Shown: positions 1-56,606 of the stretch, in pieces
How positions within the stretch are numbered: position 1 is the stretch's first letter
How the letters are laid out: every line of letters starts with the position of its first letter
Origin: Candidatus Bathyarchaeota archaeon
GTDB lineage: Archaea; Thermoproteota; Bathyarchaeia; 40CM-2-53-6
Assembly: GCA_005881695.1 (NCBI GenBank)
Contig: VBBT01000111.1
Span: 1 to 56,606 of the forward strand
Direction: 5' to 3'
Length of the DNA: 56,606 bases
Notes under the pieces: model-generated
Seen by the model: the letters and a program-made list of their open reading frames with translations, nothing else
What the model was told of the DNA's origin: nothing
Databases searched by the model: none
Position numbers and translations under genes: made by a program

Positions 1-623
1 ACTTCACTACCATCGGCCTCATCACCATGATCTACGGCGCATCGGTCGCACTCGTCGCCAAGGACATCAAGAGAATGATTGCCCTTACGAGCGTCAATCA
101 CATGGGTTACGTTCTACTCGGAGCGTTCACTGCAACCGTTGCCGGCGTCTCAGGAGCTGTGTTCCAGATGTTCAGTCATGGACTTGCAGTTGGAATGCTC
201 TTCCTCATGTCAGGATACATTCATGATCATACAGGAACCCGAAATGTCGACGAGCTGAAAGGGCTGAGAGGAAAGATGCCTCAGACAGTTACGCTCCTCT
301 TTTTGGCCTCGATGGCTGCCATGGCGGTTCCAGGTTTTGCCAACTTCATCAGCGAATATCTCGTAATCCAGGGTGCTCTCAGCGTTAGCTATCTTTTCGC
401 AATCGCCGTCGTCGCGCCTGCTCTAACCGTCGGTTACTTTCTGTGGATGCTGAGACGAGTTGCTATGACTCCCCCGGTCGGTCCCAAGAACGAGTTGCGC
501 CTTCACTCGATCCTAATTCTGATCGCGTTTCTTGTGCCATTGTTGCTCTTTGGAGTGTATCCTCCGCCCTTACTAGGGAGCGTGATAACCCCCACGGTGG
601 GAAAATTCTTTGGAGCGAGGTAA
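1..623 (+). CDS. nuoM: NADH-quinone oxidoreductase subunit M, C-terminal part (5' truncated)
   Basis: This is the C-terminal part of an antiporter-like proton-pumping membrane subunit of complex I. The reading frame is open from base 3, so the gene begins before the window. The first visible residues lead into the motif DIKRMIALTSVNHMGYVLLG, typical of the NuoM/NuoL/NuoN helix with the conserved lysine and the SxxHMGY turn. Several hydrophobic helices follow, with PGFANFISEYLVIQGAL matching the conserved GFxxEF-type helix. It ends at TAA 621-623. nuoN follows in the same reading frame directly after the stop. Assignment to M rather than the closely related L rests on the short C-terminal tail and the M-N gene order. 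Confidence 0.9.
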   Translation, partial: FTTIGLITMIYGASVALVAKDIKRMIALTSVNHMGYVLLGAFTATVAGVSGAVFQMFSHGLAVGMLFLMSGYIHDHTGTRNVDELKGLRGKMPQTVTLLFLASMAAMAVPGFANFISEYLVIQGALSVSYLFAIAVVAPALTVGYFLWMLRRVAMTPPVGPKNELRLHSILILIAFLVPLLLFGVYPPPLLGSVITPTVGKFFGAR

Positions 624-629
624 TCGGAA

Positions 630-2090
630 ACGGCCCTACTTTCGCTGACCCCGTTTCTTAGCCTAGCCGTATTCGGACTACTTGCCACTCCTGCTGGATT
701 TCTCCGTTTCAGAAAATCGAAACTTGGCCTTGCGCCCTTCATCTGTATCTTAGGTCTCGCCATTGCCTTGGTATCCACGGTATGGCTTGGGTTCACCAGC
801 TCTTCACCAGTATCCTTCGGAGGATTCCAAGTTGATCTTTTTACCCTGTTCTTCTCAGGAGTCCTACTGATAGTAGCAATCTTCGTGACAATAGCTTCGC
901 TACAATACATGCGAGAGGACCCTAACAAGGGACCGTTCTTCGGACTCTTGCTTCTTTCGACCCTCGGTATGATTGTCCTGGCCGCTTCAATGGATCTGAT
1001 ACTCCTCTACGTGGGCTGGGAGTTGATGAGCATTCCTACCTATGCCTTGACAGCCTTCAGGAAGAAGGATCCGAATTCCAACGAAGCGGCTATGAAATTC
1101 TTCGTGCTCTCCGCACTCTCCTCTGCACTAATCGTCTACGCCATTTCCCTGGTTTTCGGCGTGACAGGCTCCACTGGGCTAACGGCCATCGCGAGCTCTC
1201 TTTCGACTGCGGGACCCGATGTTCGTCCATTCGGCGTCCTCGCTATCGTCCTCTTTATCGTCGGGTTCGGAGTGAAGATGGCAGTCGTTCCCTTCCACAT
1301 GTGGATACCTGATGCTTTCGAAGGAGCCCCCGTGACAATTGGTGCGTTCTTGGCCGCCGGTGCGAAGATGGCGGCCTTCGCCGCGGCCTTTCGCGTGTTC
1401 ATCGTGGGAATCTCAGCTTTCAACGTGGATTTTTACTCGACCTTCGCGATTGTCGCTGTAGTGACAATGAGCGTTGGAAACGTTGCAGCTCTGATGCAAA
1501 AGAGCTTCACGCGACTCCTCGCCTATTCCAGCATTGCCCAGGCTGGTTACATCCTAATGGCGCTGGCGACTCCATTCACCGTAACCAAAGTGCCGTTGGG
1601 TCTGGCTGGGGGACTCTTCCATGTTCTGAATTACGCAATTCTGAAGACGGCCGCGTTCGTCGCTGCGGCGGCTGTTGCCACCAGGCTTTCGGTTACGGAT
1701 CTTGAATCTTTCAATGGGTTATCTCGAAGAATGCCACAAACATCCTTGAGTATCGCGGTAGTTTTTCTCGGACTCGCAGGAGTGCCTCCCCTAAACGGGT
1801 TTTTCAGCAAAGTAATGCTGTTCACAGGCTCGATCTATTCGCCGTACAGCTGGGGGGGCTATCTAGCACTGGCGGCGCTGATCAACAGCGGTTTCAGTAT
1901 GAGCTACTACGGTTGGGTCATTAAGAGAATGTATTTTGACGAACCGGCAGATCAGTCCAGGATTCCAGAACCCCGCGTCTACATGTCCGTTCTTTGGGCT
2001 GCGACAATTCTGATCTTCGCCATAGGACTTTATCCTGACCCGTGGATTCGACTGGTTCAAGGCGCTGCCGCGGCACTACTCCCCTCGTGA
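630..2090 (+). CDS. nuoN: NADH-quinone oxidoreductase subunit N (start codon non-canonical)
   Basis: This is a second antiporter-like proton-channel subunit of complex I, with about 13-14 hydrophobic helices. Recognisable motifs are YVGWELMSIPTYALTAFRK, the helix-7 region with VKMAVVPFHMWIPDAFEGAP, and LLAYSSIAQAGYILMAL. The first canonical start is TTG 768, but that would cut off a hydrophobic N-terminal helix (LTPFLSLAVFGLLATPAGF) encoded by open frame from 624. Between the nuoM stop and 768 there is no ATG, GTG or TTG. The likely starts are ACG 630, 9 nt after GAGG (617-620), or CTG 645. The 3' end overlaps by 15 nt the convergent gene at 2076-2666. Function is confident; the start is inference. 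Confidence 0.88.
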   Translation, partial: TALLSLTPFLSLAVFGLLATPAGFLRFRKSKLGLAPFICILGLAIALVSTVWLGFTSSSPVSFGGFQVDLFTLFFSGVLLIVAIFVTIASLQYMREDPNKGPFFGLLLLSTLGMIVLAASMDLILLYVGWELMSIPTYALTAFRKKDPNSNEAAMKFFVLSALSSALIVYAISLVFGVTGSTGLTAIASSLSTAGPDVRPFGVLAIVLFIVGFGVKMAVVPFHMWIPDAFEGAPVTIGAFLAAGAKMAAFAAAFRVFIVGISAFNVDFYSTFAIVAVVTMSVGNVAALMQKSFTRLLAYSSIAQAGYILMALATPFTVTKVPLGLAGGLFHVLNYAILKTAAFVAAAAVATRLSVTDLESFNGLSRRMPQTSLSIAVVFLGLAGVPPLNGFFSKVMLFTGSIYSPYSWGGYLALAALINSGFSMSYYGWVIKRMYFDEPADQSRIPEPRVYMSVLWAATILIFAIGLYPDPWIRLVQGAAAALLPS

Positions 2091-2666
2091 GACCACTAGT
2101 CGTGCGTTGAGAAGATCCGCTATCTCGGAGATGTCGCTGATCACCTTTTCTCTCTGAAATTGTCTCTCTTCATGACCGAATTCAATTTGGATGGTCTCAA
2201 CGATGAAGTTGCCTTTTGCATCCCTACGGTTGGAACTCGTGACTATGCTTCCAGACTCGACCCCCTTGTTCTGGTTGTTCACCTTCACCATGAAATCTTT
2301 GACCAACCTCGACCTCACTAGCTCGGTCGTGGAGTCAGAACACGTCTGCCCTGCAGTTATCACAATGTCGACACCCGACTCCTTCTTTCCATGGATGTCC
2401 AGAAGGTATCTGATTCCATCTTCTGCTATGAAGCCCTCGATGCTCTTTCTGAACTCTAATTGAGCGGACTGAATCCTATTCAGATCTAGGAACTCTCTAC
2501 TTACCTTCCCGATCACAGCATAGGATCTCGAAGTCAGTGCCGCTTCCTCAACGATTGTTCCCGTGTGAAGGTCCGCGTCAGGGCTCGCGGAGTGTGGAGC
2601 CGTTAGGAGAACGAGTCCAAGACCGACGATTTCGACATGATCAGGGTGAATGATCTTGACGGGCAC
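2076..2666 (-). CDS. N-formylglutamate amidohydrolase-family protein (FGase-like)
   Basis: A soluble 196-residue protein that looks like a zinc-dependent amidohydrolase of the N-formylglutamate deformylase (FGase/HutG-type) fold. Visible family motifs in order are TAPHSASPDADLHTG near residue 22, VSREFLDLNR near 55, LLDIHGKKE near 88 with a metal-binding Asp/His pair, and QIEFGHEERQ near 160. The protein is shorter than bacterial FGases (about 260-280 residues), so the substrate may be something other than formylglutamate. The GTG start at 2666 lies about 25 nt downstream of a TATA-like element (2688-2695), consistent with a leaderless message. It is divergent from the ATPase operon and convergent with nuoN. 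No histidine-degradation genes are visible nearby. Confidence 0.6.
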   Translation of the reverse strand: MPVKIIHPDHVEIVGLGLVLLTAPHSASPDADLHTGTIVEEAALTSRSYAVIGKVSREFLDLNRIQSAQLEFRKSIEGFIAEDGIRYLLDIHGKKESGVDIVITAGQTCSDSTTELVRSRLVKDFMVKVNNQNKGVESGSIVTSSNRRDAKGNFIVETIQIEFGHEERQFQREKVISDISEIADLLNARLVVSRGE

Positions 2667-2687
2667 TCTTCAGTAACCTTCTATGTA

Positions 2688-2695
2688 GAATAAAG
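2688..2695 (-). promoter_or_regulatory. TATA-like box for the FGase-like gene
   Basis: Read on the minus strand this is CTTTATTC, 22-29 nt upstream of the GTG start at 2666. That is the spacing expected for a leaderless archaeal transcript. Assigned by pattern only. Confidence 0.4.
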
Positions 2696-2730
2696 TGTCG
2701 GAAACTGTATCAAAACCCTTCTTCGAACAG

Positions 2731-2738
2731 TTTTATAG
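2731..2738 (+). promoter_or_regulatory. TATA box for the A-type ATPase operon
   Basis: TTTTATAG is a good archaeal TATA element upstream of the first ATPase gene. A start site 25-30 nt downstream, near 2760, would leave a short leader before TTG 2800. It argues against a coding start at GTG 2695, because the promoter would then lie inside the gene. Confidence 0.5.
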
Positions 2739-2799
2739 CGCGCGTCCAAGGGGACATTCGAAAACGCAGTCTAATGGTGTCTTTGGAGCAGAAATTCGC

Positions 2800-3117
2800 T
2801 TGTCCGGAATCGAGGCTGTAAGGAAGATTGTGGAAACTGAGGCACAAGCGAAACATATGGTCGAAGAAGCGGAGTCAAGTGCTCAAGATATTCTAACCAA
2901 TGCTTCAGAAAAAGCCCGGAAAGTCCGGCAAGCCTCGACAGCTGAAGCAGAGCAGCGAAAAGTCCAGATGCTACGAGAGACCCGCGAGAAGGCTGAAGCT
3001 GACGCGAGAAGCTCAGACGTGGAAACCGAATCTCTTCTTGAGAATTACAAGAAACTCTTCGAGAACAAGAAAGATGCGGCCACCAAGAAAGCCGTTGATT
3101 TGATTCTAGGTGAGTGA
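2800..3117 (+). CDS. ahaH: A-type ATP synthase subunit H-like coiled-coil protein
   Basis: A small, highly charged helical protein (about 105 residues from TTG 2800) rich in Ala, Glu, Lys and Arg, with heptad-like repeats (for example VETEAQAKHMVEEAESSAQ). This is the character of AhaH/subunit H, which pairs with subunit E to form the peripheral stalk of archaeal ATP synthases. It is the first gene of the operon and ends 3 nt before the subunit E start. An upstream GTG (2695) would add 35 poorly structured residues overlapping the promoter. TTG 2800 has GGAG at 2785-2788 upstream, so I prefer it. The assignment rests on composition and position, since coiled coils diverge quickly. Confidence 0.7.
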   Translation: MSGIEAVRKIVETEAQAKHMVEEAESSAQDILTNASEKARKVRQASTAEAEQRKVQMLRETREKAEADARSSDVETESLLENYKKLFENKKDAATKKAVDLILGE

Positions 3118-3120
3118 AAA

Positions 3121-3726
3121 ATGGCAGAGTCTTTGGACAAGCTTCATAATCGAATACTATCAGACGCAAAACTGAAAGCCGCGGGAATCGTCGAACAGGC
3201 AGAAGAAAAATCGAAGCAGATCCTTGGGGAGGCCCAGGCCCAAGCTCAAAGGGATGCGGACGATATCCTATCGAGGGCGAGCTTAGAGGCCGAGAGCATC
3301 AGAAGAAGTATCCTTAGTTCCAGAATCAGGGCCAACCGCTTAACTATCCTTGACGAGAAGAATAAGATCGTTCAGAGCATCCTAAAGTCGGTTGAACAGA
3401 ATCTCTCCGACATCCCGAGCTCGGACCAGTTCGAGTCGATACTGAAACGCTTCGCAGCAGAGGCGGTAGAAGCGGTGGGAACTGATGACGCCGTTGTAAG
3501 GATCGGCTTTCGGAACGCGGACAAGAAAAGGTTGCAATCCATAGGGCAGCTGCTGCCGAAAAGAACAAAACTCCTTGCTGAGGAGACTGCAATCGATGAC
3601 TTGGGGGGCGTAGTTGCGAGCGACCCCGAGGGAAAGATGATCTTCAACAACTCCTTCAAGGCACGCATCGAAAGACTTGACAATCAGCTCCTGACGACAA
3701 TTTCTTCCACCATATTTGGCGAGTAG
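3121..3726 (+). CDS. atpE: A-type ATP synthase subunit E
   Basis: Peripheral-stalk subunit E of the archaeal A1Ao ATP synthase, 201 residues, a normal family length. The N-terminal half is a long charged helix (ILSDAKLKAAGIVEQAEEKSK) that pairs with subunit H. The C-terminal half is a globular domain ending with the typical stretch IDDLGGVVASDPEGKMIFNNSF followed by a short helix, matching the conserved GG(V/I)...DG/EG...N(T/S)F pattern. ATG 3121 follows the previous stop by 3 nt, and subunit I follows after 11 nt, so co-transcription with translational coupling is likely. Confidence 0.9.
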   Translation: MAESLDKLHNRILSDAKLKAAGIVEQAEEKSKQILGEAQAQAQRDADDILSRASLEAESIRRSILSSRIRANRLTILDEKNKIVQSILKSVEQNLSDIPSSDQFESILKRFAAEAVEAVGTDDAVVRIGFRNADKKRLQSIGQLLPKRTKLLAEETAIDDLGGVVASDPEGKMIFNNSFKARIERLDNQLLTTISSTIFGE

Positions 3727-3737
3727 GTCTCCATTTC

Positions 3738-5723
3738 TTGCTCAGACCAGAGACAATGCATCAGGTCAGCATCATAGTTGCAAAAGACGAGCTGCCCAAC
3801 CTCCTCTCCTACGCTGGAAGAGAACAAATGATCCACCTCGTGACAGTTGAGGATGAACAGCTCCCACCCGGTGCGGCGCCGTTCGAAGCCACGGGCCTGC
3901 TATCGAAATCCGCGACTATCAGGAACCGCATTTCCGCGCTGGCCTCGGCTCTTCAGCCGATTGAGGGTCAACCGGAGAAAATTGAAGCTCCGATTCACAA
4001 CATCGATGAGCTGGCCCTCTTCCTTGACCAAGAAACCTCAAAACTCGAAGGGTCTGTCCGCCAACTAGAGGAATCGCAAGGCAAATTACTAGCTGATAAG
4101 GAGAGAACTTCGGAACTCTCACGTTTTCTTTCAGGATTAGAAGCAGTCGGAATGCCACTCGGTACCATTGGAAGCAGTGGATTCCTCGTCACTCTTGCCG
4201 GAGAATGTGCAAGAGAGTCCACGGTTTCGATCCAGAGAGACTTAGATGAGCTAACATACGGAAATTTGATCTTCGTCATTACTCATACTGCAGAGAAAAC
4301 TCAGACTTTCTTGGCGATTTTCCCCCGAGCCTTCGAAGATGATGCAAAACAAGCGGCCACAGCATTAGGTGCAAAGGTCGAAGAGCCTTGGGCAGAACTC
4401 CCTCCAGACCCAAAGGAAGCCAAGGAATTCACCGACGTTAGACTTGCGGAGATCGAGGATGAAGGAAAGAAGCTTGATCACCAGCGTGAGCTCCTTACAA
4501 AGGAGTACGGACCGAGGCTCAAGACTCTCGAGTATCTTACTGAGATTCTGGAAGCCCGATCTAGAGCTGTTTCAAACTCTTCTACTACCGAGTCGACCTA
4601 CATGCTGAGAGGATGGGTCGCCGAGGATCGGGTCCAAAGACTAACGAAAGGAGCTTCGGAGGCTTGCAGCGGACTCGTTTCCTTTCATGTAGAGAAGGGA
4701 CAAGAGGGGGAGGAGGTCCCTCATGGAAATTCACCAGAAAACGGCCTTGAGGCCAAGAATCATCAAACTCCACCAACGCTAGTAAGAGTCCCTGGATGGA
4801 CCAAGCCTCTACAGTCTGTAATCGACAATTTCGGCATCCCGTCTTATCAGGAAACAAACCCCCTGGTTTTCATGATTCTCACTTTTCCTCTAATCTACGG
4901 ATTGATGTTCGGAGACTTTGGTGAGGGTCCACTGTTCTTGGCTCTAGGTCTCTTCCTTTTGTGGCTGAAGAGGAGGAAGGTCAAGATCTTCGAGATCGGG
5001 CAATTGTTCGTTAACGGTGCCGAACTCATCATTATGCTCGGCATTGGCATCACAATTTTCGGGTTTCTCTTCGGCGACTTTTTTGGCTTTGAGGCCCAAG
5101 CGGTCTTCGGCTTTCGACCCTTCTTCAACCCGAACGAGGGAGCCTTCGCAGCGACCCCGGATATTTCCCACCTCCTTATCTATATGTCGGTGATACTCCT
5201 GTTCGGAGTAGGACACTATCTCTCCGGCCTAGTAATAAGCACGTACAACAAAGTGCGGAACCACGAGATCAAGCACGCATTCTACGGACCGATTTCTTGG
5301 GCTTGGTTCTACATTATCTTCATCTATCTCGCAGCACAGGTCGTGATCTCAGGCTACAAGTTCGGAGTGCTTCTTCAGAACCCTGCACTGCTCGTACTGT
5401 TATTCATACCGATGGGGATCATGGCAGTGAAGGAGGGACCACTCGAGTTCTTCGAGGTGTTCATCAGCGCAGGAAGCAATACGTTATCCTATCTTCGAAT
5501 CTGGGCTCTCAACCTGGCAGACTTTGCTATAAAATTCGCATTCTTCACTTCGTTCGGAATAGCGGGGGCCGTAGCCGGGAATCTCTTGGTGATGATTCTT
5601 GAGGGTTTGATCGTTTTCGTGCAGACTCTAAGGCTTCACTGGGTTGAATGGTTTAGCAAGTTTTATGAAGGATCAGGATCGTCATTCGCGCCCTACCAAG
5701 AACCGACAAGTTGGACCGTGTAA
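3738..5723 (+). CDS. atpI: A-type ATP synthase subunit I (a subunit)
   Basis: The 661-residue membrane subunit that forms the ion half-channels facing the K ring. The first ~360 residues are the cytosolic two-lobed coiled-coil domain that anchors the peripheral stalks, starting with MLRPETMHQVSIIVAK. The C-terminal ~300 residues hold the membrane helices, with GLMFGDFGEGP and the essential arginine in SYLRIWALNLADFAIKF (about R587). The protein ends just after the helix that follows this motif. The TTG start at 3738 preserves the conserved N-terminus. A separate homologue of only the cytosolic half lies at 7946-8896 on the other strand. Confidence 0.95.
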   Translation: MLRPETMHQVSIIVAKDELPNLLSYAGREQMIHLVTVEDEQLPPGAAPFEATGLLSKSATIRNRISALASALQPIEGQPEKIEAPIHNIDELALFLDQETSKLEGSVRQLEESQGKLLADKERTSELSRFLSGLEAVGMPLGTIGSSGFLVTLAGECARESTVSIQRDLDELTYGNLIFVITHTAEKTQTFLAIFPRAFEDDAKQAATALGAKVEEPWAELPPDPKEAKEFTDVRLAEIEDEGKKLDHQRELLTKEYGPRLKTLEYLTEILEARSRAVSNSSTTESTYMLRGWVAEDRVQRLTKGASEACSGLVSFHVEKGQEGEEVPHGNSPENGLEAKNHQTPPTLVRVPGWTKPLQSVIDNFGIPSYQETNPLVFMILTFPLIYGLMFGDFGEGPLFLALGLFLLWLKRRKVKIFEIGQLFVNGAELIIMLGIGITIFGFLFGDFFGFEAQAVFGFRPFFNPNEGAFAATPDISHLLIYMSVILLFGVGHYLSGLVISTYNKVRNHEIKHAFYGPISWAWFYIIFIYLAAQVVISGYKFGVLLQNPALLVLLFIPMGIMAVKEGPLEFFEVFISAGSNTLSYLRIWALNLADFAIKFAFFTSFGIAGAVAGNLLVMILEGLIVFVQTLRLHWVEWFSKFYEGSGSSFAPYQEPTSWTV

Positions 5724-5727
5724 CCAA

Positions 5728-6210
5728 GTGGTTGACTGCGCTACCCTGACATCTGTTACTCTATGTCCCACATTTTGGGCCGGACTCGGTGGCGGACTAA
5801 GCGTCCTCCTCTCCGCTATTGGTGCAGGAATCGGAATCGGAATCTCTGGGCCGGCTATCGCTGGTGCCGGGGTAGAAAGGCCTGAGGTCATGTTCAAGAC
5901 CTTCATCGCGACGATCCTCGCGGAAGCCCTCGCGATCTACGGGCTCGTGGTGGGCCTTCTCTCGGTCTTCCACATCACCGACACCCTTACCCTCGCTGGC
6001 TCGGTCAGAATCTTTGCCGGAGGATTGACGATGGGCGCGGCCGCCCTCGGCGCAGGATTCGGCATAGGTACTTCTGGGAGCGCTTTAGCCGCCGCTACGG
6101 CAGAGAAGCCGGAAATATTTTCGAGGGCAGTTATCACTCTGATATTGGCGGAGGCTCTGGCGATCTACGCCCTCGTCACAGCTCTTCTGCTCGTTCTACA
6201 AGCGAAGTAA
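5728..6210 (+). CDS. atpK: A-type ATP synthase subunit K (c, proteolipid), duplicated-hairpin form
   Basis: Rotor-ring proteolipid with two fused hairpins and four membrane helices, about 160 residues. Both hairpins have the glycine-rich first helix (GIGIGISGPAIAGAG and GAGFGIGTSGSALAAA) and the ion-binding glutamate in ILAEALAIYGLV (about E66) and LAEALAIYALV (about E142). Keeping both glutamates means each hairpin can carry an ion, unlike eukaryotic V-ATPase rings that lost half of them. GTG 5728 follows the subunit I stop by 4 nt. A longer in-frame reading from inside atpI would add an unlikely charged leader. I see no Na+-specific signature that I would trust, so H+ versus Na+ is open. 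Confidence 0.93.
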   Translation: MVDCATLTSVTLCPTFWAGLGGGLSVLLSAIGAGIGIGISGPAIAGAGVERPEVMFKTFIATILAEALAIYGLVVGLLSVFHITDTLTLAGSVRIFAGGLTMGAAALGAGFGIGTSGSALAAATAEKPEIFSRAVITLILAEALAIYALVTALLLVLQAK

Positions 6211-6222
6211 CAGCGACCCACC

Positions 6223-7296
6223 GTGGGAACCGAGGTCCTATCGCATATCGTTCGAGACAACTACATTATCGCAAAGATACGGGGAGAAAAGGGCAAACTT
6301 CTAGAACGGCAACAGCTCCATTCCCTTGCAGAGTTCCGGACCCAAAGCGAGATCTTGGGGGTCCTTGCAGACGGGCCGTACGGCAAGGAGCTCTCGGAAC
6401 TAAGAGACGGCTCTTCCCCCATAGAGACCGAGAGAGCTGTCCGTTTAGGATTCGCTCGAGGAGTCAAGACACTGATTTCATCCTCCCAAGGATCAGCTCG
6501 AGATTTTCTCAGCGAGTTTAGCAGGCGTTTCGATGCCTACGACCTTGCCGCTATAGTGGTTTTCAAGGCTCAGGGAAAGAGCTGGGAGGAGTTCGTGTCG
6601 ACTCGTCAGCCTCTGGCTCTCCTCAAGGAGGCTGAGCTTCACCGTCTCTACTCGATGGATGATCTCCAGACAATCGTGGGAATTGTCGGCGACAGAGCGC
6701 TCGTGAACAGGGTGAAGAGCTTCTCCATGGAGGACCTTGCCGGCGAAAGAGCATCACTAGTCCGAGACATCATTACCGGTTGGGGAGAGGAACGCTTCTA
6801 CAAGTATGTTGACGACAAGCTCGGAGGGTTCGACCGAGAGAGCTGTCTTCCCATAGCCGGAGGAACGATCGACTTAGCAAATCTGACTATCATTCTAAGA
6901 AGTAAACTGATCGGAATCCCCAACGTCCGCGAGCATCTTATACCGTCTTTCTGGAAACTTGACAATCGAGCAATAGACCAGCTCCTAGTCGCTCAGGACG
7001 TCACTCAAGCTCTCGATCTAGCATCATCTCATCCATACTACCACAGCATTCTCTCCGGTGCTAGGCAGAAGTACGAAGAAACAAAGTCCCTCTCCTTCCT
7101 GGAAGTCGCGTCAAGAAAACACTCTATCCATATTAGCAAGAGGATATTCCTCGGATTCCCATACACCTTGGGAGTTGTTCTTGCTTTCCTGATTGTTAAG
7201 GAGAACGAAGCGAGAAACCTCGCGGCCATCGTCGCCGGAGTTGGGGCTGGAATGAAACCAGACCAGATCAGATCCTTAGTCGCAATTCCCGAGTGA
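6223..7296 (+). CDS. atpC: A-type ATP synthase subunit C
   Basis: The central-stalk adaptor that couples the K ring to the A1 head, 357 residues and all helical, the usual length. Family features include the FLSEFSRRFDAYDLAAIVVFKAQGK region, where a helix pair contacts the stalk, the later FDRESCLPIAGGTIDLANLTIILR segment and the C-terminal IFLGFPYTLGVVLAFLIVKENEARNL helix that is strongly conserved (KENE/ARNLR). The GTG start is 12 nt after the subunit K stop. The operon ends here: the next genes run the other way, so subunits F, A, B and D must be encoded elsewhere. Confidence 0.93.
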   Translation: MGTEVLSHIVRDNYIIAKIRGEKGKLLERQQLHSLAEFRTQSEILGVLADGPYGKELSELRDGSSPIETERAVRLGFARGVKTLISSSQGSARDFLSEFSRRFDAYDLAAIVVFKAQGKSWEEFVSTRQPLALLKEAELHRLYSMDDLQTIVGIVGDRALVNRVKSFSMEDLAGERASLVRDIITGWGEERFYKYVDDKLGGFDRESCLPIAGGTIDLANLTIILRSKLIGIPNVREHLIPSFWKLDNRAIDQLLVAQDVTQALDLASSHPYYHSILSGARQKYEETKSLSFLEVASRKHSIHISKRIFLGFPYTLGVVLAFLIVKENEARNLAAIVAGVGAGMKPDQIRSLVAIPE

Positions 7297-7325
7297 TTCC
7301 TTGGGCTCTCATGTTTGGTTGCCGA

Positions 7326-7931
7326 CTAGAGTTTCTTGACGAAATAGTAGTACGTGTATGCAAGTCCGGTAACTGATCCGAACACGAGTCCTATTCCGGA
7401 CCCTGCGCATGGAGCGATCCATGGCGACGCGGCTACCACTCCCACGCAAGAGCCAAATCCGAATAATGGTCCTAGGACTATTCCGCCTAGGAAATACCCG
7501 AGGACGAGAAAGGTGAACAGGCTGCCCATAAATTCCATGACTCGAAGAGCAGTAGGGTCGTAGATTCGTCCGGCACGCTTCTGAACCTTGAAGAACTGGG
7601 CTCGTCGGCTTCTCTGGGTCGAAGACTCAGTAAGCGCATTCGTCTCTGCATTGTTCCCCTGCTGGGGCAATCTCAATATTGCGCCTTTCAAGCACTCGCT
7701 AATGCTGGAGCGAGCGGGGTTGGGGTCGTTATGGCTTCTATTGACCTGACATGCCAGGGTTATGATCGCTACAGAGACAAACTCTTCCTCGCTTTGTAGG
7801 ATTCTGTCTAGAATGGAAGTTTCAATTCCTGATATTTTGGCGAATTCTTCTTTTCCAGTTTGCTTAATCGCGGCGTTCAGAGCGTCCTTGATTCGCGGTG
7901 TTGCTTGTGCTTCGAGGTCTGGATTGCTCAC
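7326..7931 (-). CDS. Unrecognised protein with soluble N-terminus and C-terminal membrane segment
   Basis: I do not recognise this 201-residue protein. The first ~110 residues are soluble and helical, with possible helix-turn-helix character around KEEFAKISGIETSILDRILQ. A basic linker follows (SSTQRSRRAQFFKVQKRAGR). The last ~75 residues are strongly hydrophobic and glycine-rich (FTFLVLGYFLGGIVLGPLFG and GSGIGLVFGSVTGLAYTYYY), enough for two or three membrane helices. It starts 14 nt downstream of the subunit I-like gene, which itself follows hppA by 15 nt, so the three are almost certainly one operon. A membrane partner of the soluble I-like protein is a reasonable guess, not a demonstrated role. 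Confidence 0.6.
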   Translation of the reverse strand: MSNPDLEAQATPRIKDALNAAIKQTGKEEFAKISGIETSILDRILQSEEEFVSVAIITLACQVNRSHNDPNPARSSISECLKGAILRLPQQGNNAETNALTESSTQRSRRAQFFKVQKRAGRIYDPTALRVMEFMGSLFTFLVLGYFLGGIVLGPLFGFGSCVGVVAASPWIAPCAGSGIGLVFGSVTGLAYTYYYFVKKL

Positions 7932-7945
7932 GAATACGCGCGCTT

Positions 7946-8896
7946 CTACGAGGAAGACTCCAGTTCAATGACCCCTCTTCTGGACAGATTGTTCACGATT
8001 TCAGCTGGAAGGACTCTTTCGAGTCGAGCATAGATTCGGGAGGCCTGAGTTCCCTCGCCGAGTTTGAGGATTCCGCGGAACATCATAAGAGCATCGACCA
8101 CTTTGTCGAGCCTCTGGTTCAGAGTCAGTCCTGCTGTCTTCCGCAAGTCATCTAGCTGCAACTTTAACTCGTCAAGTTCTTTGGCTAGGGCCTTCGCTTT
8201 CTCTTCCTCTGTTTGAATGCCTGATTGGACATCCTGCGATTTGTATTCGGGAATCTGTATGGGGGTGAAGTCGTAGAGAAGGAGCGTTTGAAGGGCCTGC
8301 GAAGACTTGTCTTTTGGCGCGGCGACGAGGACATAGAACGCGTCCTGTTTCTTGCTGCCGACTGCGAGGATAGCTTGGTCTTTGAATTGTGACTGCACTG
8401 CTTTCTGTGCCCCTTCCAATTTCTTGACAGGTAATCGTCCTAGGACTCTCCGGAAATCTTCCGCCTCGGATTCTAACTGGTCGGTCGCAAAACCGGTTTG
8501 AGATATTTCTGTGAGCGCCGCTGTTCTCTTCTTGGAATCATCGATCTGTCTTTGAATCTTGTCGATTCTTCCCTGGACCTCTTGGTGTTTTTCCCTAGCC
8601 TCGTCCAGTTCTAGCTTTGCCGATTCTAATTCACTACCGTAGTCCTGCTGTTCAATTGCGCTTGGGCCTGCTTCCCTTGTCAAGTTGAGCTGTCGCATGA
8701 CTTGGACGATCTCATCTCGTACCTTCGAGAGTTCTTTGATGCGACCCACGATTTGCTCAGTAGTCAGGTGTCCAGACGTGAGCGGGATCCTCTTCGACTC
8801 CGTTTTTCCTTGGGTTCCGAGTGCTGTTGCCATTTTCACCGAGGCATCGTCAGCGAGGATCGCTCTTAGAACCGTGTTTTTGGCGGGGGTACTCAT
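7946..8896 (-). CDS. Soluble homologue of the cytosolic half of A-ATPase subunit I
   Basis: A 316-residue soluble protein with long coiled-coil helices (about residues 65-135 and 230-270) flanking two small alpha/beta lobes. The lobe at about 150-215 (VLGRLPVKKLEGAQKAVQSQ, then AFYVLVAAPKDKSSQALQTL) and the later IYARLERVLPAEIVNNL segment resemble the proximal and distal lobes of subunit I, where a strand is followed by lP..., a helix and a second strand. No membrane domain follows; the gene stops where the first helix would begin. It sits between hppA and a membrane protein on the minus strand, separate from the ATPase operon that holds the full-length subunit I. The resemblance is by fold pattern and is weak in sequence. 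Confidence 0.5.
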   Translation of the reverse strand: MSTPAKNTVLRAILADDASVKMATALGTQGKTESKRIPLTSGHLTTEQIVGRIKELSKVRDEIVQVMRQLNLTREAGPSAIEQQDYGSELESAKLELDEAREKHQEVQGRIDKIQRQIDDSKKRTAALTEISQTGFATDQLESEAEDFRRVLGRLPVKKLEGAQKAVQSQFKDQAILAVGSKKQDAFYVLVAAPKDKSSQALQTLLLYDFTPIQIPEYKSQDVQSGIQTEEEKAKALAKELDELKLQLDDLRKTAGLTLNQRLDKVVDALMMFRGILKLGEGTQASRIYARLERVLPAEIVNNLSRRGVIELESSS

Positions 8897-8911
8897 ATCC
8901 GCCCGACCCGG

Positions 8912-11104
8912 CTAGGCTAGGGAAATTAGGGCTACCAAGAAGAGTGGGATGAAGACTAGGGAAATCGTATTGAGGAGTTTGATGAGAATGTGCAGGCTTG
9001 GCCCAGCTGTATCCTTCCAAGGATCGCCAACCGTATCACCGACGACCGTCGCAGCGTGCGTTTCCGTGTTCTTGCCTCCGAAATGTCCTGCTTCAACATA
9101 CTTTTTCGCATTGTCCATTGCCGCCCCACCCCACATCATCATGATAGCCAAGGGTATAGCAGATATCGTTGCCCCTACGACCAACGCTCCGACTGCGGCC
9201 CAGCCTAGAAATACTCCTACAACTATTGGTGCGACCACCGGGATTGCGCCGGGGACTACCATCAATCGCAAAGCCGTCCTTGTGGAGATGTCCACTGCCG
9301 CTGCATAGTTTGGCTTAGCCGTTCCTTCTCTGAGCCCTGGGATCTCTCTGAATTGTCTTCGGACCTCCTCGACCATACGATAAGCGCCAACGCTTACCGC
9401 ATTAATCGCTGTCCCAGAGAATACGAAGGGAAGCATACCCCCGATCAATGCACCTATCACCACATCGGGATGGTTGAGAGCTAGAGCGGATCCGAGGCTG
9501 GATAGTTTCGTTCCCAAAAGTGCGGCCTGGGCACTGGTGATAGATGTTAGGTCGGTTATTTTGGCTTGGTATCTTGCGACTTCCAGCACGAAGGCCTGGA
9601 AGAGAAGTAGAGACGCGAGAGCGGCGGAACCCATAGCGTAGCCTTTGGTGAGGGCCTTGGTCGTGTTGCCAAGGGTGTCGAGAGGCTCTATTCGCTCGCG
9701 GACTTGAACGGGGGCGCCGGACATTTCGGCGATTCCGCCAGCGTTGTCTACTATTGGACCTAGACCATCCATGGTTAGGACGATTCCGGCTGTTGAGAGC
9801 ATGCCCATCGTAGCCATGGTCGTGCCATAGACGCCACCCAGGAACGTGTCGGTGATTCCAGCTTGGACGGCAAACTGTTCTCCCAGCCCAAACGAGATGA
9901 GAAGGGTGATTGCCACGGTGATCACCGGTAGTCCGCTTGAAATCATTCCTACTGCGGTGCCGGACATTATGGTGAGCGCTGGACCGGACTTTGATCTCTC
10001 AGCGATCGTAATGACAGATTTCGCTTCAGAACCTGTGTAGTATTCGGTATAGAGTACGATAAGCAATCCTGCCGCTAGCCCCGAGACCATACAGCCGTAG
10101 AGCGCGTACGCAGCCAGGGCACTTCCGCTCGGTGTCAGTCCGGATGGACCGAACACGTACCATGTCGCAATGAACATGAGAATCGCTGCCACGACGGATG
10201 CTAGTAGGAGCCCGTCTCTAGATGGTTTGATCGGGTTTTTGAATTTCTTCTCGAAGATTGCAACTGCGAGCCCGACGAAGGTCGCGATTATCCCTAGCGA
10301 TCTCACGATCAGAGGCATTGTCACGTAGTATACGCTTATTCCCTGGAAGAGGATGATCGAGACGATAAGACCGATGATCATGCCTCCGAGGTTCTCGGCG
10401 GTAAGAGACTCGAAGAGGTCTGCTCCTCTCCCAGCCTCATCTCCAACATTGTCGCCGACATTGTCAGCTATGGCAGCGGGGTTTCTAGGATCATCTTCTG
10501 GAAAGTTCTCTTCCACTTTACCAACAAGATCGGCGCCGACATCGGCTGACTTTGTGAATATTCCACCACCCAACTGGGCGAACAAAGCAGCCAGTGATGC
10601 ACCGAATCCGAACCCTGCGAGGACCCCCGGGTCACGGAAGGCGGCGTAGAGGGTCGAGAGACCCAGCAGGCTCATGCTAATCACCGCCAAGCCAAGTGCA
10701 CCGCCCCCGAGCGTGGCTACCTTCAAAGCGAGATAGGTAGATTGTTCTGCAGCTGCGGTCGACCTGACATTCGCGTTTGTGGCTGAATACATTGCGATGT
10801 AGGCTGCGACGAGGGAGAAGGTGACTCCGAGAAGGAAGCTGAACGCTATCTCAGCACTATAAGTTACCGTGAATGTTGTGCTGAACGCCGCGAGGATAAC
10901 GATTGCGATGATTACTGCGATGATTCCAATGGTTCGAAACTGTCTTTTCAGATATGCGTTTGCGCCTTCCATGATCGCTTTCCATATGGCGACCATTTTT
11001 TCGTTCCCGGTGGGATACTTTTTGACTGACAGAACAAGAGCTATCGAGGCGATGACCCCGACTACCGCGAGAGAAGTCGTTAGGAGAAGAGGGTCGAACG
11101 CCAA
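8912..11104 (-). CDS. hppA: Membrane-bound proton-translocating pyrophosphatase, K+-independent type
   Basis: A membrane protein of 730 residues and about 16 helices that hydrolyses pyrophosphate to pump ions. Active-site motifs are intact: GGGIFTKSADVGADLVGKVE with the DxGAD/LVGKVE signature, then NPAAIADNVGDNVGD, and a C-terminal GDTVGDPWKDTAGPSLHILIK. The cation-selectivity segment reads GNTTKALTKGYAMGS. Lys (about K483) and Thr (about T486) occupy the positions where K+-dependent enzymes have Ala and Gly/Ala, so this should be a K+-independent, H+-pumping enzyme. It heads a three-gene operon with the subunit I-like protein. ATG 11104 gives the typical hydrophobic N-terminal helix. Confidence 0.96.
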   Translation of the reverse strand: MAFDPLLLTTSLAVVGVIASIALVLSVKKYPTGNEKMVAIWKAIMEGANAYLKRQFRTIGIIAVIIAIVILAAFSTTFTVTYSAEIAFSFLLGVTFSLVAAYIAMYSATNANVRSTAAAEQSTYLALKVATLGGGALGLAVISMSLLGLSTLYAAFRDPGVLAGFGFGASLAALFAQLGGGIFTKSADVGADLVGKVEENFPEDDPRNPAAIADNVGDNVGDEAGRGADLFESLTAENLGGMIIGLIVSIILFQGISVYYVTMPLIVRSLGIIATFVGLAVAIFEKKFKNPIKPSRDGLLLASVVAAILMFIATWYVFGPSGLTPSGSALAAYALYGCMVSGLAAGLLIVLYTEYYTGSEAKSVITIAERSKSGPALTIMSGTAVGMISSGLPVITVAITLLISFGLGEQFAVQAGITDTFLGGVYGTTMATMGMLSTAGIVLTMDGLGPIVDNAGGIAEMSGAPVQVRERIEPLDTLGNTTKALTKGYAMGSAALASLLLFQAFVLEVARYQAKITDLTSITSAQAALLGTKLSSLGSALALNHPDVVIGALIGGMLPFVFSGTAINAVSVGAYRMVEEVRRQFREIPGLREGTAKPNYAAAVDISTRTALRLMVVPGAIPVVAPIVVGVFLGWAAVGALVVGATISAIPLAIMMMWGGAAMDNAKKYVEAGHFGGKNTETHAATVVGDTVGDPWKDTAGPSLHILIKLLNTISLVFIPLFLVALISLA

Positions 11105-11160
11105 GTTTTGGTTCCTGCTACTTTCGAACTATGGAATTTCCGTCAAACCGACCCGATCCG

Positions 11161-11170
11161 CATTATAAAT
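11161..11170 (-). promoter_or_regulatory. TATA box for the hppA operon
   Basis: On the minus strand this reads ATTTATAATG, a near-consensus archaeal TATA element 57-66 nt upstream of the hppA ATG. It predicts a short 5' leader. Confidence 0.45.
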
Positions 11171-11212
11171 CTATTCACGAATCGCAAGACCAATCGCGAA
11201 CTGGGCCAAACG

Positions 11213-11220
11213 CATAAATC
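11213..11220 (+). promoter_or_regulatory. TATA-like box for the geranylgeranyl reductase gene
   Basis: CATAAATC lies 22-29 nt upstream of TTG 11242, so the message is probably leaderless. It shares the 137-bp divergent intergenic region with the hppA promoter. Confidence 0.4.
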
Positions 11221-11241
11221 ACTTCTACCGATCGTTTCACG

Positions 11242-12450
11242 TTGGACATACCACGAGCTGATCTTTGCAATTTGAGTGGGAGCAAGTATGACGTTGTCAT
11301 AGTTGGCGGCGGGCCTGGTGGACTTTCGGCAGCTGTCCATCTGTCAAAGAAAGGCTTGAAAGTGAAGGTCTTCGAGAAAAAGAAGATTCTTGGCACGCCG
11401 GTCCGGTGCGGCGAATATTTTCCGGTCAAAGCCGAGATGGAGAAGCTTCTCCCAAGAGTCAAGAATCTCGACGTGATCGACGTGCCACCAGAGGCCGTCG
11501 ATACGACATGTCGTTCCATTCGTATGATAAGTCCGAGGGGACATGAGTTTGAGTTTCCATTCGGCGCTTACATTCTTGACCGGCATATTTTCGAGAGTCG
11601 CTTGGGAGATATTGCCCGAAGCCATGGTGCGGATATCGACGTTGGCGTCCAAGCTCACTACTTCCCGGATGATCAGGGGGGCTGGGTGGGACCGACCCGG
11701 GAAAAATCGGTTCACGGAGATGTTATCATTGCAGCAGACGGTTATCCGAGTGAGACCGCGGAGAGAGCCGGTCTTCCGGAGAGGGCTTACGGGGGTCCCT
11801 ATGCAGTCGCCACGAACATTGAGTATCTTATGACCGATCTCGACGTCGAGCAGGATGTTGCGGAGATGTACATGGATCCTCGATACTCGCCTGGAGGATA
11901 TGGGTGGATAATTCCCAAGGGAAAGAGACGAGCCAACGTTGGAATTGGGATTAGGGAACCATATGTCAGGCGAAATTGGCAGATACGGGATCTCCTCACT
12001 GGGTTTATTGAGAAGAACACGGTCGCCTCGAAACGGTTGGTCGGCGGAAACAAGGCTTCGATGATCGGTGATAGCCTACCGGTTGACGGACCTCTTTCCC
12101 GGACCTACTCTGATCGGGTCATGGCCGTTGGCGATGCGGCTGGAATGGTCATGCCTACAAATGGCGGTGGAATACAAACCGCTCTGATTACTGGAGACTT
12201 GGCGGCGGAGGCCGCGGTCAACTATTTCGAACATCAGACACCCCTGTCAAGCTATGAGGCTTCCTGGAAGGAGCAGATTGGCCTGGAGATGGAGAACTCG
12301 AAGCTGATGCGTCAAGCCTCAGATAGAGTCATGGCACACGGGTTTCTCTTCGATCTGATGCTCCGGATGATGGGCACGAAGAGGATATCTGATGTGATAA
12401 TGTGCCAGATTCCTGGAGGTATGGGACGGTTTATTCGATTGCTGGCCTAA
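11242..12450 (+). CDS. Geranylgeranyl reductase family FAD-dependent oxidoreductase
   Basis: A 402-residue flavoprotein of the digeranylgeranylglycerophospholipid reductase family, which saturates the isoprenoid chains of archaeal membrane lipids. The N-terminal Rossmann motif DVVIVGGGPGGLSAAVHLSK (about residues 16-35) is followed by the acidic end of strand 2 (VFEKKKILGTPVRCGEYF), where the conserved cysteine of this family sits. The second FAD motif VMAVGDAAGMVMPTNGGGIQ is near residue 295. TTG 11242 places the flavin motif at the usual distance. Its last 4 nt overlap the end of the convergent heme O synthase gene. Related family members act on menaquinone or chlorophyll side chains; lipid A/GGR function is the default for an archaeon. 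Confidence 0.87.
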   Translation: MDIPRADLCNLSGSKYDVVIVGGGPGGLSAAVHLSKKGLKVKVFEKKKILGTPVRCGEYFPVKAEMEKLLPRVKNLDVIDVPPEAVDTTCRSIRMISPRGHEFEFPFGAYILDRHIFESRLGDIARSHGADIDVGVQAHYFPDDQGGWVGPTREKSVHGDVIIAADGYPSETAERAGLPERAYGGPYAVATNIEYLMTDLDVEQDVAEMYMDPRYSPGGYGWIIPKGKRRANVGIGIREPYVRRNWQIRDLLTGFIEKNTVASKRLVGGNKASMIGDSLPVDGPLSRTYSDRVMAVGDAAGMVMPTNGGGIQTALITGDLAAEAAVNYFEHQTPLSSYEASWKEQIGLEMENSKLMRQASDRVMAHGFLFDLMLRMMGTKRISDVIMCQIPGGMGRFIRLLA

Positions 12451-13361
12451 GCCCTCAACGCCACATCCACTATCATTGCGAGAAAGAGCAGCAAAAGATA
12501 GGGACTCGAGATCTTGAACATCTTCCATGCATTCGCCTCCGTCGGCTTGTAGAGAACCCATACACTCCCAATCAGATTAACTAGACCACCTAGAAGCGCC
12601 ACCAGACCGTATACTAGACCAAAATGGCCGAGGAGGAAGACGCCGATTGAAAATGGGAAGAGAATCATCGAGAAAATTACTATCAGCTTAATCGCTGGTA
12701 CTGATCCGATCACGACGGGGAGCATCGGCACACCCACTTTCGCATAATCTGTTCGATACGTGACTGCGAGGAACCAGATATGGATTGGAATCCAGAGAAA
12801 CACCAAGCCGGCCATGAGAACTGGAAGCAGGGAGATGGTTCCGATTGGGCCTGGTGTGGCGGCGGACCACCCGAATAGCACCGGCGATCCGCCGCTAAAT
12901 CCTCCTAGGAGAATGTTCAGGGCGCTACGTCTTTTCAACAGCAAGCTGTAGACCCCGACGTTATCGAGAACTCCAAGAGCCATCCAAAGAACAGAGAGGA
13001 GATTCAATGTGAATGATAGTAGGATAGAAACTCCAACGAGAGTCAGCCCAAATCGTAGACCAGAGGCGGGAGCAATTCTCCCGCTTGGAAGGGGCCGGTG
13101 TCTCGTCCGGATCATGACCGCATCAATGTCCCTGTCAACGTAATTTGTTAGGGAATTACAGCCCGCGCATCCTGATGTGATCGCAACACCTGCGATGATC
13201 CATTTGATCGGGGAAAGGCCGATTGAGAGCAGGCTTCCGGCGACAAATGTTGCAGTCAGAGAGGTGAAAACTAAAAGGTACCAGATCTTTGGCTTAGTAT
13301 ACTCGTAGTAGGTCAGAATGCGGCTTTTCGTAGAAACTGGAATTTCACGCTGGACGAGCAG
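12447..13361 (-). CDS. ctaB: Protoheme IX farnesyltransferase (heme O synthase), CTG start proposed
   Basis: A UbiA-family membrane prenyltransferase that adds farnesyl to heme B to make heme O for heme-copper oxidases. The signature TNYVDRDIDAVMIRTRHRPL is complete, and the later GGFSGGSPVLFGW and TYRTDYAKVGVPMLPVV motifs fit the family. The first in-frame ATG (13115) lies inside the signature, so the true N-terminus is upstream. The frame is open back to a TAG at about 13380 and encodes the family's first helix (TYYEYTKPKIWYLLVF), yet contains no ATG, GTG or TTG. CTG 13361, 8 nt after GAGG (13373-13370), gives about 304 residues, a normal length. An ATG overlapping the upstream stop (13375) is in another frame and ends after 20 codons. 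Confidence 0.9.
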   Translation of the reverse strand: MLVQREIPVSTKSRILTYYEYTKPKIWYLLVFTSLTATFVAGSLLSIGLSPIKWIIAGVAITSGCAGCNSLTNYVDRDIDAVMIRTRHRPLPSGRIAPASGLRFGLTLVGVSILLSFTLNLLSVLWMALGVLDNVGVYSLLLKRRSALNILLGGFSGGSPVLFGWSAATPGPIGTISLLPVLMAGLVFLWIPIHIWFLAVTYRTDYAKVGVPMLPVVIGSVPAIKLIVIFSMILFPFSIGVFLLGHFGLVYGLVALLGGLVNLIGSVWVLYKPTEANAWKMFKISSPYLLLLFLAMIVDVALRA

Positions 13362-13371
13362 TGCACTCGCC

Positions 13372-13944
13372 TCATGATACCACTATGTTTCCCTGCATGA
13401 ATGGGTGTTGGTCGCTGCAAAAGATGTTGCAGCGGTAAATGTACGAACCTGCGGTGACGAACGTTACGGTCACCGAGTACCACTTCCCAAAGGGAATCGT
13501 CCCGGGAAGAGCGTCGCCCGCTGCCACCGACACGGTTGGGCCGTCTATCGTGAAACCGTGATTGGACCCATATTGTGAAAAGCCGTGTCCGCTGCCATCG
13601 ACCGCGTGAATGTAGAAGGTAATAGTGTCTCCGGTGTTCGCGTTGATTGTCTTATTGTCAGAGTACGATGGGAGATAGTCTTGGAACTTGACCCCTGTAA
13701 GGTTGTATCCTTTGCTATTGTCGAATGCAGGCAGCGTCGTCTGGTTGAGATAAGCAGTATTGTTGACGTGAAATCCTCCCAGTTCCTGGATGACCGCGGT
13801 CATGAAAACCAATCTGTGAGATGGGACGGCGTGAGTGTGAGGTGATGCAAACTGGTAGTAGTAGACTGTTCCACCTGCGGCCGCGATTACGACAAGTCCG
13901 AGAAGCCCTACGACCGGCAAATGTTTCTTCGGAGCCTGCAACAC
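13372..13944 (-). CDS. CuA-domain cupredoxin, cytochrome oxidase subunit II-like
   Basis: A 190-residue protein with one N-terminal membrane anchor (residues 9-30) and an outward-facing cupredoxin domain. The binuclear CuA site is complete by spacing: C172, C176, H180 and M183 in CNIFCSDQHPFM, plus H129 in GSNHGF upstream. This is the electron-entry site of heme-copper oxidase subunit II (a similar CuA occurs in nitrous oxide reductase). It has one anchor rather than the classical two. It sits directly after cytochrome b (7 nt gap) and before heme O synthase, so it probably carries electrons from the Rieske/b complex to an oxidase whose subunit I is not in this window. Confidence 0.85.
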   Translation of the reverse strand: MLQAPKKHLPVVGLLGLVVIAAAGGTVYYYQFASPHTHAVPSHRLVFMTAVIQELGGFHVNNTAYLNQTTLPAFDNSKGYNLTGVKFQDYLPSYSDNKTINANTGDTITFYIHAVDGSGHGFSQYGSNHGFTIDGPTVSVAAGDALPGTIPFGKWYSVTVTFVTAGSYIYRCNIFCSDQHPFMQGNIVVS

Positions 13945-13951
13945 TTTCAGG

Positions 13952-15382
13952 TCACTTTGACTGGTTTGCTACTCTGTATATATGAACCGTCGCAGCGAAG
14001 GCAACCAAGACCATTCCGATCTCGAGGAGAACGAAGTTGTTCAGCTTGTCCAATAATGCACGGAAGATTGCGACGTCAAGGAAGCCCTGGAGTACTAATA
14101 GACCTCCAACGAGCGAGTAGACTTCGCCTTTCGACATGATGTAGGGCTGCAGTCTCCGGAATGGTATCGGCTTTCTTGCCGCTCGTAGCTGTTCGATTTT
14201 GGCTCGTCTCCAACGGACGAAAACGTAGACGAGTCCATACGCCAAAGCGGTAGCAATTAGCAAGGATCCAGCGAACAGTGTTGGATCGATAACAAGCTGG
14301 TTCTCGTTCGTTAACGCCACAAACGGGTTTGCCGCTCTGAAGCCCCAAACTGTTACTATTGCGATCTGTCCCAGCGAGGCTACGCCGAGTGCTACCCAGA
14401 ATGGTCTGTCAATCATAGCAATTTTCCTTCCTCTGTCGAAGAATGGCACGACGAGAAAGATGAGGACGAATATTGCCGGGATGATGGCTCCCGCTATGAA
14501 GGGATTTAGTCCGTGAACTCTGATGAAAGCGTAGAGGCTAGTAAAGTACCATTCTGGAAATGTAATCTGCGTTGCTAGATTTGGATCGTATTTCACTCCC
14601 ACATCGACGGGGAATAATCCTCCCATGATCAATATCACACCGGTTATGGCGGAGGCTACGGGGATGTCGAGTACCAGGTTCTTCGGTAGGTGTACTGCCA
14701 TGATTGCGAGCATGATGATTGGGATGATGAAGACGTGGAATGCGTAGAATCGGATTGCTAGATCGTTGAAACTGAACCCGAATATTATCTGTGCCAGATT
14801 CGCGCCGATGACAGGGCTGTAGAAGGTGAGGGTTTGCCCTATGTTGATAGCTAACTGGCCTCGAATATTGAATATCAAGTCATAGCCAGTGTAAGCCTCG
14901 ATCACGGTTACGACGCCGAGAATGATTCCAGTAACCCAGAGGATCTCGTATCGAAGCTTGTACCGTCCGCCAAAGTACTGGTAAAACATGTGCATCACCG
15001 CTAAGAGAACCATGGCGTTGGATGCGTGGTAGTGGATGTTTCTGATAATCGATCCCCAGGCCACATCGCTGTTTATTGACTGGACGCTGTTGTAGGCCTG
15101 GTTGCAAGTTGCCGATGGAATATAGGTCGTGCCGTTGACCGCGGGTGGACAGTTACCGAAGAACGGTGTGAAATGGAAGAGGAGGAGCGCGCCGGTGACG
15201 CCGAGAATTATGAATACGATTACTGTGAGCATGCCCAAAAAACCGAGCGGGCTGATGAACCTGGACGGAAATACTATTTTTACAGCGAGGAGTAGTGTCC
15301 GTTCCAGTCTCTCCCAGGTCCATTTGAGGAGGGCTATGATGGGATCGAGGACCCCTTTCTTCTTGGGGCTAGGTGCGGCCAA
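13952..15382 (-). CDS. Cytochrome b of a Rieske/cytochrome b complex
   Basis: A 476-residue di-heme quinol-oxidising cytochrome b with both N- and C-terminal domains fused. Heme ligands are visible as H117/H131 (NIHYHASN ... VMHMF, 13 residues between) and H216/H231 (FYAFHVF ... MAVHLP, 14 residues between). The Qo-site motif PEWY occurs at about 276-279 (FPEWYFTSLYAFIR). Helices after it make up the subunit IV-like part. A 30-residue polar loop with two cysteines (C78, C93) between the first and second helices is outside the usual core. The start overlaps the Rieske gene by 14 nt, indicating coupled translation. Confidence 0.93.
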   Translation of the reverse strand: MAAPSPKKKGVLDPIIALLKWTWERLERTLLLAVKIVFPSRFISPLGFLGMLTVIVFIILGVTGALLLFHFTPFFGNCPPAVNGTTYIPSATCNQAYNSVQSINSDVAWGSIIRNIHYHASNAMVLLAVMHMFYQYFGGRYKLRYEILWVTGIILGVVTVIEAYTGYDLIFNIRGQLAINIGQTLTFYSPVIGANLAQIIFGFSFNDLAIRFYAFHVFIIPIIMLAIMAVHLPKNLVLDIPVASAITGVILIMGGLFPVDVGVKYDPNLATQITFPEWYFTSLYAFIRVHGLNPFIAGAIIPAIFVLIFLVVPFFDRGRKIAMIDRPFWVALGVASLGQIAIVTVWGFRAANPFVALTNENQLVIDPTLFAGSLLIATALAYGLVYVFVRWRRAKIEQLRAARKPIPFRRLQPYIMSKGEVYSLVGGLLVLQGFLDVAIFRALLDKLNNFVLLEIGMVLVAFAATVHIYRVANQSK

Positions 15383-16079
15383 TTCCTGGAGTTCCTTTCA
15401 TCGCAGTCGCGATTATGTTGTTTGAGGAGTCAACTGATAATTCCACCTGCGGCAGTGGATTTAGGCCCAGATCGAACGCGGGCCCTGCCACTGGTACAGC
15501 GTCGACCAAACGGTACTGGCTACCGTGGCACGGGCACTGGAGTCTGAACTCTCCTGAGGTTGGGGTCCCGTTGTATATTGGGTTAACAAGACACCTCAGA
15601 TGGACGCATGTAGTGTTGAAGGCGACCACGTGCTTTAAGATTGGATCAGAAGGATAGAGAGGATTGACCAGAGGGTTACCCGAAGGGTCTTTGTCAGGGA
15701 GCCTGGCTATGACGTTCTTGTAGTAGGGGCTGACGGACGAATCGTACGGCCAGTAGAAAAACTGCGAAAAATTACTCTCGTTGTAAAGCCCTTGAAGCGT
15801 TGGGTCATTCGCTACTTTCTGATACCGTCCATCGAGAGAATTCCAGTTAGCAATTATCTGCGGAGGAAGAGGAATAGGAACTAATGGTCCGAGAATCTGG
15901 CCTGATGCGCCTACGGAAGCGGCGGCTAAGACAACGGAGGCGGCGACTGCTCCTTGCAAGAATCTTCGCCTTGAGATGAGGGGTTTCGGCGGTGGAGAGC
16001 TAGTTGGTTGTGGCGTGGATGATTGTGCAGGGGCAGGAGGAGTAGAGTTGGTGGACGTGCTAGGCTTCTTTTCGTCCAT
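15369..16079 (-). CDS. Rieske iron-sulfur protein, Tat-exported
   Basis: A 236-residue [2Fe-2S] Rieske protein partnering the adjacent cytochrome b. Cluster ligands are C158 and H160 (CVHLRC) and C182 and H185 (CPCH), with C163 and C184 placed to form the stabilising disulfide. The N-terminus has a proline/serine-rich leader and then a twin-arginine signal-anchor SRRRFLQGAVAASVVLAAAS. ATG 16079 is chosen because GGAGG sits 7 nt before it (16091-16087). A longer frame exists upstream but covers the TATA box. It is the first gene of the Rieske - b - CuA - ctaB operon. Confidence 0.93.
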   Translation of the reverse strand: MDEKKPSTSTNSTPPAPAQSSTPQPTSSPPPKPLISRRRFLQGAVAASVVLAAASVGASGQILGPLVPIPLPPQIIANWNSLDGRYQKVANDPTLQGLYNESNFSQFFYWPYDSSVSPYYKNVIARLPDKDPSGNPLVNPLYPSDPILKHVVAFNTTCVHLRCLVNPIYNGTPTSGEFRLQCPCHGSQYRLVDAVPVAGPAFDLGLNPLPQVELSVDSSNNIIATAMKGTPGIGRT

Positions 16080-16129
16080 GGACAATCCTCCGCTAGTCAA
16101 GAATAATTTTTGGTCGGTCAGTCCGTACG

Positions 16130-16137
16130 CTATTAAA
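16130..16137 (-). promoter_or_regulatory. TATA box for the Rieske/cytochrome b operon
   Basis: TTTAATAG on the minus strand, about 52 nt upstream of ATG 16079. A start site near 16107 leaves a short leader containing the GGAGG ribosome binding site at 16087-16091. Confidence 0.45.
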
Positions 16138-16188
16138 GACTTGTCTATATCATACGCGGACAATAGAATGCCTCGTGGTGTTCGGAAA

Positions 16189-16198
16189 CAATATAACT
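16189..16198 (+). promoter_or_regulatory. TATA box for the small membrane protein/polyferredoxin operon
   Basis: CAATATAACT, divergent from the Rieske promoter. A start site about 25 nt downstream (near 16220) leaves roughly 30 nt before the proposed CTG start at 16251, with GGTGATC inside the leader. Confidence 0.4.
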
Positions 16199-16250
16199 AC
16201 GCAAACTCGGAGCATGCTAAACTGATTCGCCGAGCTAATGGTGATCTAAT

Positions 16251-16376
16251 CTGAATCGAGTCATCGCAACCCTCACATTATTCCTAGGGCTGGCGACTAT
16301 GATGTTAGGCGTCTACATGGAACAATGGACTATCATTCAACAATCGGTCCGTCAGTTCGTTCCCATCTTCGGTTAG
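16251..16376 (+). CDS. Small single-span membrane protein with proposed CTG start
   Basis: A 41-residue open frame encoding one clear membrane helix (VIATLTLFLGLATMMLGVY) and a short polar tail, ending 13 nt before the polyferredoxin ATG. After the in-frame stop at 16242 there is no ATG, GTG or TTG before the helix, but CTG 16251 is preceded by GGTGATC (16240-16246), a perfect match to the anti-Shine-Dalgarno end of archaeal 16S rRNA. The next ATG (16299) would start in the middle of the helix. I infer it is a small partner of the downstream redox protein. I recognise no family. Confidence 0.5.
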   Translation: MNRVIATLTLFLGLATMMLGVYMEQWTIIQQSVRQFVPIFG

Positions 16377-16389
16377 GCTAGATACCCAA

Positions 16390-17388
16390 ATGCAGCCCGT
16401 TGCTACAAGCGAACCCAAGGTCGGTGTTGCCAACCGCATATGGCAACGATTGCGGCGCGGAAGAATCTACTACTGGCCAGTGAGGACTCTCGTCCAGCTA
16501 GGCTTCTTTCTATTATTCGCAGGCATCGCTCTCGCTCGCCTAAACCCTTCCTTCAACGGAGCAAGATCATGGATCATACTACCAGTAGTAGCCAGTGTCA
16601 AAGCGCAGGGTGCGATCGGTTCAACCCTGGACGCTACCACGCTCCTTTTGTCGCAGGCAATCTTCCCATGGCTGCCCATCGGAATCATGTTCATAGTCGG
16701 AGCGTTGCTAGGGAGGTTCATGTGCGGATGGATCTGCCCAGTCGGCTTCCTCCAAGACGTCATCACAGGGATAAAGGGAAGAGTCGATTCCGTCCAGACA
16801 CGTACTCACGAATACTGGATCCAATTGAAGTACGTTCTCGTCGGCATTACTTTCTTGATCAGTGGGACTCTTGGTCTTGCGCTCTACTATGGTGTAGGAT
16901 CAGACTACCAAGCAAGCCTTGGACCCTTCGCCTCAGGTGTCTTCATCGCAATCACCCCAGACGGCACCCTTTTCGGAACTCTACCGCTAATCCTAGCCCA
17001 TTCCTGGAGATTCCTCGGCACCGCCCAGGTCTCCGACTTCTCCGCAGCCAATCTCGGCTCCTGGCTGGGAGGTATCTCGGCACTCACGTGGATCAACATT
17101 CTGATACTGATAGGATTCGTGTACGCGGCATGGCGGATCCCGAGGTTCTGGTGCCGATACATCTGCCCGGTCGGGGGCATCATGGCAGTCTTCCAGAAGA
17201 ACAGCCTATTGGGGATGCACCGTGACCCTATCAAGTGCTCAAACTGCAAAGAATGCGAAACCGCATGTCCGATGCAGATCCCGATCTTGGACTTGGACTG
17301 GAAAAAGTTCAACGACTCGGAATGCATCCTCTGCATGGCATGCATTGATGCCTGCCCCGCGGGAGCACTCTCCCCGAAGTTCCCTTAG
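16390..17388 (+). CDS. NapH/CcoG-like membrane polyferredoxin
   Basis: A membrane electron-transfer protein of 332 residues with about five or six helices. Two CxxxCP motifs at helix ends (MCGWICPVGFLQD and WCRYICPVGGIM) are typical of the NapH/CcoG/RdxA superfamily. A cytosolic C-terminal pair of [4Fe-4S] ferredoxin motifs follows (CSNCKECETACPM and CILCMACIDACPAGAL). The family shuttles electrons from quinol or assists metal-centre assembly; which role applies cannot be read from the sequence. It lies beside the Rieske/b/CuA operon on the opposite strand, so a respiratory role is likely. It follows the small membrane protein by 13 nt. Confidence 0.82.
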   Translation: MQPVATSEPKVGVANRIWQRLRRGRIYYWPVRTLVQLGFFLLFAGIALARLNPSFNGARSWIILPVVASVKAQGAIGSTLDATTLLLSQAIFPWLPIGIMFIVGALLGRFMCGWICPVGFLQDVITGIKGRVDSVQTRTHEYWIQLKYVLVGITFLISGTLGLALYYGVGSDYQASLGPFASGVFIAITPDGTLFGTLPLILAHSWRFLGTAQVSDFSAANLGSWLGGISALTWINILILIGFVYAAWRIPRFWCRYICPVGGIMAVFQKNSLLGMHRDPIKCSNCKECETACPMQIPILDLDWKKFNDSECILCMACIDACPAGALSPKFP

Positions 17389-17419
17389 ACGTATGCGATT
17401 CCTTCACTAAAGTTCGTTG

Positions 17420-17549
17420 TGGAGCCGGGGGTGGGAGTCGAACCCACTTCAGCCATCCATTACTGGATGCTTACTACGGGTTGCTACGAGATGTTTCTGC
17501 AGCCCGTCGCCTGAGCCGATCGGCCTTCGGTGGACAAGCCAACCCCGGC
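17420..17549 (-). tRNA. tRNA-Cys (GCA) with three apparent introns, CCA encoded
   Basis: The acceptor stem GCCGGGG/CCCCGGC, T arm (GTGGG/CCCAC around TTCGACT), U73 and an encoded CCA frame the gene. The anticodon loop starts CTGCAGA, giving anticodon GCA (17500-17498), and U73 is the cysteine identity base. At 127 nt without CCA it is about 54 nt too long. The excess falls in three places: about 16 nt between acceptor stem and D arm (within 17542-17525), about 15 nt in the anticodon loop (within 17502-17481, canonical 37/38 site) and about 23 nt in the variable loop (within 17475-17448, with an internal CATCC/GGATG hairpin). Removing all three leaves a regular 73-nt tRNA. Confidence 0.85.
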
Positions 17550-17625
17550 CTCTTGCCCCCGGCAATTTCGATCGCCCATGTCGGAGCCGTATAAGCTTGT
17601 TGAAAATCGGGGATGCCTTTCGCGA

Positions 17626-18645
17626 CTATGCGAGTATCTCGTTCCAGACTTCGTTTGCTACTTGCCTGGCAGCTTCTTCTGTATGGACGTTCCCGATCAA
17701 CAGTCTGCCTGTCTTGAAGACAGACACTCTGTGATGTTGTTTCGTGTATACGAAGACGGACTCGGAGCTTGCGACCACTGATTCCTTTGGAACCTTAGCG
17801 TTGAGAGACTGGAGGTCTACGACAAAATCTCTTTCAAGCAAGACGTTAGCAACATTGTCGCCGCACAACATTACCGCGTTGTCATGGTGTACCTCGTCAG
17901 AAGGAGAACCGTTGCATACTCGACATTTCCCTCTCTTTGTAATCGTCGTGAACAGGAAATCGGGTCCTGCTAGATCCACTGTCAGCAAGTTTCCGAGAAT
18001 TCTCGTTGGCAACCCGAGCACCTTCTTTACGGCTTCGGCTGCCGCGAGAGTCCCGACCATTCCCACGACGGTCGGAGTGACCCCCAAAGTCTCGCACGTA
18101 TCCATCGACCCTGGTCGTGTCATGGGCATCAAGCATTCAAGACACGGGGTTACCGGAGGCTCGAATAGGGAGAGGTGGCCTTGGTTCGCGATGGCACTCG
18201 TGAACAGGTAGGGAATCTTGTTGTCCTTTGCAAACCGGTTGAGAAGGTATCTTGTACGGAAATTGTCGGTTCCGTCAATAACCAGGTCGTTGTCGGCTAG
18301 AAGCTCTTCTGTGTTCTCTGTTCGAAGGGTGTCGACTATTGGTTCTGTTTGGGTCCAGGGGTGGCGCGAATTCAATTTTCGACCGAGGACTTCTGCCTTT
18401 GGCAGGTGGAGATCCTGAGGGTCCGCGCCGAGGAGCCGGTGAAGGTTGCTCTCCTCGACAATGTCTTGATCGATTAACCTCAATCGTCCTATTCCGAGGC
18501 TGGCCAGGAAATAGGCGGCAGCGCTTCCAACGCCTCCAGTTCCGACGATTACAAGGCTGGCGGATTGAAGGCGTTGCAACCCCGACAGACCGATCTCCGG
18601 AATGGCCGACTGTCGAGCAAAATAGTCCAACATCTGCACGTTCAT
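17626..18645 (-). CDS. ThiF/MoeB/HesA-family E1-like adenylyltransferase
   Basis: A 339-residue protein that adenylates the C-terminus of a ubiquitin-like sulfur carrier (ThiS, MoaD or SAMP type). The nucleotide-binding GTGGVGSAAAYFLASLGIG lies near residue 35, followed by LIDQDIVEESNLHRLLGADP. Zinc ligands are visible in CLECLMP and CRVCNGS. The candidate catalytic cysteine is in SMDTCETLGVTPTVVGMVG. About 75 residues beyond the E1 core (from about 265) form an extra C-terminal domain I cannot name. No carrier-protein gene is adjacent, so the pathway (thiamine, molybdopterin, tRNA thiolation or sampylation) is open. ATG 18645. Confidence 0.88.
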   Translation of the reverse strand: MNVQMLDYFARQSAIPEIGLSGLQRLQSASLVIVGTGGVGSAAAYFLASLGIGRLRLIDQDIVEESNLHRLLGADPQDLHLPKAEVLGRKLNSRHPWTQTEPIVDTLRTENTEELLADNDLVIDGTDNFRTRYLLNRFAKDNKIPYLFTSAIANQGHLSLFEPPVTPCLECLMPMTRPGSMDTCETLGVTPTVVGMVGTLAAAEAVKKVLGLPTRILGNLLTVDLAGPDFLFTTITKRGKCRVCNGSPSDEVHHDNAVMLCGDNVANVLLERDFVVDLQSLNAKVPKESVVASSESVFVYTKQHHRVSVFKTGRLLIGNVHTEEAARQVANEVWNEILA

Positions 18646-18942
18646 GGTGGCGCGAAATGCTTGCTGGGGCCTTGAATTAGCTTCTCACGCTTTCGAAGAT
18701 GGAGGATTGGCGGCCAGCGGTTTACTTTCACAGTGGTCCGGAGGAACCGCTCCTGCGACGCGAGACTCGGTCGCTAAGACCTCCTATTTTCTAGAACACC
18801 CGCTGTCTGGCGGTGATAATGGGCGAGACAGGCTATTCAAGGTGTGATCTGGGCTTAGCTGGCTCGGCGAAAAACCCGATTAACCCAACGAATCTAGCGT
18901 TGATCTTGCGATGACCTCTCAGATTCAAGATCAGGGCTGATA

Positions 18943-19098
18943 ATGGGCGATTTTCCCGATGATTTCGAGGAATATCTCGACAGCTCTCCCCCCCATGAAC
19001 GGTTAGCCTGGCGTAGCGTGCCGCTCAGAAATCCCCGCGGTGACGGAGACCATCCTGGCGAAAAAAGACGAATCTGTTTCAAGCACCCCACGACATGA
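18943..19098 (+). CDS. Possible 51-residue small protein
   Basis: Inside the ~550-bp gap between the E1-like gene and the NfeD gene, an ATG frame encodes a 51-residue polar protein beginning MGDFPDDFEEYLDSSPP and ending with a basic tail containing a single Cys. Acidic start and basic end are gene-like, but there is no clear Shine-Dalgarno. The start lies in the second copy of a 13-bp repeat (18814-18826 and 18938-18950). The rest of 18,646-19,196 holds nothing I recognise apart from weak AT-rich elements. Confidence 0.25.
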   Translation: MGDFPDDFEEYLDSSPPHERLAWRSVPLRNPRGDGDHPGEKRRICFKHPTT

Positions 19099-19196
19099 GA
19101 GCGATCAAGCAGACGTAATCTAGCTAAGAATTGGTCAGTCCCGGGGTTAGGCTTAAGCGGGACCGTCGCCACGACCTATCATAGTGGACTCACTGA

Positions 19197-20546
19197 ATGG
19201 TGAAGATCACTAGAGAAAGAATCAGTATACTGCTGCTTCTCGCAGCGTTAATCCTTACAGTCCAAGCCTCCCTCCCGGAAAAGGCCCATGCGCAATCAAA
19301 CGTCTATGTAGCCTCTCTAGACCAGAACATCGACTCTGGCGCCGAAGACTTCGTCGTCTCATCAATCAACGATGCCTCATCCTTAGGAATCCACAATTTC
19401 ATCCTAATCCTCAACACTAACGGTGGCAGCGGGACCAACATGGAGAACATCATCAGCGCGATCTCCAGCTATGAAGGGGTCAGCAACAACAATTTCACCA
19501 CCCTAGTTGCCCCGAGTAGCGCTCACGCGTTCAGCGCGGGCGCGTACATCGCTGAATCGTCGAGCTCAATCTTCATGGTCCCCGGCACAGTCATCGGGTC
19601 CGCTACACCAATCGTAAGCGGCATTCCCACCGGGGAGGAAAACACGACCCTCGCAAAGGACATCAATGCTTTCACTCAATACATGACAGCACTCACGGGA
19701 AGCCACGGTCGAAACTCGAACGCAACCGCTCTAATGGTCACTAAGGGCGTATCGTACGATTGTCAAACCACCAGCTCATGCGTTGCGTTACAACAACATG
19801 TGATCAACCGGGTCCTGAACGCAAACAGCACTCAGCAAGCACTCACCCTGATGAATGCGGGAGATGCGACAATCCACTACGCTGGAACGAGGTCAGTGTT
19901 CCTCTCGGTCATCAGCGATCCAAACCTTGACAGCATACTCTTCCTCGCAGGAACATTCGCAATACTTGCTGATCTGTATCACCCTACCCTTATCTTGACG
20001 GTTGTAGGAGCGGTTGCTATAGCCCTCGCACTCTTGGGACTAGGAGTATTCGGTGCCCCGATAGTCTCGATCGTTCTCATGCTAATAGGGGCATTCTTCA
20101 TCTTTCTAGAACTGAAAACCCATCACGGCGTCAGCGCTATCGCCGGCGTCATAATATTCATTGTAGGCTTTCTTCTGATCTTCAGCCTACCCTCATCAGC
20201 ACCCGCGCCCGCGTCCGCCCCATCCGGATCAGGTACATTCATTCAAGCGGGATTGGTCACGTACACGATCCTCGGATTACTCGGTGCGGGCGGGGTGTTT
20301 GGAAGCATCTATCTTTACCGGGTTCGCGAGACTTTGATGAACCAGCCTCCAGCGCAAAATCCCAAGGCTATAATAGGAAAGCAGGGGCGCCTCACTAGTG
20401 ATTTGAAAGCTGGTGAAGTCGCCACGGCAAACATCGGCGCCGAAGACTTCACCGTGACCGGCTCAACAGACATGCCTAAAGGCACGATTGTGAGAGTCAA
20501 GGACGTCCAAGGGCTCAGATTGACAGTAGAAAGAACGGAGAACTAG
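19197..20546 (+). CDS. NfeD-family membrane serine protease (ClpP-like)
   Basis: A 449-residue membrane protease that usually works with a stomatin partner. A signal peptide (residues 1-33) leads to an outward-facing ClpP/crotonase-fold protease domain. The nucleophile is probably S113 in AHAFSAGAYIAES. A lysine exactly 41 residues later (K154, LAKDINAF) matches the Ser97-Lys138 spacing of the Pyrococcus 1510-N enzyme. Four or five membrane helices follow (about 235-370), then the NfeD OB-fold domain (GKQGRLTSDLKAGEVATANI to the end). The stomatin gene starts 2 nt after the stop, the classical nfeD-stomatin operon. ATG 19197. Confidence 0.9.
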   Translation: MVKITRERISILLLLAALILTVQASLPEKAHAQSNVYVASLDQNIDSGAEDFVVSSINDASSLGIHNFILILNTNGGSGTNMENIISAISSYEGVSNNNFTTLVAPSSAHAFSAGAYIAESSSSIFMVPGTVIGSATPIVSGIPTGEENTTLAKDINAFTQYMTALTGSHGRNSNATALMVTKGVSYDCQTTSSCVALQQHVINRVLNANSTQQALTLMNAGDATIHYAGTRSVFLSVISDPNLDSILFLAGTFAILADLYHPTLILTVVGAVAIALALLGLGVFGAPIVSIVLMLIGAFFIFLELKTHHGVSAIAGVIIFIVGFLLIFSLPSSAPAPASAPSGSGTFIQAGLVTYTILGLLGAGGVFGSIYLYRVRETLMNQPPAQNPKAIIGKQGRLTSDLKAGEVATANIGAEDFTVTGSTDMPKGTIVRVKDVQGLRLTVERTEN

Positions 20547-20548
20547 CG

Positions 20549-21523
20549 ATGCTCTTCAGCTCAATCATCCTTCAAGCCAGCGATATCACCTTCTATGTCG
20601 ACCTGGCCATAGTCCTCTTAGCCATAATCATAGCCCTAGCCATTGTCGCCGCTTCCCTCAAGATCATACGAGAATACGAGCGTGTCGTCCAGTTCCAGTT
20701 CGGTCGACTAAAGGGCTCAAAGGGACCGGGAATTATCCTCATCTTCCCCGTCATCAACAGGCTCGTCAAAGTCGACCTGAGAGAAAGATACCTAGAAGTC
20801 CCCCACCAGACCGCGATCACAAAGGACAACGCACCCGTGGACATCGACTTTCTCATCTACTACAAGGTGGTCGATGCTTCGGCGAGCATTGTTCAGGTGC
20901 AGAATTTTACCGGCGCCTCGGTCGGACTTGCTACCACAACCCTGAGGGCCGTTGTTGGTGACATACCTCTCGATGAGCTGTTGTCAAAGAGGGAGCAGAT
21001 CAACACGATTCTACGGACAAGGCTGGACGAGGTGACGGAGCGATGGGGAATCAAAGTGACCAACGTCGAGATCCGGGAGATCAGACCTCCCAAAGATGTT
21101 CAGGACGCAATGGTCAAGCAAATGACCGCCGAGAGAAGCCGACGGGCACTGGTCACAGAATCCGACGGTATCCGGGAGTCCTCCGTTCTCAAAGCAGAAG
21201 GAGCGAAGAACGCAGCCATCCTTCAAGCGGAAGGGCAAAGACAGTCCGCGATCCTGGTCGCCGAGGGGAACAAGCAGTCCCAGATCCTCGTAGCGGACGG
21301 TTATGCGCAAGCACTGGGTCTCATTTTCGGGGCCGCCAAGAACATCGACGCGAAAACAATGGCTCTCCAATACCTAGATATGCTCAAGGCTCTCGGGGCA
21401 AGCCCTGCGACCAAGTTCATCTTCCCGATGGAGTTCACGAGCCTGGTGACACGCCTGAAAGGGTTCGTTGAAGAGTCCTCCGAGGACAAAGGGCGGCCCG
21501 AGGAAGACCCATCACCCCATTAG
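20549..21523 (+). CDS. Stomatin/SPFH-domain membrane protein
   Basis: A 324-residue SPFH protein with an N-terminal membrane hairpin (about residues 9-38), then the band-7 core starting IREYERVVQFQFGRLKGSKGPG, with the conserved VDLRE(R)YLEVP segment, and a coiled-coil region (MVKQMTAERSRRALVTESDG). A run of Ala/Glu/Gln-rich repeats follows (ILQAEGQRQSAILVAEGNKQ). The family makes large membrane rings and is the substrate and partner of the NfeD protease encoded 2 nt upstream. The acidic C-terminal tail after residue 305 is variable. Confidence 0.93.
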   Translation: MLFSSIILQASDITFYVDLAIVLLAIIIALAIVAASLKIIREYERVVQFQFGRLKGSKGPGIILIFPVINRLVKVDLRERYLEVPHQTAITKDNAPVDIDFLIYYKVVDASASIVQVQNFTGASVGLATTTLRAVVGDIPLDELLSKREQINTILRTRLDEVTERWGIKVTNVEIREIRPPKDVQDAMVKQMTAERSRRALVTESDGIRESSVLKAEGAKNAAILQAEGQRQSAILVAEGNKQSQILVADGYAQALGLIFGAAKNIDAKTMALQYLDMLKALGASPATKFIFPMEFTSLVTRLKGFVEESSEDKGRPEEDPSPH

Positions 21524-21580
21524 TTATGGGAACTTCAACCATCGAACTAATCGGCTCGGCTTCAAAACCGCGTGTGCAAG

Positions 21581-21589
21581 TTTCATAAA
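21581..21589 (+). promoter_or_regulatory. TATA-like box for the 21613 gene
   Basis: TTTCATAAA, 24-32 nt upstream of ATG 21613, at the right distance for a leaderless transcript. Confidence 0.4.
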
Positions 21590-21612
21590 GAGATGGTGCG
21601 TGTCATTCCTGT

Positions 21613-22122
21613 ATGGCCAACGATGCCGAAAAGCCGCGTAAGCGGCGCTCTCTGGGAGGTTGGAAATTCATCGTTGCCATCGTCCTGATTCTAGGATACT
21701 CTGCCGCGGCGGCGTACGGAGTAATGAGCGACACGTCCATCCGCGGGCTTACGGTAAAAATGTTCAACGTTTCAAGATACTGCCCCACCCAGTCGTCTTC
21801 CTTGAAGACCTTGAACTACAATGTCCGAGGCGCGATCTGGAGCGCTTCGTCAATTCAGACCAGCCTCAGCCACATCACCTTCAGCCTATCCGTCGATGGC
21901 TCACTCATCGGGACAGCCACTCAGGGCGATACCTCCTTTGGACCTGGTCAAAGCGTACCCTTCAACCTGACACTTACTAACCCAACCCTCAACCCAACCA
22001 CGCTTCCAGTGTCATCCAAGCTCATTCTGTCGCTCAGCGCAACCGTTGCGGCGGGCCTCTATAGCGCGACTGAGGCAACCTCCGACGGTACCACCCAGGC
22101 ATTCACCAGTACCGGATGCTGA
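21613..22122 (+). CDS. Membrane-anchored extracellular beta-rich protein, possibly LEA14-like
   Basis: A 169-residue protein with a basic N-terminus (KPRKRRSLGGWK), one membrane helix (residues 18-38) and an outside domain. The outside part reads as alternating strands (SLSHITFSLSVDGSLIG, SVPFNLTLTNPTLNP), the pattern of LEA14/WHy immunoglobulin-like domains that are often membrane-anchored in archaea. Two cysteines (about C57 and the final residue) could form a disulfide. The fold assignment is tentative and no function is inferred. It is a single gene with its own promoter. Confidence 0.6.
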   Translation: MANDAEKPRKRRSLGGWKFIVAIVLILGYSAAAAYGVMSDTSIRGLTVKMFNVSRYCPTQSSSLKTLNYNVRGAIWSASSIQTSLSHITFSLSVDGSLIGTATQGDTSFGPGQSVPFNLTLTNPTLNPTTLPVSSKLILSLSATVAAGLYSATEATSDGTTQAFTSTGC

Positions 22123-22321
22123 AACACTCCTGATCTCGGCCCTTTTCTAGGAATCTACCAGTATCTTTCCCTAGCTTTATCGGAATCTGCGAGGCCAGAG
22201 AAGGCTAGGGTCTCGTCGGATCTTTCAGCTGGCCGGGCTGTAAACGCGGCTTTTCATGCGATAAACACACGTTTCTGAACCATGCGGAATGCTTTTCTTC
22301 TCATCGAATCAGCAAGTAGAC

Positions 22322-22702
22322 ATGCCGAAAACAGCAGGAATACCAAAGTCCATCCTCGCGGACATAAATAAACTGAAGACTAGACTGACGTCGCTAGAGA
22401 AGAACCACAACTCTCTGATCAAGGACTTCAAGAGCACGATAAAATCGCACTCCGAGATGCTCAAGAAACAACAAAGCACCATCGCTCAGCAAGAGACCAC
22501 AATCGCACAGCTTGGCAAGAAATCTGTCAAAAAAGAGAAACGCAAACCCAGCGAATACAACCTCTTCCTGAAAGGGAAGATGACGCAAGGAATGAGCATG
22601 ATCGACGCAGTCAAAGCCTGGAAGGAAAAAGACACATCGTCGACCGGCTCTTCAACGCGACAGACGGGCCAAGACTGGCAGTCACCGACACAACAGTACT
22701 AA
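22322..22702 (+). CDS. Coiled-coil protein with C-terminal HMG/YABBY-like motif
   Basis: A small basic protein of about 126 residues starting at ATG 22322 (an upstream ATG at 22289 would add 11 residues). The first ~80 residues form a parallel coiled coil (INKLKTRLTSLEKNHNSLIK, then KKQQSTIAQQETTIAQLGKK). A lysine cluster follows, and then KRKPSEYNLFLKGKMTQGMS with an AVKAWKE helix. The PSxYNxFxK element with a following helix ending in W resembles the first part of HMG-box/YABBY DNA-binding domains. A dimeric DNA-binding or nucleoid protein is a plausible reading. The tail is Ser/Thr/Gln-rich. The function is inferred from motif likeness only. Confidence 0.65.
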   Translation: MPKTAGIPKSILADINKLKTRLTSLEKNHNSLIKDFKSTIKSHSEMLKKQQSTIAQQETTIAQLGKKSVKKEKRKPSEYNLFLKGKMTQGMSMIDAVKAWKEKDTSSTGSSTRQTGQDWQSPTQQY

Positions 22703-22728
22703 CTATTCCAGCGTCATCAGGAGGTCTG

Positions 22729-22866
22729 ATGCGAGGATGCACCAGTTCACTCCATCGACTAACCCATTTTTTGGAATCGAGATCCATCGGAGTTATCCGC
22801 GACATAGAGGCTACGGATCCCTCTTTCATTGACAGCATCTCAAAAAGTAGCAAAAGAAAGAATTAG
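22729..22866 (+). CDS. Possible 45-residue small protein with strong ribosome binding site
   Basis: ATG 22729 is preceded by AGGAGGT at optimal distance. The frame runs 45 codons (MRGCTSSLHRLTHFLESRSI to a basic KSSKRKN end) to TAG 22864. No family is recognised. It lies between the HMG-like gene and the convergent GYD gene. The strong Shine-Dalgarno is the main support. Confidence 0.3.
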   Translation: MRGCTSSLHRLTHFLESRSIGVIRDIEATDPSFIDSISKSSKRKN

Positions 22867-22894
22867 GCCGGGATGCTCGAAGAAGAACAGCGAG

Positions 22895-23161
22895 TCATCC
22901 CAGGAGTTTTACGGCCTCTTCTCTAGGAACCGCGACCAATGTCTCGGTGTTGAGATAGTCTCCCCAACGCATCAAAGCTTTCAGAGCAGCTCTTTCGCTG
23001 GGCGCTTCTAACGTGACTACCGCGTCGTATCTGCCAATAGTCCAGTAAGCGCTTATCACTTTGCCGCCTTCTTTTCTTAACTGGTCCCAGAGTTTGTCCG
23101 CTTCTCGTATCGTTTCTGGAGTGGGTTTCTGCTTCCATTTTGCTAGACTAATGAAAATCGT
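22895..23161 (-). CDS. GYD-domain protein, non-canonical start (ACG)
   Basis: An 88-residue ferredoxin-fold protein of the GYD family. It reads IFISLAKWKQKPTPETIREA at the N-terminus, then GGKVISAYWTIGRYDAVVTL with the GRYD variant of the GYD motif, and LVAVPREEAVKLLG at the end. The family is small, cytosolic and of unknown function. The frame upstream of the first strand is closed by TAG, and no ATG, GTG or TTG occurs before it. ACG 23161 lies 9 nt after GGAGG in the exceptional Shine-Dalgarno GGGGAGGTGAT (minus strand, 23177-23167). ATT three bases later is the alternative. An ATG-first gene finder would miss this gene. Confidence 0.75.
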   Translation of the reverse strand, partial: TIFISLAKWKQKPTPETIREADKLWDQLRKEGGKVISAYWTIGRYDAVVTLEAPSERAALKALMRWGDYLNTETLVAVPREEAVKLLG

Positions 23162-23482
23162 AGTCTATCACCTCCCCGCATTGACTGACCTTGCTATCCG
23201 ACCTCGTCTTATCGAAGTCCTGGATAACGATAGACGAGAGGTGCAGCGTTAGAATATTTGAAACCTTTCACAGTACGCGACTTGAGAGCTGGCTTCCCAG
23301 TTCATACTATGCTAGGACTAAGCCACTGCTCGGCGGAAATGATGACTCGAATCGTTCGGCGAAATGAAAGTGTTAAGCCTTCTGACACTTCCACTCGCCC
23401 TAGCACGATACTTGGCGTTTATGCGAGGCAGTTGTGCTCCAAGTATCTTAGAAAGCGATAACAATCGGCTCAGGTCTGCAAG
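23162..23482. other. Intergenic region, no confident gene
   Basis: This 321-bp stretch holds the 5' region of the GYD gene (strong ribosome binding site at 23167-23177) and the upstream region of the 23483 gene, including a TATA-like GTTTATGC near 23417. A plus-strand frame at 23258-23461 (67 residues, Arg/Ser-rich) has no ribosome binding site or recognisable motif, and I do not call it. Confidence 0.4.
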
Positions 23483-23782
23483 ATGGCGCATCCTTCCAGG
23501 GTGAAAAGTAAGATTGTTGGGGGCATCCCACACATGCCCTTCCAAGAGTTTACGGCCACAAGCGTGGAACACCTGCTCGCGGAACTGAAAAACGCTAAGA
23601 TTGCGAATGCACGAATTGAAGTGTCCACCTCTGAGGATGGCCGACACTACGCCTGTTCAAAACCGCTGGTGAACGTGCTGGTGTATACCTCACACAGCTT
23701 GGGCGAAGAGCAAGAATACAAAGACCTCATAGCCCTATACCAGTACTGCCCAGACTGCAAAAACGCTGTACGAGTCTTGTAG
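23483..23782 (+). CDS. Unrecognised 99-residue protein with C-terminal CxxC
   Basis: A small soluble protein of alternating helix and strand (FTATSVEHLLAELKNAKIAN then ARIEVSTSEDGRHY). It ends in YQYCPDCKNAVRVL, a half zinc-ribbon-like CPxC motif; another cysteine (YACSKP) lies upstream. With only three cysteines in one chain, metal binding would need dimerisation or a histidine. Not recognised as a family. ATG 23483. A perfect inverted repeat follows the stop by 10 nt. Confidence 0.6.
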   Translation: MAHPSRVKSKIVGGIPHMPFQEFTATSVEHLLAELKNAKIANARIEVSTSEDGRHYACSKPLVNVLVYTSHSLGEEQEYKDLIALYQYCPDCKNAVRVL

Positions 23783-23791
23783 AGCTCGACC

Positions 23792-23806
23792 GGTCAGTTA
23801 CTGACC
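23792..23806. repeat. Perfect inverted repeat after the 23483 gene
   Basis: GGTCAGTTACTGACC has 6-bp arms and a 3-nt loop and begins 10 nt downstream of the stop codon. No T-tract follows, so it may be a transcript-end hairpin or a protein-binding site. Confidence 0.4.
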
Positions 23807-23876
23807 CGTCTCGCGTACTTTGAAGGGGTCGCCCTTACTGAGACAGTGATTAGCTCCGAGGAGCAGAGGAAGAACC

Positions 23877-23891
23877 CAAAGTAAAACTTTG
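23877..23891. promoter_or_regulatory. Palindromic candidate operator upstream of carA
   Basis: CAAAGTAAAACTTTG is a perfect palindrome with 6-bp arms and a 3-nt centre, 46-60 nt upstream of the carA ATG. It includes the AT-rich stretch most likely to serve as the carAB TATA element. A repressor bound here would block the promoter. Which regulator binds is unknown. Confidence 0.4.
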
Positions 23892-23936
23892 AAAAGGGCT
23901 ACGTGTAACCACCCTCCTCTGGGTCCATAACACCAC

Positions 23937-25070
23937 ATGGAGCTGGCGGAACCAGGTAAGAAGGGCGCACTGGTCCTCGAGGACGGCTCCGTCATTCAAG
24001 GAGTTGGTTTTGGTGCCGAGACCGAAATTTCTGGAGAAGTTGTCTTCAACACTTCCATGATGGGATACCCAGAGCTGCTCACCGACCCGTCCTACCAAGA
24101 ACAGATTGTAGTAATGACATACCCGGTACTCGGGTCGTACGGTGTACCGCCTAGCTCCATTCGGGGCGATGGCGGAGTCCCGCTCCACTTCGAATCTGAT
24201 TCTGTAAAGGTCAAAGGATTTGTCGTCCATTCTCTTTCCCGACCTAGCCACTGGTCTAATCAGAAAACACTTGACGAATGGCTGACTGAACAAGGAGTGC
24301 CAGGCATCTTTGGCGTTGACACTAGAGTCCTGACGCAGCGACTGCGAAACAAGGGAACAATGCTGGGGGTTCTGAAAGTCTCGAGTTCACCATTCAACCT
24401 TAAGGTCGTAACTGACCGGGTCTTCCAACTTCAAGACCCAAACAAGCTGGACCTTGTACAGAAAGTGAGCCCAAAAGAGCCAATCTACTATGATGGAAAA
24501 GAACAACCGACTATCGTGATCCTGGACTGTGGCGTCAAATATGGGATACTGCGCTGCCTCCTGGCCAAAGGGGCAAGAGTTGTCCGCGTCCCGTATGACT
24601 TTCCTGCCGACAAGATCCTCAAACTGAATCCCCAGGGAGTAGTTATTAGCAATGGGCCTGGAGACCCCAAAATCGACCTCGGAACCATAGAGACCACCAG
24701 GAGTCTGATGGAGACTGAGCTTCCGATAATGGGGATATGCTTAGGCGCTCAGATCCTTGGGTTGGCGGCTGGGGCGGAAACCTACAAGCTGAAGTTCGGC
24801 CATAGAGCTGTCAATCATCCGTGTATGGACCTTGAAACAGGTAGGTGTTTCATTACAACTCAGAACCATGGTTACACGATCGACCGGAAGTCGCTAGAAG
24901 ATACCGATTTCTTGGCGAGCTTCGTTAACATCAACGACAAGACTGTAGAAGGCATCAGACACAGGAAGAAACCCTTCTTTGGTGTTCAGTGGCACCCGGA
25001 AAGTTCGCCGGGTCCATACGATACTAGATTTCTCTTTGACAGGTTCTTCGAGGAGGCCTTGAAGGCTTGA
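23937..25070 (+). CDS. carA: Carbamoyl-phosphate synthase small (glutaminase) subunit
   Basis: Releases ammonia from glutamine and channels it to CarB for carbamoyl phosphate, the precursor of pyrimidines and arginine. It is 377 residues, a normal length. The N-terminal CPSase domain starts GALVLEDGSVIQGVGFGAET, and the class I glutaminase domain carries the nucleophile in MGICLGAQILGLAAG. The following FGHRAVNHPC, the NHGYTID strand and the catalytic His/Glu pair in FFGVQWHPESSPGP are all present. carB begins inside the stop codon (TTG overlapping TGA), preceded by GGAGG, so translation is coupled. Confidence 0.97.
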   Translation: MELAEPGKKGALVLEDGSVIQGVGFGAETEISGEVVFNTSMMGYPELLTDPSYQEQIVVMTYPVLGSYGVPPSSIRGDGGVPLHFESDSVKVKGFVVHSLSRPSHWSNQKTLDEWLTEQGVPGIFGVDTRVLTQRLRNKGTMLGVLKVSSSPFNLKVVTDRVFQLQDPNKLDLVQKVSPKEPIYYDGKEQPTIVILDCGVKYGILRCLLAKGARVVRVPYDFPADKILKLNPQGVVISNGPGDPKIDLGTIETTRSLMETELPIMGICLGAQILGLAAGAETYKLKFGHRAVNHPCMDLETGRCFITTQNHGYTIDRKSLEDTDFLASFVNINDKTVEGIRHRKKPFFGVQWHPESSPGPYDTRFLFDRFFEEALKA

Positions 25071-28000
25071 AGATAGATGGCATCAAATCGGTCGTCATTG
25101 TGGGAAGTGGTGCTATCAAGATTGGGGAAGCTGGCGAGTTTGACTACTCGACGTCCCAGGCAATCAAGGCCCTTAGAGAAGAGGGGATTCGAACAATCGT
25201 CGTCAATCCAAATATTGCAACTATTCACACGGACGAGAAGTTCGCGGACAAGGTGTATTCGGTTCCGATAAGGACGGACTTTCTCGAGGAAATTATCGCC
25301 AAAGAACAACCCGATGGTATCCTTCTCGGTTTCGGGGGACAGACGGCCCTCAACTGTGGCGTCGAACTTGCAGAGCGGGGTATTCTCTCGAAATACAACG
25401 TGAAGGTTCTCGGGACGGGAATCGAGAGCATAGAGATCGCTGACAACCGGGAATTGTTCAAGAAGACCATGATCGAACATGGTATCCCGGTTCCGAAGAG
25501 TCGGAAAGCAGTTGACTTGGAATCGGCCCTTGAGGCAGCCCGCGAAATAGGCTTTCCCGTGATGGTCAGGGTCGCCTACACGCTGGGAGGTCAGGGGTCA
25601 GGCGTTGCCTTTGATGAGCGCACGCTCGGGGAGATTGCCCTCCGAGGACTCGCCTATAGTAGGATCAAACAGGTCCTGATCGAGGAGTACCTCGAGAAGT
25701 GGAAGGAGGTCGAATACGAGGTCATGCGGGATCGCGATGACAACTGCATCATAATCTGCAATATGGAAAACTTGGATCCGATGGGGATCCATACTGGCGA
25801 CAGCATCGTCGTCGCTCCCTCCCAGACACTCACGAACCGCGAGTACAACCTCCTAAGAGAAACAGCGCAGAAAGTCATACGCACACTTGGCATAGTAGGA
25901 GAGTGTAACATCCAGTTCGCGCTGGACCCAAAGAGCGAAGAATTCCGGGTAATAGAAGTCAATTCGAGACTATCTAGAAGTTCCGCGCTAGCATCAAAGG
26001 CCACAGGCTACCCCATAGCGTACATCGCGGCAAAACTGTCCCTTGGCTACGTTCTCCCAGAGCTCTCGAACAAGATAACCGGGGTGACTTCGGCGTGTTT
26101 TGAACCCGCATTGGACTACGTTGTAGTCAAGGCTCCTCGGTGGGACTTCCAAAAGTTCCGCAAGGTCAGCAAGGGAATTGGGACCCAGATGAAATCCGTT
26201 GGCGAAGTCATGGCGATCGGGAGATGCTTCGAGGAAGCCTTGCAAAAAGCGATCAGGATGCTCGACATCGGGAAGGAACTGACTGATAATGGAACTGCAG
26301 GACGAAGTATCGAGAGGATCCGAAAAGAGCTCCGAGAACCCACCGACGAGAGAATCTTCTACGTGACAAAAGCTCTGAAATCCGGAATGAGCATGGACGA
26401 GATAACGAAGTTGAGTGGTATCGACCGATGGTTTCTGGACAAGATCAACAACATCGTTGACATGGAGAAACGGATCGTAAAAGAGAGAATCAACCCTGAT
26501 ATCATCAGGAAGGCAAAGGAATTCGGCTTTTCCGACAAAAAGCTAGGAAGACTTCTCGGAAAAAGCGAGGCTCAAATCCGTGAGTATAGAAAAGCAGAGC
26601 GCATTGTGCCAGTTACGAAGCAGATAGACACGATGGCCGCCGAGTGGCCTGCAGCGACAAACTATCTCTATCTAACATACGGCGGTGAAGTGGACGATTT
26701 CGAATACGCGCCTAGAGACAAGGTGGTCGTCTTGGGCTCCGGTTGCTACAGGATCGGATCAAGCGTGGAGTTCGACTGGTGCTGTGTGAACATGGCTACG
26801 GCCCTGAAAAAGAGAGTCTCAGAGGTCATTATGGTAAACTGCAATCCTGAGACCGTATCAACTGATTTCGACATACTGGACAAGCTCTACTTCGAGGAAC
26901 TGAGCCTTGAACGAGTCCTGGACATTTTGGACAAAGAACAACCCCGTGGAGTGGTTGTAAGCGTTGGCGGGCAAACCGCGAATAACTTGGTTAAGGGTCT
27001 ATCTGAGCATGCGACGATTCTTGGCACCACTCCTGACAGTATTGACGCCGCGGAGGACCGGGCAAGGTTTGGCCAGTTGTTGGATAAGCTCAAGATCGAG
27101 CAGCCGAAATGGGATAAGTTGAGATCTCTCGAGGATGCCAGACGATTCTCCAAACAAATAGGCTATCCTGTTCTAATCCGTCCGTCCTATGTTCTCTCGG
27201 GGTCTGCGATGAACGTCGCATTCAATGAGGCACAGCTTACCGGATACATCCGTGAGGCAGCACGAGTTTCTCGGAGGAATCCTGTTGTAATCTCAAAGTT
27301 CCTGACTGGGGCAAGAGAGGTCGAAGTGGACGGTGTTTGCGACGGTTCAAGGGTCTTCATCGGCGCAGTCATCGAGCATGTAGAAAACGCCGGGGTCCAT
27401 TCTGGAGACGCAACGATGACCATACCAACTCTCTCAATAACTGAGACTGTGAGAAAGAAGCTCCTGTTCTACTCGGGAAGGATCGCTAGAAGTCTCAATA
27501 TTCAGGGCCCGTTCAACATCCAATTCCTCGTCAAGAAAGGACAAGCGCTGGTCATCGAGTGCAACCTTCGAGCGTCTCGAAGCATGCCATTCGTGTCCAA
27601 GACAATTGGAACCAACTTGATGGATCTCGCTGCGGAGGCGATAACCAACGGGACCATAAAGCCTGGCGAGGGAATTCCGCGAAGGATCGGAGTGAAGGCT
27701 CCCCAATTCTCCTTTACGAGATTGGACAAGGCGGACCCGGTGACAGGGGTCGAGATGGTTTCTACCGGGGAGGTTGCGTGTTTCGGCGACTCTTTCCAGG
27801 ACGCGTTCATTAACGCTTTGATCGCCAGCAACTTCTACATTCCAAAAGATGACGATGCCATCCTAATCTCGATGGGCGAAACGAGAAAGGGAATTCTCCC
27901 GTATGCTAGAATGTTGGCGCGAGCAGGCTACAGGATATTCGCAACACAACATACGGCAGAGGAGTTTTCGAAGAACGGAATCGAATGTAAGATACTGTAC

Positions 28001-28360
28001 AAGGTGAGCGAGAAGAAGAAACCGAACATAATGGACTACCTCCAAAACAGAGAGATTCGGCTAGTGATCAACATTCCGAGCCACGAAGGAGATCCAGCAT
28101 CTCATCGGATACTGAAAGACGAATATCTCATCAGAAGAAAGGCGGCTGAATTTGGGATTCCGATTGTCACCAACCTCGAACTGGCTAGGGCGCTTACCAA
28201 AGCGCTTGTTCGCCATAATGCTCGCCTACAATCGAAGGGCGAGTCCAGGGCAGAGGCCTTCGTATCTTCTGGTATTCCGACAACCGTAAGGCGTGCTCCC
28301 CTTGCGGGCTTATCTCCTCGAATGGAGCCCGTCCCTGTTTCTATTTCTCAGACAAACTAG
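25067..28360 (+). CDS. carB: Carbamoyl-phosphate synthase large subunit
   Basis: A two-step ATP-grasp enzyme making carbamoyl phosphate from bicarbonate, ammonia and two ATP, 1,097 residues. Two homologous halves are clear. The first begins VVIVGSGAIKIGEAGEFDYS, with GGQTALNCGVELAERGILSK and the ATP-grasp core MVRVAYTLGGQGSGVAFDER. The second begins VVVLGSGCYRIGSSVEFDWC, with GGQTANNLVKGL and LIRPSYVLSGSAMNVAFNEA. The C-terminal allosteric MGS-like domain (GILPYARMLARAGYRIFATQ) is followed by an extra ~40-residue tail. The TTG start overlaps the carA stop. The N-terminal motif GSGAIKIGEAGEFDYS deviates slightly from the bacterial GSGPIVIGQAAEFDYS. Confidence 0.97.
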   Translation: MKIDGIKSVVIVGSGAIKIGEAGEFDYSTSQAIKALREEGIRTIVVNPNIATIHTDEKFADKVYSVPIRTDFLEEIIAKEQPDGILLGFGGQTALNCGVELAERGILSKYNVKVLGTGIESIEIADNRELFKKTMIEHGIPVPKSRKAVDLESALEAAREIGFPVMVRVAYTLGGQGSGVAFDERTLGEIALRGLAYSRIKQVLIEEYLEKWKEVEYEVMRDRDDNCIIICNMENLDPMGIHTGDSIVVAPSQTLTNREYNLLRETAQKVIRTLGIVGECNIQFALDPKSEEFRVIEVNSRLSRSSALASKATGYPIAYIAAKLSLGYVLPELSNKITGVTSACFEPALDYVVVKAPRWDFQKFRKVSKGIGTQMKSVGEVMAIGRCFEEALQKAIRMLDIGKELTDNGTAGRSIERIRKELREPTDERIFYVTKALKSGMSMDEITKLSGIDRWFLDKINNIVDMEKRIVKERINPDIIRKAKEFGFSDKKLGRLLGKSEAQIREYRKAERIVPVTKQIDTMAAEWPAATNYLYLTYGGEVDDFEYAPRDKVVVLGSGCYRIGSSVEFDWCCVNMATALKKRVSEVIMVNCNPETVSTDFDILDKLYFEELSLERVLDILDKEQPRGVVVSVGGQTANNLVKGLSEHATILGTTPDSIDAAEDRARFGQLLDKLKIEQPKWDKLRSLEDARRFSKQIGYPVLIRPSYVLSGSAMNVAFNEAQLTGYIREAARVSRRNPVVISKFLTGAREVEVDGVCDGSRVFIGAVIEHVENAGVHSGDATMTIPTLSITETVRKKLLFYSGRIARSLNIQGPFNIQFLVKKGQALVIECNLRASRSMPFVSKTIGTNLMDLAAEAITNGTIKPGEGIPRRIGVKAPQFSFTRLDKADPVTGVEMVSTGEVACFGDSFQDAFINALIASNFYIPKDDDAILISMGETRKGILPYARMLARAGYRIFATQHTAEEFSKNGIECKILYKVSEKKKPNIMDYLQNREIRLVINIPSHEGDPASHRILKDEYLIRRKAAEFGIPIVTNLELARALTKALVRHNARLQSKGESRAEAFVSSGIPTTVRRAPLAGLSPRMEPVPVSISQTN

Positions 28361-28514
28361 GATTCATTCTCTATAGTGAAAGTATCCTGCCGGTGTTACT
28401 GTAAGTCGGCGTGGAACGTCCGCTCTAACTATTCCGAGCACCTTCACTGGGGCCAGAGAGGGCGAACTCTGGACCGGAACCGACCCGTCCTCCCACGCTA
28501 TGTCTTACCGGTGC

Positions 28515-28522
28515 CCTTATAG
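28515..28522 (+). promoter_or_regulatory. TATA box for the VOC-family gene
   Basis: CCTTATAG, 37-44 nt upstream of ATG 28559, leaving a short leader with AGGTGGT as ribosome binding site. The rest of the 28,361-28,558 gap shows nothing else I recognise. Confidence 0.45.
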
Positions 28523-28558
28523 AATTGCGGGCTCCAAATCGGGAAAGGTGGTTGTAGT

Positions 28559-28945
28559 ATGAAACCCCAACCCATCATTCCGTTGCGAGTGTACGACGAC
28601 ATGGAGGCCGCCCAGCGGTTCCTGGTGGACGTCTTCGGATTCAAGCAAGGTCGACTCGATCGAGATTCCAGTGGTCGGCCGGTCCACGCCGAGGTATCCA
28701 ATGGCGACTCCGTAATCTGGATCCACCGCGTCGACCCCAAACACGGCCTAGTCTCTGCCCGGTCTCTGCCGGCGCAACCAGGCGGTCTCGTTGTCTTCGT
28801 CGAGGATGTAGACGTTCACTATCATCATGCCCGAAGTGCCGGAGCCACCATCGATTCTCCGCCTACGGATCAACCGTATGGCCAGCGGGAGTATTCGGCC
28901 CGGGACCCGGAGGGGAACCTCTGGTACTTCGCGACGCGACGTTAA
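28559..28945 (+). CDS. Glyoxalase/bleomycin-resistance (VOC) family protein
   Basis: A 128-residue protein with two beta-alpha-beta-beta-beta repeats of the vicinal oxygen chelate fold. The first repeat is IIPLRVYDDMEAAQRFLVDV with FGFKQGRLDRD; the second is GGLVVFVEDVDVHYHHARSA with SARDPEGNLWYFA, the typical DPxGN(L/W) end. Metal ligands would include H64-type and E-type positions, but H and E are not at every canonical site, so I do not assign an activity. The gene is somewhat richer in G+C than its neighbours. ATG 28559 follows a good ribosome binding site. Confidence 0.85.
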   Translation: MKPQPIIPLRVYDDMEAAQRFLVDVFGFKQGRLDRDSSGRPVHAEVSNGDSVIWIHRVDPKHGLVSARSLPAQPGGLVVFVEDVDVHYHHARSAGATIDSPPTDQPYGQREYSARDPEGNLWYFATRR

Positions 28946-29049
28946 GCCGGTCTCTCTCTGACGCGACCTCCGGGGAACGGTTCCATCAATGTTTTGTTTC
29001 GGTGTCATGACCTCAGCTATCAAGTAAGAAACCTGGGAAAGCGGGCAAG

Positions 29050-29493
29050 ATGGGGCGCTACTCCTTACGTTTCGCAAGGAGTCTAAAGATTGTTGGTGGC
29101 TGTCTCATTCTACCACTCCTTCTCTTCATGCTCTTCTTAGTACCGTTTGGTCCGCCCCTAGAGGTCCTTGCGAGCTCGACCGTCCTTACCATGCTTGGTC
29201 TAGCGGTTCTCGGCGGGCTATTATTTGCCCTGGGAAAGATTATCGCGCCAAACGACCCATGGTTTGTCGCGAAGGAAGACAGCGAGCCCCACAACCCTGG
29301 AGGAACCGAGGAAGGACGGGAATTACTGCCTAAACAAACTGAGCAGAAGGAGCATTCCAGTGGCTGCGAACACACCTCTTCATCCCTGGGCGAGTCCGCG
29401 CGATCGGAAGGCAAATTGATAAGGGACTGGACCTGCCAACCTCGTCGCAAATGTTCACCTGCACGAAGTGTGACAAACGAGAATTCCAGTTGA
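29050..29493 (+). CDS. Two-helix membrane protein with long polar tail
   Basis: A 147-residue frame with two membrane helices (about residues 12-33 and 42-63), followed by ~80 polar residues. The end of the frame overlaps the next gene by 43 nt. The last ~25 residues (CQPRRKCSPARSVTNENSS) look like out-of-frame reading, so the genuine protein may be shorter or the overlap real. The helices have normal composition. Not recognised as a family. Confidence 0.5.
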   Translation: MGRYSLRFARSLKIVGGCLILPLLLFMLFLVPFGPPLEVLASSTVLTMLGLAVLGGLLFALGKIIAPNDPWFVAKEDSEPHNPGGTEEGRELLPKQTEQKEHSSGCEHTSSSLGESARSEGKLIRDWTCQPRRKCSPARSVTNENSS

Positions 29494-29660
29494 CTCAGCT
29501 CTCCGAAATGAGGCTACTTGCAGAGTGTCCCTCATGTGGTGCCTCCTTTATCATGGATACTGTGACAGAGAAGAGGCCTAGGGTGGAAGCCTCAGACCCG
29601 AATCAGCATATCGTTTGGGACTGGAAAGTAGAGAAATGGATTCCGGCGAAGAGAAATTGA
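29451..29660 (+). CDS. Small zinc-ribbon protein
   Basis: A 69-residue protein with two CxxC knuckles, CTKCDKREFQLTQLSEM and CPSCGASFIMD, spaced as in zinc ribbons. A conserved-looking WDWKVEKWIP end follows. Such small ribbons in archaea are often transcription- or translation-associated, but nothing here specifies a partner. ATG 29451 lies inside the previous frame. It converges with citrate synthase after 4 nt. Confidence 0.7.
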   Translation: MFTCTKCDKREFQLTQLSEMRLLAECPSCGASFIMDTVTEKRPRVEASDPNQHIVWDWKVEKWIPAKRN

Positions 29661-29664
29661 CCTT

Positions 29665-30807
29665 CTAAGACCGCTGATCTATTGGCACATATGGAACCTG
29701 AGCGGGTCCTACGTATTCCGTCAGAGGTCTGATGAGCCTATTGTCGGCGTACTGTTCATAGATGTGAGCGATCCATCCAGATATCCTGTTACATGCGAAG
29801 ACGGCTGGCATCAAGTCCTTGGGAACGCCCAGCGCGTTTAGGACGACAGCCGCGTAGAATTCGATATTGGGCCATAACTTCCTTTTGTCCATAACGATCC
29901 TCTCCACTTCTTCGGCAATATCGAGCCATTTCCTGCTTCCCCCGCGTTCTTCGGCCAATTTTTCTGCGATGTTCTTCAGTATTCTGGCTCTTGGATCGTA
30001 GGTCCGATATATTCTGTGGCCGAACCCCATTATCCTCCTTCCCGCTGCGAGCTCACTGTCGACGTAGGCTTCGACTTTTTCCACTGTTCCGATCTCTTCG
30101 AGCATCTCCATTACGCGCTGGTTTGAGCCTCCGTGGAGGGGACCCGCGAGAGTAGCAATGGCACTTGTGACCGCTCCCCCGAGATCGGCTAGAGTGGAGA
30201 TTGCTACGACGGCGGCAAAGGTAGAGGCGTTCATTTCGTGGTCCGCGTAGAGGATGGAGAGCGTATCAAAGGCCGCTCTTGACACTTCATCTGGTTCCTT
30301 TCCCGATAACCCGTAGAGAAAATTCGCAGCGTGTCCCAGCCGTGGATCCGGCCTGATGGGTGTCTTTCCCTTTCTTATTCGTTCGTAGCTGGCTACAATT
30401 GTCGGAAGAGTAGATGTGAGTTGTAAAGACTCGCGGCGGTTAAACTGGTCAAATGTCTCTCCTTTTTTCCTAGGGAAAGTTGCCATGTAGGAGACAGCTG
30501 TTCGAGCAACCTCCATCGGGATTGCCCCCTTTGGTATGCCCCTCAGAAGCTTCAGGACTTGCGGGGGGAGGGGACGATGAGCTGTGAGTTGTCGCTTGAA
30601 TTCTGAGAACTGGGACTTGTTTGGGAGTTTTCCGTTCCAAAGTAGGTAGGTAACCTCTTCGAAGGTCGATTTCGCGGCTAGTTCGTTAATGTCAATCCCC
30701 CTATACCGGAGGATTCCTTGCTGTCCATCGATGAATGTGATAGAACTCTTCGCAATAACAACCCCTTCCAGACCCTTCTCGATTTCAGTTGTTATCAATC
30801 TCACCAC
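29665..30807 (-). CDS. gltA: Citrate synthase, with Glu at the catalytic Asp position
   Basis: Condenses acetyl-CoA and oxaloacetate in the TCA cycle; 380 residues, the archaeal/Gram-positive dimeric size. Active-site motifs are GPLHGGSNQRV (His of the oxaloacetate site), GFGHRIYRTYDPRA (second His) and ACNRISGWIAHIYEQY. The strand that usually reads N(V/I)DFY, holding the catalytic Asp, reads PNIEFYAAVVLNALG, so Glu (about E316) replaces Asp. A 2-methylcitrate synthase role cannot be excluded, but divergence from an isocitrate dehydrogenase gene 158 bp away supports the TCA cycle. GTG start at 30807. Confidence 0.92.
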   Translation of the reverse strand: MVRLITTEIEKGLEGVVIAKSSITFIDGQQGILRYRGIDINELAAKSTFEEVTYLLWNGKLPNKSQFSEFKRQLTAHRPLPPQVLKLLRGIPKGAIPMEVARTAVSYMATFPRKKGETFDQFNRRESLQLTSTLPTIVASYERIRKGKTPIRPDPRLGHAANFLYGLSGKEPDEVSRAAFDTLSILYADHEMNASTFAAVVAISTLADLGGAVTSAIATLAGPLHGGSNQRVMEMLEEIGTVEKVEAYVDSELAAGRRIMGFGHRIYRTYDPRARILKNIAEKLAEERGGSRKWLDIAEEVERIVMDKRKLWPNIEFYAAVVLNALGVPKDLMPAVFACNRISGWIAHIYEQYADNRLIRPLTEYVGPAQVPYVPIDQRS

Positions 30808-30965
30808 CGAACCGTTGAAATGGTATTTGCTGGTAGCACGGATTCTAGTCCTAGTTAAGGAATATCAATGACACGAAGAACGCGTCGAAGCTTAAACTCG
30901 GCAACGGTAACTGAGAAAGCCTTTTTCAACGGCAATTCGACGACCCTCCAACCGAGAGAACTCTC

Positions 30966-31997
30966 ATGACGACAAGAGTGCACAAGATTGCAGTTCTACC
31001 TGGAGATGGAATAGGCCCCGAAGTTGTCGACGCCACGCTTATGGTCTTAGACGCCGTTCAGAAAACCGGACTAGTACACTTGGAGTATCTGAAGGGCGAT
31101 GCCGGATTCCACTCGATCGAAAAATTCGGCACAAACCTACCGGAGAAAACGGTTGAGATGATGAAACGAACGTCTGCCTGTCTGAAGGGCCCAATGACGA
31201 CGCCGGAGGAGCCTGGAACACCTCGGAGCGCGGCCGTGACGATGCGCTCGATCTTCAATCTATACGCCAACGTTCGCCCTGCGCGGACCCTTCCAAATGT
31301 GACCGCTCTAAATCCGAGGATCGACTTGATAGTGGTGAGGGAGAACACTGAAGGACTGTATTCTGGGAAGGAGTTCGAAGTTACTACAGGGGTCGGTGTG
31401 GCGATGAAGATCATCACCCGAGCCGCCTCGGAGAGAATCGCGAAGTTCGCTCTCGATCTAGCGATGAAAAGGAGAAAGAAGCTTGCGTTCGTTCATAAGG
31501 CGAACATTCTGAAGATCACCGATGGCATCTTCAAACAATCAGTCCTCGACATCGCTAAGAGCTATCCAGACGTGGAGCTTGAGGACCTCCATATTGACGC
31601 CGCAGCCATGCAACTGATTAGACGGCCCGAGAGCTTCGATGTGATAGTGACAATGAATCTCTATGGAGATATTCTCTCCGACGAGGCCGCGGCAGCCGTG
31701 GGGGGCTTGGGAGTTGCTGCTGGCGCGAATATTGGCGAGAGCTATGGTATGTTCGAGCCTGTTCATGGCTCTGCGCCGAAGTACACAGGCCAGAACAAGG
31801 TGAACCCTATTGCGACTATTGAGGCGGCGCGCATGATGCTTGACTATCTCGGTGAGAGTAAGGCTGCGAATCTAGTTGAGAAGGCAACGACCTCTGTCCT
31901 CAAGGAGGGGAAGGTGTTGACTTATGACCTCGGGGGAAAAGCGCGAACCAGTGACGTGGGCAAAGCGATAGCTGAGAAAGTTGTGTCCTTGAAGTAG
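30966..31997 (+). CDS. icd: Isocitrate/isopropylmalate dehydrogenase family, probably isocitrate dehydrogenase
   Basis: A beta-decarboxylating dehydrogenase of 343 residues. The fold signature begins KIAVLPGDGIGPEVV. Substrate arginines are in RSAAVTMRSIFNLYANVRPA, and the Lys and Asp residues in KANILKITDG and NLYGDILSDEAAAAVGGLG. The cofactor loop FEPVHGSAPKYTGQNKVNP has the Lys-Tyr pair used by NADP-dependent isocitrate dehydrogenases. The Ser of the isocitrate phosphate/gamma-carboxylate loop is kept, but the Asn two residues on (SLN in E. coli) is Ala. Homoisocitrate or isopropylmalate activity is possible; pairing with citrate synthase favours isocitrate. ATG 30966. Confidence 0.85.
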   Translation: MTTRVHKIAVLPGDGIGPEVVDATLMVLDAVQKTGLVHLEYLKGDAGFHSIEKFGTNLPEKTVEMMKRTSACLKGPMTTPEEPGTPRSAAVTMRSIFNLYANVRPARTLPNVTALNPRIDLIVVRENTEGLYSGKEFEVTTGVGVAMKIITRAASERIAKFALDLAMKRRKKLAFVHKANILKITDGIFKQSVLDIAKSYPDVELEDLHIDAAAMQLIRRPESFDVIVTMNLYGDILSDEAAAAVGGLGVAAGANIGESYGMFEPVHGSAPKYTGQNKVNPIATIEAARMMLDYLGESKAANLVEKATTSVLKEGKVLTYDLGGKARTSDVGKAIAEKVVSLK

Positions 31998-32000
31998 GGT

Positions 32001-34013
32001 TTACATTCGTTCGGCAAGCTCTAGGCCTAGGAGGCCTGCAACAGTTTTCAGGACTGTTCTGACAGCTAGAACGAGTGCCACTCTCTGCCATTTGAGTTCA
32101 TCGTTGGTAACATGGGAGATGTCGGATTTCTCGTAGAACTCGTGAAATCTCTGAGCAAGCAGGTTGGCGAATAGGCATAGCAGGGTTGGGTTGAGGTCAT
32201 CGGTTGCCTGCGAGAAGGTTTCAGGGAACTTGGACAGCTCTAGAACAAGCGCTTGTTCGACGGGGTCTTTCAACAGGTCTAGCGTCTTTGGCTGTTCTAT
32301 TCTCCCCAGTTTCCGGAGAATTCCGGAACTTCTTGTGTAAGCATAGTTGATGAAAGCTGCGCTGTTTGTTTCGAAGTTCAGGACTTTGTCCCAGACAAAG
32401 TTCGTGGACTTTACCGCCTCTACGGACAGAATGGCATATCTGACTGCTGAAATCGCAATTCTATCGGCTGTTCTTTGTCTAATCTCGTCCGGGATGCTTG
32501 GCGATCGTCGATCGACCTCTGATTTAGCGCGGGAGACGGTTTCGTCTAGGACTTGGTCGAAGGTTACATACCGCCCCCGTCGGGCTGACATTCGTTGTCC
32601 TTCGAGCAAGAGGTGGCCGATGGGGAAGTAGATGAATTTCTCAGCCTCCTTCCGATGACCGGTAATCCAGAATGCGACTTTGACCTGGAACTGTGCAAGA
32701 GACTGTTCAGTTCCGATCACGTTGATGACTCTCTCCGCCATTCCGAACTTGTACAACGTGTAAGCTATGTCCCGTGTTGGGTAGAGGGAGGTCCCGTCGG
32801 ATCGGGTCAGGGTGAGCGGCGGAAACTCGAACGTGGGGGTTACGCCTAGTTGTTCGCGTAATCCAAATTTTTCAACTGCCTTTGCTACGTCGAGCTCCAG
32901 TGCTCCTCCTTTGTTGAAGGTGAAACCGGATTCCTTGAGCTGGTCTACTAGTTCGGCGACTCGTCCCGCCCAGAGCAGGTCGCTCTCCCAGTCCCATTCG
33001 TCGAACCGGATTCGAGCCCTCCGCAGAGTCTCCTCGAACCCAGTCAGCACCATCCGGGTGACACGTCTCATCAAAGCATTAGTATCAGGGTCATTTTTCT
33101 CGTACTTCCTGATGAGTTCCCCAATCGAAGTCTCAGGGTCCTGGTCCCGGGAGATCAGCTTACCTAGGAGGTCGAATTCCTCGGGGTATTTACTTCTGAG
33201 ATCTGCAGCTATGCCTACCCACTCGTCTAGGGATTTGGTGGCGGCGACGATGTCCGCGTCCGAAGCGTTGGTCTTCTTGAGGAGGGCAAGCCGTTTCTTC
33301 AGCTCCTCAATCTCGACGAGGGTTGCGGTTACGGAGTAGATTTTTCCGATGAAGTGGTCCGGCTTCCCCTCTGGGATGGGCTCGTTTAGTAGTTTGTAGC
33401 CGTAGGCCATGATGGCGACCTGTCTGCCCGTGTCGTCTATGTAGAAGTGGGTCCGAACATCGTGTCCTCTTGCGGAGAGGAGGCGTGCTAGTGCATCGCC
33501 GAATATTGAGTTCTTGGCGGTACCTATGTGGATAGGTCTCGCGGGGTTTGCGCTAGTATGTTCTACAATGGTCCTTTCCGGAGCTTCTGTTTTGAGGAGT
33601 CCATACTCTGATCCGGCTAGCTGAACGGATTTGAGAGTGAGTTCTGTGAGTCTTGCAAGGTTTGCGCGGAAATTTACGTAGCCAGGTTCTGTTGCCTCAA
33701 TTGATTCGACAAGGTCGAGTTTTGCGAGTCGCCTACTAGTCTCTGCTAGGGTCTTAGCTACTTCAATCGGCTTCCTCTTCTGGCTCTTCGCGAGTTCGAA
33801 GCTCAGCGAGCTGGCTAAGTGGCCGAAGGTCGGATTGGGTGGATCCTTGAGGGTCGACACGATATCGAAGTCTGGAAGACTGTGTCCCGAGGTTTTCTGG
33901 AGGGATAAATATCCTGTTTTCAGCGCGGTCTCACATTCGCGCCTGAAAGATCCGAAAGGATTGGCCTGATCCTGTTTCTTTGGTCTGATTGTCCGTGCCA
34001 AACCCGGAGTCAC
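32001..34013 (-). CDS. argS: Arginyl-tRNA synthetase
   Basis: A class I synthetase of 670 residues. The N-terminal Add1 domain (about 25-125) recognises the tRNA elbow. The HIGH motif is HIGTAKN in ANPARPIHIGTAKNSIFGDA, and the KMSKS-equivalent loop is GQRMSARRGRYVTFDQVLDE. The C-terminal helical anticodon domain ends in the typical LLGLELAERM. A helical insertion of ~90 residues in the catalytic domain fits archaeal enzymes. The GTG start gives a ~20-residue basic extension before the conserved part. Two tRNA-Arg genes (CCG and GCG) are in the same window, one immediately upstream. Confidence 0.96.
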   Translation of the reverse strand: MTPGLARTIRPKKQDQANPFGSFRRECETALKTGYLSLQKTSGHSLPDFDIVSTLKDPPNPTFGHLASSLSFELAKSQKRKPIEVAKTLAETSRRLAKLDLVESIEATEPGYVNFRANLARLTELTLKSVQLAGSEYGLLKTEAPERTIVEHTSANPARPIHIGTAKNSIFGDALARLLSARGHDVRTHFYIDDTGRQVAIMAYGYKLLNEPIPEGKPDHFIGKIYSVTATLVEIEELKKRLALLKKTNASDADIVAATKSLDEWVGIAADLRSKYPEEFDLLGKLISRDQDPETSIGELIRKYEKNDPDTNALMRRVTRMVLTGFEETLRRARIRFDEWDWESDLLWAGRVAELVDQLKESGFTFNKGGALELDVAKAVEKFGLREQLGVTPTFEFPPLTLTRSDGTSLYPTRDIAYTLYKFGMAERVINVIGTEQSLAQFQVKVAFWITGHRKEAEKFIYFPIGHLLLEGQRMSARRGRYVTFDQVLDETVSRAKSEVDRRSPSIPDEIRQRTADRIAISAVRYAILSVEAVKSTNFVWDKVLNFETNSAAFINYAYTRSSGILRKLGRIEQPKTLDLLKDPVEQALVLELSKFPETFSQATDDLNPTLLCLFANLLAQRFHEFYEKSDISHVTNDELKWQRVALVLAVRTVLKTVAGLLGLELAERM

Positions 34014-34190
34014 ACGAGGGTCGTACGAATCCGACCAAGCTTCTTATTAGGACATTCTCGATTCGTCGAATTTGCAACGTACGCTCATTCAAGGCTTGTC
34101 GCAAGTTCTTTCGAGGACACGTCGACATTTCTGATTAGCAACAAGTTGCAAGGTTGTGAAATCGAGCATCGTTCGACCCTCTATTGCTAG

Positions 34191-34198
34191 TTTTTATC
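34191..34198 (+). promoter_or_regulatory. TATA box for tRNA-Arg(CCG)
   Basis: TTTTTATC lies 25-32 nt before the tRNA 5' end at 34223, a typical distance for an archaeal tRNA promoter. The rest of the 34,014-34,222 gap has no gene that I can support. Confidence 0.5.
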
Positions 34199-34222
34199 GT
34201 GCAGATCGGAAGAGCGCAAGAC

Positions 34223-34351
34223 GGGACCGTAGTCTAGATCACGGGCGATCGCAACAAGATCCCGCGAGGACAACCAGGATAGGACATCGGGCTCCGGCAC
34301 CCACAAGGTGAAGAGACCCGAAGGTCGTGGGTTCAAATCCCACCGGTCCCG
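34223..34351 (+). tRNA. tRNA-Arg (CCG) with two apparent introns
   Basis: The acceptor stem GGGACCG/CGGTCCC, G73 and T arm GTGGG/CCCAC (TTCAAAT loop) frame the gene. The anticodon stem TCGGG/CCCGA encloses CTCCGG, giving anticodon CCG at 34294-34296. At 129 nt it is 54 nt longer than a regular tRNA. About 36 nt interrupt the D loop between GTCTAG and CCAGGATAGGAC (about 34238-34273), and about 18 nt follow position 37 (about 34298-34315, with an internal CACC/GGTG hairpin). Removing both gives a 75-nt tRNA resembling archaeal tRNA-Arg (D loop TAGCCAGGATAG). CCA is not encoded. Exact splice points need a bulge-helix-bulge fold. Confidence 0.88.
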
Positions 34352-34393
34352 CTTTCCGAACTTCGAGAAACCCTGCAGAAATTGTAAGAAAGT

Positions 34394-34828
34394 CTAGCTT
34401 GATTTTCCCTCATATGCCTCTCTGCTGAGCTCGTCCGCTTCCTCGTTCTCCTCTCTGGGAATCCAGAGAAACCTCAGGTCAGTGAACTGGGCGCGCAAAC
34501 GCGCCGCTTCTTGATACTTCTCGCGGTACAGTCCTTTCCTGAATTTCCACCTGCCGCCCATCTGATTCATAACGAGAGCCGAATCGCCTCTCACTTCGAT
34601 AGAAGAATTTTCTCGCCTTTTCTTCAAGAGAAACTCTAGGGCCTCGCAGAGAGCCGCGTATTCGGCTACATTATTGCTCATTGCTGGACCTTTTCCTGCA
34701 ATCCCCGACCTTCTCGCGAGAATTGAGCCAGAATCGTCCTTAATGACGTAGCCAAAAGTAGCTGTGCCTGCCGGATTCACCGGTTCACAAAGCCCATCGA
34801 TGTGAACTACAATCATCCGCAGGTCCAT
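34394..34828 (-). CDS. rnhA: Ribonuclease HI
   Basis: A cytosolic nuclease of 144 residues that cleaves the RNA strand of RNA-DNA hybrids. The four catalytic acidic residues are visible: Asp in VVHIDGLCEP, Glu in SNNVAEYAALCEALEFLL, Asp in VRGDSALVMNQM and Asp in EENEEADELSREAY. The family's basic WKFRKGLYREKYQEAARL helix is also present. This is the single-domain archaeal/bacterial type without a hybrid-binding domain. ATG 34828 gives four residues before the first strand. Confidence 0.9.
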   Translation of the reverse strand: MDLRMIVVHIDGLCEPVNPAGTATFGYVIKDDSGSILARRSGIAGKGPAMSNNVAEYAALCEALEFLLKKRRENSSIEVRGDSALVMNQMGGRWKFRKGLYREKYQEAARLRAQFTDLRFLWIPREENEEADELSREAYEGKSS

Positions 34829-35062
34829 CTTTGTATGTGGCTCACGGGGGCCACGGCACCTGCATCAGCCCCAAATCGAACTCTTCCTAGCCTCGCTCTC
34901 CCTCTCATCCTCTTTGGGCTCCGACTTCCTACGTGGTCGCGACATGTACCCGTCTTCTTGCCGTTGAGTTGAACTACGCTATTATCGTTGTTTTTCTCAA
35001 TCATCTGGAAAGGCAATCGGATTGGAAAGGATTGAACAGTGTCAGGGAGGTTATGCGGACTA

Positions 35063-35233
35063 ATGACCGACAACAACGCAAGCTTCTGGAAATGTGACAA
35101 TTGCGAGTACTCCAACGACGCGAGAGATATCATCTGCGAGAACTGCAAACGGGGGGTCCGTCCAGAACATTCGGAGATTGACGATTACCTCGCCAACTCA
35201 ATCGTAAGAGAGATGTGGAAGAGCCAGAAATAG
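35063..35233 (+). CDS. Small RanBP2-type zinc-finger protein
   Basis: A 56-residue protein dominated by one zinc finger, FWKCDNCEYSNDARDIICEN followed by CKRG: W-x-C-x2-C-x10-C-x2-C with the Asn typical of RanBP2/Npl4 fingers, which bind ubiquitin or RNA in eukaryotes. A helical tail follows (EIDDYLANSIVREMWKSQK). ATG 35063 fits the domain; an in-frame ATG/GTG upstream at 35039 would add 8 residues. Binding partner unknown. Confidence 0.7.
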   Translation: MTDNNASFWKCDNCEYSNDARDIICENCKRGVRPEHSEIDDYLANSIVREMWKSQK

Positions 35234-35291
35234 GCCACAGAACTTATGCAGCAAAAAGGGCTAGCACAAAACCCATGACGTAATCGCGAAA

Positions 35292-35302
35292 CCCACCGGT
35301 CC
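35292..35302 (+). repeat. 11-bp copy of the tRNA-Arg(CCG) 3' end
   Basis: CCCACCGGTCC repeats exactly the T-stem/acceptor part of tRNA-Arg at 34339-34349, followed by GGCT where the tRNA has CGCT. It could be a remnant of integration at the tRNA 3' end or chance. No integrase is visible between the copies. Confidence 0.3.
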
Positions 35303-35330
35303 GGCTTGCTTAGGTGATAAAATCGGGAAT

Positions 35331-35338
35331 TTTTTTTC
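35331..35338 (+). terminator. Poly-T transcription terminator
   Basis: A run of eight T follows the zinc-finger gene by about 100 bp, just before the convergent aldo/keto reductase. T-tracts of this length are typical archaeal terminators on the plus strand. Confidence 0.55.
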
Positions 35339-35342
35339 TTTC

Positions 35343-36320
35343 CTATTCCTGGCCTTGTTGAGGTTTGTTACCCAGAATAACTTCAATTTGCTCTAGAACG
35401 TCTGAGTCGAGTCTTGGTGCGACTTCGAGTGCTTTCATGTTTTCGCTAACTTGCTCTGGCCGGCTCGCGCCGGTAATGACCGTGCTCACGTTTAGATTCT
35501 TCAAGCACCAAGCAAGCGCTAACTGAGCTAAAGTACAACCGATGTGTCGGGCAATTGGTTCTAGCTGTTTGGCCTTTTCGACATTTTCTGATGTGATGAC
35601 ATTTTTTCGAAGCCACTCGTACCCCGGCAATGTCGCCCGGGACCCTGGGGGAATGCCCTTAGCATATTTCCCGCTCAGGAGCCCCGACGCAAGCGGACTC
35701 CATATCGTCGTTCCCAATCCGATTTCCCGATATAATGGCAGGTACTCTTTCTCGACGCGCTCACGGTGGAGCATGTTGTAGTGAGGCTGTTCCATTTGAG
35801 GAGGAGTCAGATCATATTCTCGGGCAAGCGCGTACGCTCGCATGATGTCCGCAGCACTCCATTCTGATGTGCCCCAGTAGAGTATCTTCCCCTGATGAAC
35901 CAGATCGTCCATAGCGCGGACAGTTTCTTCGATAGGGGTGTTCGGGTCTGGGCGATGACAGAAGAAGAGATCGAGATACTCCAGTTGTAATCGTTTGAGG
36001 GATTTGCGGCAGGCCTCGAAAATGTGTTTGCGAGACAAGCCCTTGTCGTTGGGTCCGTCGCCTCCCCAGAAGACTTTGCTAGAGACGACTATGCTCTCCC
36101 GAGGCCATCCGAGCTTCTTGAAAATGTTCCCCATTACGATCTCGGCCTTTCCGTCAGCGTAGGCTTCCGCGCTGTCGAAGAAATTGACACCCATATCGTA
36201 AGCGATGGACATGCACTTGACTGCGACTTCTTCGCCGACTTGTCCACCGTAGGTCACCCAAGAGCCGAGTGATAGTTCGCTTAGTTTGAGTCCTGCCGCA
36301 CCGAGTCTTCGATAATTCAC
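35343..36320 (-). CDS. Aldo/keto reductase, Kv-beta/YghZ-like
   Basis: A cytosolic NADPH-dependent (beta/alpha)8 oxidoreductase of 325 residues. The catalytic tetrad is visible as Asp and Tyr in [20 protein letters not shown], Lys in [11 protein letters not shown] and His in [20 protein letters not shown]. The cofactor-binding end [20 protein letters not shown] and [19 protein letters not shown] match the family that includes voltage-gated K+ channel beta subunits and E. coli YghZ. The substrate cannot be read from the sequence. No operon partner; it diverges from lysS. Confidence 0.9.
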
Positions 36321-36427
36321 ACGCCTACACCGATCAACAAAATCGGCGGTTGCCCATTAATATCTTGGTGCCAGAAGGCTACAGGAAACAGTCGCGGTCA
36401 CCTAACTCAAGATATGTCCTCGTCATT

Positions 36428-36436
36428 CTTTATGAA
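36428..36436 (+). promoter_or_regulatory. TATA-like box for lysS
   Basis: CTTTATGAA, 30-38 nt upstream of TTG 36466, consistent with a very short leader. Confidence 0.4.
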
Positions 36437-36465
36437 CCACTCATGACATAGTAGCTAGCCAACCT

Positions 36466-38079
36466 TTGACCCTCGAACCTCCGCAGATCATCGGAAGAGG
36501 AACCTGGCTCGACAAGATCGCCGCCGATATCGTCGAGCGCGAAAAGAGACTCGGACGAGCGGGAAAATCCTTGCGAGTGGAGAGCGGTCTCGGAGCATCT
36601 GGTATCCCCCACATCGGGAGCTTTGGGGACGCCGCAAGAGCTCACGGGGTCAAAATGGCTCTGGAGAACATAGGTTTCACCACGGAACTCATCGCTTTCT
36701 CTGACGACATGGATGGGTTGAGAAGGGTGCCTGCAGGATTCCCGAAGTCGCTGGCAAAATATCTGGGGTTCCCGGTTTCCAGCATTCCAGATCCGTTCGG
36801 CTGTCACGAAAGTTACGGGCAACACATGAGTTCGTTCCTTCTTGATGCTCTTGATAAGACGGGAATCGAATATCGCGCCGTGTCGGGGACACGAGCCTAC
36901 AAGGAGGGCCTGTTCAATGAACAAATTGACAAGATTCTTCGCAACTCAACAAAGGTTGGTCTGATCATCAAGGAAACAATGGGCCAGGAGAAATACACTG
37001 AAACTCTACCCTACTTCCCCGTTTGTAAGAATTGCGGCCGAATCTACACCACCAAGGCACTAGAATATGTCCCAGAACGACACGTCGTCAAATACGTGTG
37101 CGAAGGAATGCAACTTCGGGCAGGGACGCTCGAGGGCTGCGGTCACCGCGGCGAAGTTGATGTTAGAAGCGGTGATGGAAAGCTCAGCTGGAAAGTGGAA
37201 TTCGCAGCGAGATGGTCCGCACTCAAGATCAACTACGAAGGGTACGGAAAGGACCTGATTGAATCTGTAAGAGCAAACGATCGGGTGATGGAGGAAGTCC
37301 TGGGCGAGCCTCCTCCCTTCCACACAAGATACGAGCATTTCATCGACAAGACAGGCTCTAAGATCTCCAAATCGGTCGGTAATGTCATAGCGCCTCAGTT
37401 GTGGCTGAAGTATGGTGCACCTCAAACACTGCTTCTTCTGATGTTCAAGAGGAGCGTTGGTTCTAGAGCGGTGTGGGTTAAGGACATACCCATGTATATC
37501 GCTGAACTGGATGAGTTGGAGGATGTCTACTTCGGTCGCAAACAGGTAAGAGATCCGAAGGAACTCGCGAAACTCAGAGGACTCTACGAATACTGCTGGA
37601 ACATGAAGCCACCCTCAGCACCTTCCGTTCATGTCCCGCACAATCTTTTGGTATACCTTGTCAAAGTCGCTCCCAAAGGCAAAGAGACTGAATTCGTTCG
37701 AGAAAAACTCGCTAGCTACGGCTACAAAGTCAACCCTGCAGACCCTGACTTCTTAGCGAGATTGGAAAGGGCGTCCAATTGGGCACGAGACATTGAGACC
37801 ATCGCGACTAGAGAGATAATAATCGAAGGAAAAGAGAGAGACGCAGTACTCGAATTCGCCGGAGTAATCAACGCAAGCACCGATGAGGTCTATCTACAAA
37901 ACGCCGTATTCACCATAGCGAAAAAGCACGGCCTTGAACCAGGCCCATTTTTCAAGACCCTATACCGGATTCTGATTGGAGCCGATTCCGGTCCGAGACT
38001 GGGACCATACATCCTAGCAATGGGCAGAGAAAACGTGGCCGCTGCGCTGGTTGCCGCCGCAAAATCCTCTCAGGAATGA
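36466..38079 (+). CDS. lysS: Lysyl-tRNA synthetase, class I
   Basis: The archaeal-type class I LysRS, 537 residues, unrelated to the class II enzyme of most bacteria and eukaryotes. The HIGH motif is HIGS (about 49-52) in GLGASGIPHIGSFGDAARAH, the KMSKS loop is KISKS (about 299-303), and a zinc-ligand cluster (CKNCGRIY) with a later CEGMQL...GCGHRG segment sits in the connecting domain. The C-terminal helical-cage domain binds the anticodon stem. The TTG start places the N-terminus near the promoter. An acetyltransferase gene begins 4 nt after the stop, so the two are probably co-transcribed. Confidence 0.95.
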   Translation: MTLEPPQIIGRGTWLDKIAADIVEREKRLGRAGKSLRVESGLGASGIPHIGSFGDAARAHGVKMALENIGFTTELIAFSDDMDGLRRVPAGFPKSLAKYLGFPVSSIPDPFGCHESYGQHMSSFLLDALDKTGIEYRAVSGTRAYKEGLFNEQIDKILRNSTKVGLIIKETMGQEKYTETLPYFPVCKNCGRIYTTKALEYVPERHVVKYVCEGMQLRAGTLEGCGHRGEVDVRSGDGKLSWKVEFAARWSALKINYEGYGKDLIESVRANDRVMEEVLGEPPPFHTRYEHFIDKTGSKISKSVGNVIAPQLWLKYGAPQTLLLLMFKRSVGSRAVWVKDIPMYIAELDELEDVYFGRKQVRDPKELAKLRGLYEYCWNMKPPSAPSVHVPHNLLVYLVKVAPKGKETEFVREKLASYGYKVNPADPDFLARLERASNWARDIETIATREIIIEGKERDAVLEFAGVINASTDEVYLQNAVFTIAKKHGLEPGPFFKTLYRILIGADSGPRLGPYILAMGRENVAAALVAAAKSSQE

Positions 38080-38083
38080 ACCG

Positions 38084-38569
38084 TTGCTAACGATAGCGAA
38101 GCCCGACATCCGAGTGGTCAGGCGCGACGACATAGAACGCGTAGCCCTCCTAGAACAGGCAAGCTTCAAGGACCCCTATCCATCTTACTTCCTTTCTGAA
38201 CTCGCGCGAGACAATCCAGAAACATTCATCGTGGCCACTCTGAACGACGACATTGTAGGTTATGCTGTAGTTGATCGCTGGGAAGACCATGACCACCTGA
38301 TCTCGATCGCGGTACGCCCCGACAGCAGAAGAAGGGGGCTAGGAGAGAGTCTTCTATTGGAGCTCGAAAAACGACTTTCGAAAGATCGGCCGCTTAGGCT
38401 CGAAGTGCGCCAAAGCAACTTTTCCGCCATCCGTCTCTATTTGAAAAATGGGTTCCAGAGAACAGGGTTGACGGGGGGATACTATGCGGATGGAGAAGAC
38501 GCAATAATTATGGAAAAGACGCTCGTTAAGGAAACTCTGCTCGAGAGTCAGAGTATCCCTTCCGTCTGA
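38084..38569 (+). CDS. rimI: RimI-like GNAT N-acetyltransferase
   Basis: A GNAT-fold protein of about 161 residues like archaeal RimI/Ard1, which acetylates protein N-termini. The acetyl-CoA pyrophosphate loop is SIAVRPDSRRRGLGESLLLE (Q/RxxGxG/A type), and LRLEVRQSNFSAIRLYLKNG followed by FQRTGLTGGYYADGEDAIIM is the signature end of RimI proteins. I choose TTG 38084, which follows the lysS stop and has AGGA 8 nt before it. An earlier in-frame start would overlap lysS by 29 nt. Confidence 0.85.
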   Translation: MLTIAKPDIRVVRRDDIERVALLEQASFKDPYPSYFLSELARDNPETFIVATLNDDIVGYAVVDRWEDHDHLISIAVRPDSRRRGLGESLLLELEKRLSKDRPLRLEVRQSNFSAIRLYLKNGFQRTGLTGGYYADGEDAIIMEKTLVKETLLESQSIPSV

Positions 38570-38666
38570 TTGCTAAGCAACTCTGAACAATCGAGGAGTA
38601 GGCCTTCTAACGCTTAGGCGAGGCAGGCTCAGTCACAGGACCAATGATGGCCTGTCACCAGAGGTC

Positions 38667-38676
38667 GCTTAAATAG
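38667..38676 (+). promoter_or_regulatory. TATA box for the 38715 gene
   Basis: GCTTAAATAG, a good archaeal TATA element 39-48 nt upstream of ATG 38715. Confidence 0.4.
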
Positions 38677-38714
38677 GAGAATCCACCAACCCGCGGTCCT
38701 GAGTGATAGCCTGA

Positions 38715-38969
38715 ATGCCAGCTCGTGGGCGAGGAGTCTCTCTCCTTATGGTTGGAGTAGTCATAATGATTTTTGGCTTCACCATTGTAAGTACCGATAC
38801 ATCTCCACCCAGCCCTGGATGCCAGCCCGGGGGCCAATACGTTGGGTCTTCTAGGTGTGGCATCTCGCTTCCAATCGTGTACGGTATATTGCTCCTCGGT
38901 GTAGGTTTGATTGTCATCGTCAGCACCGTTGTCCTGTGGCGGAAGGGTAAACGGACCGCATTTGGTTGA
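38715..38969 (+). CDS. Small two-helix membrane protein with outside Cys pair
   Basis: An 84-residue protein with a basic start (MPARGRG), a first helix (SLLMVGVVIMIFGFTIV), an outside loop rich in Ser, Pro and Gly with two cysteines (SPGCQPGGQYVGSSRCGISL) and a second helix ending in WRKGKR. The cysteines could form a disulfide. A similar architecture (Cys-Pro-Gly loop beside membrane helices) appears in the minus-strand gene at 39715-40011, suggesting distant paralogues. No function known. Confidence 0.6.
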   Translation: MPARGRGVSLLMVGVVIMIFGFTIVSTDTSPPSPGCQPGGQYVGSSRCGISLPIVYGILLLGVGLIVIVSTVVLWRKGKRTAFG

Positions 38970-39157
38970 CGCCTGTGAGTTCGTTTCACTCAGCTTAGAA
39001 TCAGAGTGTCCGGGGACAGCGACCCTGTTCGGTGACCGGATAGTACTCAATGGTTTGATGACCTACGCTGCCGAGCCGAACTCGGTTTGAATGGCGATCA
39101 GAAAGCCGACAGGATCTAGCAGTTCACCCGGAAAACCCAGAGATAGCTAAGGTGCGC

Positions 39158-39424
39158 CTACTGCGAGACGCCCTGAGCGCCCTTCGCCTCAGATAACCCT
39201 GCAGGTGGGTTGTCCCTATGGACAGGAGGTTTGGCGTGAGGGGGGGGTCGCGGCGGACGGATCCTGCGAGGATCCTGATCGTGAAGAGTAATTTTGGTTG
39301 CTTTAACCAAGCCAAGTTTCTTCAGGGTCTCATCGAGCATTTCCACTTGTTCAACAGTCAAGTCCCTATTCACCTCGATCACTATCCTTCGAATTCCTAT
39401 TCGTGTTGTGGGCAATTTGGCCAT
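39158..39424 (-). CDS. Unrecognised 88-residue protein
   Basis: The first ~50 residues look like a compact alpha/beta unit (TTRIGIRRIVIEVNRDLTVE then QVEMLDETLKKLGLVKATKI), followed by a Pro/Arg/His-rich tail (DPRRIRPPRPPPHAKPPVHR) that may be disordered or nucleic-acid-binding. ATG 39424. No recognised family. The stretch 38,970-39,157 downstream contains no gene I can support. Confidence 0.5.
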   Translation of the reverse strand: MAKLPTTRIGIRRIVIEVNRDLTVEQVEMLDETLKKLGLVKATKITLHDQDPRRIRPPRPPPHAKPPVHRDNPPAGLSEAKGAQGVSQ

Positions 39425-39714
39425 AACTTCTTACTCTGTCTCGTCCTGAGTCTTTGATGGTCTCACGGTAGAGGTCGATAAGTTCCGATTGTTACCTTGG
39501 TTCCCCGGTTCAGTTCGAGACTCGAAAGCGGGCCGGATGATTATCAGGTTGTGCAACCGCTCTAATTTTCCATGGCTAACCTTCGTAACCAAAAGCGCGA
39601 AGGTTGACGTTGAACTGTGCATCCTGTTCGAAGGGTTGAGCTGTTTTGAAGATACTGGTGTAGACTCGAAACGTGCCTGCTTGGGAAGCGTAGAAGGACA
39701 GGTCACAAGACCGT
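39425..39714. other. Intergenic region, no confident gene
   Basis: About 290 bp with open frames on both strands (93 residues at 39489-39770 plus, 91 at 39431-39706 minus). Neither has a ribosome binding site, membrane helix or motif that I can support, and they exclude each other. It contains the upstream region of the 39158-39424 gene. Confidence 0.35.
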
Positions 39715-40011
39715 CTAGGTACCAACGACACGCCCTGCTCGAAGTAGTAATACGACTGCGACTGGAATGACCGAGACTGCTAGGAAAGGTCTTGACCCTA
39801 GTGCTCTAGGCATTTGCGTGATAGAAGCGTCGGTCTGTTGCCCTGGTTTCATGCCTCGGGCTACGAGCAAAACGATTCCTACAACGACGATTATAATTCC
39901 AGAAAAGAATGAGGCAGCCGGCAGCCACCAGTACCAAGGCAAGGAGCCAGGGGGACAACCGTTGAGCGGACAGTATGTGTTCCGTCTGTAAAGGTCACCT
40001 GGGAACCTCAA
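39715..40011 (-). CDS. Small membrane protein with Cys-Pro loop
   Basis: A 98-residue frame from TTG 40011. A short outside segment (YCPLNGCPPGSLPWYWWLPA) precedes two hydrophobic helices (SFFSGIIIVVVGIVLLVARG and FLAVSVIPVAVVLLL). The Cys-x4-Cys and Pro/Gly-rich loop resembles the plus-strand small membrane protein at 38715-38969. The N-terminus is uncertain. Function unknown. Confidence 0.5.
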   Translation of the reverse strand: MRFPGDLYRRNTYCPLNGCPPGSLPWYWWLPAASFFSGIIIVVVGIVLLVARGMKPGQQTDASITQMPRALGSRPFLAVSVIPVAVVLLLRAGRVVGT

Positions 40012-40169
40012 GAAAAGCTAGGCGGTCTTTCCGTCAGCGATAATCACCCCCGTTTTCAGCAATTCTATTTATTGCAAGCATTCCAATGCAGGGATCTCAC
40101 TCATCTTGATTACCTGTGTTTCGAGGTCTCGCCATCTTCTCTACTCACACATCCGGACAAGGATTATGG

Positions 40170-40245
40170 CGGGCCGGGTGGGATTCGAACCCACGATTTG
40201 CGGCTCCGCAGGCCGCCGTCTTGGTCCTGGCTCGACTACCGGCCC
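40170..40245 (-). tRNA. tRNA-Arg (GCG), no intron
   Basis: A regular 76-nt cloverleaf: acceptor GGGCCGG/CCGGCCC, D stem GTC/GAC, anticodon stem GCGGC/GCCGC with loop CTGCGGA (anticodon GCG, 40209-40207), variable loop AAATC, T stem GTGGG/CCCAC with TTCGAAT, and G73. CCA is not encoded. Unlike the other two tRNAs in the window it is uninterrupted. Confidence 0.93.
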
Positions 40246-40357
40246 TCGCGCACCTCAACTAAATTCATCTCCTTATAATGAGTTGAGATGAAAGACCGGT
40301 CCTGTTTGACATCTTGCGTGGAATAGTTAATAGCTAATTGAACTGTGCAACTGCGCC

Positions 40358-40504
40358 ATGCCCGACCAGACTAACGCGTGGAAGATTAGGGTGAAAAAGG
40401 GGAACTCTGAGGTAGAGGTTGCAGGTCCATCTCCCGAAATCGTTCAGAAAATGTTCGAAGATCTGGTAAAGAAGTACATGACCAAGCTCGCCTCGTCCCG
40501 GTAG
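40358..40504 (+). CDS. Small 48-residue conserved-looking protein
   Basis: ATG 40358 opens a 48-codon frame (start MPDQTNAWKIRVKKGNSEVE, then VAGPSPEIVQKMFEDLVKKY). It reads as a strand pair followed by an amphipathic helix, a pattern seen in many small archaeal proteins with an EVEVxG...E.V.K.FE.L core. A TATA-like AGTTAATAG lies at 40324-40332, at the right distance for a leaderless message. The strand-helix logic and promoter make it a likely real gene that length cut-offs would miss. It opens the membrane-protein cluster that leads to the AAA-Lon gene. Confidence 0.65.
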   Translation: MPDQTNAWKIRVKKGNSEVEVAGPSPEIVQKMFEDLVKKYMTKLASSR

Positions 40505-40577
40505 TCCTCAACCACCGTGGAAGAGAACGCGGCATCCGGAGGCTCATCATCGGACGAATGCTCTCTAGTGATACGAG

Positions 40578-41273
40578 ATGAGAAAGAACATTCTCGCGGC
40601 TGGAGTCACCTTGCTGGCTCTGGCTCTTCTCTTCGGAGTCTCGTATCCCGAGGGTCTTCTCTTCAGCATACCACTATCGATCCTCAACATCATCCTCGGC
40701 CTACTCACCAGAACGCCCCCAGGTTTGGAAATTCAGCCCGAATCTGCCAACCTCAGACTGCTGATTGACAGAGGGGTTGTCCGTGCCAGCATTTACCAAC
40801 TTGTCTTCCTAAATTCCAAACTCATACTCAAAAGGCTGAGTTCGGTCATGGTGACTGTCATTCTAGCCTTTGTTCTTGCCGTTGTCGGATTGGAGGTTCT
40901 TGGAATTGTCGGAGCGTTAATGGGGGGAATTACCGGGTTCTCTATGCAAGAGTTTCTCACGCAGAGAATGCGAAACAAGATCGGGAGCGAAATGCAACTG
41001 ACCTCCGTTGGAGAGAGCGACATCGAGATCGAATACGATGATCTAGTGGAGGTTAGACTGGTCAAGAGCCGGCTCTACTTGATCACCCTCAGTAATTCTC
41101 TATCAGCCAGCTTTCCTAGAGGATACTCTGGAAAGATAAAACCAATGTTGGCTAATATTTTCGGCTCGAAATTCACAGACGAGGAATCAGTCAGAGCGGC
41201 CGAGGCTGCGGAGAAAGAGAATGAAAAGAGCCAGCATCCCCGTGGCGACCGTGGCAAGTTCTCCCGCCGCTAA
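40578..41273 (+). CDS. Membrane protein with cytosolic PH-like domain
   Basis: A 231-residue protein. An N-terminal hairpin (residues 5-45) and a second hydrophobic pair (VMVTVILAFVLAVVGLEVLG and IVGALMGGITGFSMQEFL) flank a soluble stretch. The region from about 135 (MQLTSVGESDIEIEYDDLVE to ITLSNSLSASFPRGYSGKI) alternates short strands like a bacterial PH domain. The C-terminal tail is charged. The last 87 nt overlap the convergent 41187-41420 gene. I recognise no named family. Confidence 0.65.
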   Translation: MRKNILAAGVTLLALALLFGVSYPEGLLFSIPLSILNIILGLLTRTPPGLEIQPESANLRLLIDRGVVRASIYQLVFLNSKLILKRLSSVMVTVILAFVLAVVGLEVLGIVGALMGGITGFSMQEFLTQRMRNKIGSEMQLTSVGESDIEIEYDDLVEVRLVKSRLYLITLSNSLSASFPRGYSGKIKPMLANIFGSKFTDEESVRAAEAAEKENEKSQHPRGDRGKFSRR

Positions 41274-41420
41274 TACTCTGTTGGGTTCGATGAATAATGC
41301 TCCTCTTCCGGTTGTTTCCACGTAGAACGCCCAAGCCATAAAGATCATGCTCGCCAGACCAGTGGCCAAGGAATAGATCCATATGCCACTCCAAAAGAAC
41401 TTCTCGCGGGACGAGGCCAA
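41187..41420 (-). CDS. Small two-helix membrane protein
   Basis: A 77-residue frame from TTG 41420 with two clear helices (WIYSLATGLASMIFMAWAFY and LATVATGMLALFILFLRSLG) separated by a short polar loop. Both helices have normal membrane composition, so I think it is real even though its 3' part overlaps the plus-strand gene ending at 41273. Function unknown. Confidence 0.5.
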   Translation of the reverse strand: MASSREKFFWSGIWIYSLATGLASMIFMAWAFYVETTGRGALFIEPNRVLAAGELATVATGMLALFILFLRSLGRSD

Positions 41421-41507
41421 GGTAGGACTGTTAGCGCTCGCCTACATAATTAACATCGCGGATGTGGGGGACACTCCACATCACACTCAACTCGAGTCCA
41501 AACAGTC

Positions 41508-42110
41508 CTACTTTCGTCGTCGGAATGCTCTGACAAGGTTCTTGGTGCCCTTAACGCGCCAGAGTTGCAAGCCGGCAATGGTTAGTGCACCGAGGGCGGC
41601 TAATAACTGGGATATGATGAACCTAGTTGCCCCGTCAATCTGTGAGACATTGAAGGCCCAGTTGTAGAACGATTCCGTTGTCTGTTTGAACGCTTGAATC
41701 GATGCGACCGCGTTCACGAACCAGTTTGCCTCCACTATGTATGGAGCGAACAGGATGATTGTAAATGGAGCGAGCACCAAGGCTGCTGTCCTGATCATCC
41801 TGAGAGGGTAAAGTATTCTCCGAATTTGTTTGTCTGGTCCAGCCCTCACGTAAGCAGTGCTTTCAAACACGTTCATCCAAAGCGTGACCACCACGAGGGC
41901 GTTTCCAAGCGATAGAAATAACGCGATAGAAATAGGCAGAGTCCAAGAGCCTATCGGGATAGACACGGTCTTGTCAACGAAGCCAGTGTTCAACGCGTTA
42001 TAGAAGAAGAGAAGCTCCAAGCTCACGCAGACCGCGGCGAAAATGATAGCCGGAATCCAGCCACGGAGAACCTCCCATCGCAAAAAGAGTCTGTGGTATT
42101 GCTCGGACAA
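41508..42110 (-). CDS. Unrecognised four-helix membrane protein
   Basis: A 200-residue integral membrane protein with four helices (about 20-40, 55-78, 107-128 and 160-182), a short basic start and a basic end (WRVKGTKNLVRAFRRRK). It has no cofactor or catalytic motif that I can see. It diverges from the operon of the AAA-Lon protein with a 193-bp gap that contains no other gene. Confidence 0.65.
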   Translation of the reverse strand: MSEQYHRLFLRWEVLRGWIPAIIFAAVCVSLELLFFYNALNTGFVDKTVSIPIGSWTLPISIALFLSLGNALVVVTLWMNVFESTAYVRAGPDKQIRRILYPLRMIRTAALVLAPFTIILFAPYIVEANWFVNAVASIQAFKQTTESFYNWAFNVSQIDGATRFIISQLLAALGALTIAGLQLWRVKGTKNLVRAFRRRK

Positions 42111-42303
42111 TTCTCCTTCCCTAGCGTGTCCTTTTGAGCCGCACTCGGCCTTGTTAAAAAACCAATGGACCCTGTAACCAAATGGTTTCTCTCGGGGTTA
42201 CGGGACCTTAGTCTATTCCTCGAACAGCCCTCCCTCTGCGGAACGCGATTCTATGGTCGCGCGCTAAGTGTTAGGGTCGAAACTCAAGGGATCGACGCTT
42301 TAG

Positions 42304-43161
42304 TTGAAAAAACGGATTGGTCTGCTAGCTGTCCTCATGATAACAGTGATGGCTTTGCTAGTCTCCCCAGTCTACTCTGCCACAATGAATCCCCAGGAGA
42401 ACGTGAATCTTTACACTGGTAACAAGCTCATAATCGACTCAAACCAGCCATCGATAAAATCCGTCGTCGTTCGAGGAAACCTTACCGCAGCGACACTTTC
42501 GAATAACGCGTATCCTTCGAAGAATTTCAGTCTAACAACCAATTCAACGCAACTGTACACGGTTGACCTCTTACTCTCATACCAAGCTCCTTACACTTCA
42601 GAGATAGTGATCAGTGATCCCTTGTCGGGGTCCAAGACCCAATACACCTCCTACTTCGTCTCAGGCGGCGACCTGAATCTCACAATATTCGCCTCGTTCC
42701 AAGCAGCTCCCTCAACCGGGCCCAGCACGCCCCTAGGATGGTCATCCTTCTATGGCTGGGTCTCTCAATTCGGAGGAGCATTTCCCTTCTGGATCAAGAT
42801 ACTGTACGCGGTCCTAGGGGCCCAATTCGCCTTTGTCGGATATAGATGGATAAAATTCGAGGATGAACGCAGGAGGATAGAGGGACATCTGCCTCCGCTG
42901 GACCGTGGAAACAAAGTCTATCTTTGGACCGAAGTTATCTTCCGCACCCTCGTCGCCGGTTTCGCCATCAGCCTAGCGATAATGATTGGCGAGGTCTTGG
43001 TACTCCTAATCGCGCAGTATCTTCTCTTCGTCACCCTGAACCTGATATCGCTCGTCGACTTCTTCTCCATATTCTTCGTCGCGGCGGTCGGAACCTTGGT
43101 CTATCTTACGAGAGAGGGCCTCGAGCGTATCTTCGACCTAAAACCGATCATGGAGGACTGA
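42304..43161 (+). CDS. Secreted/membrane partner protein of the AAA-Lon gene
   Basis: A 285-residue protein from TTG 42304. It has a clean signal peptide (MKKRIGLLAVLMITVMALLV to PVYSA), a ~110-residue Asn/Ser/Thr-rich outside domain of beta character, a first membrane helix (WIKILYAVLGAQFAFVGYRW) and a charged cytosolic loop (KFEDERRRIEGHLPPLDRGN). Two long hydrophobic helices follow, ending in a cytosolic LTREGLERIFDLKPIMED. It is 21 nt upstream of the AAA-Lon gene in the same direction, so the two are very likely one operon. I infer a membrane anchor or sensor for the protease. No family recognised. Confidence 0.7.
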   Translation: MKKRIGLLAVLMITVMALLVSPVYSATMNPQENVNLYTGNKLIIDSNQPSIKSVVVRGNLTAATLSNNAYPSKNFSLTTNSTQLYTVDLLLSYQAPYTSEIVISDPLSGSKTQYTSYFVSGGDLNLTIFASFQAAPSTGPSTPLGWSSFYGWVSQFGGAFPFWIKILYAVLGAQFAFVGYRWIKFEDERRRIEGHLPPLDRGNKVYLWTEVIFRTLVAGFAISLAIMIGEVLVLLIAQYLLFVTLNLISLVDFFSIFFVAAVGTLVYLTREGLERIFDLKPIMED

Positions 43162-43182
43162 CCTACGGCATCTAAGATAAGA

Positions 43183-45966
43183 GTGGCATCGAACGATGAT
43201 CAACTGTCCGAATTCCTATTCGGATCCGTAAGACCATGGTGGGACAGGCAACCATGGCTTAGGCGATTGTTTGTTGTCCCCCTCAAATCGGTCGACAAGT
43301 CTTACTCTAGATGGAGCAAGGCCAGAGTCTCGCCCAGAAGATTCCGGAAAATCCAGGAACGCTTGGACAGGGAGTATCCACCGGAGAAATTCTCGCCGGC
43401 AAACTTGATCGGTCGAGACAAAGAATTCAATGTTCTCATGGATTCGTTCAGACTCCATGTACTACGACACCCGATGCTTGCAAAATACTTCGGGCGAGAC
43501 GAGCTTCCAAAGGCCATCTGTCTCGCCGGTGACAGCGGAACAGGGAAGACGTTTCTGACCATGGTCTCATTGAGACAAATGCTCCTGGAAGGATACCGCG
43601 CCGGCGTGTTAGTCACACCTGTAATCCTGAAGGGATCAGATGTCTATTCTGAATTCTACGGAAAAAGCACCCGACAACTGGGCAGATTCCTGGACTACGC
43701 AAGCTCGGTGCCATCCGTTGTGTATATTGACGAATTCCAGAGCTTCGGTAGAAAAGTGAGAGGAGAAACCGGTGCCGAGATAGAAGATACACGGCTCCAA
43801 GACGAGCTAAATCGCTGGCTTGACAAGATCGTAAGCGGAAAAACCCGGACCCTCGTAGTCGTTGCAACAAATGCCTACGAGAAAATCAGAGAAGACATAC
43901 GCCGACGTTTGACCAAGGTCAGCCTCAACGATGGAGTAACCCGAGAAATGCTTCTTGCGGTTGTCGAAGACTCGATAAAACGAGAGGCCTGGCTAGGCTT
44001 GAAAGCGGAAGACCTTCTCGATCTGATGGAGAGAGAGGTCACTATGAGACGGAGAGCTTCACTCACGCCTAGCGACATTCAGGAAATCTTCCGAGAAGTC
44101 AGAAAATCCAAAGAAGCTCCGCTGAGAGAAAAATTCAGAGACAATCGCAACCTCTCCGCTAGCATCGAGAGGCCCAAAATATCTGTCAAGATAGATGACT
44201 TTGTGATTGCGGCGAGGAACATCAAGCTCTACTCCGAACAAGAGAAATCCCAAGAAGTGACAGACGCAGTCTACGTGAGCAAACCCAAAGTGAACAGAGA
44301 AGACGTCGGGGGCCTCCACGATGTTAAGAATAAGATTCTGAACCACATCGCACTAGCCTTCAATCCGTCCATGGCCGAGCTAGGACATCAGTCCAATCCT
44401 AGGTTCTTCTTGTTGGGTCCACCGGGCACCGGCAAAACTCTCCTCGCCATGGTAGCTGCCGGAGAGAACAACGTGGGATTCATCAAGGTTAGAGGCGGCG
44501 AACTCATGAGTGGCGCGAACTACATGGGTGACCCTGAGAAAAGAGTCAAGGATCTATTTTCGCTCGTGCGACAAAAGAGCCCCTGCATACTCCTACTAGA
44601 CGAGGCGGACGCGATCTTCTGGGGAGGAGACCCTTCTAGCAACAAGATTCTTGCCCAAGTAAAGGCGGAGCTGAGCGAGCTGAGGCCCGAGGATAAGGTA
44701 GTTGTCATCGCGACTTCGAACAAAGAACAATTGATCGATCAGGCCACACGGGACAGGTTCGAACCCAACATCTACTACGTTCACCCGCCCCAAAACGATA
44801 GCGAATGGAACGAGGTCGTCGGAATCCATCTAAAGAAATTCAGCAGATACCTACACCAAGAAGTCGATGCGGCTAAAATCACGAAGATGTTTCGACGACA
44901 GAGGGTTCTTAGTCCAAGAGGCGCCGCAGAGACAGTATCGGAAGCTCACCGCATGTGGGCATCAGAGGTTGCTGCGGCCCGCGAGGTCACTCAGGCTAAA
45001 GGCCACGAGACATCGCTTCAAGGTGTCACGCTCAAGTACCAAGATGATCTAGACCGCTTGGACCAGTTACTCGCGATTTACAAGAACGAAGAAAACCCGC
45101 TCACGCCCGACCAGGTCACCCAGGACAACTACAAGATCCGACTCTTCCACTTCCAACGAGCCATCTCAAGCCTTGAATCTCTTGAGGACAAGGAACACCG
45201 CGAAATCGCTGAAGCGTTGATCCTAACCCAGGCAATACCTGGAGTAACGTATGGTCTCTACACTAGTGATAGAGGAAGTGGCGGTATCCTAACTATTCAG
45301 TGCACCGTAAGACCCATCAATCCTGGAGAGAGGCACGTATCGGTTACTGGCCAAGCAAGCTCGATGATGATGGGACAGAGCTTCGTGCCCGATGACTCCG
45401 TAATACAGAGCGCTACCAACGCCGTCGAGGCTGTCAGATCATGGCTGTGGTTGAAAGCTCGAGCAAATCTGTCCAGATTCCATGTCGCGTTTCAGATCCG
45501 ATCCATTCTCGAAGGCGCACCTGGCCAGGGAGTATCGGGTCCAAGTGCAGGCTACGCTATGCTGAACGCACTAGTGTCGGAACTGTCAGGAATCCCGATT
45601 CCACAGTCTAGAGTGATGACCGGAACGATAGGGCTGAAAATGGACATCGGACCAGTTGGCGGGCTCGGTGGAAGAGGCAGAGAAGCTGGGAAGCTTGTGG
45701 GTATTCTGAAGGCCGAGAAGATCAAGGTCACCGACCTACTGGTGCCGGAGTCCAACTTCAAGAACGCCTCCGACGAGATGAAGATGATTCAGGATGAGGG
45801 AATCATCGTTCACCCCATCGCTAACGCTCCCGACGGATGGCCCATCCTCTTCTCGACGAACGCCGAAGACCTTGCGAAAAAGATTCGCGCATCTCTTATC
45901 GAGAGAGAGTCCGTAGTCGATATGGGACCCAGTTCGTCCCGACTCGTTGGAAGTTCAGGGGCCTAA
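43183..45966 (+). CDS. Double AAA+ (Cdc48-like) protein fused to Lon-type protease domain
   Basis: A 927-residue protein without signal or membrane helix. AAA module 1 has Walker A GDSGTGKT (116-123), Walker B SVVYIDE (178-184) and RRRL. AAA module 2 has VNREDVGGLHDVKNKIL, Walker A GPPGTGKT (412-419), ELMSGANYMGDPEKRVKDLF, which matches the Cdc48 pore/Walker neighbourhood, Walker B CILLLDEAD (468-476) and an arginine finger near DRFE. The C-terminal third is a Lon (S16) protease domain with nucleophile S788 in SGPSAGYAM. At the spacing of the catalytic Lys (43 residues on) stands R831; K837 follows a possible short insertion. LonB has a single AAA with membrane helices, so this layout differs. 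Confidence 0.85.
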   Translation: MASNDDQLSEFLFGSVRPWWDRQPWLRRLFVVPLKSVDKSYSRWSKARVSPRRFRKIQERLDREYPPEKFSPANLIGRDKEFNVLMDSFRLHVLRHPMLAKYFGRDELPKAICLAGDSGTGKTFLTMVSLRQMLLEGYRAGVLVTPVILKGSDVYSEFYGKSTRQLGRFLDYASSVPSVVYIDEFQSFGRKVRGETGAEIEDTRLQDELNRWLDKIVSGKTRTLVVVATNAYEKIREDIRRRLTKVSLNDGVTREMLLAVVEDSIKREAWLGLKAEDLLDLMEREVTMRRRASLTPSDIQEIFREVRKSKEAPLREKFRDNRNLSASIERPKISVKIDDFVIAARNIKLYSEQEKSQEVTDAVYVSKPKVNREDVGGLHDVKNKILNHIALAFNPSMAELGHQSNPRFFLLGPPGTGKTLLAMVAAGENNVGFIKVRGGELMSGANYMGDPEKRVKDLFSLVRQKSPCILLLDEADAIFWGGDPSSNKILAQVKAELSELRPEDKVVVIATSNKEQLIDQATRDRFEPNIYYVHPPQNDSEWNEVVGIHLKKFSRYLHQEVDAAKITKMFRRQRVLSPRGAAETVSEAHRMWASEVAAAREVTQAKGHETSLQGVTLKYQDDLDRLDQLLAIYKNEENPLTPDQVTQDNYKIRLFHFQRAISSLESLEDKEHREIAEALILTQAIPGVTYGLYTSDRGSGGILTIQCTVRPINPGERHVSVTGQASSMMMGQSFVPDDSVIQSATNAVEAVRSWLWLKARANLSRFHVAFQIRSILEGAPGQGVSGPSAGYAMLNALVSELSGIPIPQSRVMTGTIGLKMDIGPVGGLGGRGREAGKLVGILKAEKIKVTDLLVPESNFKNASDEMKMIQDEGIIVHPIANAPDGWPILFSTNAEDLAKKIRASLIERESVVDMGPSSSRLVGSSGA

Positions 45967-46068
45967 TCGTTACCACAACCGCCAGGGTCTACCGAGAAGC
46001 CAATCCTCCTGAGTCTGGACGGCCGAGGATTCCACGTACTCCGATACTCAGCCATTCCGGAGGAGAGC

Positions 46069-46272
46069 ATGACTAGGCTGGGCTTCGAACTCGTGGATCC
46101 TAATAGTGGTGAGGGGGCGTCTGCTGAGGCTGTCGTCGATCCGAAGCTAGTTGAGGACCTAAACTCCTACCGATCGCAAAGGTCAACAGGCAAGGCGTTC
46201 CTGATCTGGATCGATACAGTGAAGGGCGAAGTTAGCTGGCAGCTTAGAAAGATACCGGATCTCGGCTTTTGA
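46069..46272 (+). CDS. Small 67-residue protein downstream of the AAA-Lon gene
   Basis: ATG 46069 is preceded by GGAGGAG at good distance. The protein (start MTRLGFELVDPNSGEGASAE) is acidic and reads as strand-helix-strand, ending with FLIWIDTVKGEVSWQLRKIP. The frame is open upstream to the AAA-Lon stop, but the ribosome binding site supports ATG 46069. It is 102 nt downstream of the AAA-Lon gene and may be its last operon member. Not recognised as a family. Confidence 0.6.
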   Translation: MTRLGFELVDPNSGEGASAEAVVDPKLVEDLNSYRSQRSTGKAFLIWIDTVKGEVSWQLRKIPDLGF

Positions 46273-46406
46273 TGAAATGATAACCAGGGACCTTCAATTG
46301 ACTCATGGGTCCCAAGCAAGGAACCGAACCGGGGTCACATCCGAAGAGCTTCTCCAACGCTGTCACGAGGACCTCCCAGAAAGCGTTCCGGGTCGTCGCC
46401 CAACCT

Positions 46407-46415
46407 TCTATAAAC
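46407..46415 (+). promoter_or_regulatory. TATA box for the first GH15 gene
   Basis: TTCTATAAA, a strong archaeal TATA element. A start site 25-30 nt downstream falls between ATG 46426 and ATG 46459, which supports the second as the translation start. Confidence 0.5.
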
Positions 46416-46458
46416 GAGCAATAACATGGACGAAGATGAAACCGGCTCTGAAGAACAT

Positions 46459-48867
46459 ATGAGTCCGACTTGCGAGGGTGTTGCTCCTGGTTGGCCCGGT
46501 ATTCCGCCCCGTTGGACCTCCAGCGCCAAAGAGGGCACAGGAACCTCGGCAAGTTACCAGAGCAGAGTCTGGTTTACAATATCACATGGAATAGTCAACG
46601 AGGTCTACTATCCCCGAATAGACCAAGCCAACACCAGGGACATGGAATTACTCGTAGCTGACGGCGACCGGTACTTCTCCGAAGAAAAACGAGACACCCT
46701 CAGAAAAATTTCACCGTTAGAACAGGGGGTGCCCGGCTACAAGCTCGTCAACTCTTGCAAGAAGGGCCGATTTCGAATAACTAAGACCGTCATCACGGAC
46801 CCAGAACGAGACGTACTCCTTCAGAAGGTCCACTTCGACCCTCTCAAGGGCAAGCTCGAGGATTACGGAGTCTACGCTCTTCTCTCTCCGCACATTGGCA
46901 ACCGGGGCTATGGAAACAATGGATGGGTCGGGAACTACAAGGGAACACCAACGCTCTATGCCCAGAGAGAAGACACATCATTAGCGCTAGCTTGCTCCAA
47001 CCCCTTCAAACGCATGAGCTGCGGGTACGTAGGGGTGAGCGATGGCTGGCAAGATATCAACACGAACAAGAAGATGACATGGTCATACACCAACGCCCCG
47101 AATGGAAACATCGCGCTGACAGCTGAACTCGACCTTTCGACCAACGATGGCGAGTGCGTAGCAGCCCTCGCCTTTGGACGAACACCCGAGGAAGCAGGAC
47201 AAAAAGCCCGAAGCGCACTCCTAGGAGACTTCGACAAAGCGCAACGAGCGTTCGTAGAGGGCTGGACGGAATCCCGGTCCCTGAGCATGGACCTGGGCAA
47301 AACGTACGAGACTGGCTTCGACCTCTACCGCGTCAGCAACACTGTCCTACGGACCCACGAGGAAAAATCCTACCCCGGCGCAGTAATCGCCAGCCTATCC
47401 ATACCTTGGGGATTCAACAAAGGAGACGACGATATCGGGGGTTATCATCTCATCTGGCCCCGAGACCTAGCTCAGGCAGCGGGGGGACTAATCGCCTCCG
47501 GAGACGTCGAACACGCTAGAGGAACCCTCCTCTATCTCATGTCCACCCAAGAACAAGACGGTCACTGGCTCCAGAACATGTGGCTAGATGGAACTCCCTA
47601 CTGGGGAGGGATACAAATGGATGAGACAGCTTTTCCCATACTCATTGCAGATCATCTCACGCGCATCAACGCCCTCACTGGCCTCGACACTTGGCCCACG
47701 ATCCGCCGAGCTGCGGGATACCTCGCACGCAACGGACCCGTAACACAAGAAGACAGATGGGAAGAAGAAGGTGGATACTCGCCATTCACTCTCGCCGCGG
47801 AAATAGCCGGGTTACTCGCCGCGGGCGATTTTGCCGAGGAGAAGGGCGAGCATGGCTTGGCCACATACCTCAAAGAGACTGCTGATACCTGGAACGAAAA
47901 TATAGAAAGATGGACCTATGTTACAGGGACAGAGCTAGCGAAGAAAGTCGGAGTCAAGGGCTACTATGTTAGGATCGCATCTGCGAACGCCGATGATTCA
48001 GAGCTTCGAGCCTCGGCTTTTGTGGGAATAAAGAATCGGGGCTTAGGGCAAGACGTTCTACCTCTAGAGCAGATGGTGAGCGTTGACGCGCTTGCTCTAG
48101 TCCGGTTCGGATTGAGGTCCCCCAAAGACCCGAGAATAGTCGATACGGTCAAAGTAATAGACGCAGTTTTGAAAAAAGATACGAAGACCGGCCCAGTCTG
48201 GCACAGATATAACCTCGACGGCTACGGGGAACATGATGACGGCTCACCCTTCGATGGCACAGGCGTTGGAAGAGGATGGCCCCTGCTAGCAGGAGAACGA
48301 GCGCACTACGAACTCGCTCTGGGAAACATCGAAGAGGCCCAACGGCTCCTGCATGTCATTGAAGCCCAAGCTAGTCTTGGAGGACTAATCCCGGAACAAG
48401 TCTGGGACGCAGAAGACATACCGAAGAGAGGCCTCCGCAACGGCCGACCCACAGGGTCGGCTATGCCGCTGGTTTGGGCCCACGCGGAGTACATCAAACT
48501 CGTCCGGTCAATTCACGAACGAAAGGTCTTCGACATGCCACCTCAGCCAGTAGCCCGATACCAGACAAGCGAAACGACGTCCAGATTCGCCGCTTGGAGG
48601 TTCAACCAGAAATGCCGGACAATTCCTTTCGGAAAAATTCTAAGGATTGAGGTCCTAGCCCCTGCCACGGTCCACTGGAGCGATGACGACTGGCAGACCA
48701 CAATCGACAGCAAGACCATTGACACGGGAATAGGGATACATTACGCGGATTTGCCCACTAGTGGACTATCGCCAGCCTCGAACATCCTCTTCACCTTCTT
48801 CTGGCCCGACGCTAACAAGTGGGAGGGAACAAACTTCCAAGTGACCGTAGGAGCAGGGTCCCAGTGA
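46459..48867 (+). CDS. GH15 glucoamylase-type glycoside hydrolase
   Basis: An 802-residue cytosolic glucan hydrolase of the bacterial/archaeal GH15 class. The N-terminal beta-sandwich begins with the conserved PGIPPRWTSSAKEGTGTS and VWFTISHGIVNEVYYPRIDQ. The (alpha/alpha)6 barrel has HLIWPRDLAQAAGG, the acid glutamates in QEDRWEEEGGYSPFTLAAEI (E435/E436) and the base in GLIPEQVWDAED (E646). It releases glucose from the non-reducing ends of alpha-1,4 glucans. ATG 46459 is preferred over ATG 46426 because of the TATA position and family N-terminus. No signal peptide, so it probably acts on stored glycogen made by the neighbouring enzymes. Confidence 0.92.
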   Translation: MSPTCEGVAPGWPGIPPRWTSSAKEGTGTSASYQSRVWFTISHGIVNEVYYPRIDQANTRDMELLVADGDRYFSEEKRDTLRKISPLEQGVPGYKLVNSCKKGRFRITKTVITDPERDVLLQKVHFDPLKGKLEDYGVYALLSPHIGNRGYGNNGWVGNYKGTPTLYAQREDTSLALACSNPFKRMSCGYVGVSDGWQDINTNKKMTWSYTNAPNGNIALTAELDLSTNDGECVAALAFGRTPEEAGQKARSALLGDFDKAQRAFVEGWTESRSLSMDLGKTYETGFDLYRVSNTVLRTHEEKSYPGAVIASLSIPWGFNKGDDDIGGYHLIWPRDLAQAAGGLIASGDVEHARGTLLYLMSTQEQDGHWLQNMWLDGTPYWGGIQMDETAFPILIADHLTRINALTGLDTWPTIRRAAGYLARNGPVTQEDRWEEEGGYSPFTLAAEIAGLLAAGDFAEEKGEHGLATYLKETADTWNENIERWTYVTGTELAKKVGVKGYYVRIASANADDSELRASAFVGIKNRGLGQDVLPLEQMVSVDALALVRFGLRSPKDPRIVDTVKVIDAVLKKDTKTGPVWHRYNLDGYGEHDDGSPFDGTGVGRGWPLLAGERAHYELALGNIEEAQRLLHVIEAQASLGGLIPEQVWDAEDIPKRGLRNGRPTGSAMPLVWAHAEYIKLVRSIHERKVFDMPPQPVARYQTSETTSRFAAWRFNQKCRTIPFGKILRIEVLAPATVHWSDDDWQTTIDSKTIDTGIGIHYADLPTSGLSPASNILFTFFWPDANKWEGTNFQVTVGAGSQ

Positions 48868-48932
48868 CTGTTCAAACTGAAACGTAAGACTTAGCCGTCA
48901 TTGCTCGCCCAGGGCAGAGGAGCATCCCAACC

Positions 48933-50849
48933 ATGGATCCGGTCATCGAACACGAACTACTGACGCCATACGACATCCACCTCTTCAAAGAAGGAAGACA
49001 CTCCCAACTCTATGAGAAACTAGGCTCCCACCCTATCCAGCTCAACGGGAAGGAAGGCACACATTTCGCGGTGTGGGCTCCTAATGCCAAACAGGTCCAC
49101 GTGATAGGAGATTTCAACCAATGGCGGAACGACAGCCACCCTCTGAAACTTAGAAGCGACGGCTCCGGAATCTGGGAAGGATTCATACCAAGACTCGCGA
49201 GAGGCGCCCTCTACAAGTACCATATCGAGTCCAAAGTCCATGCCGGATATTCCATGGAGAAGGGAGACCCGTTCGCCCTACTCTGGGAAATCCCACCTCG
49301 AACAGCATCAGTCGTCTGGGAGCTCAAACATTCCTGGGATGACAAGGAATGGATGAAAGACCGATCGAAGAAGAATTCTCTAGACTCACCCCTCGCCATT
49401 TACGAGATCCATCTCGGATCCTGGAAGCGGATCCCAGAAGACAACCAGCGATGGCTAACCTATAGAGAGTTGGCGAAGGACCTGCCAGGCTACCTGGAAG
49501 AAATGCAGTTCACTCATGTGGAATTCATGCCCGTGATGGAGCATCCCTACAGTCGGTCTTGGGGGTACCAGACTCTCGGCTATTTCGCGCCCACGAGCCG
49601 GTTCGGCATACCCGAAGACTTCATGCACCTTGTCGATGAGCTTCACAAAAAAGGATTCGGAGTAATCCTGGACTGGGTCCCCTCTCACTTTCCATCAGAC
49701 GCCTACGGACTCGCCTACTATGATGGCTCACACCTTTTCGAGTATTCTGACCCTCAAAAGAGGCACCATCCTGATTGGAAGAGTTTCATCTTTGATTTTG
49801 GAAAGAACGAAGTCCGATCTTTCCTGGCGAGCAGTGCAGTCTTCTGGCTAAACAAATACCACGCCGACGGGCTGAGAGTCGACGGAGTAGCGTCAATGCT
49901 CTACTTGGACTACTCCCGAAAGAAGGGTGAATGGGCGTCTAACATGTATGGAGGCAGGGAGAACCTGGAAGCACTATCCTTCATCAAGGAGCTCAACCAG
50001 GCAGTATACCGCGCTCAGCCTGACGTCCAAGTGATCGCGGAAGAATCAACCGCGTGGCCTATGGTATCCCGCCCAACTCACGTGGGAGGCCTGGGTTTCG
50101 GTATGAAGTGGAACATGGGCTGGATGCATGACTCGCTGGAATACTTCGCAAAGGACTCCGTTTACAGAAAGCACCATCATGACCAGCTCACCTTCAGTCT
50201 CTGGTACGCGTTCTCGGAAAACTTCATCCTCCCATTATCCCATGATGAAGTCGTCTACGGAAAGCGTTCTCTACTCGACAAGATGCCAGGTGATACCTGG
50301 CAGAAGTTCGCTAACCTCAGACTCCTCTACGGCTACATGTACGGTCATCCTGGGAAGAAACTCCTCTTTATGGGTGGAGATTTCGGGCAGCGGAACGAAT
50401 GGAGCTTCGAGAAGAGCCTCGACTGGCATTTACTAGAACAGGAACCGCATAGGAGGCTTCAACAATGGGTAAAAGACCTAAACAAGATCTATCGAACTGA
50501 AGAGGCGCTTCACCAGCTGGACTTCGAGAGAAGTGGCTTCGAATGGGTGGACACCAAAGACTGGGAAAAGAGCATAATCAGTTTCGTCCGGAAAGAAAAG
50601 GCCCAGAAAAGTCAAGTCCTAGTTGCGCTGAATTTCACCCCGGTGCCCCGAATGAACTATCGACTGGGGGTTAGCGGAAGTGGATACTGGAAGGAAATTC
50701 TGAACAGTGATGCCGTCGAATATGGTGGCAGCGGCCAGGGCAATCTTGGCGGAGTAAGCACCGACGCTCACGCATTTCACGGCAAAGAACATTCAATTCG
50801 TATTAGTCTACCGCCTCTGGGGGCCCTGTTTTTCAAGAACGAAGTGTGA
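48933..50849 (+). CDS. glgB: 1,4-alpha-glucan branching enzyme (GH13)
   Basis: Creates alpha-1,6 branches in glycogen; 638 residues, the usual length without the extra N-terminal module of some bacterial GlgB. A CBM48 domain (about 30-125, HFAVWAPNAKQVHVIGDFNQ) precedes the TIM barrel. Catalytic residues are D317 in GLRVDGVASMLYLDYSR, E370 in VIAEESTAW and D438 in LSHDEVVYGKRSLLDKMPGD, all family signatures. A C-terminal beta domain follows. It lies 65 bp after the GH15 gene. GH13-type branching enzymes are typical of bacteria and uncommon in archaea, which often use GH57, so acquisition from bacteria is possible. Confidence 0.96.
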   Translation: MDPVIEHELLTPYDIHLFKEGRHSQLYEKLGSHPIQLNGKEGTHFAVWAPNAKQVHVIGDFNQWRNDSHPLKLRSDGSGIWEGFIPRLARGALYKYHIESKVHAGYSMEKGDPFALLWEIPPRTASVVWELKHSWDDKEWMKDRSKKNSLDSPLAIYEIHLGSWKRIPEDNQRWLTYRELAKDLPGYLEEMQFTHVEFMPVMEHPYSRSWGYQTLGYFAPTSRFGIPEDFMHLVDELHKKGFGVILDWVPSHFPSDAYGLAYYDGSHLFEYSDPQKRHHPDWKSFIFDFGKNEVRSFLASSAVFWLNKYHADGLRVDGVASMLYLDYSRKKGEWASNMYGGRENLEALSFIKELNQAVYRAQPDVQVIAEESTAWPMVSRPTHVGGLGFGMKWNMGWMHDSLEYFAKDSVYRKHHHDQLTFSLWYAFSENFILPLSHDEVVYGKRSLLDKMPGDTWQKFANLRLLYGYMYGHPGKKLLFMGGDFGQRNEWSFEKSLDWHLLEQEPHRRLQQWVKDLNKIYRTEEALHQLDFERSGFEWVDTKDWEKSIISFVRKEKAQKSQVLVALNFTPVPRMNYRLGVSGSGYWKEILNSDAVEYGGSGQGNLGGVSTDAHAFHGKEHSIRISLPPLGALFFKNEV

Positions 50850-50872
50850 GCGTACTTGGATAATATTCAGTT

Positions 50873-52684
50873 TCAGTTTCCCGCTGACATTCTGCCTTTG
50901 GGATAGACCGTTGGCTTCGTGGATAATTGTTTCGCCTTTGCGTAGCGGGCAAGTGCGAGGAGACCCGCGTTCTTCCATCTGAACTTCTCCTCAACTCTGT
51001 TCCTGCTGTTCTCCCTGATCGTCGATCCGAACCGCGGGTTCTTGCCGACCATTTCTCTGATATGCTTGGAAGGAATCTCTTCCACCGAATAGTTCATGTC
51101 TACTTCTCCACGATGTGATGACTCGTCGGTCTTCATCGTTATGATCATAGAAATCAGGGCAGAAGAGAGAGATCTGGCGTCTTCGGCGGGAGTTAAGATT
51201 CCTGTTCCCCGATCGCCATATTTGTGGATGTCAAGAACTGTTTCTCTAAGGCCGCCGACGTCAGCCCCAACGACGGGGTTCCCGGTGATCATTGATTCAA
51301 GGGCGCTGATGCCGAAGGGCTCCACCCTAGAGGGCATTGCGTAAACGTCCGCTGCAGCATGGGAGAGGAGATAGAGGGGACGGTCCCTGCCGAAGATGAG
51401 TCTAACATTCCTCGGGTATCCTGCGGCAACCATGCTGGTTGACTTGTTTGAGTCCGGATTATTTGATGGCAGTAGGAATAATAGAAACTTGGCGCCGGGG
51501 AGTGCTTTGAGAACGCGTGGGACCGCGTCAAGGAGGATATCGACGCCTTTCTGTGGACTCAATCTCCCTGTCATGAGAACGAGAGGTCCGTCCTCTTCAA
51601 AGGGCTCAATCAGCCGCTTGCTCTGATCTTGTTGATCTTGAGATCTATCGAAATTGTTTTGACTGTCAACTATCGGTTTCGCTTGAGCCAGGCCTTGAGT
51701 GAGAAGGTGTCTCCTAAGTTCCCAGCGATTTAGGTACTGATCACTCAGGCCGATGGGTCTCTCACTAGCTTGATTAACTCGAACCATTGAATTGATCTCT
51801 TCGTTATCCCAATCGCATCCATTGTACACGTGTCCACTCTTCCCAGTGACCGCGTTCCCGACGTAATCGGAAACATCATGGGTCAGGTAAGAGCTACTCA
51901 CGGAGGTGACATAATTCGCCTCGTAACATCCGAACCTTTCTAGGGAGTCATGACAGTACTCTTCCCAGACCTGACGGTATCCAAGTGTGAAGACCCCTTT
52001 TCTTCCAATCCTTACATCATGCTGAAGATCCCGGATTCCACACCATGCGTCCGATCCGTAATGCCAAGGCAGGGAAACACGCCCAAGCAGATGGATAGTA
52101 AATACTAGTGGAACTGTTACACGATTTTTCTCAAGAGACTGCTTCAAAGCAACTCCTGCTGGTATCATGTGCCAGTCGTGGGCGTGAATCAAATCGGGAA
52201 GATTGCTAAGCGACCCTGTGGCGAGCAGGAAGTCTGAGTATGTCTTCACTGTTCTCGCGAACAAGCTCATTTTTTCAAACATGACATTGCTATCATAGAG
52301 AGTTCGGTCATCGAGCCATTTGCTTGTCCGTCCATCCAAGCCCTTTACGAGGACATAGTGGACTGAATCTCTGTAGCCCCTTTCAACCCCGGCTAAGTAA
52401 TGATAATGGACGCGGTCTGTCCCCGTTCTGTACCCGTTCGCGATGAAAGTCGTTTCGTCCTTCAGGTTGTAGGCTGTTCTCAAATCCTGGTCCAGGTGCC
52501 TCCCATGACTCGGCAGGAAAACTGTGACTTCTATCTTGGAGTCCTGCGCGAGGGTCCTGGCAAGTCCCGCGACAGCCTCTCCTAAACCACCAGCCTGTGC
52601 GAGTCCTGCACACTCATAACTAAGCATCCAAACTCTGTTTACTGGGTGTGCCCCCCGACTCAGTGGGAGTTGTTGAGAAGTCAT
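50873..52684 (-). CDS. glgA: Glycogen synthase-like glycosyltransferase (GT5/GT4-type GT-B)
   Basis: A 603-residue GT-B enzyme that would extend alpha-1,4 glucan from nucleotide-activated glucose. The N-terminal acceptor loop is YECAGLAQAGGLGEAVAGLA (a variant of the KxGGL motif). HAHDWHMIPAGVALKQSL follows near residue 190, and the C-terminal donor site has LMTGRLSPQKGVDILLDAVP and YAMPSRVEPFGISALESMIT with the E-x7-E motif. ATG 52684 is preceded by GAGGAG, and a TATA box lies above it; a longer frame to 52768 would run through that promoter. It is convergent with glgB. Confidence 0.88.
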   Translation of the reverse strand: MTSQQLPLSRGAHPVNRVWMLSYECAGLAQAGGLGEAVAGLARTLAQDSKIEVTVFLPSHGRHLDQDLRTAYNLKDETTFIANGYRTGTDRVHYHYLAGVERGYRDSVHYVLVKGLDGRTSKWLDDRTLYDSNVMFEKMSLFARTVKTYSDFLLATGSLSNLPDLIHAHDWHMIPAGVALKQSLEKNRVTVPLVFTIHLLGRVSLPWHYGSDAWCGIRDLQHDVRIGRKGVFTLGYRQVWEEYCHDSLERFGCYEANYVTSVSSSYLTHDVSDYVGNAVTGKSGHVYNGCDWDNEEINSMVRVNQASERPIGLSDQYLNRWELRRHLLTQGLAQAKPIVDSQNNFDRSQDQQDQSKRLIEPFEEDGPLVLMTGRLSPQKGVDILLDAVPRVLKALPGAKFLLFLLPSNNPDSNKSTSMVAAGYPRNVRLIFGRDRPLYLLSHAAADVYAMPSRVEPFGISALESMITGNPVVGADVGGLRETVLDIHKYGDRGTGILTPAEDARSLSSALISMIITMKTDESSHRGEVDMNYSVEEIPSKHIREMVGKNPRFGSTIRENSRNRVEEKFRWKNAGLLALARYAKAKQLSTKPTVYPKGRMSAGN

Positions 52685-52728
52685 TCTCCTCGTTGGCATC
52701 CCAGATGGTCGGTGACCGCTTCTAAGGG

Positions 52729-52737
52729 ATAATAAAG
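52729..52737 (-). promoter_or_regulatory. TATA box for the glycogen synthase gene
   Basis: CTTTATTAT on the minus strand, 45-53 nt upstream of ATG 52684, leaving a short leader that contains the GAGGAG ribosome binding site. Confidence 0.45.
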
Positions 52738-52791
52738 ACAGAAAGCCTAAAGTGAAACCGTCTTCCATCGAACAATTCGGAAGCGAAGTTG

Positions 52792-53133
52792 ATGCCCGTA
52801 GCCAAGACTTTGAAGGAAACGACCAGTGTACTTCGAGATGTTCCGCCCCAGAATGCGTTCTATTTCTACAGGTCGATAGGAGCCCCGACGGGAGCGGCGG
52901 CTCGAAACTTGTCCGATTTCGTCGGAGTGTTGAGCAGCATTGATATTGCCTCCATCCAGTTCCATACTAGCCGTGGAGATTTCGAGAACTGGCTCAGGAT
53001 GCTAGGGGACGATTCGCTTGCTCAACAAATCACCGGTTTGAAGGAGAAGAAGCTTTCCGGAGAACACTTGCGCATGCGTCTTGTGGACGTGGTTAAGACG
53101 AGAATCAATCAGATCCAGAAGAGAACAACTTAG
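52792..53133 (+). CDS. DUF5752-like protein
   Basis: A 113-residue helical protein. The phrases RDVPPQNAFYFYRSIGAPTG and SSIDIASIQFHTSRGDFENW followed by LRMLGDDSLAQQI match what I remember of the DUF5752 family, found in archaea beside glucan glycosyltransferases. Its function is unknown to me. ATG 52792 directly follows a TTG in frame. It diverges from glgA and converges with the second GH15 gene, so position again ties the family to glycogen metabolism. Confidence 0.7.
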   Translation: MPVAKTLKETTSVLRDVPPQNAFYFYRSIGAPTGAAARNLSDFVGVLSSIDIASIQFHTSRGDFENWLRMLGDDSLAQQITGLKEKKLSGEHLRMRLVDVVKTRINQIQKRTT

Positions 53134-53161
53134 GCCCACATGCTAAAGCAAGATCATGTAG

Positions 53162-55003
53162 CTATTCTTCCTTGAAGTTTAGAAGGCTAAGGATGAACAT
53201 AGCGTGGGACCATGCCAAGGGCGACGCGGAGACGGGCTCTCCGTTCTCTCTGTTTACTTGTTCTGCGAAAAGCTGGAGCTCATCAACGTGCCTTGCTGAC
53301 CAGTCGATGAGGGTCTTGGCCTTCTGGTAGTTGCCGAGCTGGCAATGGTACAACGCCATCCAGAGTGTCGTAATGAACCAAGGGTTGCCTCCATGGTAAA
53401 CGTCGCTCGGATATCTTCCGATTCCTTCGGCGGTGTAGCGGAAGGCGTTTTCGATCTGATGAGCCGTGCTCAGCATTCGAGGGTCATCAGGCTGTAATAC
53501 ACAAAATGGGAAAGTTAGCCCTATGATCGCCGTGTCAATGTCAGTGTCCACGGGCTTGACTGATTTCAGGAAACGATTATTCTGCTCACTCCAGAGATGC
53601 TTCAGAATGGCACCCTGCAGAATGCCATTCTCTTTCTTCCAAGACTCTGCTAGCGCGTCATGTCCGAGGACTGACGCTACCAGAGCGCTCTCTCTCAGCG
53701 CCCCGCATGCCGCTGAGTTCGTGTAAGTATGCAGTGCGCTCTTCTCTTCCCAGAGGTCCAGCGACGGCCCGACGAGACCGGTCTCAGGGTCTCTTCCGAA
53801 CAAGAGATGTTCAACGCCTCTCTTTATGGTGGGCCAAACGTCCTCCAGAAAATCTCGATTCTTAGTCAGCTCGTAGTGCTGTCCGAAGCCCCACAAGATG
53901 GTGGCGCACTGGTCTTCCTGCTCTCCCCAGGAAGGCGCGGGAGTTCTTTCAATATGGTATCTTTGATTCCATCCACCATTGGGCTCCTGCGCTTCTTTGC
54001 ACCAACGATAGAAGGCCTCTGCATCTTTGTGATAGCCGCAGCAGTCTAGCGCATATGCGACATATGTCCCGTCTCGGGACCAGACGTATCTGTAATCTGG
54101 CTCTAGCGTCGGGGCCGCGACAATTCCTCCGAAATCTGGAGATACAAGTGTTCTCAGAGTTAGAAGAGACCTTCTGAGCAGGTCCTCCCAAGCCTCTGGA
54201 ACTCTAGCAACCTTGGCATTTCTGAGCCAGTCTTGACAGTATTTGTTGACGTCATTAACCATCTCCGGAAGCGAACTCTTCCTTGCAGTATCGATTAGAG
54301 ACAACGCGTTTTGCTTGTTGTGTGCGAAGCACATCAAGAGAACAAGTTGTTCCTTTACACCTGGATTCAGACTTCCAAGGTCCCACTTGAGACAGGAATT
54401 CACTCCTCTGGTGCCTGAATATAGGGCGAGAGAGTTTCCGGACAGTTTGCCATCTTTTGCGTCAACGAAGGCATCTGATGCTTCTTCGTGGACCCCGCAT
54501 TGGTGGGCGGATGAGCGTCTCTGACCTCCAAAGGCGAACCAATAGTTTCGCTTGTAGGAGACAATCGTGTCAGATCTCTGGTCGTAGTAGCAGGCATCGC
54601 CGATAGGGGTTTCCGCTATGTCGAAGTCGTTGTAGTAGAGGAAACTTGTGTCAATGGGGACCAAGTTCGTGCTGGCTATCTCGAAAACTCTGACGAGGGC
54701 ATCCTTGCTGGGCAAGACGAAATCCGTGGCCCTTACTTCGAGACCATTACGATTATCAGTGAAAGTTGTTTCAAGAATAGTGCTATCGGGAAGATATCTC
54801 TGTCTTCTAGTCCAAGGATCGTCTGTTAGCCAGCTGAAGGATTCGTTCTGACCCTTCCCGCATATGATTCCCGGTAGGGATCCCCGAACATGCTGAGGAT
54901 AGTTGTGCGTAGGCCAGAATAGGTGCCTGAGTTCGCCGTTCTTCCCGATGGTGATTAGGGTAGAACGATTGCCCATCGGGGCTTGCTGGCTTGTCGAGAG
55001 CAT
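53162..55003 (-). CDS. GH15 glucoamylase/trehalase-type glycoside hydrolase
   Basis: A second GH15 enzyme, 613 residues and shorter than the first. The N-terminal beta-sandwich starts GNRSTLITIGKNGELRHLFW. The (alpha/alpha)6 barrel carries LEPDYRYVWSRDGTYVAYAL, the acid pair in SLDLWEEKSALHTYTNSAAC (E419/E420) and the base in ELQLFAEQVNRENGEPVSAS (E581), followed by PLAWSHAMFILSLL. Archaeal members of this size hydrolyse maltodextrins or trehalose; the sequence does not decide which. No signal peptide. ATG 55003. Confidence 0.9.
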   Translation of the reverse strand: MLSTSQQAPMGNRSTLITIGKNGELRHLFWPTHNYPQHVRGSLPGIICGKGQNESFSWLTDDPWTRRQRYLPDSTILETTFTDNRNGLEVRATDFVLPSKDALVRVFEIASTNLVPIDTSFLYYNDFDIAETPIGDACYYDQRSDTIVSYKRNYWFAFGGQRRSSAHQCGVHEEASDAFVDAKDGKLSGNSLALYSGTRGVNSCLKWDLGSLNPGVKEQLVLLMCFAHNKQNALSLIDTARKSSLPEMVNDVNKYCQDWLRNAKVARVPEAWEDLLRRSLLTLRTLVSPDFGGIVAAPTLEPDYRYVWSRDGTYVAYALDCCGYHKDAEAFYRWCKEAQEPNGGWNQRYHIERTPAPSWGEQEDQCATILWGFGQHYELTKNRDFLEDVWPTIKRGVEHLLFGRDPETGLVGPSLDLWEEKSALHTYTNSAACGALRESALVASVLGHDALAESWKKENGILQGAILKHLWSEQNNRFLKSVKPVDTDIDTAIIGLTFPFCVLQPDDPRMLSTAHQIENAFRYTAEGIGRYPSDVYHGGNPWFITTLWMALYHCQLGNYQKAKTLIDWSARHVDELQLFAEQVNRENGEPVSASPLAWSHAMFILSLLNFKEE

Positions 55004-55173
55004 CTGCAGTGCCTTTCTTCGAGAGGGTCCAGTCTACGAAACTTAAAGGGGTTAGGTATCGCAACCCTTCCTAGCGAAGGAACAGGGGCAATCAGCATTC
55101 TTTAGCATTTTCCTGCAAATACCAACAACGACGGGTCTTCGGTCGGCGTCACCGTTACTAGGTGTCGATCCCA

Positions 55174-55308
55174 ATGACGCGTTTCACTTATCTCATAGGC
55201 TTAGCGGCTCTCTTCTCTTTGGTTGAGATTGTATTGTCATGGTGGGCTACTCTCCAAATAACCCCGGGATCACAATTGTCGGAATTGCAATATCAAGGCT
55301 GGCCCTAG
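55174..55308 (+). CDS. Possible 44-residue single-span membrane protein
   Basis: In the 430-bp gap before the nucleotidyltransferase gene, ATG 55174 opens a frame with one membrane helix (YLIGLAALFSLVEIVLSWWA) and a short polar end, stopping at TAG 55306. The ribosome binding site is weak (GGTGTCGATC). The helix composition is convincing, but a 44-codon hydrophobic frame can arise by chance. The rest of the gap shows only the TATA element at 55359. Confidence 0.4.
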   Translation: MTRFTYLIGLAALFSLVEIVLSWWATLQITPGSQLSELQYQGWP

Positions 55309-55358
55309 GAGCCGAAGAGAATTGCGGTCAGTGACTCCCTCTTTTCACCTTCTAGGCA

Positions 55359-55366
55359 CTTTATAC
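55359..55366 (+). promoter_or_regulatory. TATA box for the nucleotidyltransferase gene
   Basis: CTTTATAC, a near-consensus archaeal TATA element 67-74 nt before TTG 55433. Confidence 0.5.
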
Positions 55367-55432
55367 GTGACTGGCTCTAGTCACTTGTGGGGGCTGGACG
55401 CGGGTATCATTGACCTAGAACTCGCGTGAACC

Positions 55433-56606
55433 TTGAAGGCTGTTGTTCTAGCCGGGGGCGAAGGAACCCGTCTAAGACCTCTCACCTTTACCCGGCCTAA
55501 GCCAATGCTTCCACTCGGTCCTAACCCAATAATCCACTACGTACTCTCCCATCTGTCCTCGAACGGATTTAACGACGTTATCATCATCGTTGGCTATCTC
55601 AAGGATCAACTGATGGGCTATCTAGGAGACGGCTCCCAGTTCGGAGTCAGAATCACATACCTTGTCGAACCGGAAGGAGTCGCATTCGGAACCGCTGGAA
55701 GCCTGAAACTGGCCGCTCATCTCCTGGACGAAACATTTCTGGTCGTTCAATCTGACACAATCAGCGAAATCTCCCTGACCGAAATGGTTCAATTTCATTT
55801 GGACAGGGGAGGAGAAGTCTCCATCGCTCTGACTGAAGTAGAAGACCCGTCCCTCTATGGAGTCGCGGTTCTGGGGAAGAGGGAGGAAATCATCAAGTTT
55901 CTAGAAAAACCGGCACAAGGCACAGCGCTTAGTAACCTTGCGAGCACTGGCTTCTACATTCTCGAACCCGATGTCGTCGATTACATAGAGGATGAAAAGT
56001 GGGACTTTGCTCGCGACCTGTTCCCCTACCTAATGCGAGTAGGTGAACATCTCTTTGGGTTCGCTTCCAAGTCATTTTGGGTGGACGTGGGGGAACTCAA
56101 GGGCTACTTGAGAGGAGCTAGCTGGGTCCTAGGCAAGCTAGATCAAGATGCTCCTATGGACGCAAGGACACTAGGCAATTCTAAACCGCGGGTTTTCGTG
56201 AGGGGGAACATCAGGATGGGTCAACGCGTTCAGATTTCTGGTCCATCATGGTTCGACAATGATGCCAAGATTGAAGATGATGTTAAGATCCAGCCTGGAA
56301 CGGTCTTGGAAGAAGATTCCCAGATACGCTCAGGGACATGCTTGGACCAAACGGTAACGTTTCGTCATACGGAAATCGGACGTAATTGTTCGGTAAAATC
56401 AACGATAATCGGTGAGCGAGCGATCGTGGGCGACAACGTAACCATTGATAGAGCCATAATCGGGCAGGGTTGCACGCTCGGAGACCGAGCGAGAATTCTG
56501 CCCGGGAGTCGATTGTGGCCTAATACCAGGGTTGAAGCGGACACTACCGTAGATGGGATCATGGCGGTTCCAAGGGACAAGTCATTCTACTTTGACACTG
56601 GTCTTG
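55433..56606 (+). CDS. Sugar-1-phosphate nucleotidyltransferase (3' end outside the window)
   Basis: The frame is open from TTG 55433 to the window end, 391 codons. It begins MKAVVLAGGEGTRLRPLTFT followed by RPKPMLPLGPNPI, the NTP-binding signature of glucose-1-phosphate and mannose-1-phosphate nucleotidyltransferases. FGTAGSLKLAAHLLDETFLV and SDTISE (metal-binding Asp) follow, then FWVDVGELKGYLRGASWVLG. From about residue 240 it turns into a left-handed beta-helix of hexapeptide repeats (VQISGPSWFDNDAKIEDDVK, IIGERAIVGDNVTI). Its activated sugar could feed the glycogen synthase, but GDP-mannose or UDP-glucose for glycosylation is equally possible. The C-terminus is missing here. Confidence 0.9.
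   Translation, partial: MKAVVLAGGEGTRLRPLTFTRPKPMLPLGPNPIIHYVLSHLSSNGFNDVIIIVGYLKDQLMGYLGDGSQFGVRITYLVEPEGVAFGTAGSLKLAAHLLDETFLVVQSDTISEISLTEMVQFHLDRGGEVSIALTEVEDPSLYGVAVLGKREEIIKFLEKPAQGTALSNLASTGFYILEPDVVDYIEDEKWDFARDLFPYLMRVGEHLFGFASKSFWVDVGELKGYLRGASWVLGKLDQDAPMDARTLGNSKPRVFVRGNIRMGQRVQISGPSWFDNDAKIEDDVKIQPGTVLEEDSQIRSGTCLDQTVTFRHTEIGRNCSVKSTIIGERAIVGDNVTIDRAIIGQGCTLGDRARILPGSRLWPNTRVEADTTVDGIMAVPRDKSFYFDTGL

Follow-up and report, generated by a model that had tools for sequence, protein, structure and literature searches.

In a 56,606-nucleotide stretch of a Candidatus Bathyarchaeota genome (contig VBBT01000111.1; hereafter the window), we found two adjacent genes, at positions 42304 to 45966, that probably encode an ATP-dependent, two-component membrane protease of archaea, brought to the membrane by its partner and serving membrane-protein quality control. 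The larger gene joins two Cdc48-like AAA modules to a Lon (S16) protease domain, and the smaller encodes a membrane protein. Sequence comparisons establish the domain order, the intact motifs, their conservation, purifying selection, the gene pair and the lack of a LonB over cut-off, and we infer an active, self-contained unfoldase–protease.

One account assigns the ATPases of Cdc48 and of Lon to separate AAA+ clades, and lists protease modules as separate subunits save in FtsH and Lon (PMC7226402). The fusion departs from this separate-subunit pattern, in that a Cdc48-type motor bears a Lon protease, which suggests that an unrelated motor can drive an S16 ring. If true, this would be a new AAA+ protease architecture. 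The fusion of a Cdc48-type double motor with Lon is apparently undescribed so far: a search of the open-access literature found no description of one, and we know of no other classic-clade tandem AAA covalently joined to S16. The gene pair is a concrete candidate for membrane-protein clearance in archaea without membrane-bound LonB, and in some archaea lacking LonB damaged membrane proteins may be cleared by the fusion and its partner. An earlier survey reports Lon to be absent from five crenarchaeal genomes (PMC2605481).

Domain architecture and conservation

The first-pass annotation had described two AAA+ modules with intact Walker A and B motifs and a Lon S16 domain in one 927-residue chain, and on this the reading frame, Pfam and the family alignment agree (Table 1). 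The single frame opens with a GTG start. Pfam AAA (PF00004) matches two stretches of the protein (151.5 bits, best at residues 409–531), and Lon_C (PF05362) scores 46 bits against a cut-off of 21.1, which places the C-terminal domain in S16. Among the best 25 of 28 NCBIfam matches listed, no model reaches its cut-off. Walker B of AAA1 reads in full VVYIDEF. The catalytic residues are Ser788, within SGPSAG, and Lys837, within GGLGGRGREAGK, which is 6 residues longer than the canonical GGxxxK.

Table 1. Positions of the two genes and of the parts of the fusion protein in the window
Feature	Position	Strand	Basis
Membrane partner, 285 aa, TTG start	42304..43161	+	ends 21 bp before fusion gene
Tandem AAA-AAA-Lon (S16) protein, 927 aa	43183..45966	+	ORF, Pfam, alignment
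N-terminal segment, aa 1–67, aromatic and cationic, W19 W20 ... Y41-x2-W44	43183..43383	+	family alignment
AAA module 1, aa 68–345, Cdc48-D1-like; Walker A GDSGTGKT (aa 116–123), Walker B IDEF; FYG presumed pore loop; RRR (aa 240–242)	43384..44217	+	Pfam, profiles, alignment
AAA module 2 and alpha subdomain, aa 346–640, Cdc48-D2-like; Walker A GPPGTGKT (aa 412–419), Walker B LLLDEAD; YMG presumed pore loop; S577-P578-R579 invariant	44218..45102	+	Pfam, profiles, alignment
HFQRA helix (HFEKA in relatives) and Lon S16 protease domain, aa 641–927; Lon_C 682–871	45103..45963	+	Pfam, alignment

The chain has no predicted membrane helix, again as first proposed: its maximum hydropathy, scanned in 19-residue segments, is 1.19, below the threshold of 1.6. 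All 19 LonB controls exceed this threshold (maxima 1.89–2.73), but the scan lacks specificity: 9 of 14 LonA proteins (highest value 1.84) and 12 of 33 family members (highest value 1.87, within S16) exceed it too.

Relatives that share this layout, some of them on broken contigs, were found in 39 of 256 class genomes and in 43 of 398 drawn from the phylum. The identical chain layout in many genomes rules out an assembly error as the origin of the fusion. In AAA1, K122, D183 and E184 are identical in all 32 aligned members covering them (L160, a fragment without AAA1, is absent from these counts), and in AAA2 the same is true of K418, D473 and E474 (33/33). The N-terminal segment keeps its WW pair and W44 in 32/32 members that cover the region, and Y41 in 31 of these. 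Between the window protein and its close relative L004, pN is 0.012 and pS 0.349 over the whole fusion, and 0.007 and 0.367 over the Lon part. These values show strong purifying selection on the Lon part and mark the gene as real.

Viral sequences searched with the S16 alignment of the family yielded no relative. A contig profile search with alignment A2, whose search patterns fell on the Walker A motif and the stretch after the pore loop, returned at least 80 loci, dominated by ordinary Cdc48, and none of the 80 listed was a family member; 22 named genomes behind these loci gave matches of Cdc48 level only (best 1.8e-31). Among the named loci compared, the nearest Cdc48 lies in a Bathyarchaeota-labelled record (bog_990, 68.7%), which points tentatively to phylum Thermoproteota and class Bathyarchaeia. 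A further 27 named genomes gave no match at 1e-33, although an empty result of this kind carries little weight.

The upstream membrane protein

The partner has an N-terminal signal or transmembrane helix, an ectodomain (predicted to contain strands in a low-confidence model), C-terminal transmembrane helices and an acidic C-tail (PIMED). The proposed tie of the fusion to the membrane through this co-directional gene is strengthened by recurrence of the pair across the phylum. A small membrane protein gene adjoins the fusion gene at every locus whose 5' flank was examined. This holds for 16/16 loci of family f1, the window locus among them, and for 21 of the 22 loci of a second set, in which the last (L046) was completed by further search. 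In families f14 and f17 the partner occurs in all 17 fusion-bearing genomes, on the same strand and, judged from match coordinates, 43–60 bp upstream. Sequence hardly connects the partners of different clades: hhalign gives a probability of 27% for the window's partner against clade A and 1.4% for A against B.

We regard it as unlikely that the fusion is instead a soluble, general cytosolic unfoldase–protease, with a membrane gene upstream that is merely co-transcribed. The pair is kept while other neighbours differ (loci compared by eye), the two genes stay side by side even when the partner is transcribed divergently (L153 and L159), and 17 of the 18 genomes matched by the clade B partner profile carry the fusion. 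In favour of the soluble reading, the chain lacks a membrane helix of its own, the partner evolves faster than the fusion (dN/dS 0.07 vs about 0.03 in the L004 pair), and in family f5 it is only 124–134 aa long, without the ectodomain.

Within the fusion protein, the N-terminal segment occupies the place of the Cdc48 N domain. We infer that it may be where the membrane partner or a lipid surface docks.

Other proteases in the same genomes

None of 66 fusion genomes holds a LonB over the family cut-off. Here LonB absence refers to membrane-bound LonB over the TIGR00764 cut-off, a restriction made because the AAA_32 domain of a second Lon in the window genome, L147, is described as LonB-like. 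Of the 256 class genomes, 76 have a LonB-like protein (E ≤ 1e-70) and 39 the fusion, with no overlap between the two sets; at these thresholds the other 141 lack both. Beyond the class, the genomes drawn from the phylum showed no LonB at E ≤ 1e-100, so the case for mutual exclusion comes from a single class, where it follows families. We lean slightly towards regarding the gene pair as a third kind of ATP-dependent protease in archaea, alongside LonB and the 20S proteasome, in which a Cdc48-derived double ring with Lon, recruited by a partner that has an extracytoplasmic domain, replaces membrane-bound LonB in parts of the phylum.

The 20S proteasome genes are present in all 15 fusion genomes tested, so the fusion is no substitute for the proteasome. 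L147 itself is an AAA_32-type Lon without a membrane helix (AAA_32, LonB_AAA-LID, LonC_helical and Lon_C by Pfam), and an AAA_32-type match occurs in 15 other f1 genomes carrying the fusion, which is therefore not the sole Lon in those genomes. The presence of the proteasome, and in f1 of a second Lon, would also suit a membrane-tethered protease that regulates or processes a few dedicated substrates, such as its own partner or envelope proteins, in place of general quality control. The patchy occurrence in the class and the partner with an ectodomain beside the fusion in most examined loci point the same way, but no third gene is common to all loci of the 22-locus set (ORF lists judged by eye), and we consider such a specialised role improbable.

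The Lon domain

The S16 domains of the 33 members form one clade (support 100/97) apart from the LonA, LonB and AAA_32-type rows, in a tree that leaves out L162 and for which the program warns about long branches. A separate Lon class, earlier put forward as a possibility, is supported by this clade and by the lack of any Lon subfamily model matching at full length; a clean full-length match to a characterised Lon subfamily was sought as counter-evidence, and none was found. The LonA model TIGR00763 reaches 60.5 bits against a cut-off of 608, its best stretch being residues 681–870, and the LON domain is absent among the best 25 of 28 Pfam families listed. The archaeal LonB model TIGR00764 gives 27.9 bits against 516.6, a shortfall that is not decisive because LonB-like proteins of the class fall short too (best 397 bits). 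With two AAA modules and no segment over the hydropathy threshold, the protein also departs from the single AAA with membrane-anchor insertion of LonB, and its S16 clade lies outside the LonB rows.

The best solved-structure matches of the domain are LonB chains, 1z0b and 3k1j (organism names as in PMC4343526). The profile built from the family S16 domains finds solved LonB at 2.4e-20, with Lys837 aligned to the LonB catalytic lysine. When viral Lons are aligned with the family, the canonical lysine position falls instead on Arg831, which is also invariant. Lon subfamilies A and B are described as having exactly 42 residues between serine and lysine (PMC9569914). We found 42 in LonA (14/14), haloarchaeal LonB (2/2) and the AAA_32 type (3/3), whereas the family has 46 (27/33) or 48 (6/33). 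The 42-residue rule is not universal, because LonB-like proteins of the class (9/9) and viral proteins (7/8, one not resolved) also show 46, their insertion being sited elsewhere. In the family the insertion directly precedes Lys837, with 6 residues in the window protein and 4 in other clades.

This insertion could disturb the dyad. It would fit a Cdc48-like protein acting as segregase or chaperone, with a proteolytically dead Lon domain that serves only as an oligomerisation ring. However, Ser788 and Lys837 are invariant in all 33 aligned members (the window protein counted in), over two deep clades, and the constraint on the Lon region is strong. These two observations lead us to reject a degenerate Lon and leave a dead-ring segregase quite improbable.

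Kinship of the AAA modules

Profile scores tie both modules to Cdc48. AAA2 scores highest with the Cdc48-D2 profile in 17/17 rows, and AAA1 with the D1 profile in 15/17. Module 2 of protein P0001 gives 124.1 bits with D2, 99.8 with D1, 97.7 with the PAN-like and 27.3 with the LonA-AAA profile, the last ranging over 15.6–28.3 bits on AAA2. A module 2 lying inside ordinary LonB, named beforehand as the result that would overturn the proposal, was not seen in this comparison, which left out LonB AAA. By profiles the protein thus has the tandem D1/D2-type classic AAA of the Cdc48 family, and the trees are less clear. The Cdc48 model TIGR01243 gives 148.2 bits against a cut-off of 802.7. The Cdc48 N domain is absent, and the roughly 68 residues that precede AAA1 bear their own conserved motif. 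The alpha subdomain of AAA2 aligns weakly with its Cdc48 counterpart, and the HFEKA helix aligns with the last Cdc48 helix.

In the AAA tree with LonA as outgroup, LonA falls within module 2 on a branch 4.8 long, and module 2 is likewise split when AAA1 is removed. Without LonA, module 2 is recovered as a single clade next to Cdc48 D2, at modest support (88/84); with both LonA and AAA1 removed it is again one clade, and its sister is not resolved. The kinship of the AAA modules is accordingly read from profile scores and not from these trees. An AlphaFold model of the fusion is weak (mean pLDDT 58, the Lon part mostly below 50). Its Foldseek match to p97 is weak evidence, because a Cdc48 alignment underlay the model and the TM-scores to the query are 0.25–0.29.

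An anti-phage defence ATPase, which PADLOC and NCBIfam matches to IetA (97 bits) and IteA (96 bits) might suggest, is rejected as extremely unlikely: the best-matching stretch is AAA2, at a score far below the 510 bits required for IteA, PADLOC finds nothing in the partner at 0.01, the window gene lies between lysyl-tRNA synthetase and glycogen genes, and the fusion is found in 19 of 21 f1 genomes.

Proposed mechanism and comparison with known systems

In the membrane protease that we favour, the 927-aa protein would most likely assemble into stacked rings. Through their aromatic pore loops, two AAA rings from the Cdc48-like double ATPase would grip substrates, threading them into a presumably active Lon-type Ser-Lys ring, fused at the position of the Cdc48 C-terminal tail. 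The aromatic-cationic N-terminal segment would dock on the upstream-encoded protein which, with its signal peptide, ectodomain, transmembrane helices and cytoplasmic loop and tail, would bring the motor to the membrane and perhaps select substrates. Membrane-protein quality control is handled by FtsH in bacteria and by LonB in other archaea; the pair would probably take this role where membrane-bound LonB was not found.

The fusion shares with archaeal Cdc48/VAT a D1-like and then a D2-like AAA, and its best solved-structure matches by sequence are the VCP-like ATPase chains 5g4g and 5vc7, which we take to be archaeal Cdc48. Unlike Cdc48/VAT, it lacks the N domain and carries an S16 protease after the D2 alpha subdomain. 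Archaeal LonB likewise fuses an S16 Ser-Lys protease to an ATPase, and both are probably membrane-linked; LonB has one Lon-type AAA with a membrane insertion, whereas the fusion has two classic AAA modules, a separate membrane gene in place of its own transmembrane helices and a family-specific insertion before the lysine. With bacterial LonA and LonBA (LonBA sequences being outside our comparison) it shares the S16 domain and a proline before the catalytic serine (GPSAG), but it differs from LonA in having no LON N-domain among the Pfam families listed and in AAA modules that are not of the LonA type.

By analogy, FtsH may be comparable in that a classic-clade AAA is covalently tied to a protease with a probable membrane role; FtsH has a zinc M41 protease, in contrast to the S16 serine–lysine type, two AAA modules and separately encoded membrane part of the fusion. 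As with PAN or Cdc48 and the 20S proteasome, a classic AAA unfoldase would feed a peptidase chamber, although the peptidase of the fusion is covalent and of Lon type. The AAA_32-type Lons (L147 in the same genome, and L184) share the S16 domain, but have a single Lon-type AAA and place their S16 in a separate clade.

Architecture and distribution of the fusion family

The open reading frame reported in the first-pass annotation was recovered at the same coordinates (see table), and the two AAA+ modules and Lon protease domain ascribed to it were confirmed by Pfam, which places AAA in two stretches and one Lon_C on the protein, each above cut-off. Its described lack of a membrane helix also holds, as the hydropathy maximum is 1.19 against a threshold of 1.6 that 19/19 LonB controls exceed; the scan is unspecific, with 9/14 LonA and, in their S16 part, 12/33 fusion-family members exceeding it too. 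Among NCBIfam models, CDC48 scores 148 bits over residues 94-569, far below its cut-off, and the best stretches of the Lon models lie within 681-870, all far below theirs. Both CDC48 and Lon models match 12/12 members of one family alignment.

Features at the fusion locus
Feature	Coordinates	Strand	Description
Membrane-protein gene	41508-42110	-	200 aa; 4 predicted TM segments; divergent to partner gene
Membrane partner gene	42304-43161		immediately upstream of fusion; 285 aa; signal/TM helix, ectodomain, C-terminal TM helices
Tandem AAA-AAA-Lon fusion ORF	43183-45966	+	927 aa; GTG start
Glycan-related genes	46426-52768		directly downstream; GH15/glucodextranase-like, branching-enzyme, glycogen/starch-synthase genes

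The fusion is a recurring family rather than a one-off. A whole-protein search (E <= 1e-45) identified it in 39 of the 256 class genomes, including 18 of the 120 with completeness of 90% or more and contamination of 5% or less; it occurs in the window's own family, f1 (19/21 genomes), and in f5, f9, f14 and f17. An even draw of the phylum yielded 43 of 398 genomes, 16 of them common to both sets of matches. Outside f1, identity to the window protein is 37-41% in clade A and 29-36% in clade B, and matches span most of the chain, save on broken contigs (e.g. G016, G001, G399, G328, G310). Sets of 22 named and 27 further genomes, reached through Cdc48 loci, gave at best Cdc48-level similarity, an empty answer that is weak evidence. 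Compared with the close relative L004, the fusion gene has pS 0.349 and pN 0.012 and the partner gene 0.325 and 0.030. In this comparison every fusion domain is constrained singly, S16 as strongly as the motors, the last 47 aa being the one looser stretch. Searches of an open-access library yielded no title or opening of an abstract describing such a fusion protein. The division into classic AAA and HCLR ATPases follows PMC7226402, which also notes that protease modules are separate subunits, FtsH and Lon excepted.

Catalytic and motor residues

Ser788 and Lys837 are unchanged in 33/33 aligned members (window protein counted), as are the AAA2 Walker Lys and Walker B Asp-Glu; the AAA1 counterparts, and an RRR at the expected arginine-finger place, are identical in all 32 members spanning AAA1. 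By comparison with Cdc48, both modules appear to carry aromatic pore loops (for the window protein, FYG in AAA1 and YMG in AAA2). An S-P-R at residues 577-579, in the AAA2 alpha subdomain, is invariant (33/33) and lies about where Cdc48 has GAD. A sensor-2 arginine is a feature of Lon-type AAA, and by analogy this motif could possibly be one within an otherwise Cdc48-like module.

The stretch from the GG motif to the catalytic Lys is longer by 4 residues in the family and by 6 in f1, giving the signature GGxxxRG(xx)xGK. When the family profile is aligned with the solved LonB 1z0b, the insertion falls before the Lys and K837 meets the catalytic Lys; a MAFFT alignment that includes viral Lons instead puts the canonical Lys on Arg831, which is invariant too. 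The KIEAA / KFLAA pattern that comes next in relatives favours Lys837 as the putative catalytic residue. It is the insertion position, not Ser-Lys spacing alone, that defines the family. In the LonB-like proteins of the class (L163-L176), Pro precedes the catalytic Ser and the Ser-Lys spacing is 46 residues (9/9 in the S16 tree), whereas published LonB rules are Asp and 42 residues (spacing from PMC9569914).

Origin of the domains

In an S16 tree of 69 rows, all 33 fusion-family rows group in a single clade (100/97) that is separate from the LonA (14), LonB (17 of the class and viral contigs, 2 haloarchaeal) and AAA_32-type Lon (3) rows, with a long-branch warning from the tree program. For the motors, the top profile is Cdc48 D2 for AAA2 in 17/17 rows and D1 for AAA1 in 15/17, the other two differing by <1 bit, and a LonA-AAA profile reaches at most 28.3 bits, in a comparison without LonB AAA. 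In trees that include LonA, module 2 fails to form a single clade, and a very long branch attaches LonA to it or close by; without LonA it is a single clade beside D2 (88/84), and without LonA and AAA1 a single clade with no resolved sister. Past the AAA2 core, the alpha subdomain shows a weak alignment with that of Cdc48 D2, and the last Cdc48 helix is weakly matched by the HFEKA helix. The two matches have probabilities of 7-11% and E values of 0.003-0.005; against LonA and LonB the same segment scores lower, 0.2-0.4%. We infer that the S16 domain was joined onto a Cdc48-like protein at the start of its C-terminal tail.

Unlike Cdc48, the fusion protein has no N domain. In its place are WW at 19-20 and W44 in 32/32 members spanning this part, with Y (31) or F (one) at position 41. 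The segment is aromatic and cationic, with a hydrophobic moment of 0.33-0.62, a figure without control.

A paired membrane protein

In the 5' flanks of 22 loci (window plus 21), a membrane-protein gene adjoins the fusion gene in 21, co-directional in 19 and divergent in L153 and L159. At L046, where the contig ends 5' of the fusion, a separate partner profile search recovered the partner. Within f1 the partner is directly upstream in 16/16 distinct loci, window included, three extra rows being repeats of the same genomes and contig-end loci such as L018, L019 and L021 being left out. In 17/17 fusion genomes of f14 and f17 it lies 43-60 bp upstream (match coordinates) on the same strand. The clade B partner profile matches 18/256 class genomes, namely all 17 of these plus G175, an f14 genome of 330 contigs with a partner at G175:C38:2258-2971 and no fusion found, perhaps through an assembly gap.

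Partners have 3 to 5 segments by hydropathy scan. Those of f5 are short (124-134 aa, 3 segments, no ectodomain), and the 408-aa frame at L151 probably reflects an over-long start. At L048 (8964-10635, -) two tandem copies precede a single fusion gene. A single-sequence AlphaFold model of the window partner has pLDDT 55, with the ectodomain <50. Outside f1, clade A partners are linked to one another by BLAST, as are those of clade B, and the f5 copies reach 2e-23 at best against clade A partners. With hhalign, the window partner matches clade A at a probability of 27% (E 7e-4) and clade B at 3%, and clades A and B match each other at 1.4%. Pfam scans of two partner sets (10 and 9 proteins) found no family in more than one member, the best being DUF5671 (E 8.6e-4, one protein). 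Judged from layout and position, all partners are likely to be of one origin.

The gene at 41508-42110 has a similar counterpart at the equivalent position of L052 (5744-6352, -) and may be a third component, confined to f1. Inspection by eye of the other loci whose 5' flanks were examined revealed none of the glycan-related genes of the table beside the fusion.

Proposed function and relation to LonB

Parts, order, conservation and gene pair are observed directly; from known families, the rings would stack, substrate would be threaded through the pore loops by ATP-driven motion, and proteolysis would proceed by Ser-Lys. We consider an active ATP-dependent protease highly probable. With good though lesser confidence, the partner would recruit the fusion to the membrane, by analogy via the N-terminal segment.

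The chances of a LonB-like housekeeping role seem about even. The archaeal LonB model TIGR00764 gave no match over cut-off in 66 fusion-bearing genomes. Weaker matches (E <= 1e-20) occur in 20 of these, 4 on the fusion itself and 16 in f1 (15 across model positions 161-591, one partial). The sole f1 match read in detail, an 808-aa open frame in the window's genome (G000:C78, L147), has AAA_32, LonB_AAA-LID, LonC_helical and Lon_C by Pfam, which describes AAA_32 as LonB-like, and no membrane segment; f1 thus has a second Lon, LonB-like yet apparently soluble.

Across the class, a LonB-like protein (E <= 1e-70) occurs in 76/256 genomes, in f12, f13, f15, f16, f18, f21 and f27, and shares neither genome nor family with the fusion; 141 of the 256 have neither at the thresholds used. 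In the phylum draw LonB (E <= 1e-100) is found in 27/398 genomes, all of the window's class, so the fusion cannot be called a LonB replacement outside it. 20S proteasome genes are present in 15/15 fusion genomes tested.

Thirteen IMG/VR contigs (L267-L279) encode LonB-like proteases, a case of LonB in probable archaeal viruses; the 8 in the S16 tree cluster with those of the class and have membrane segments.
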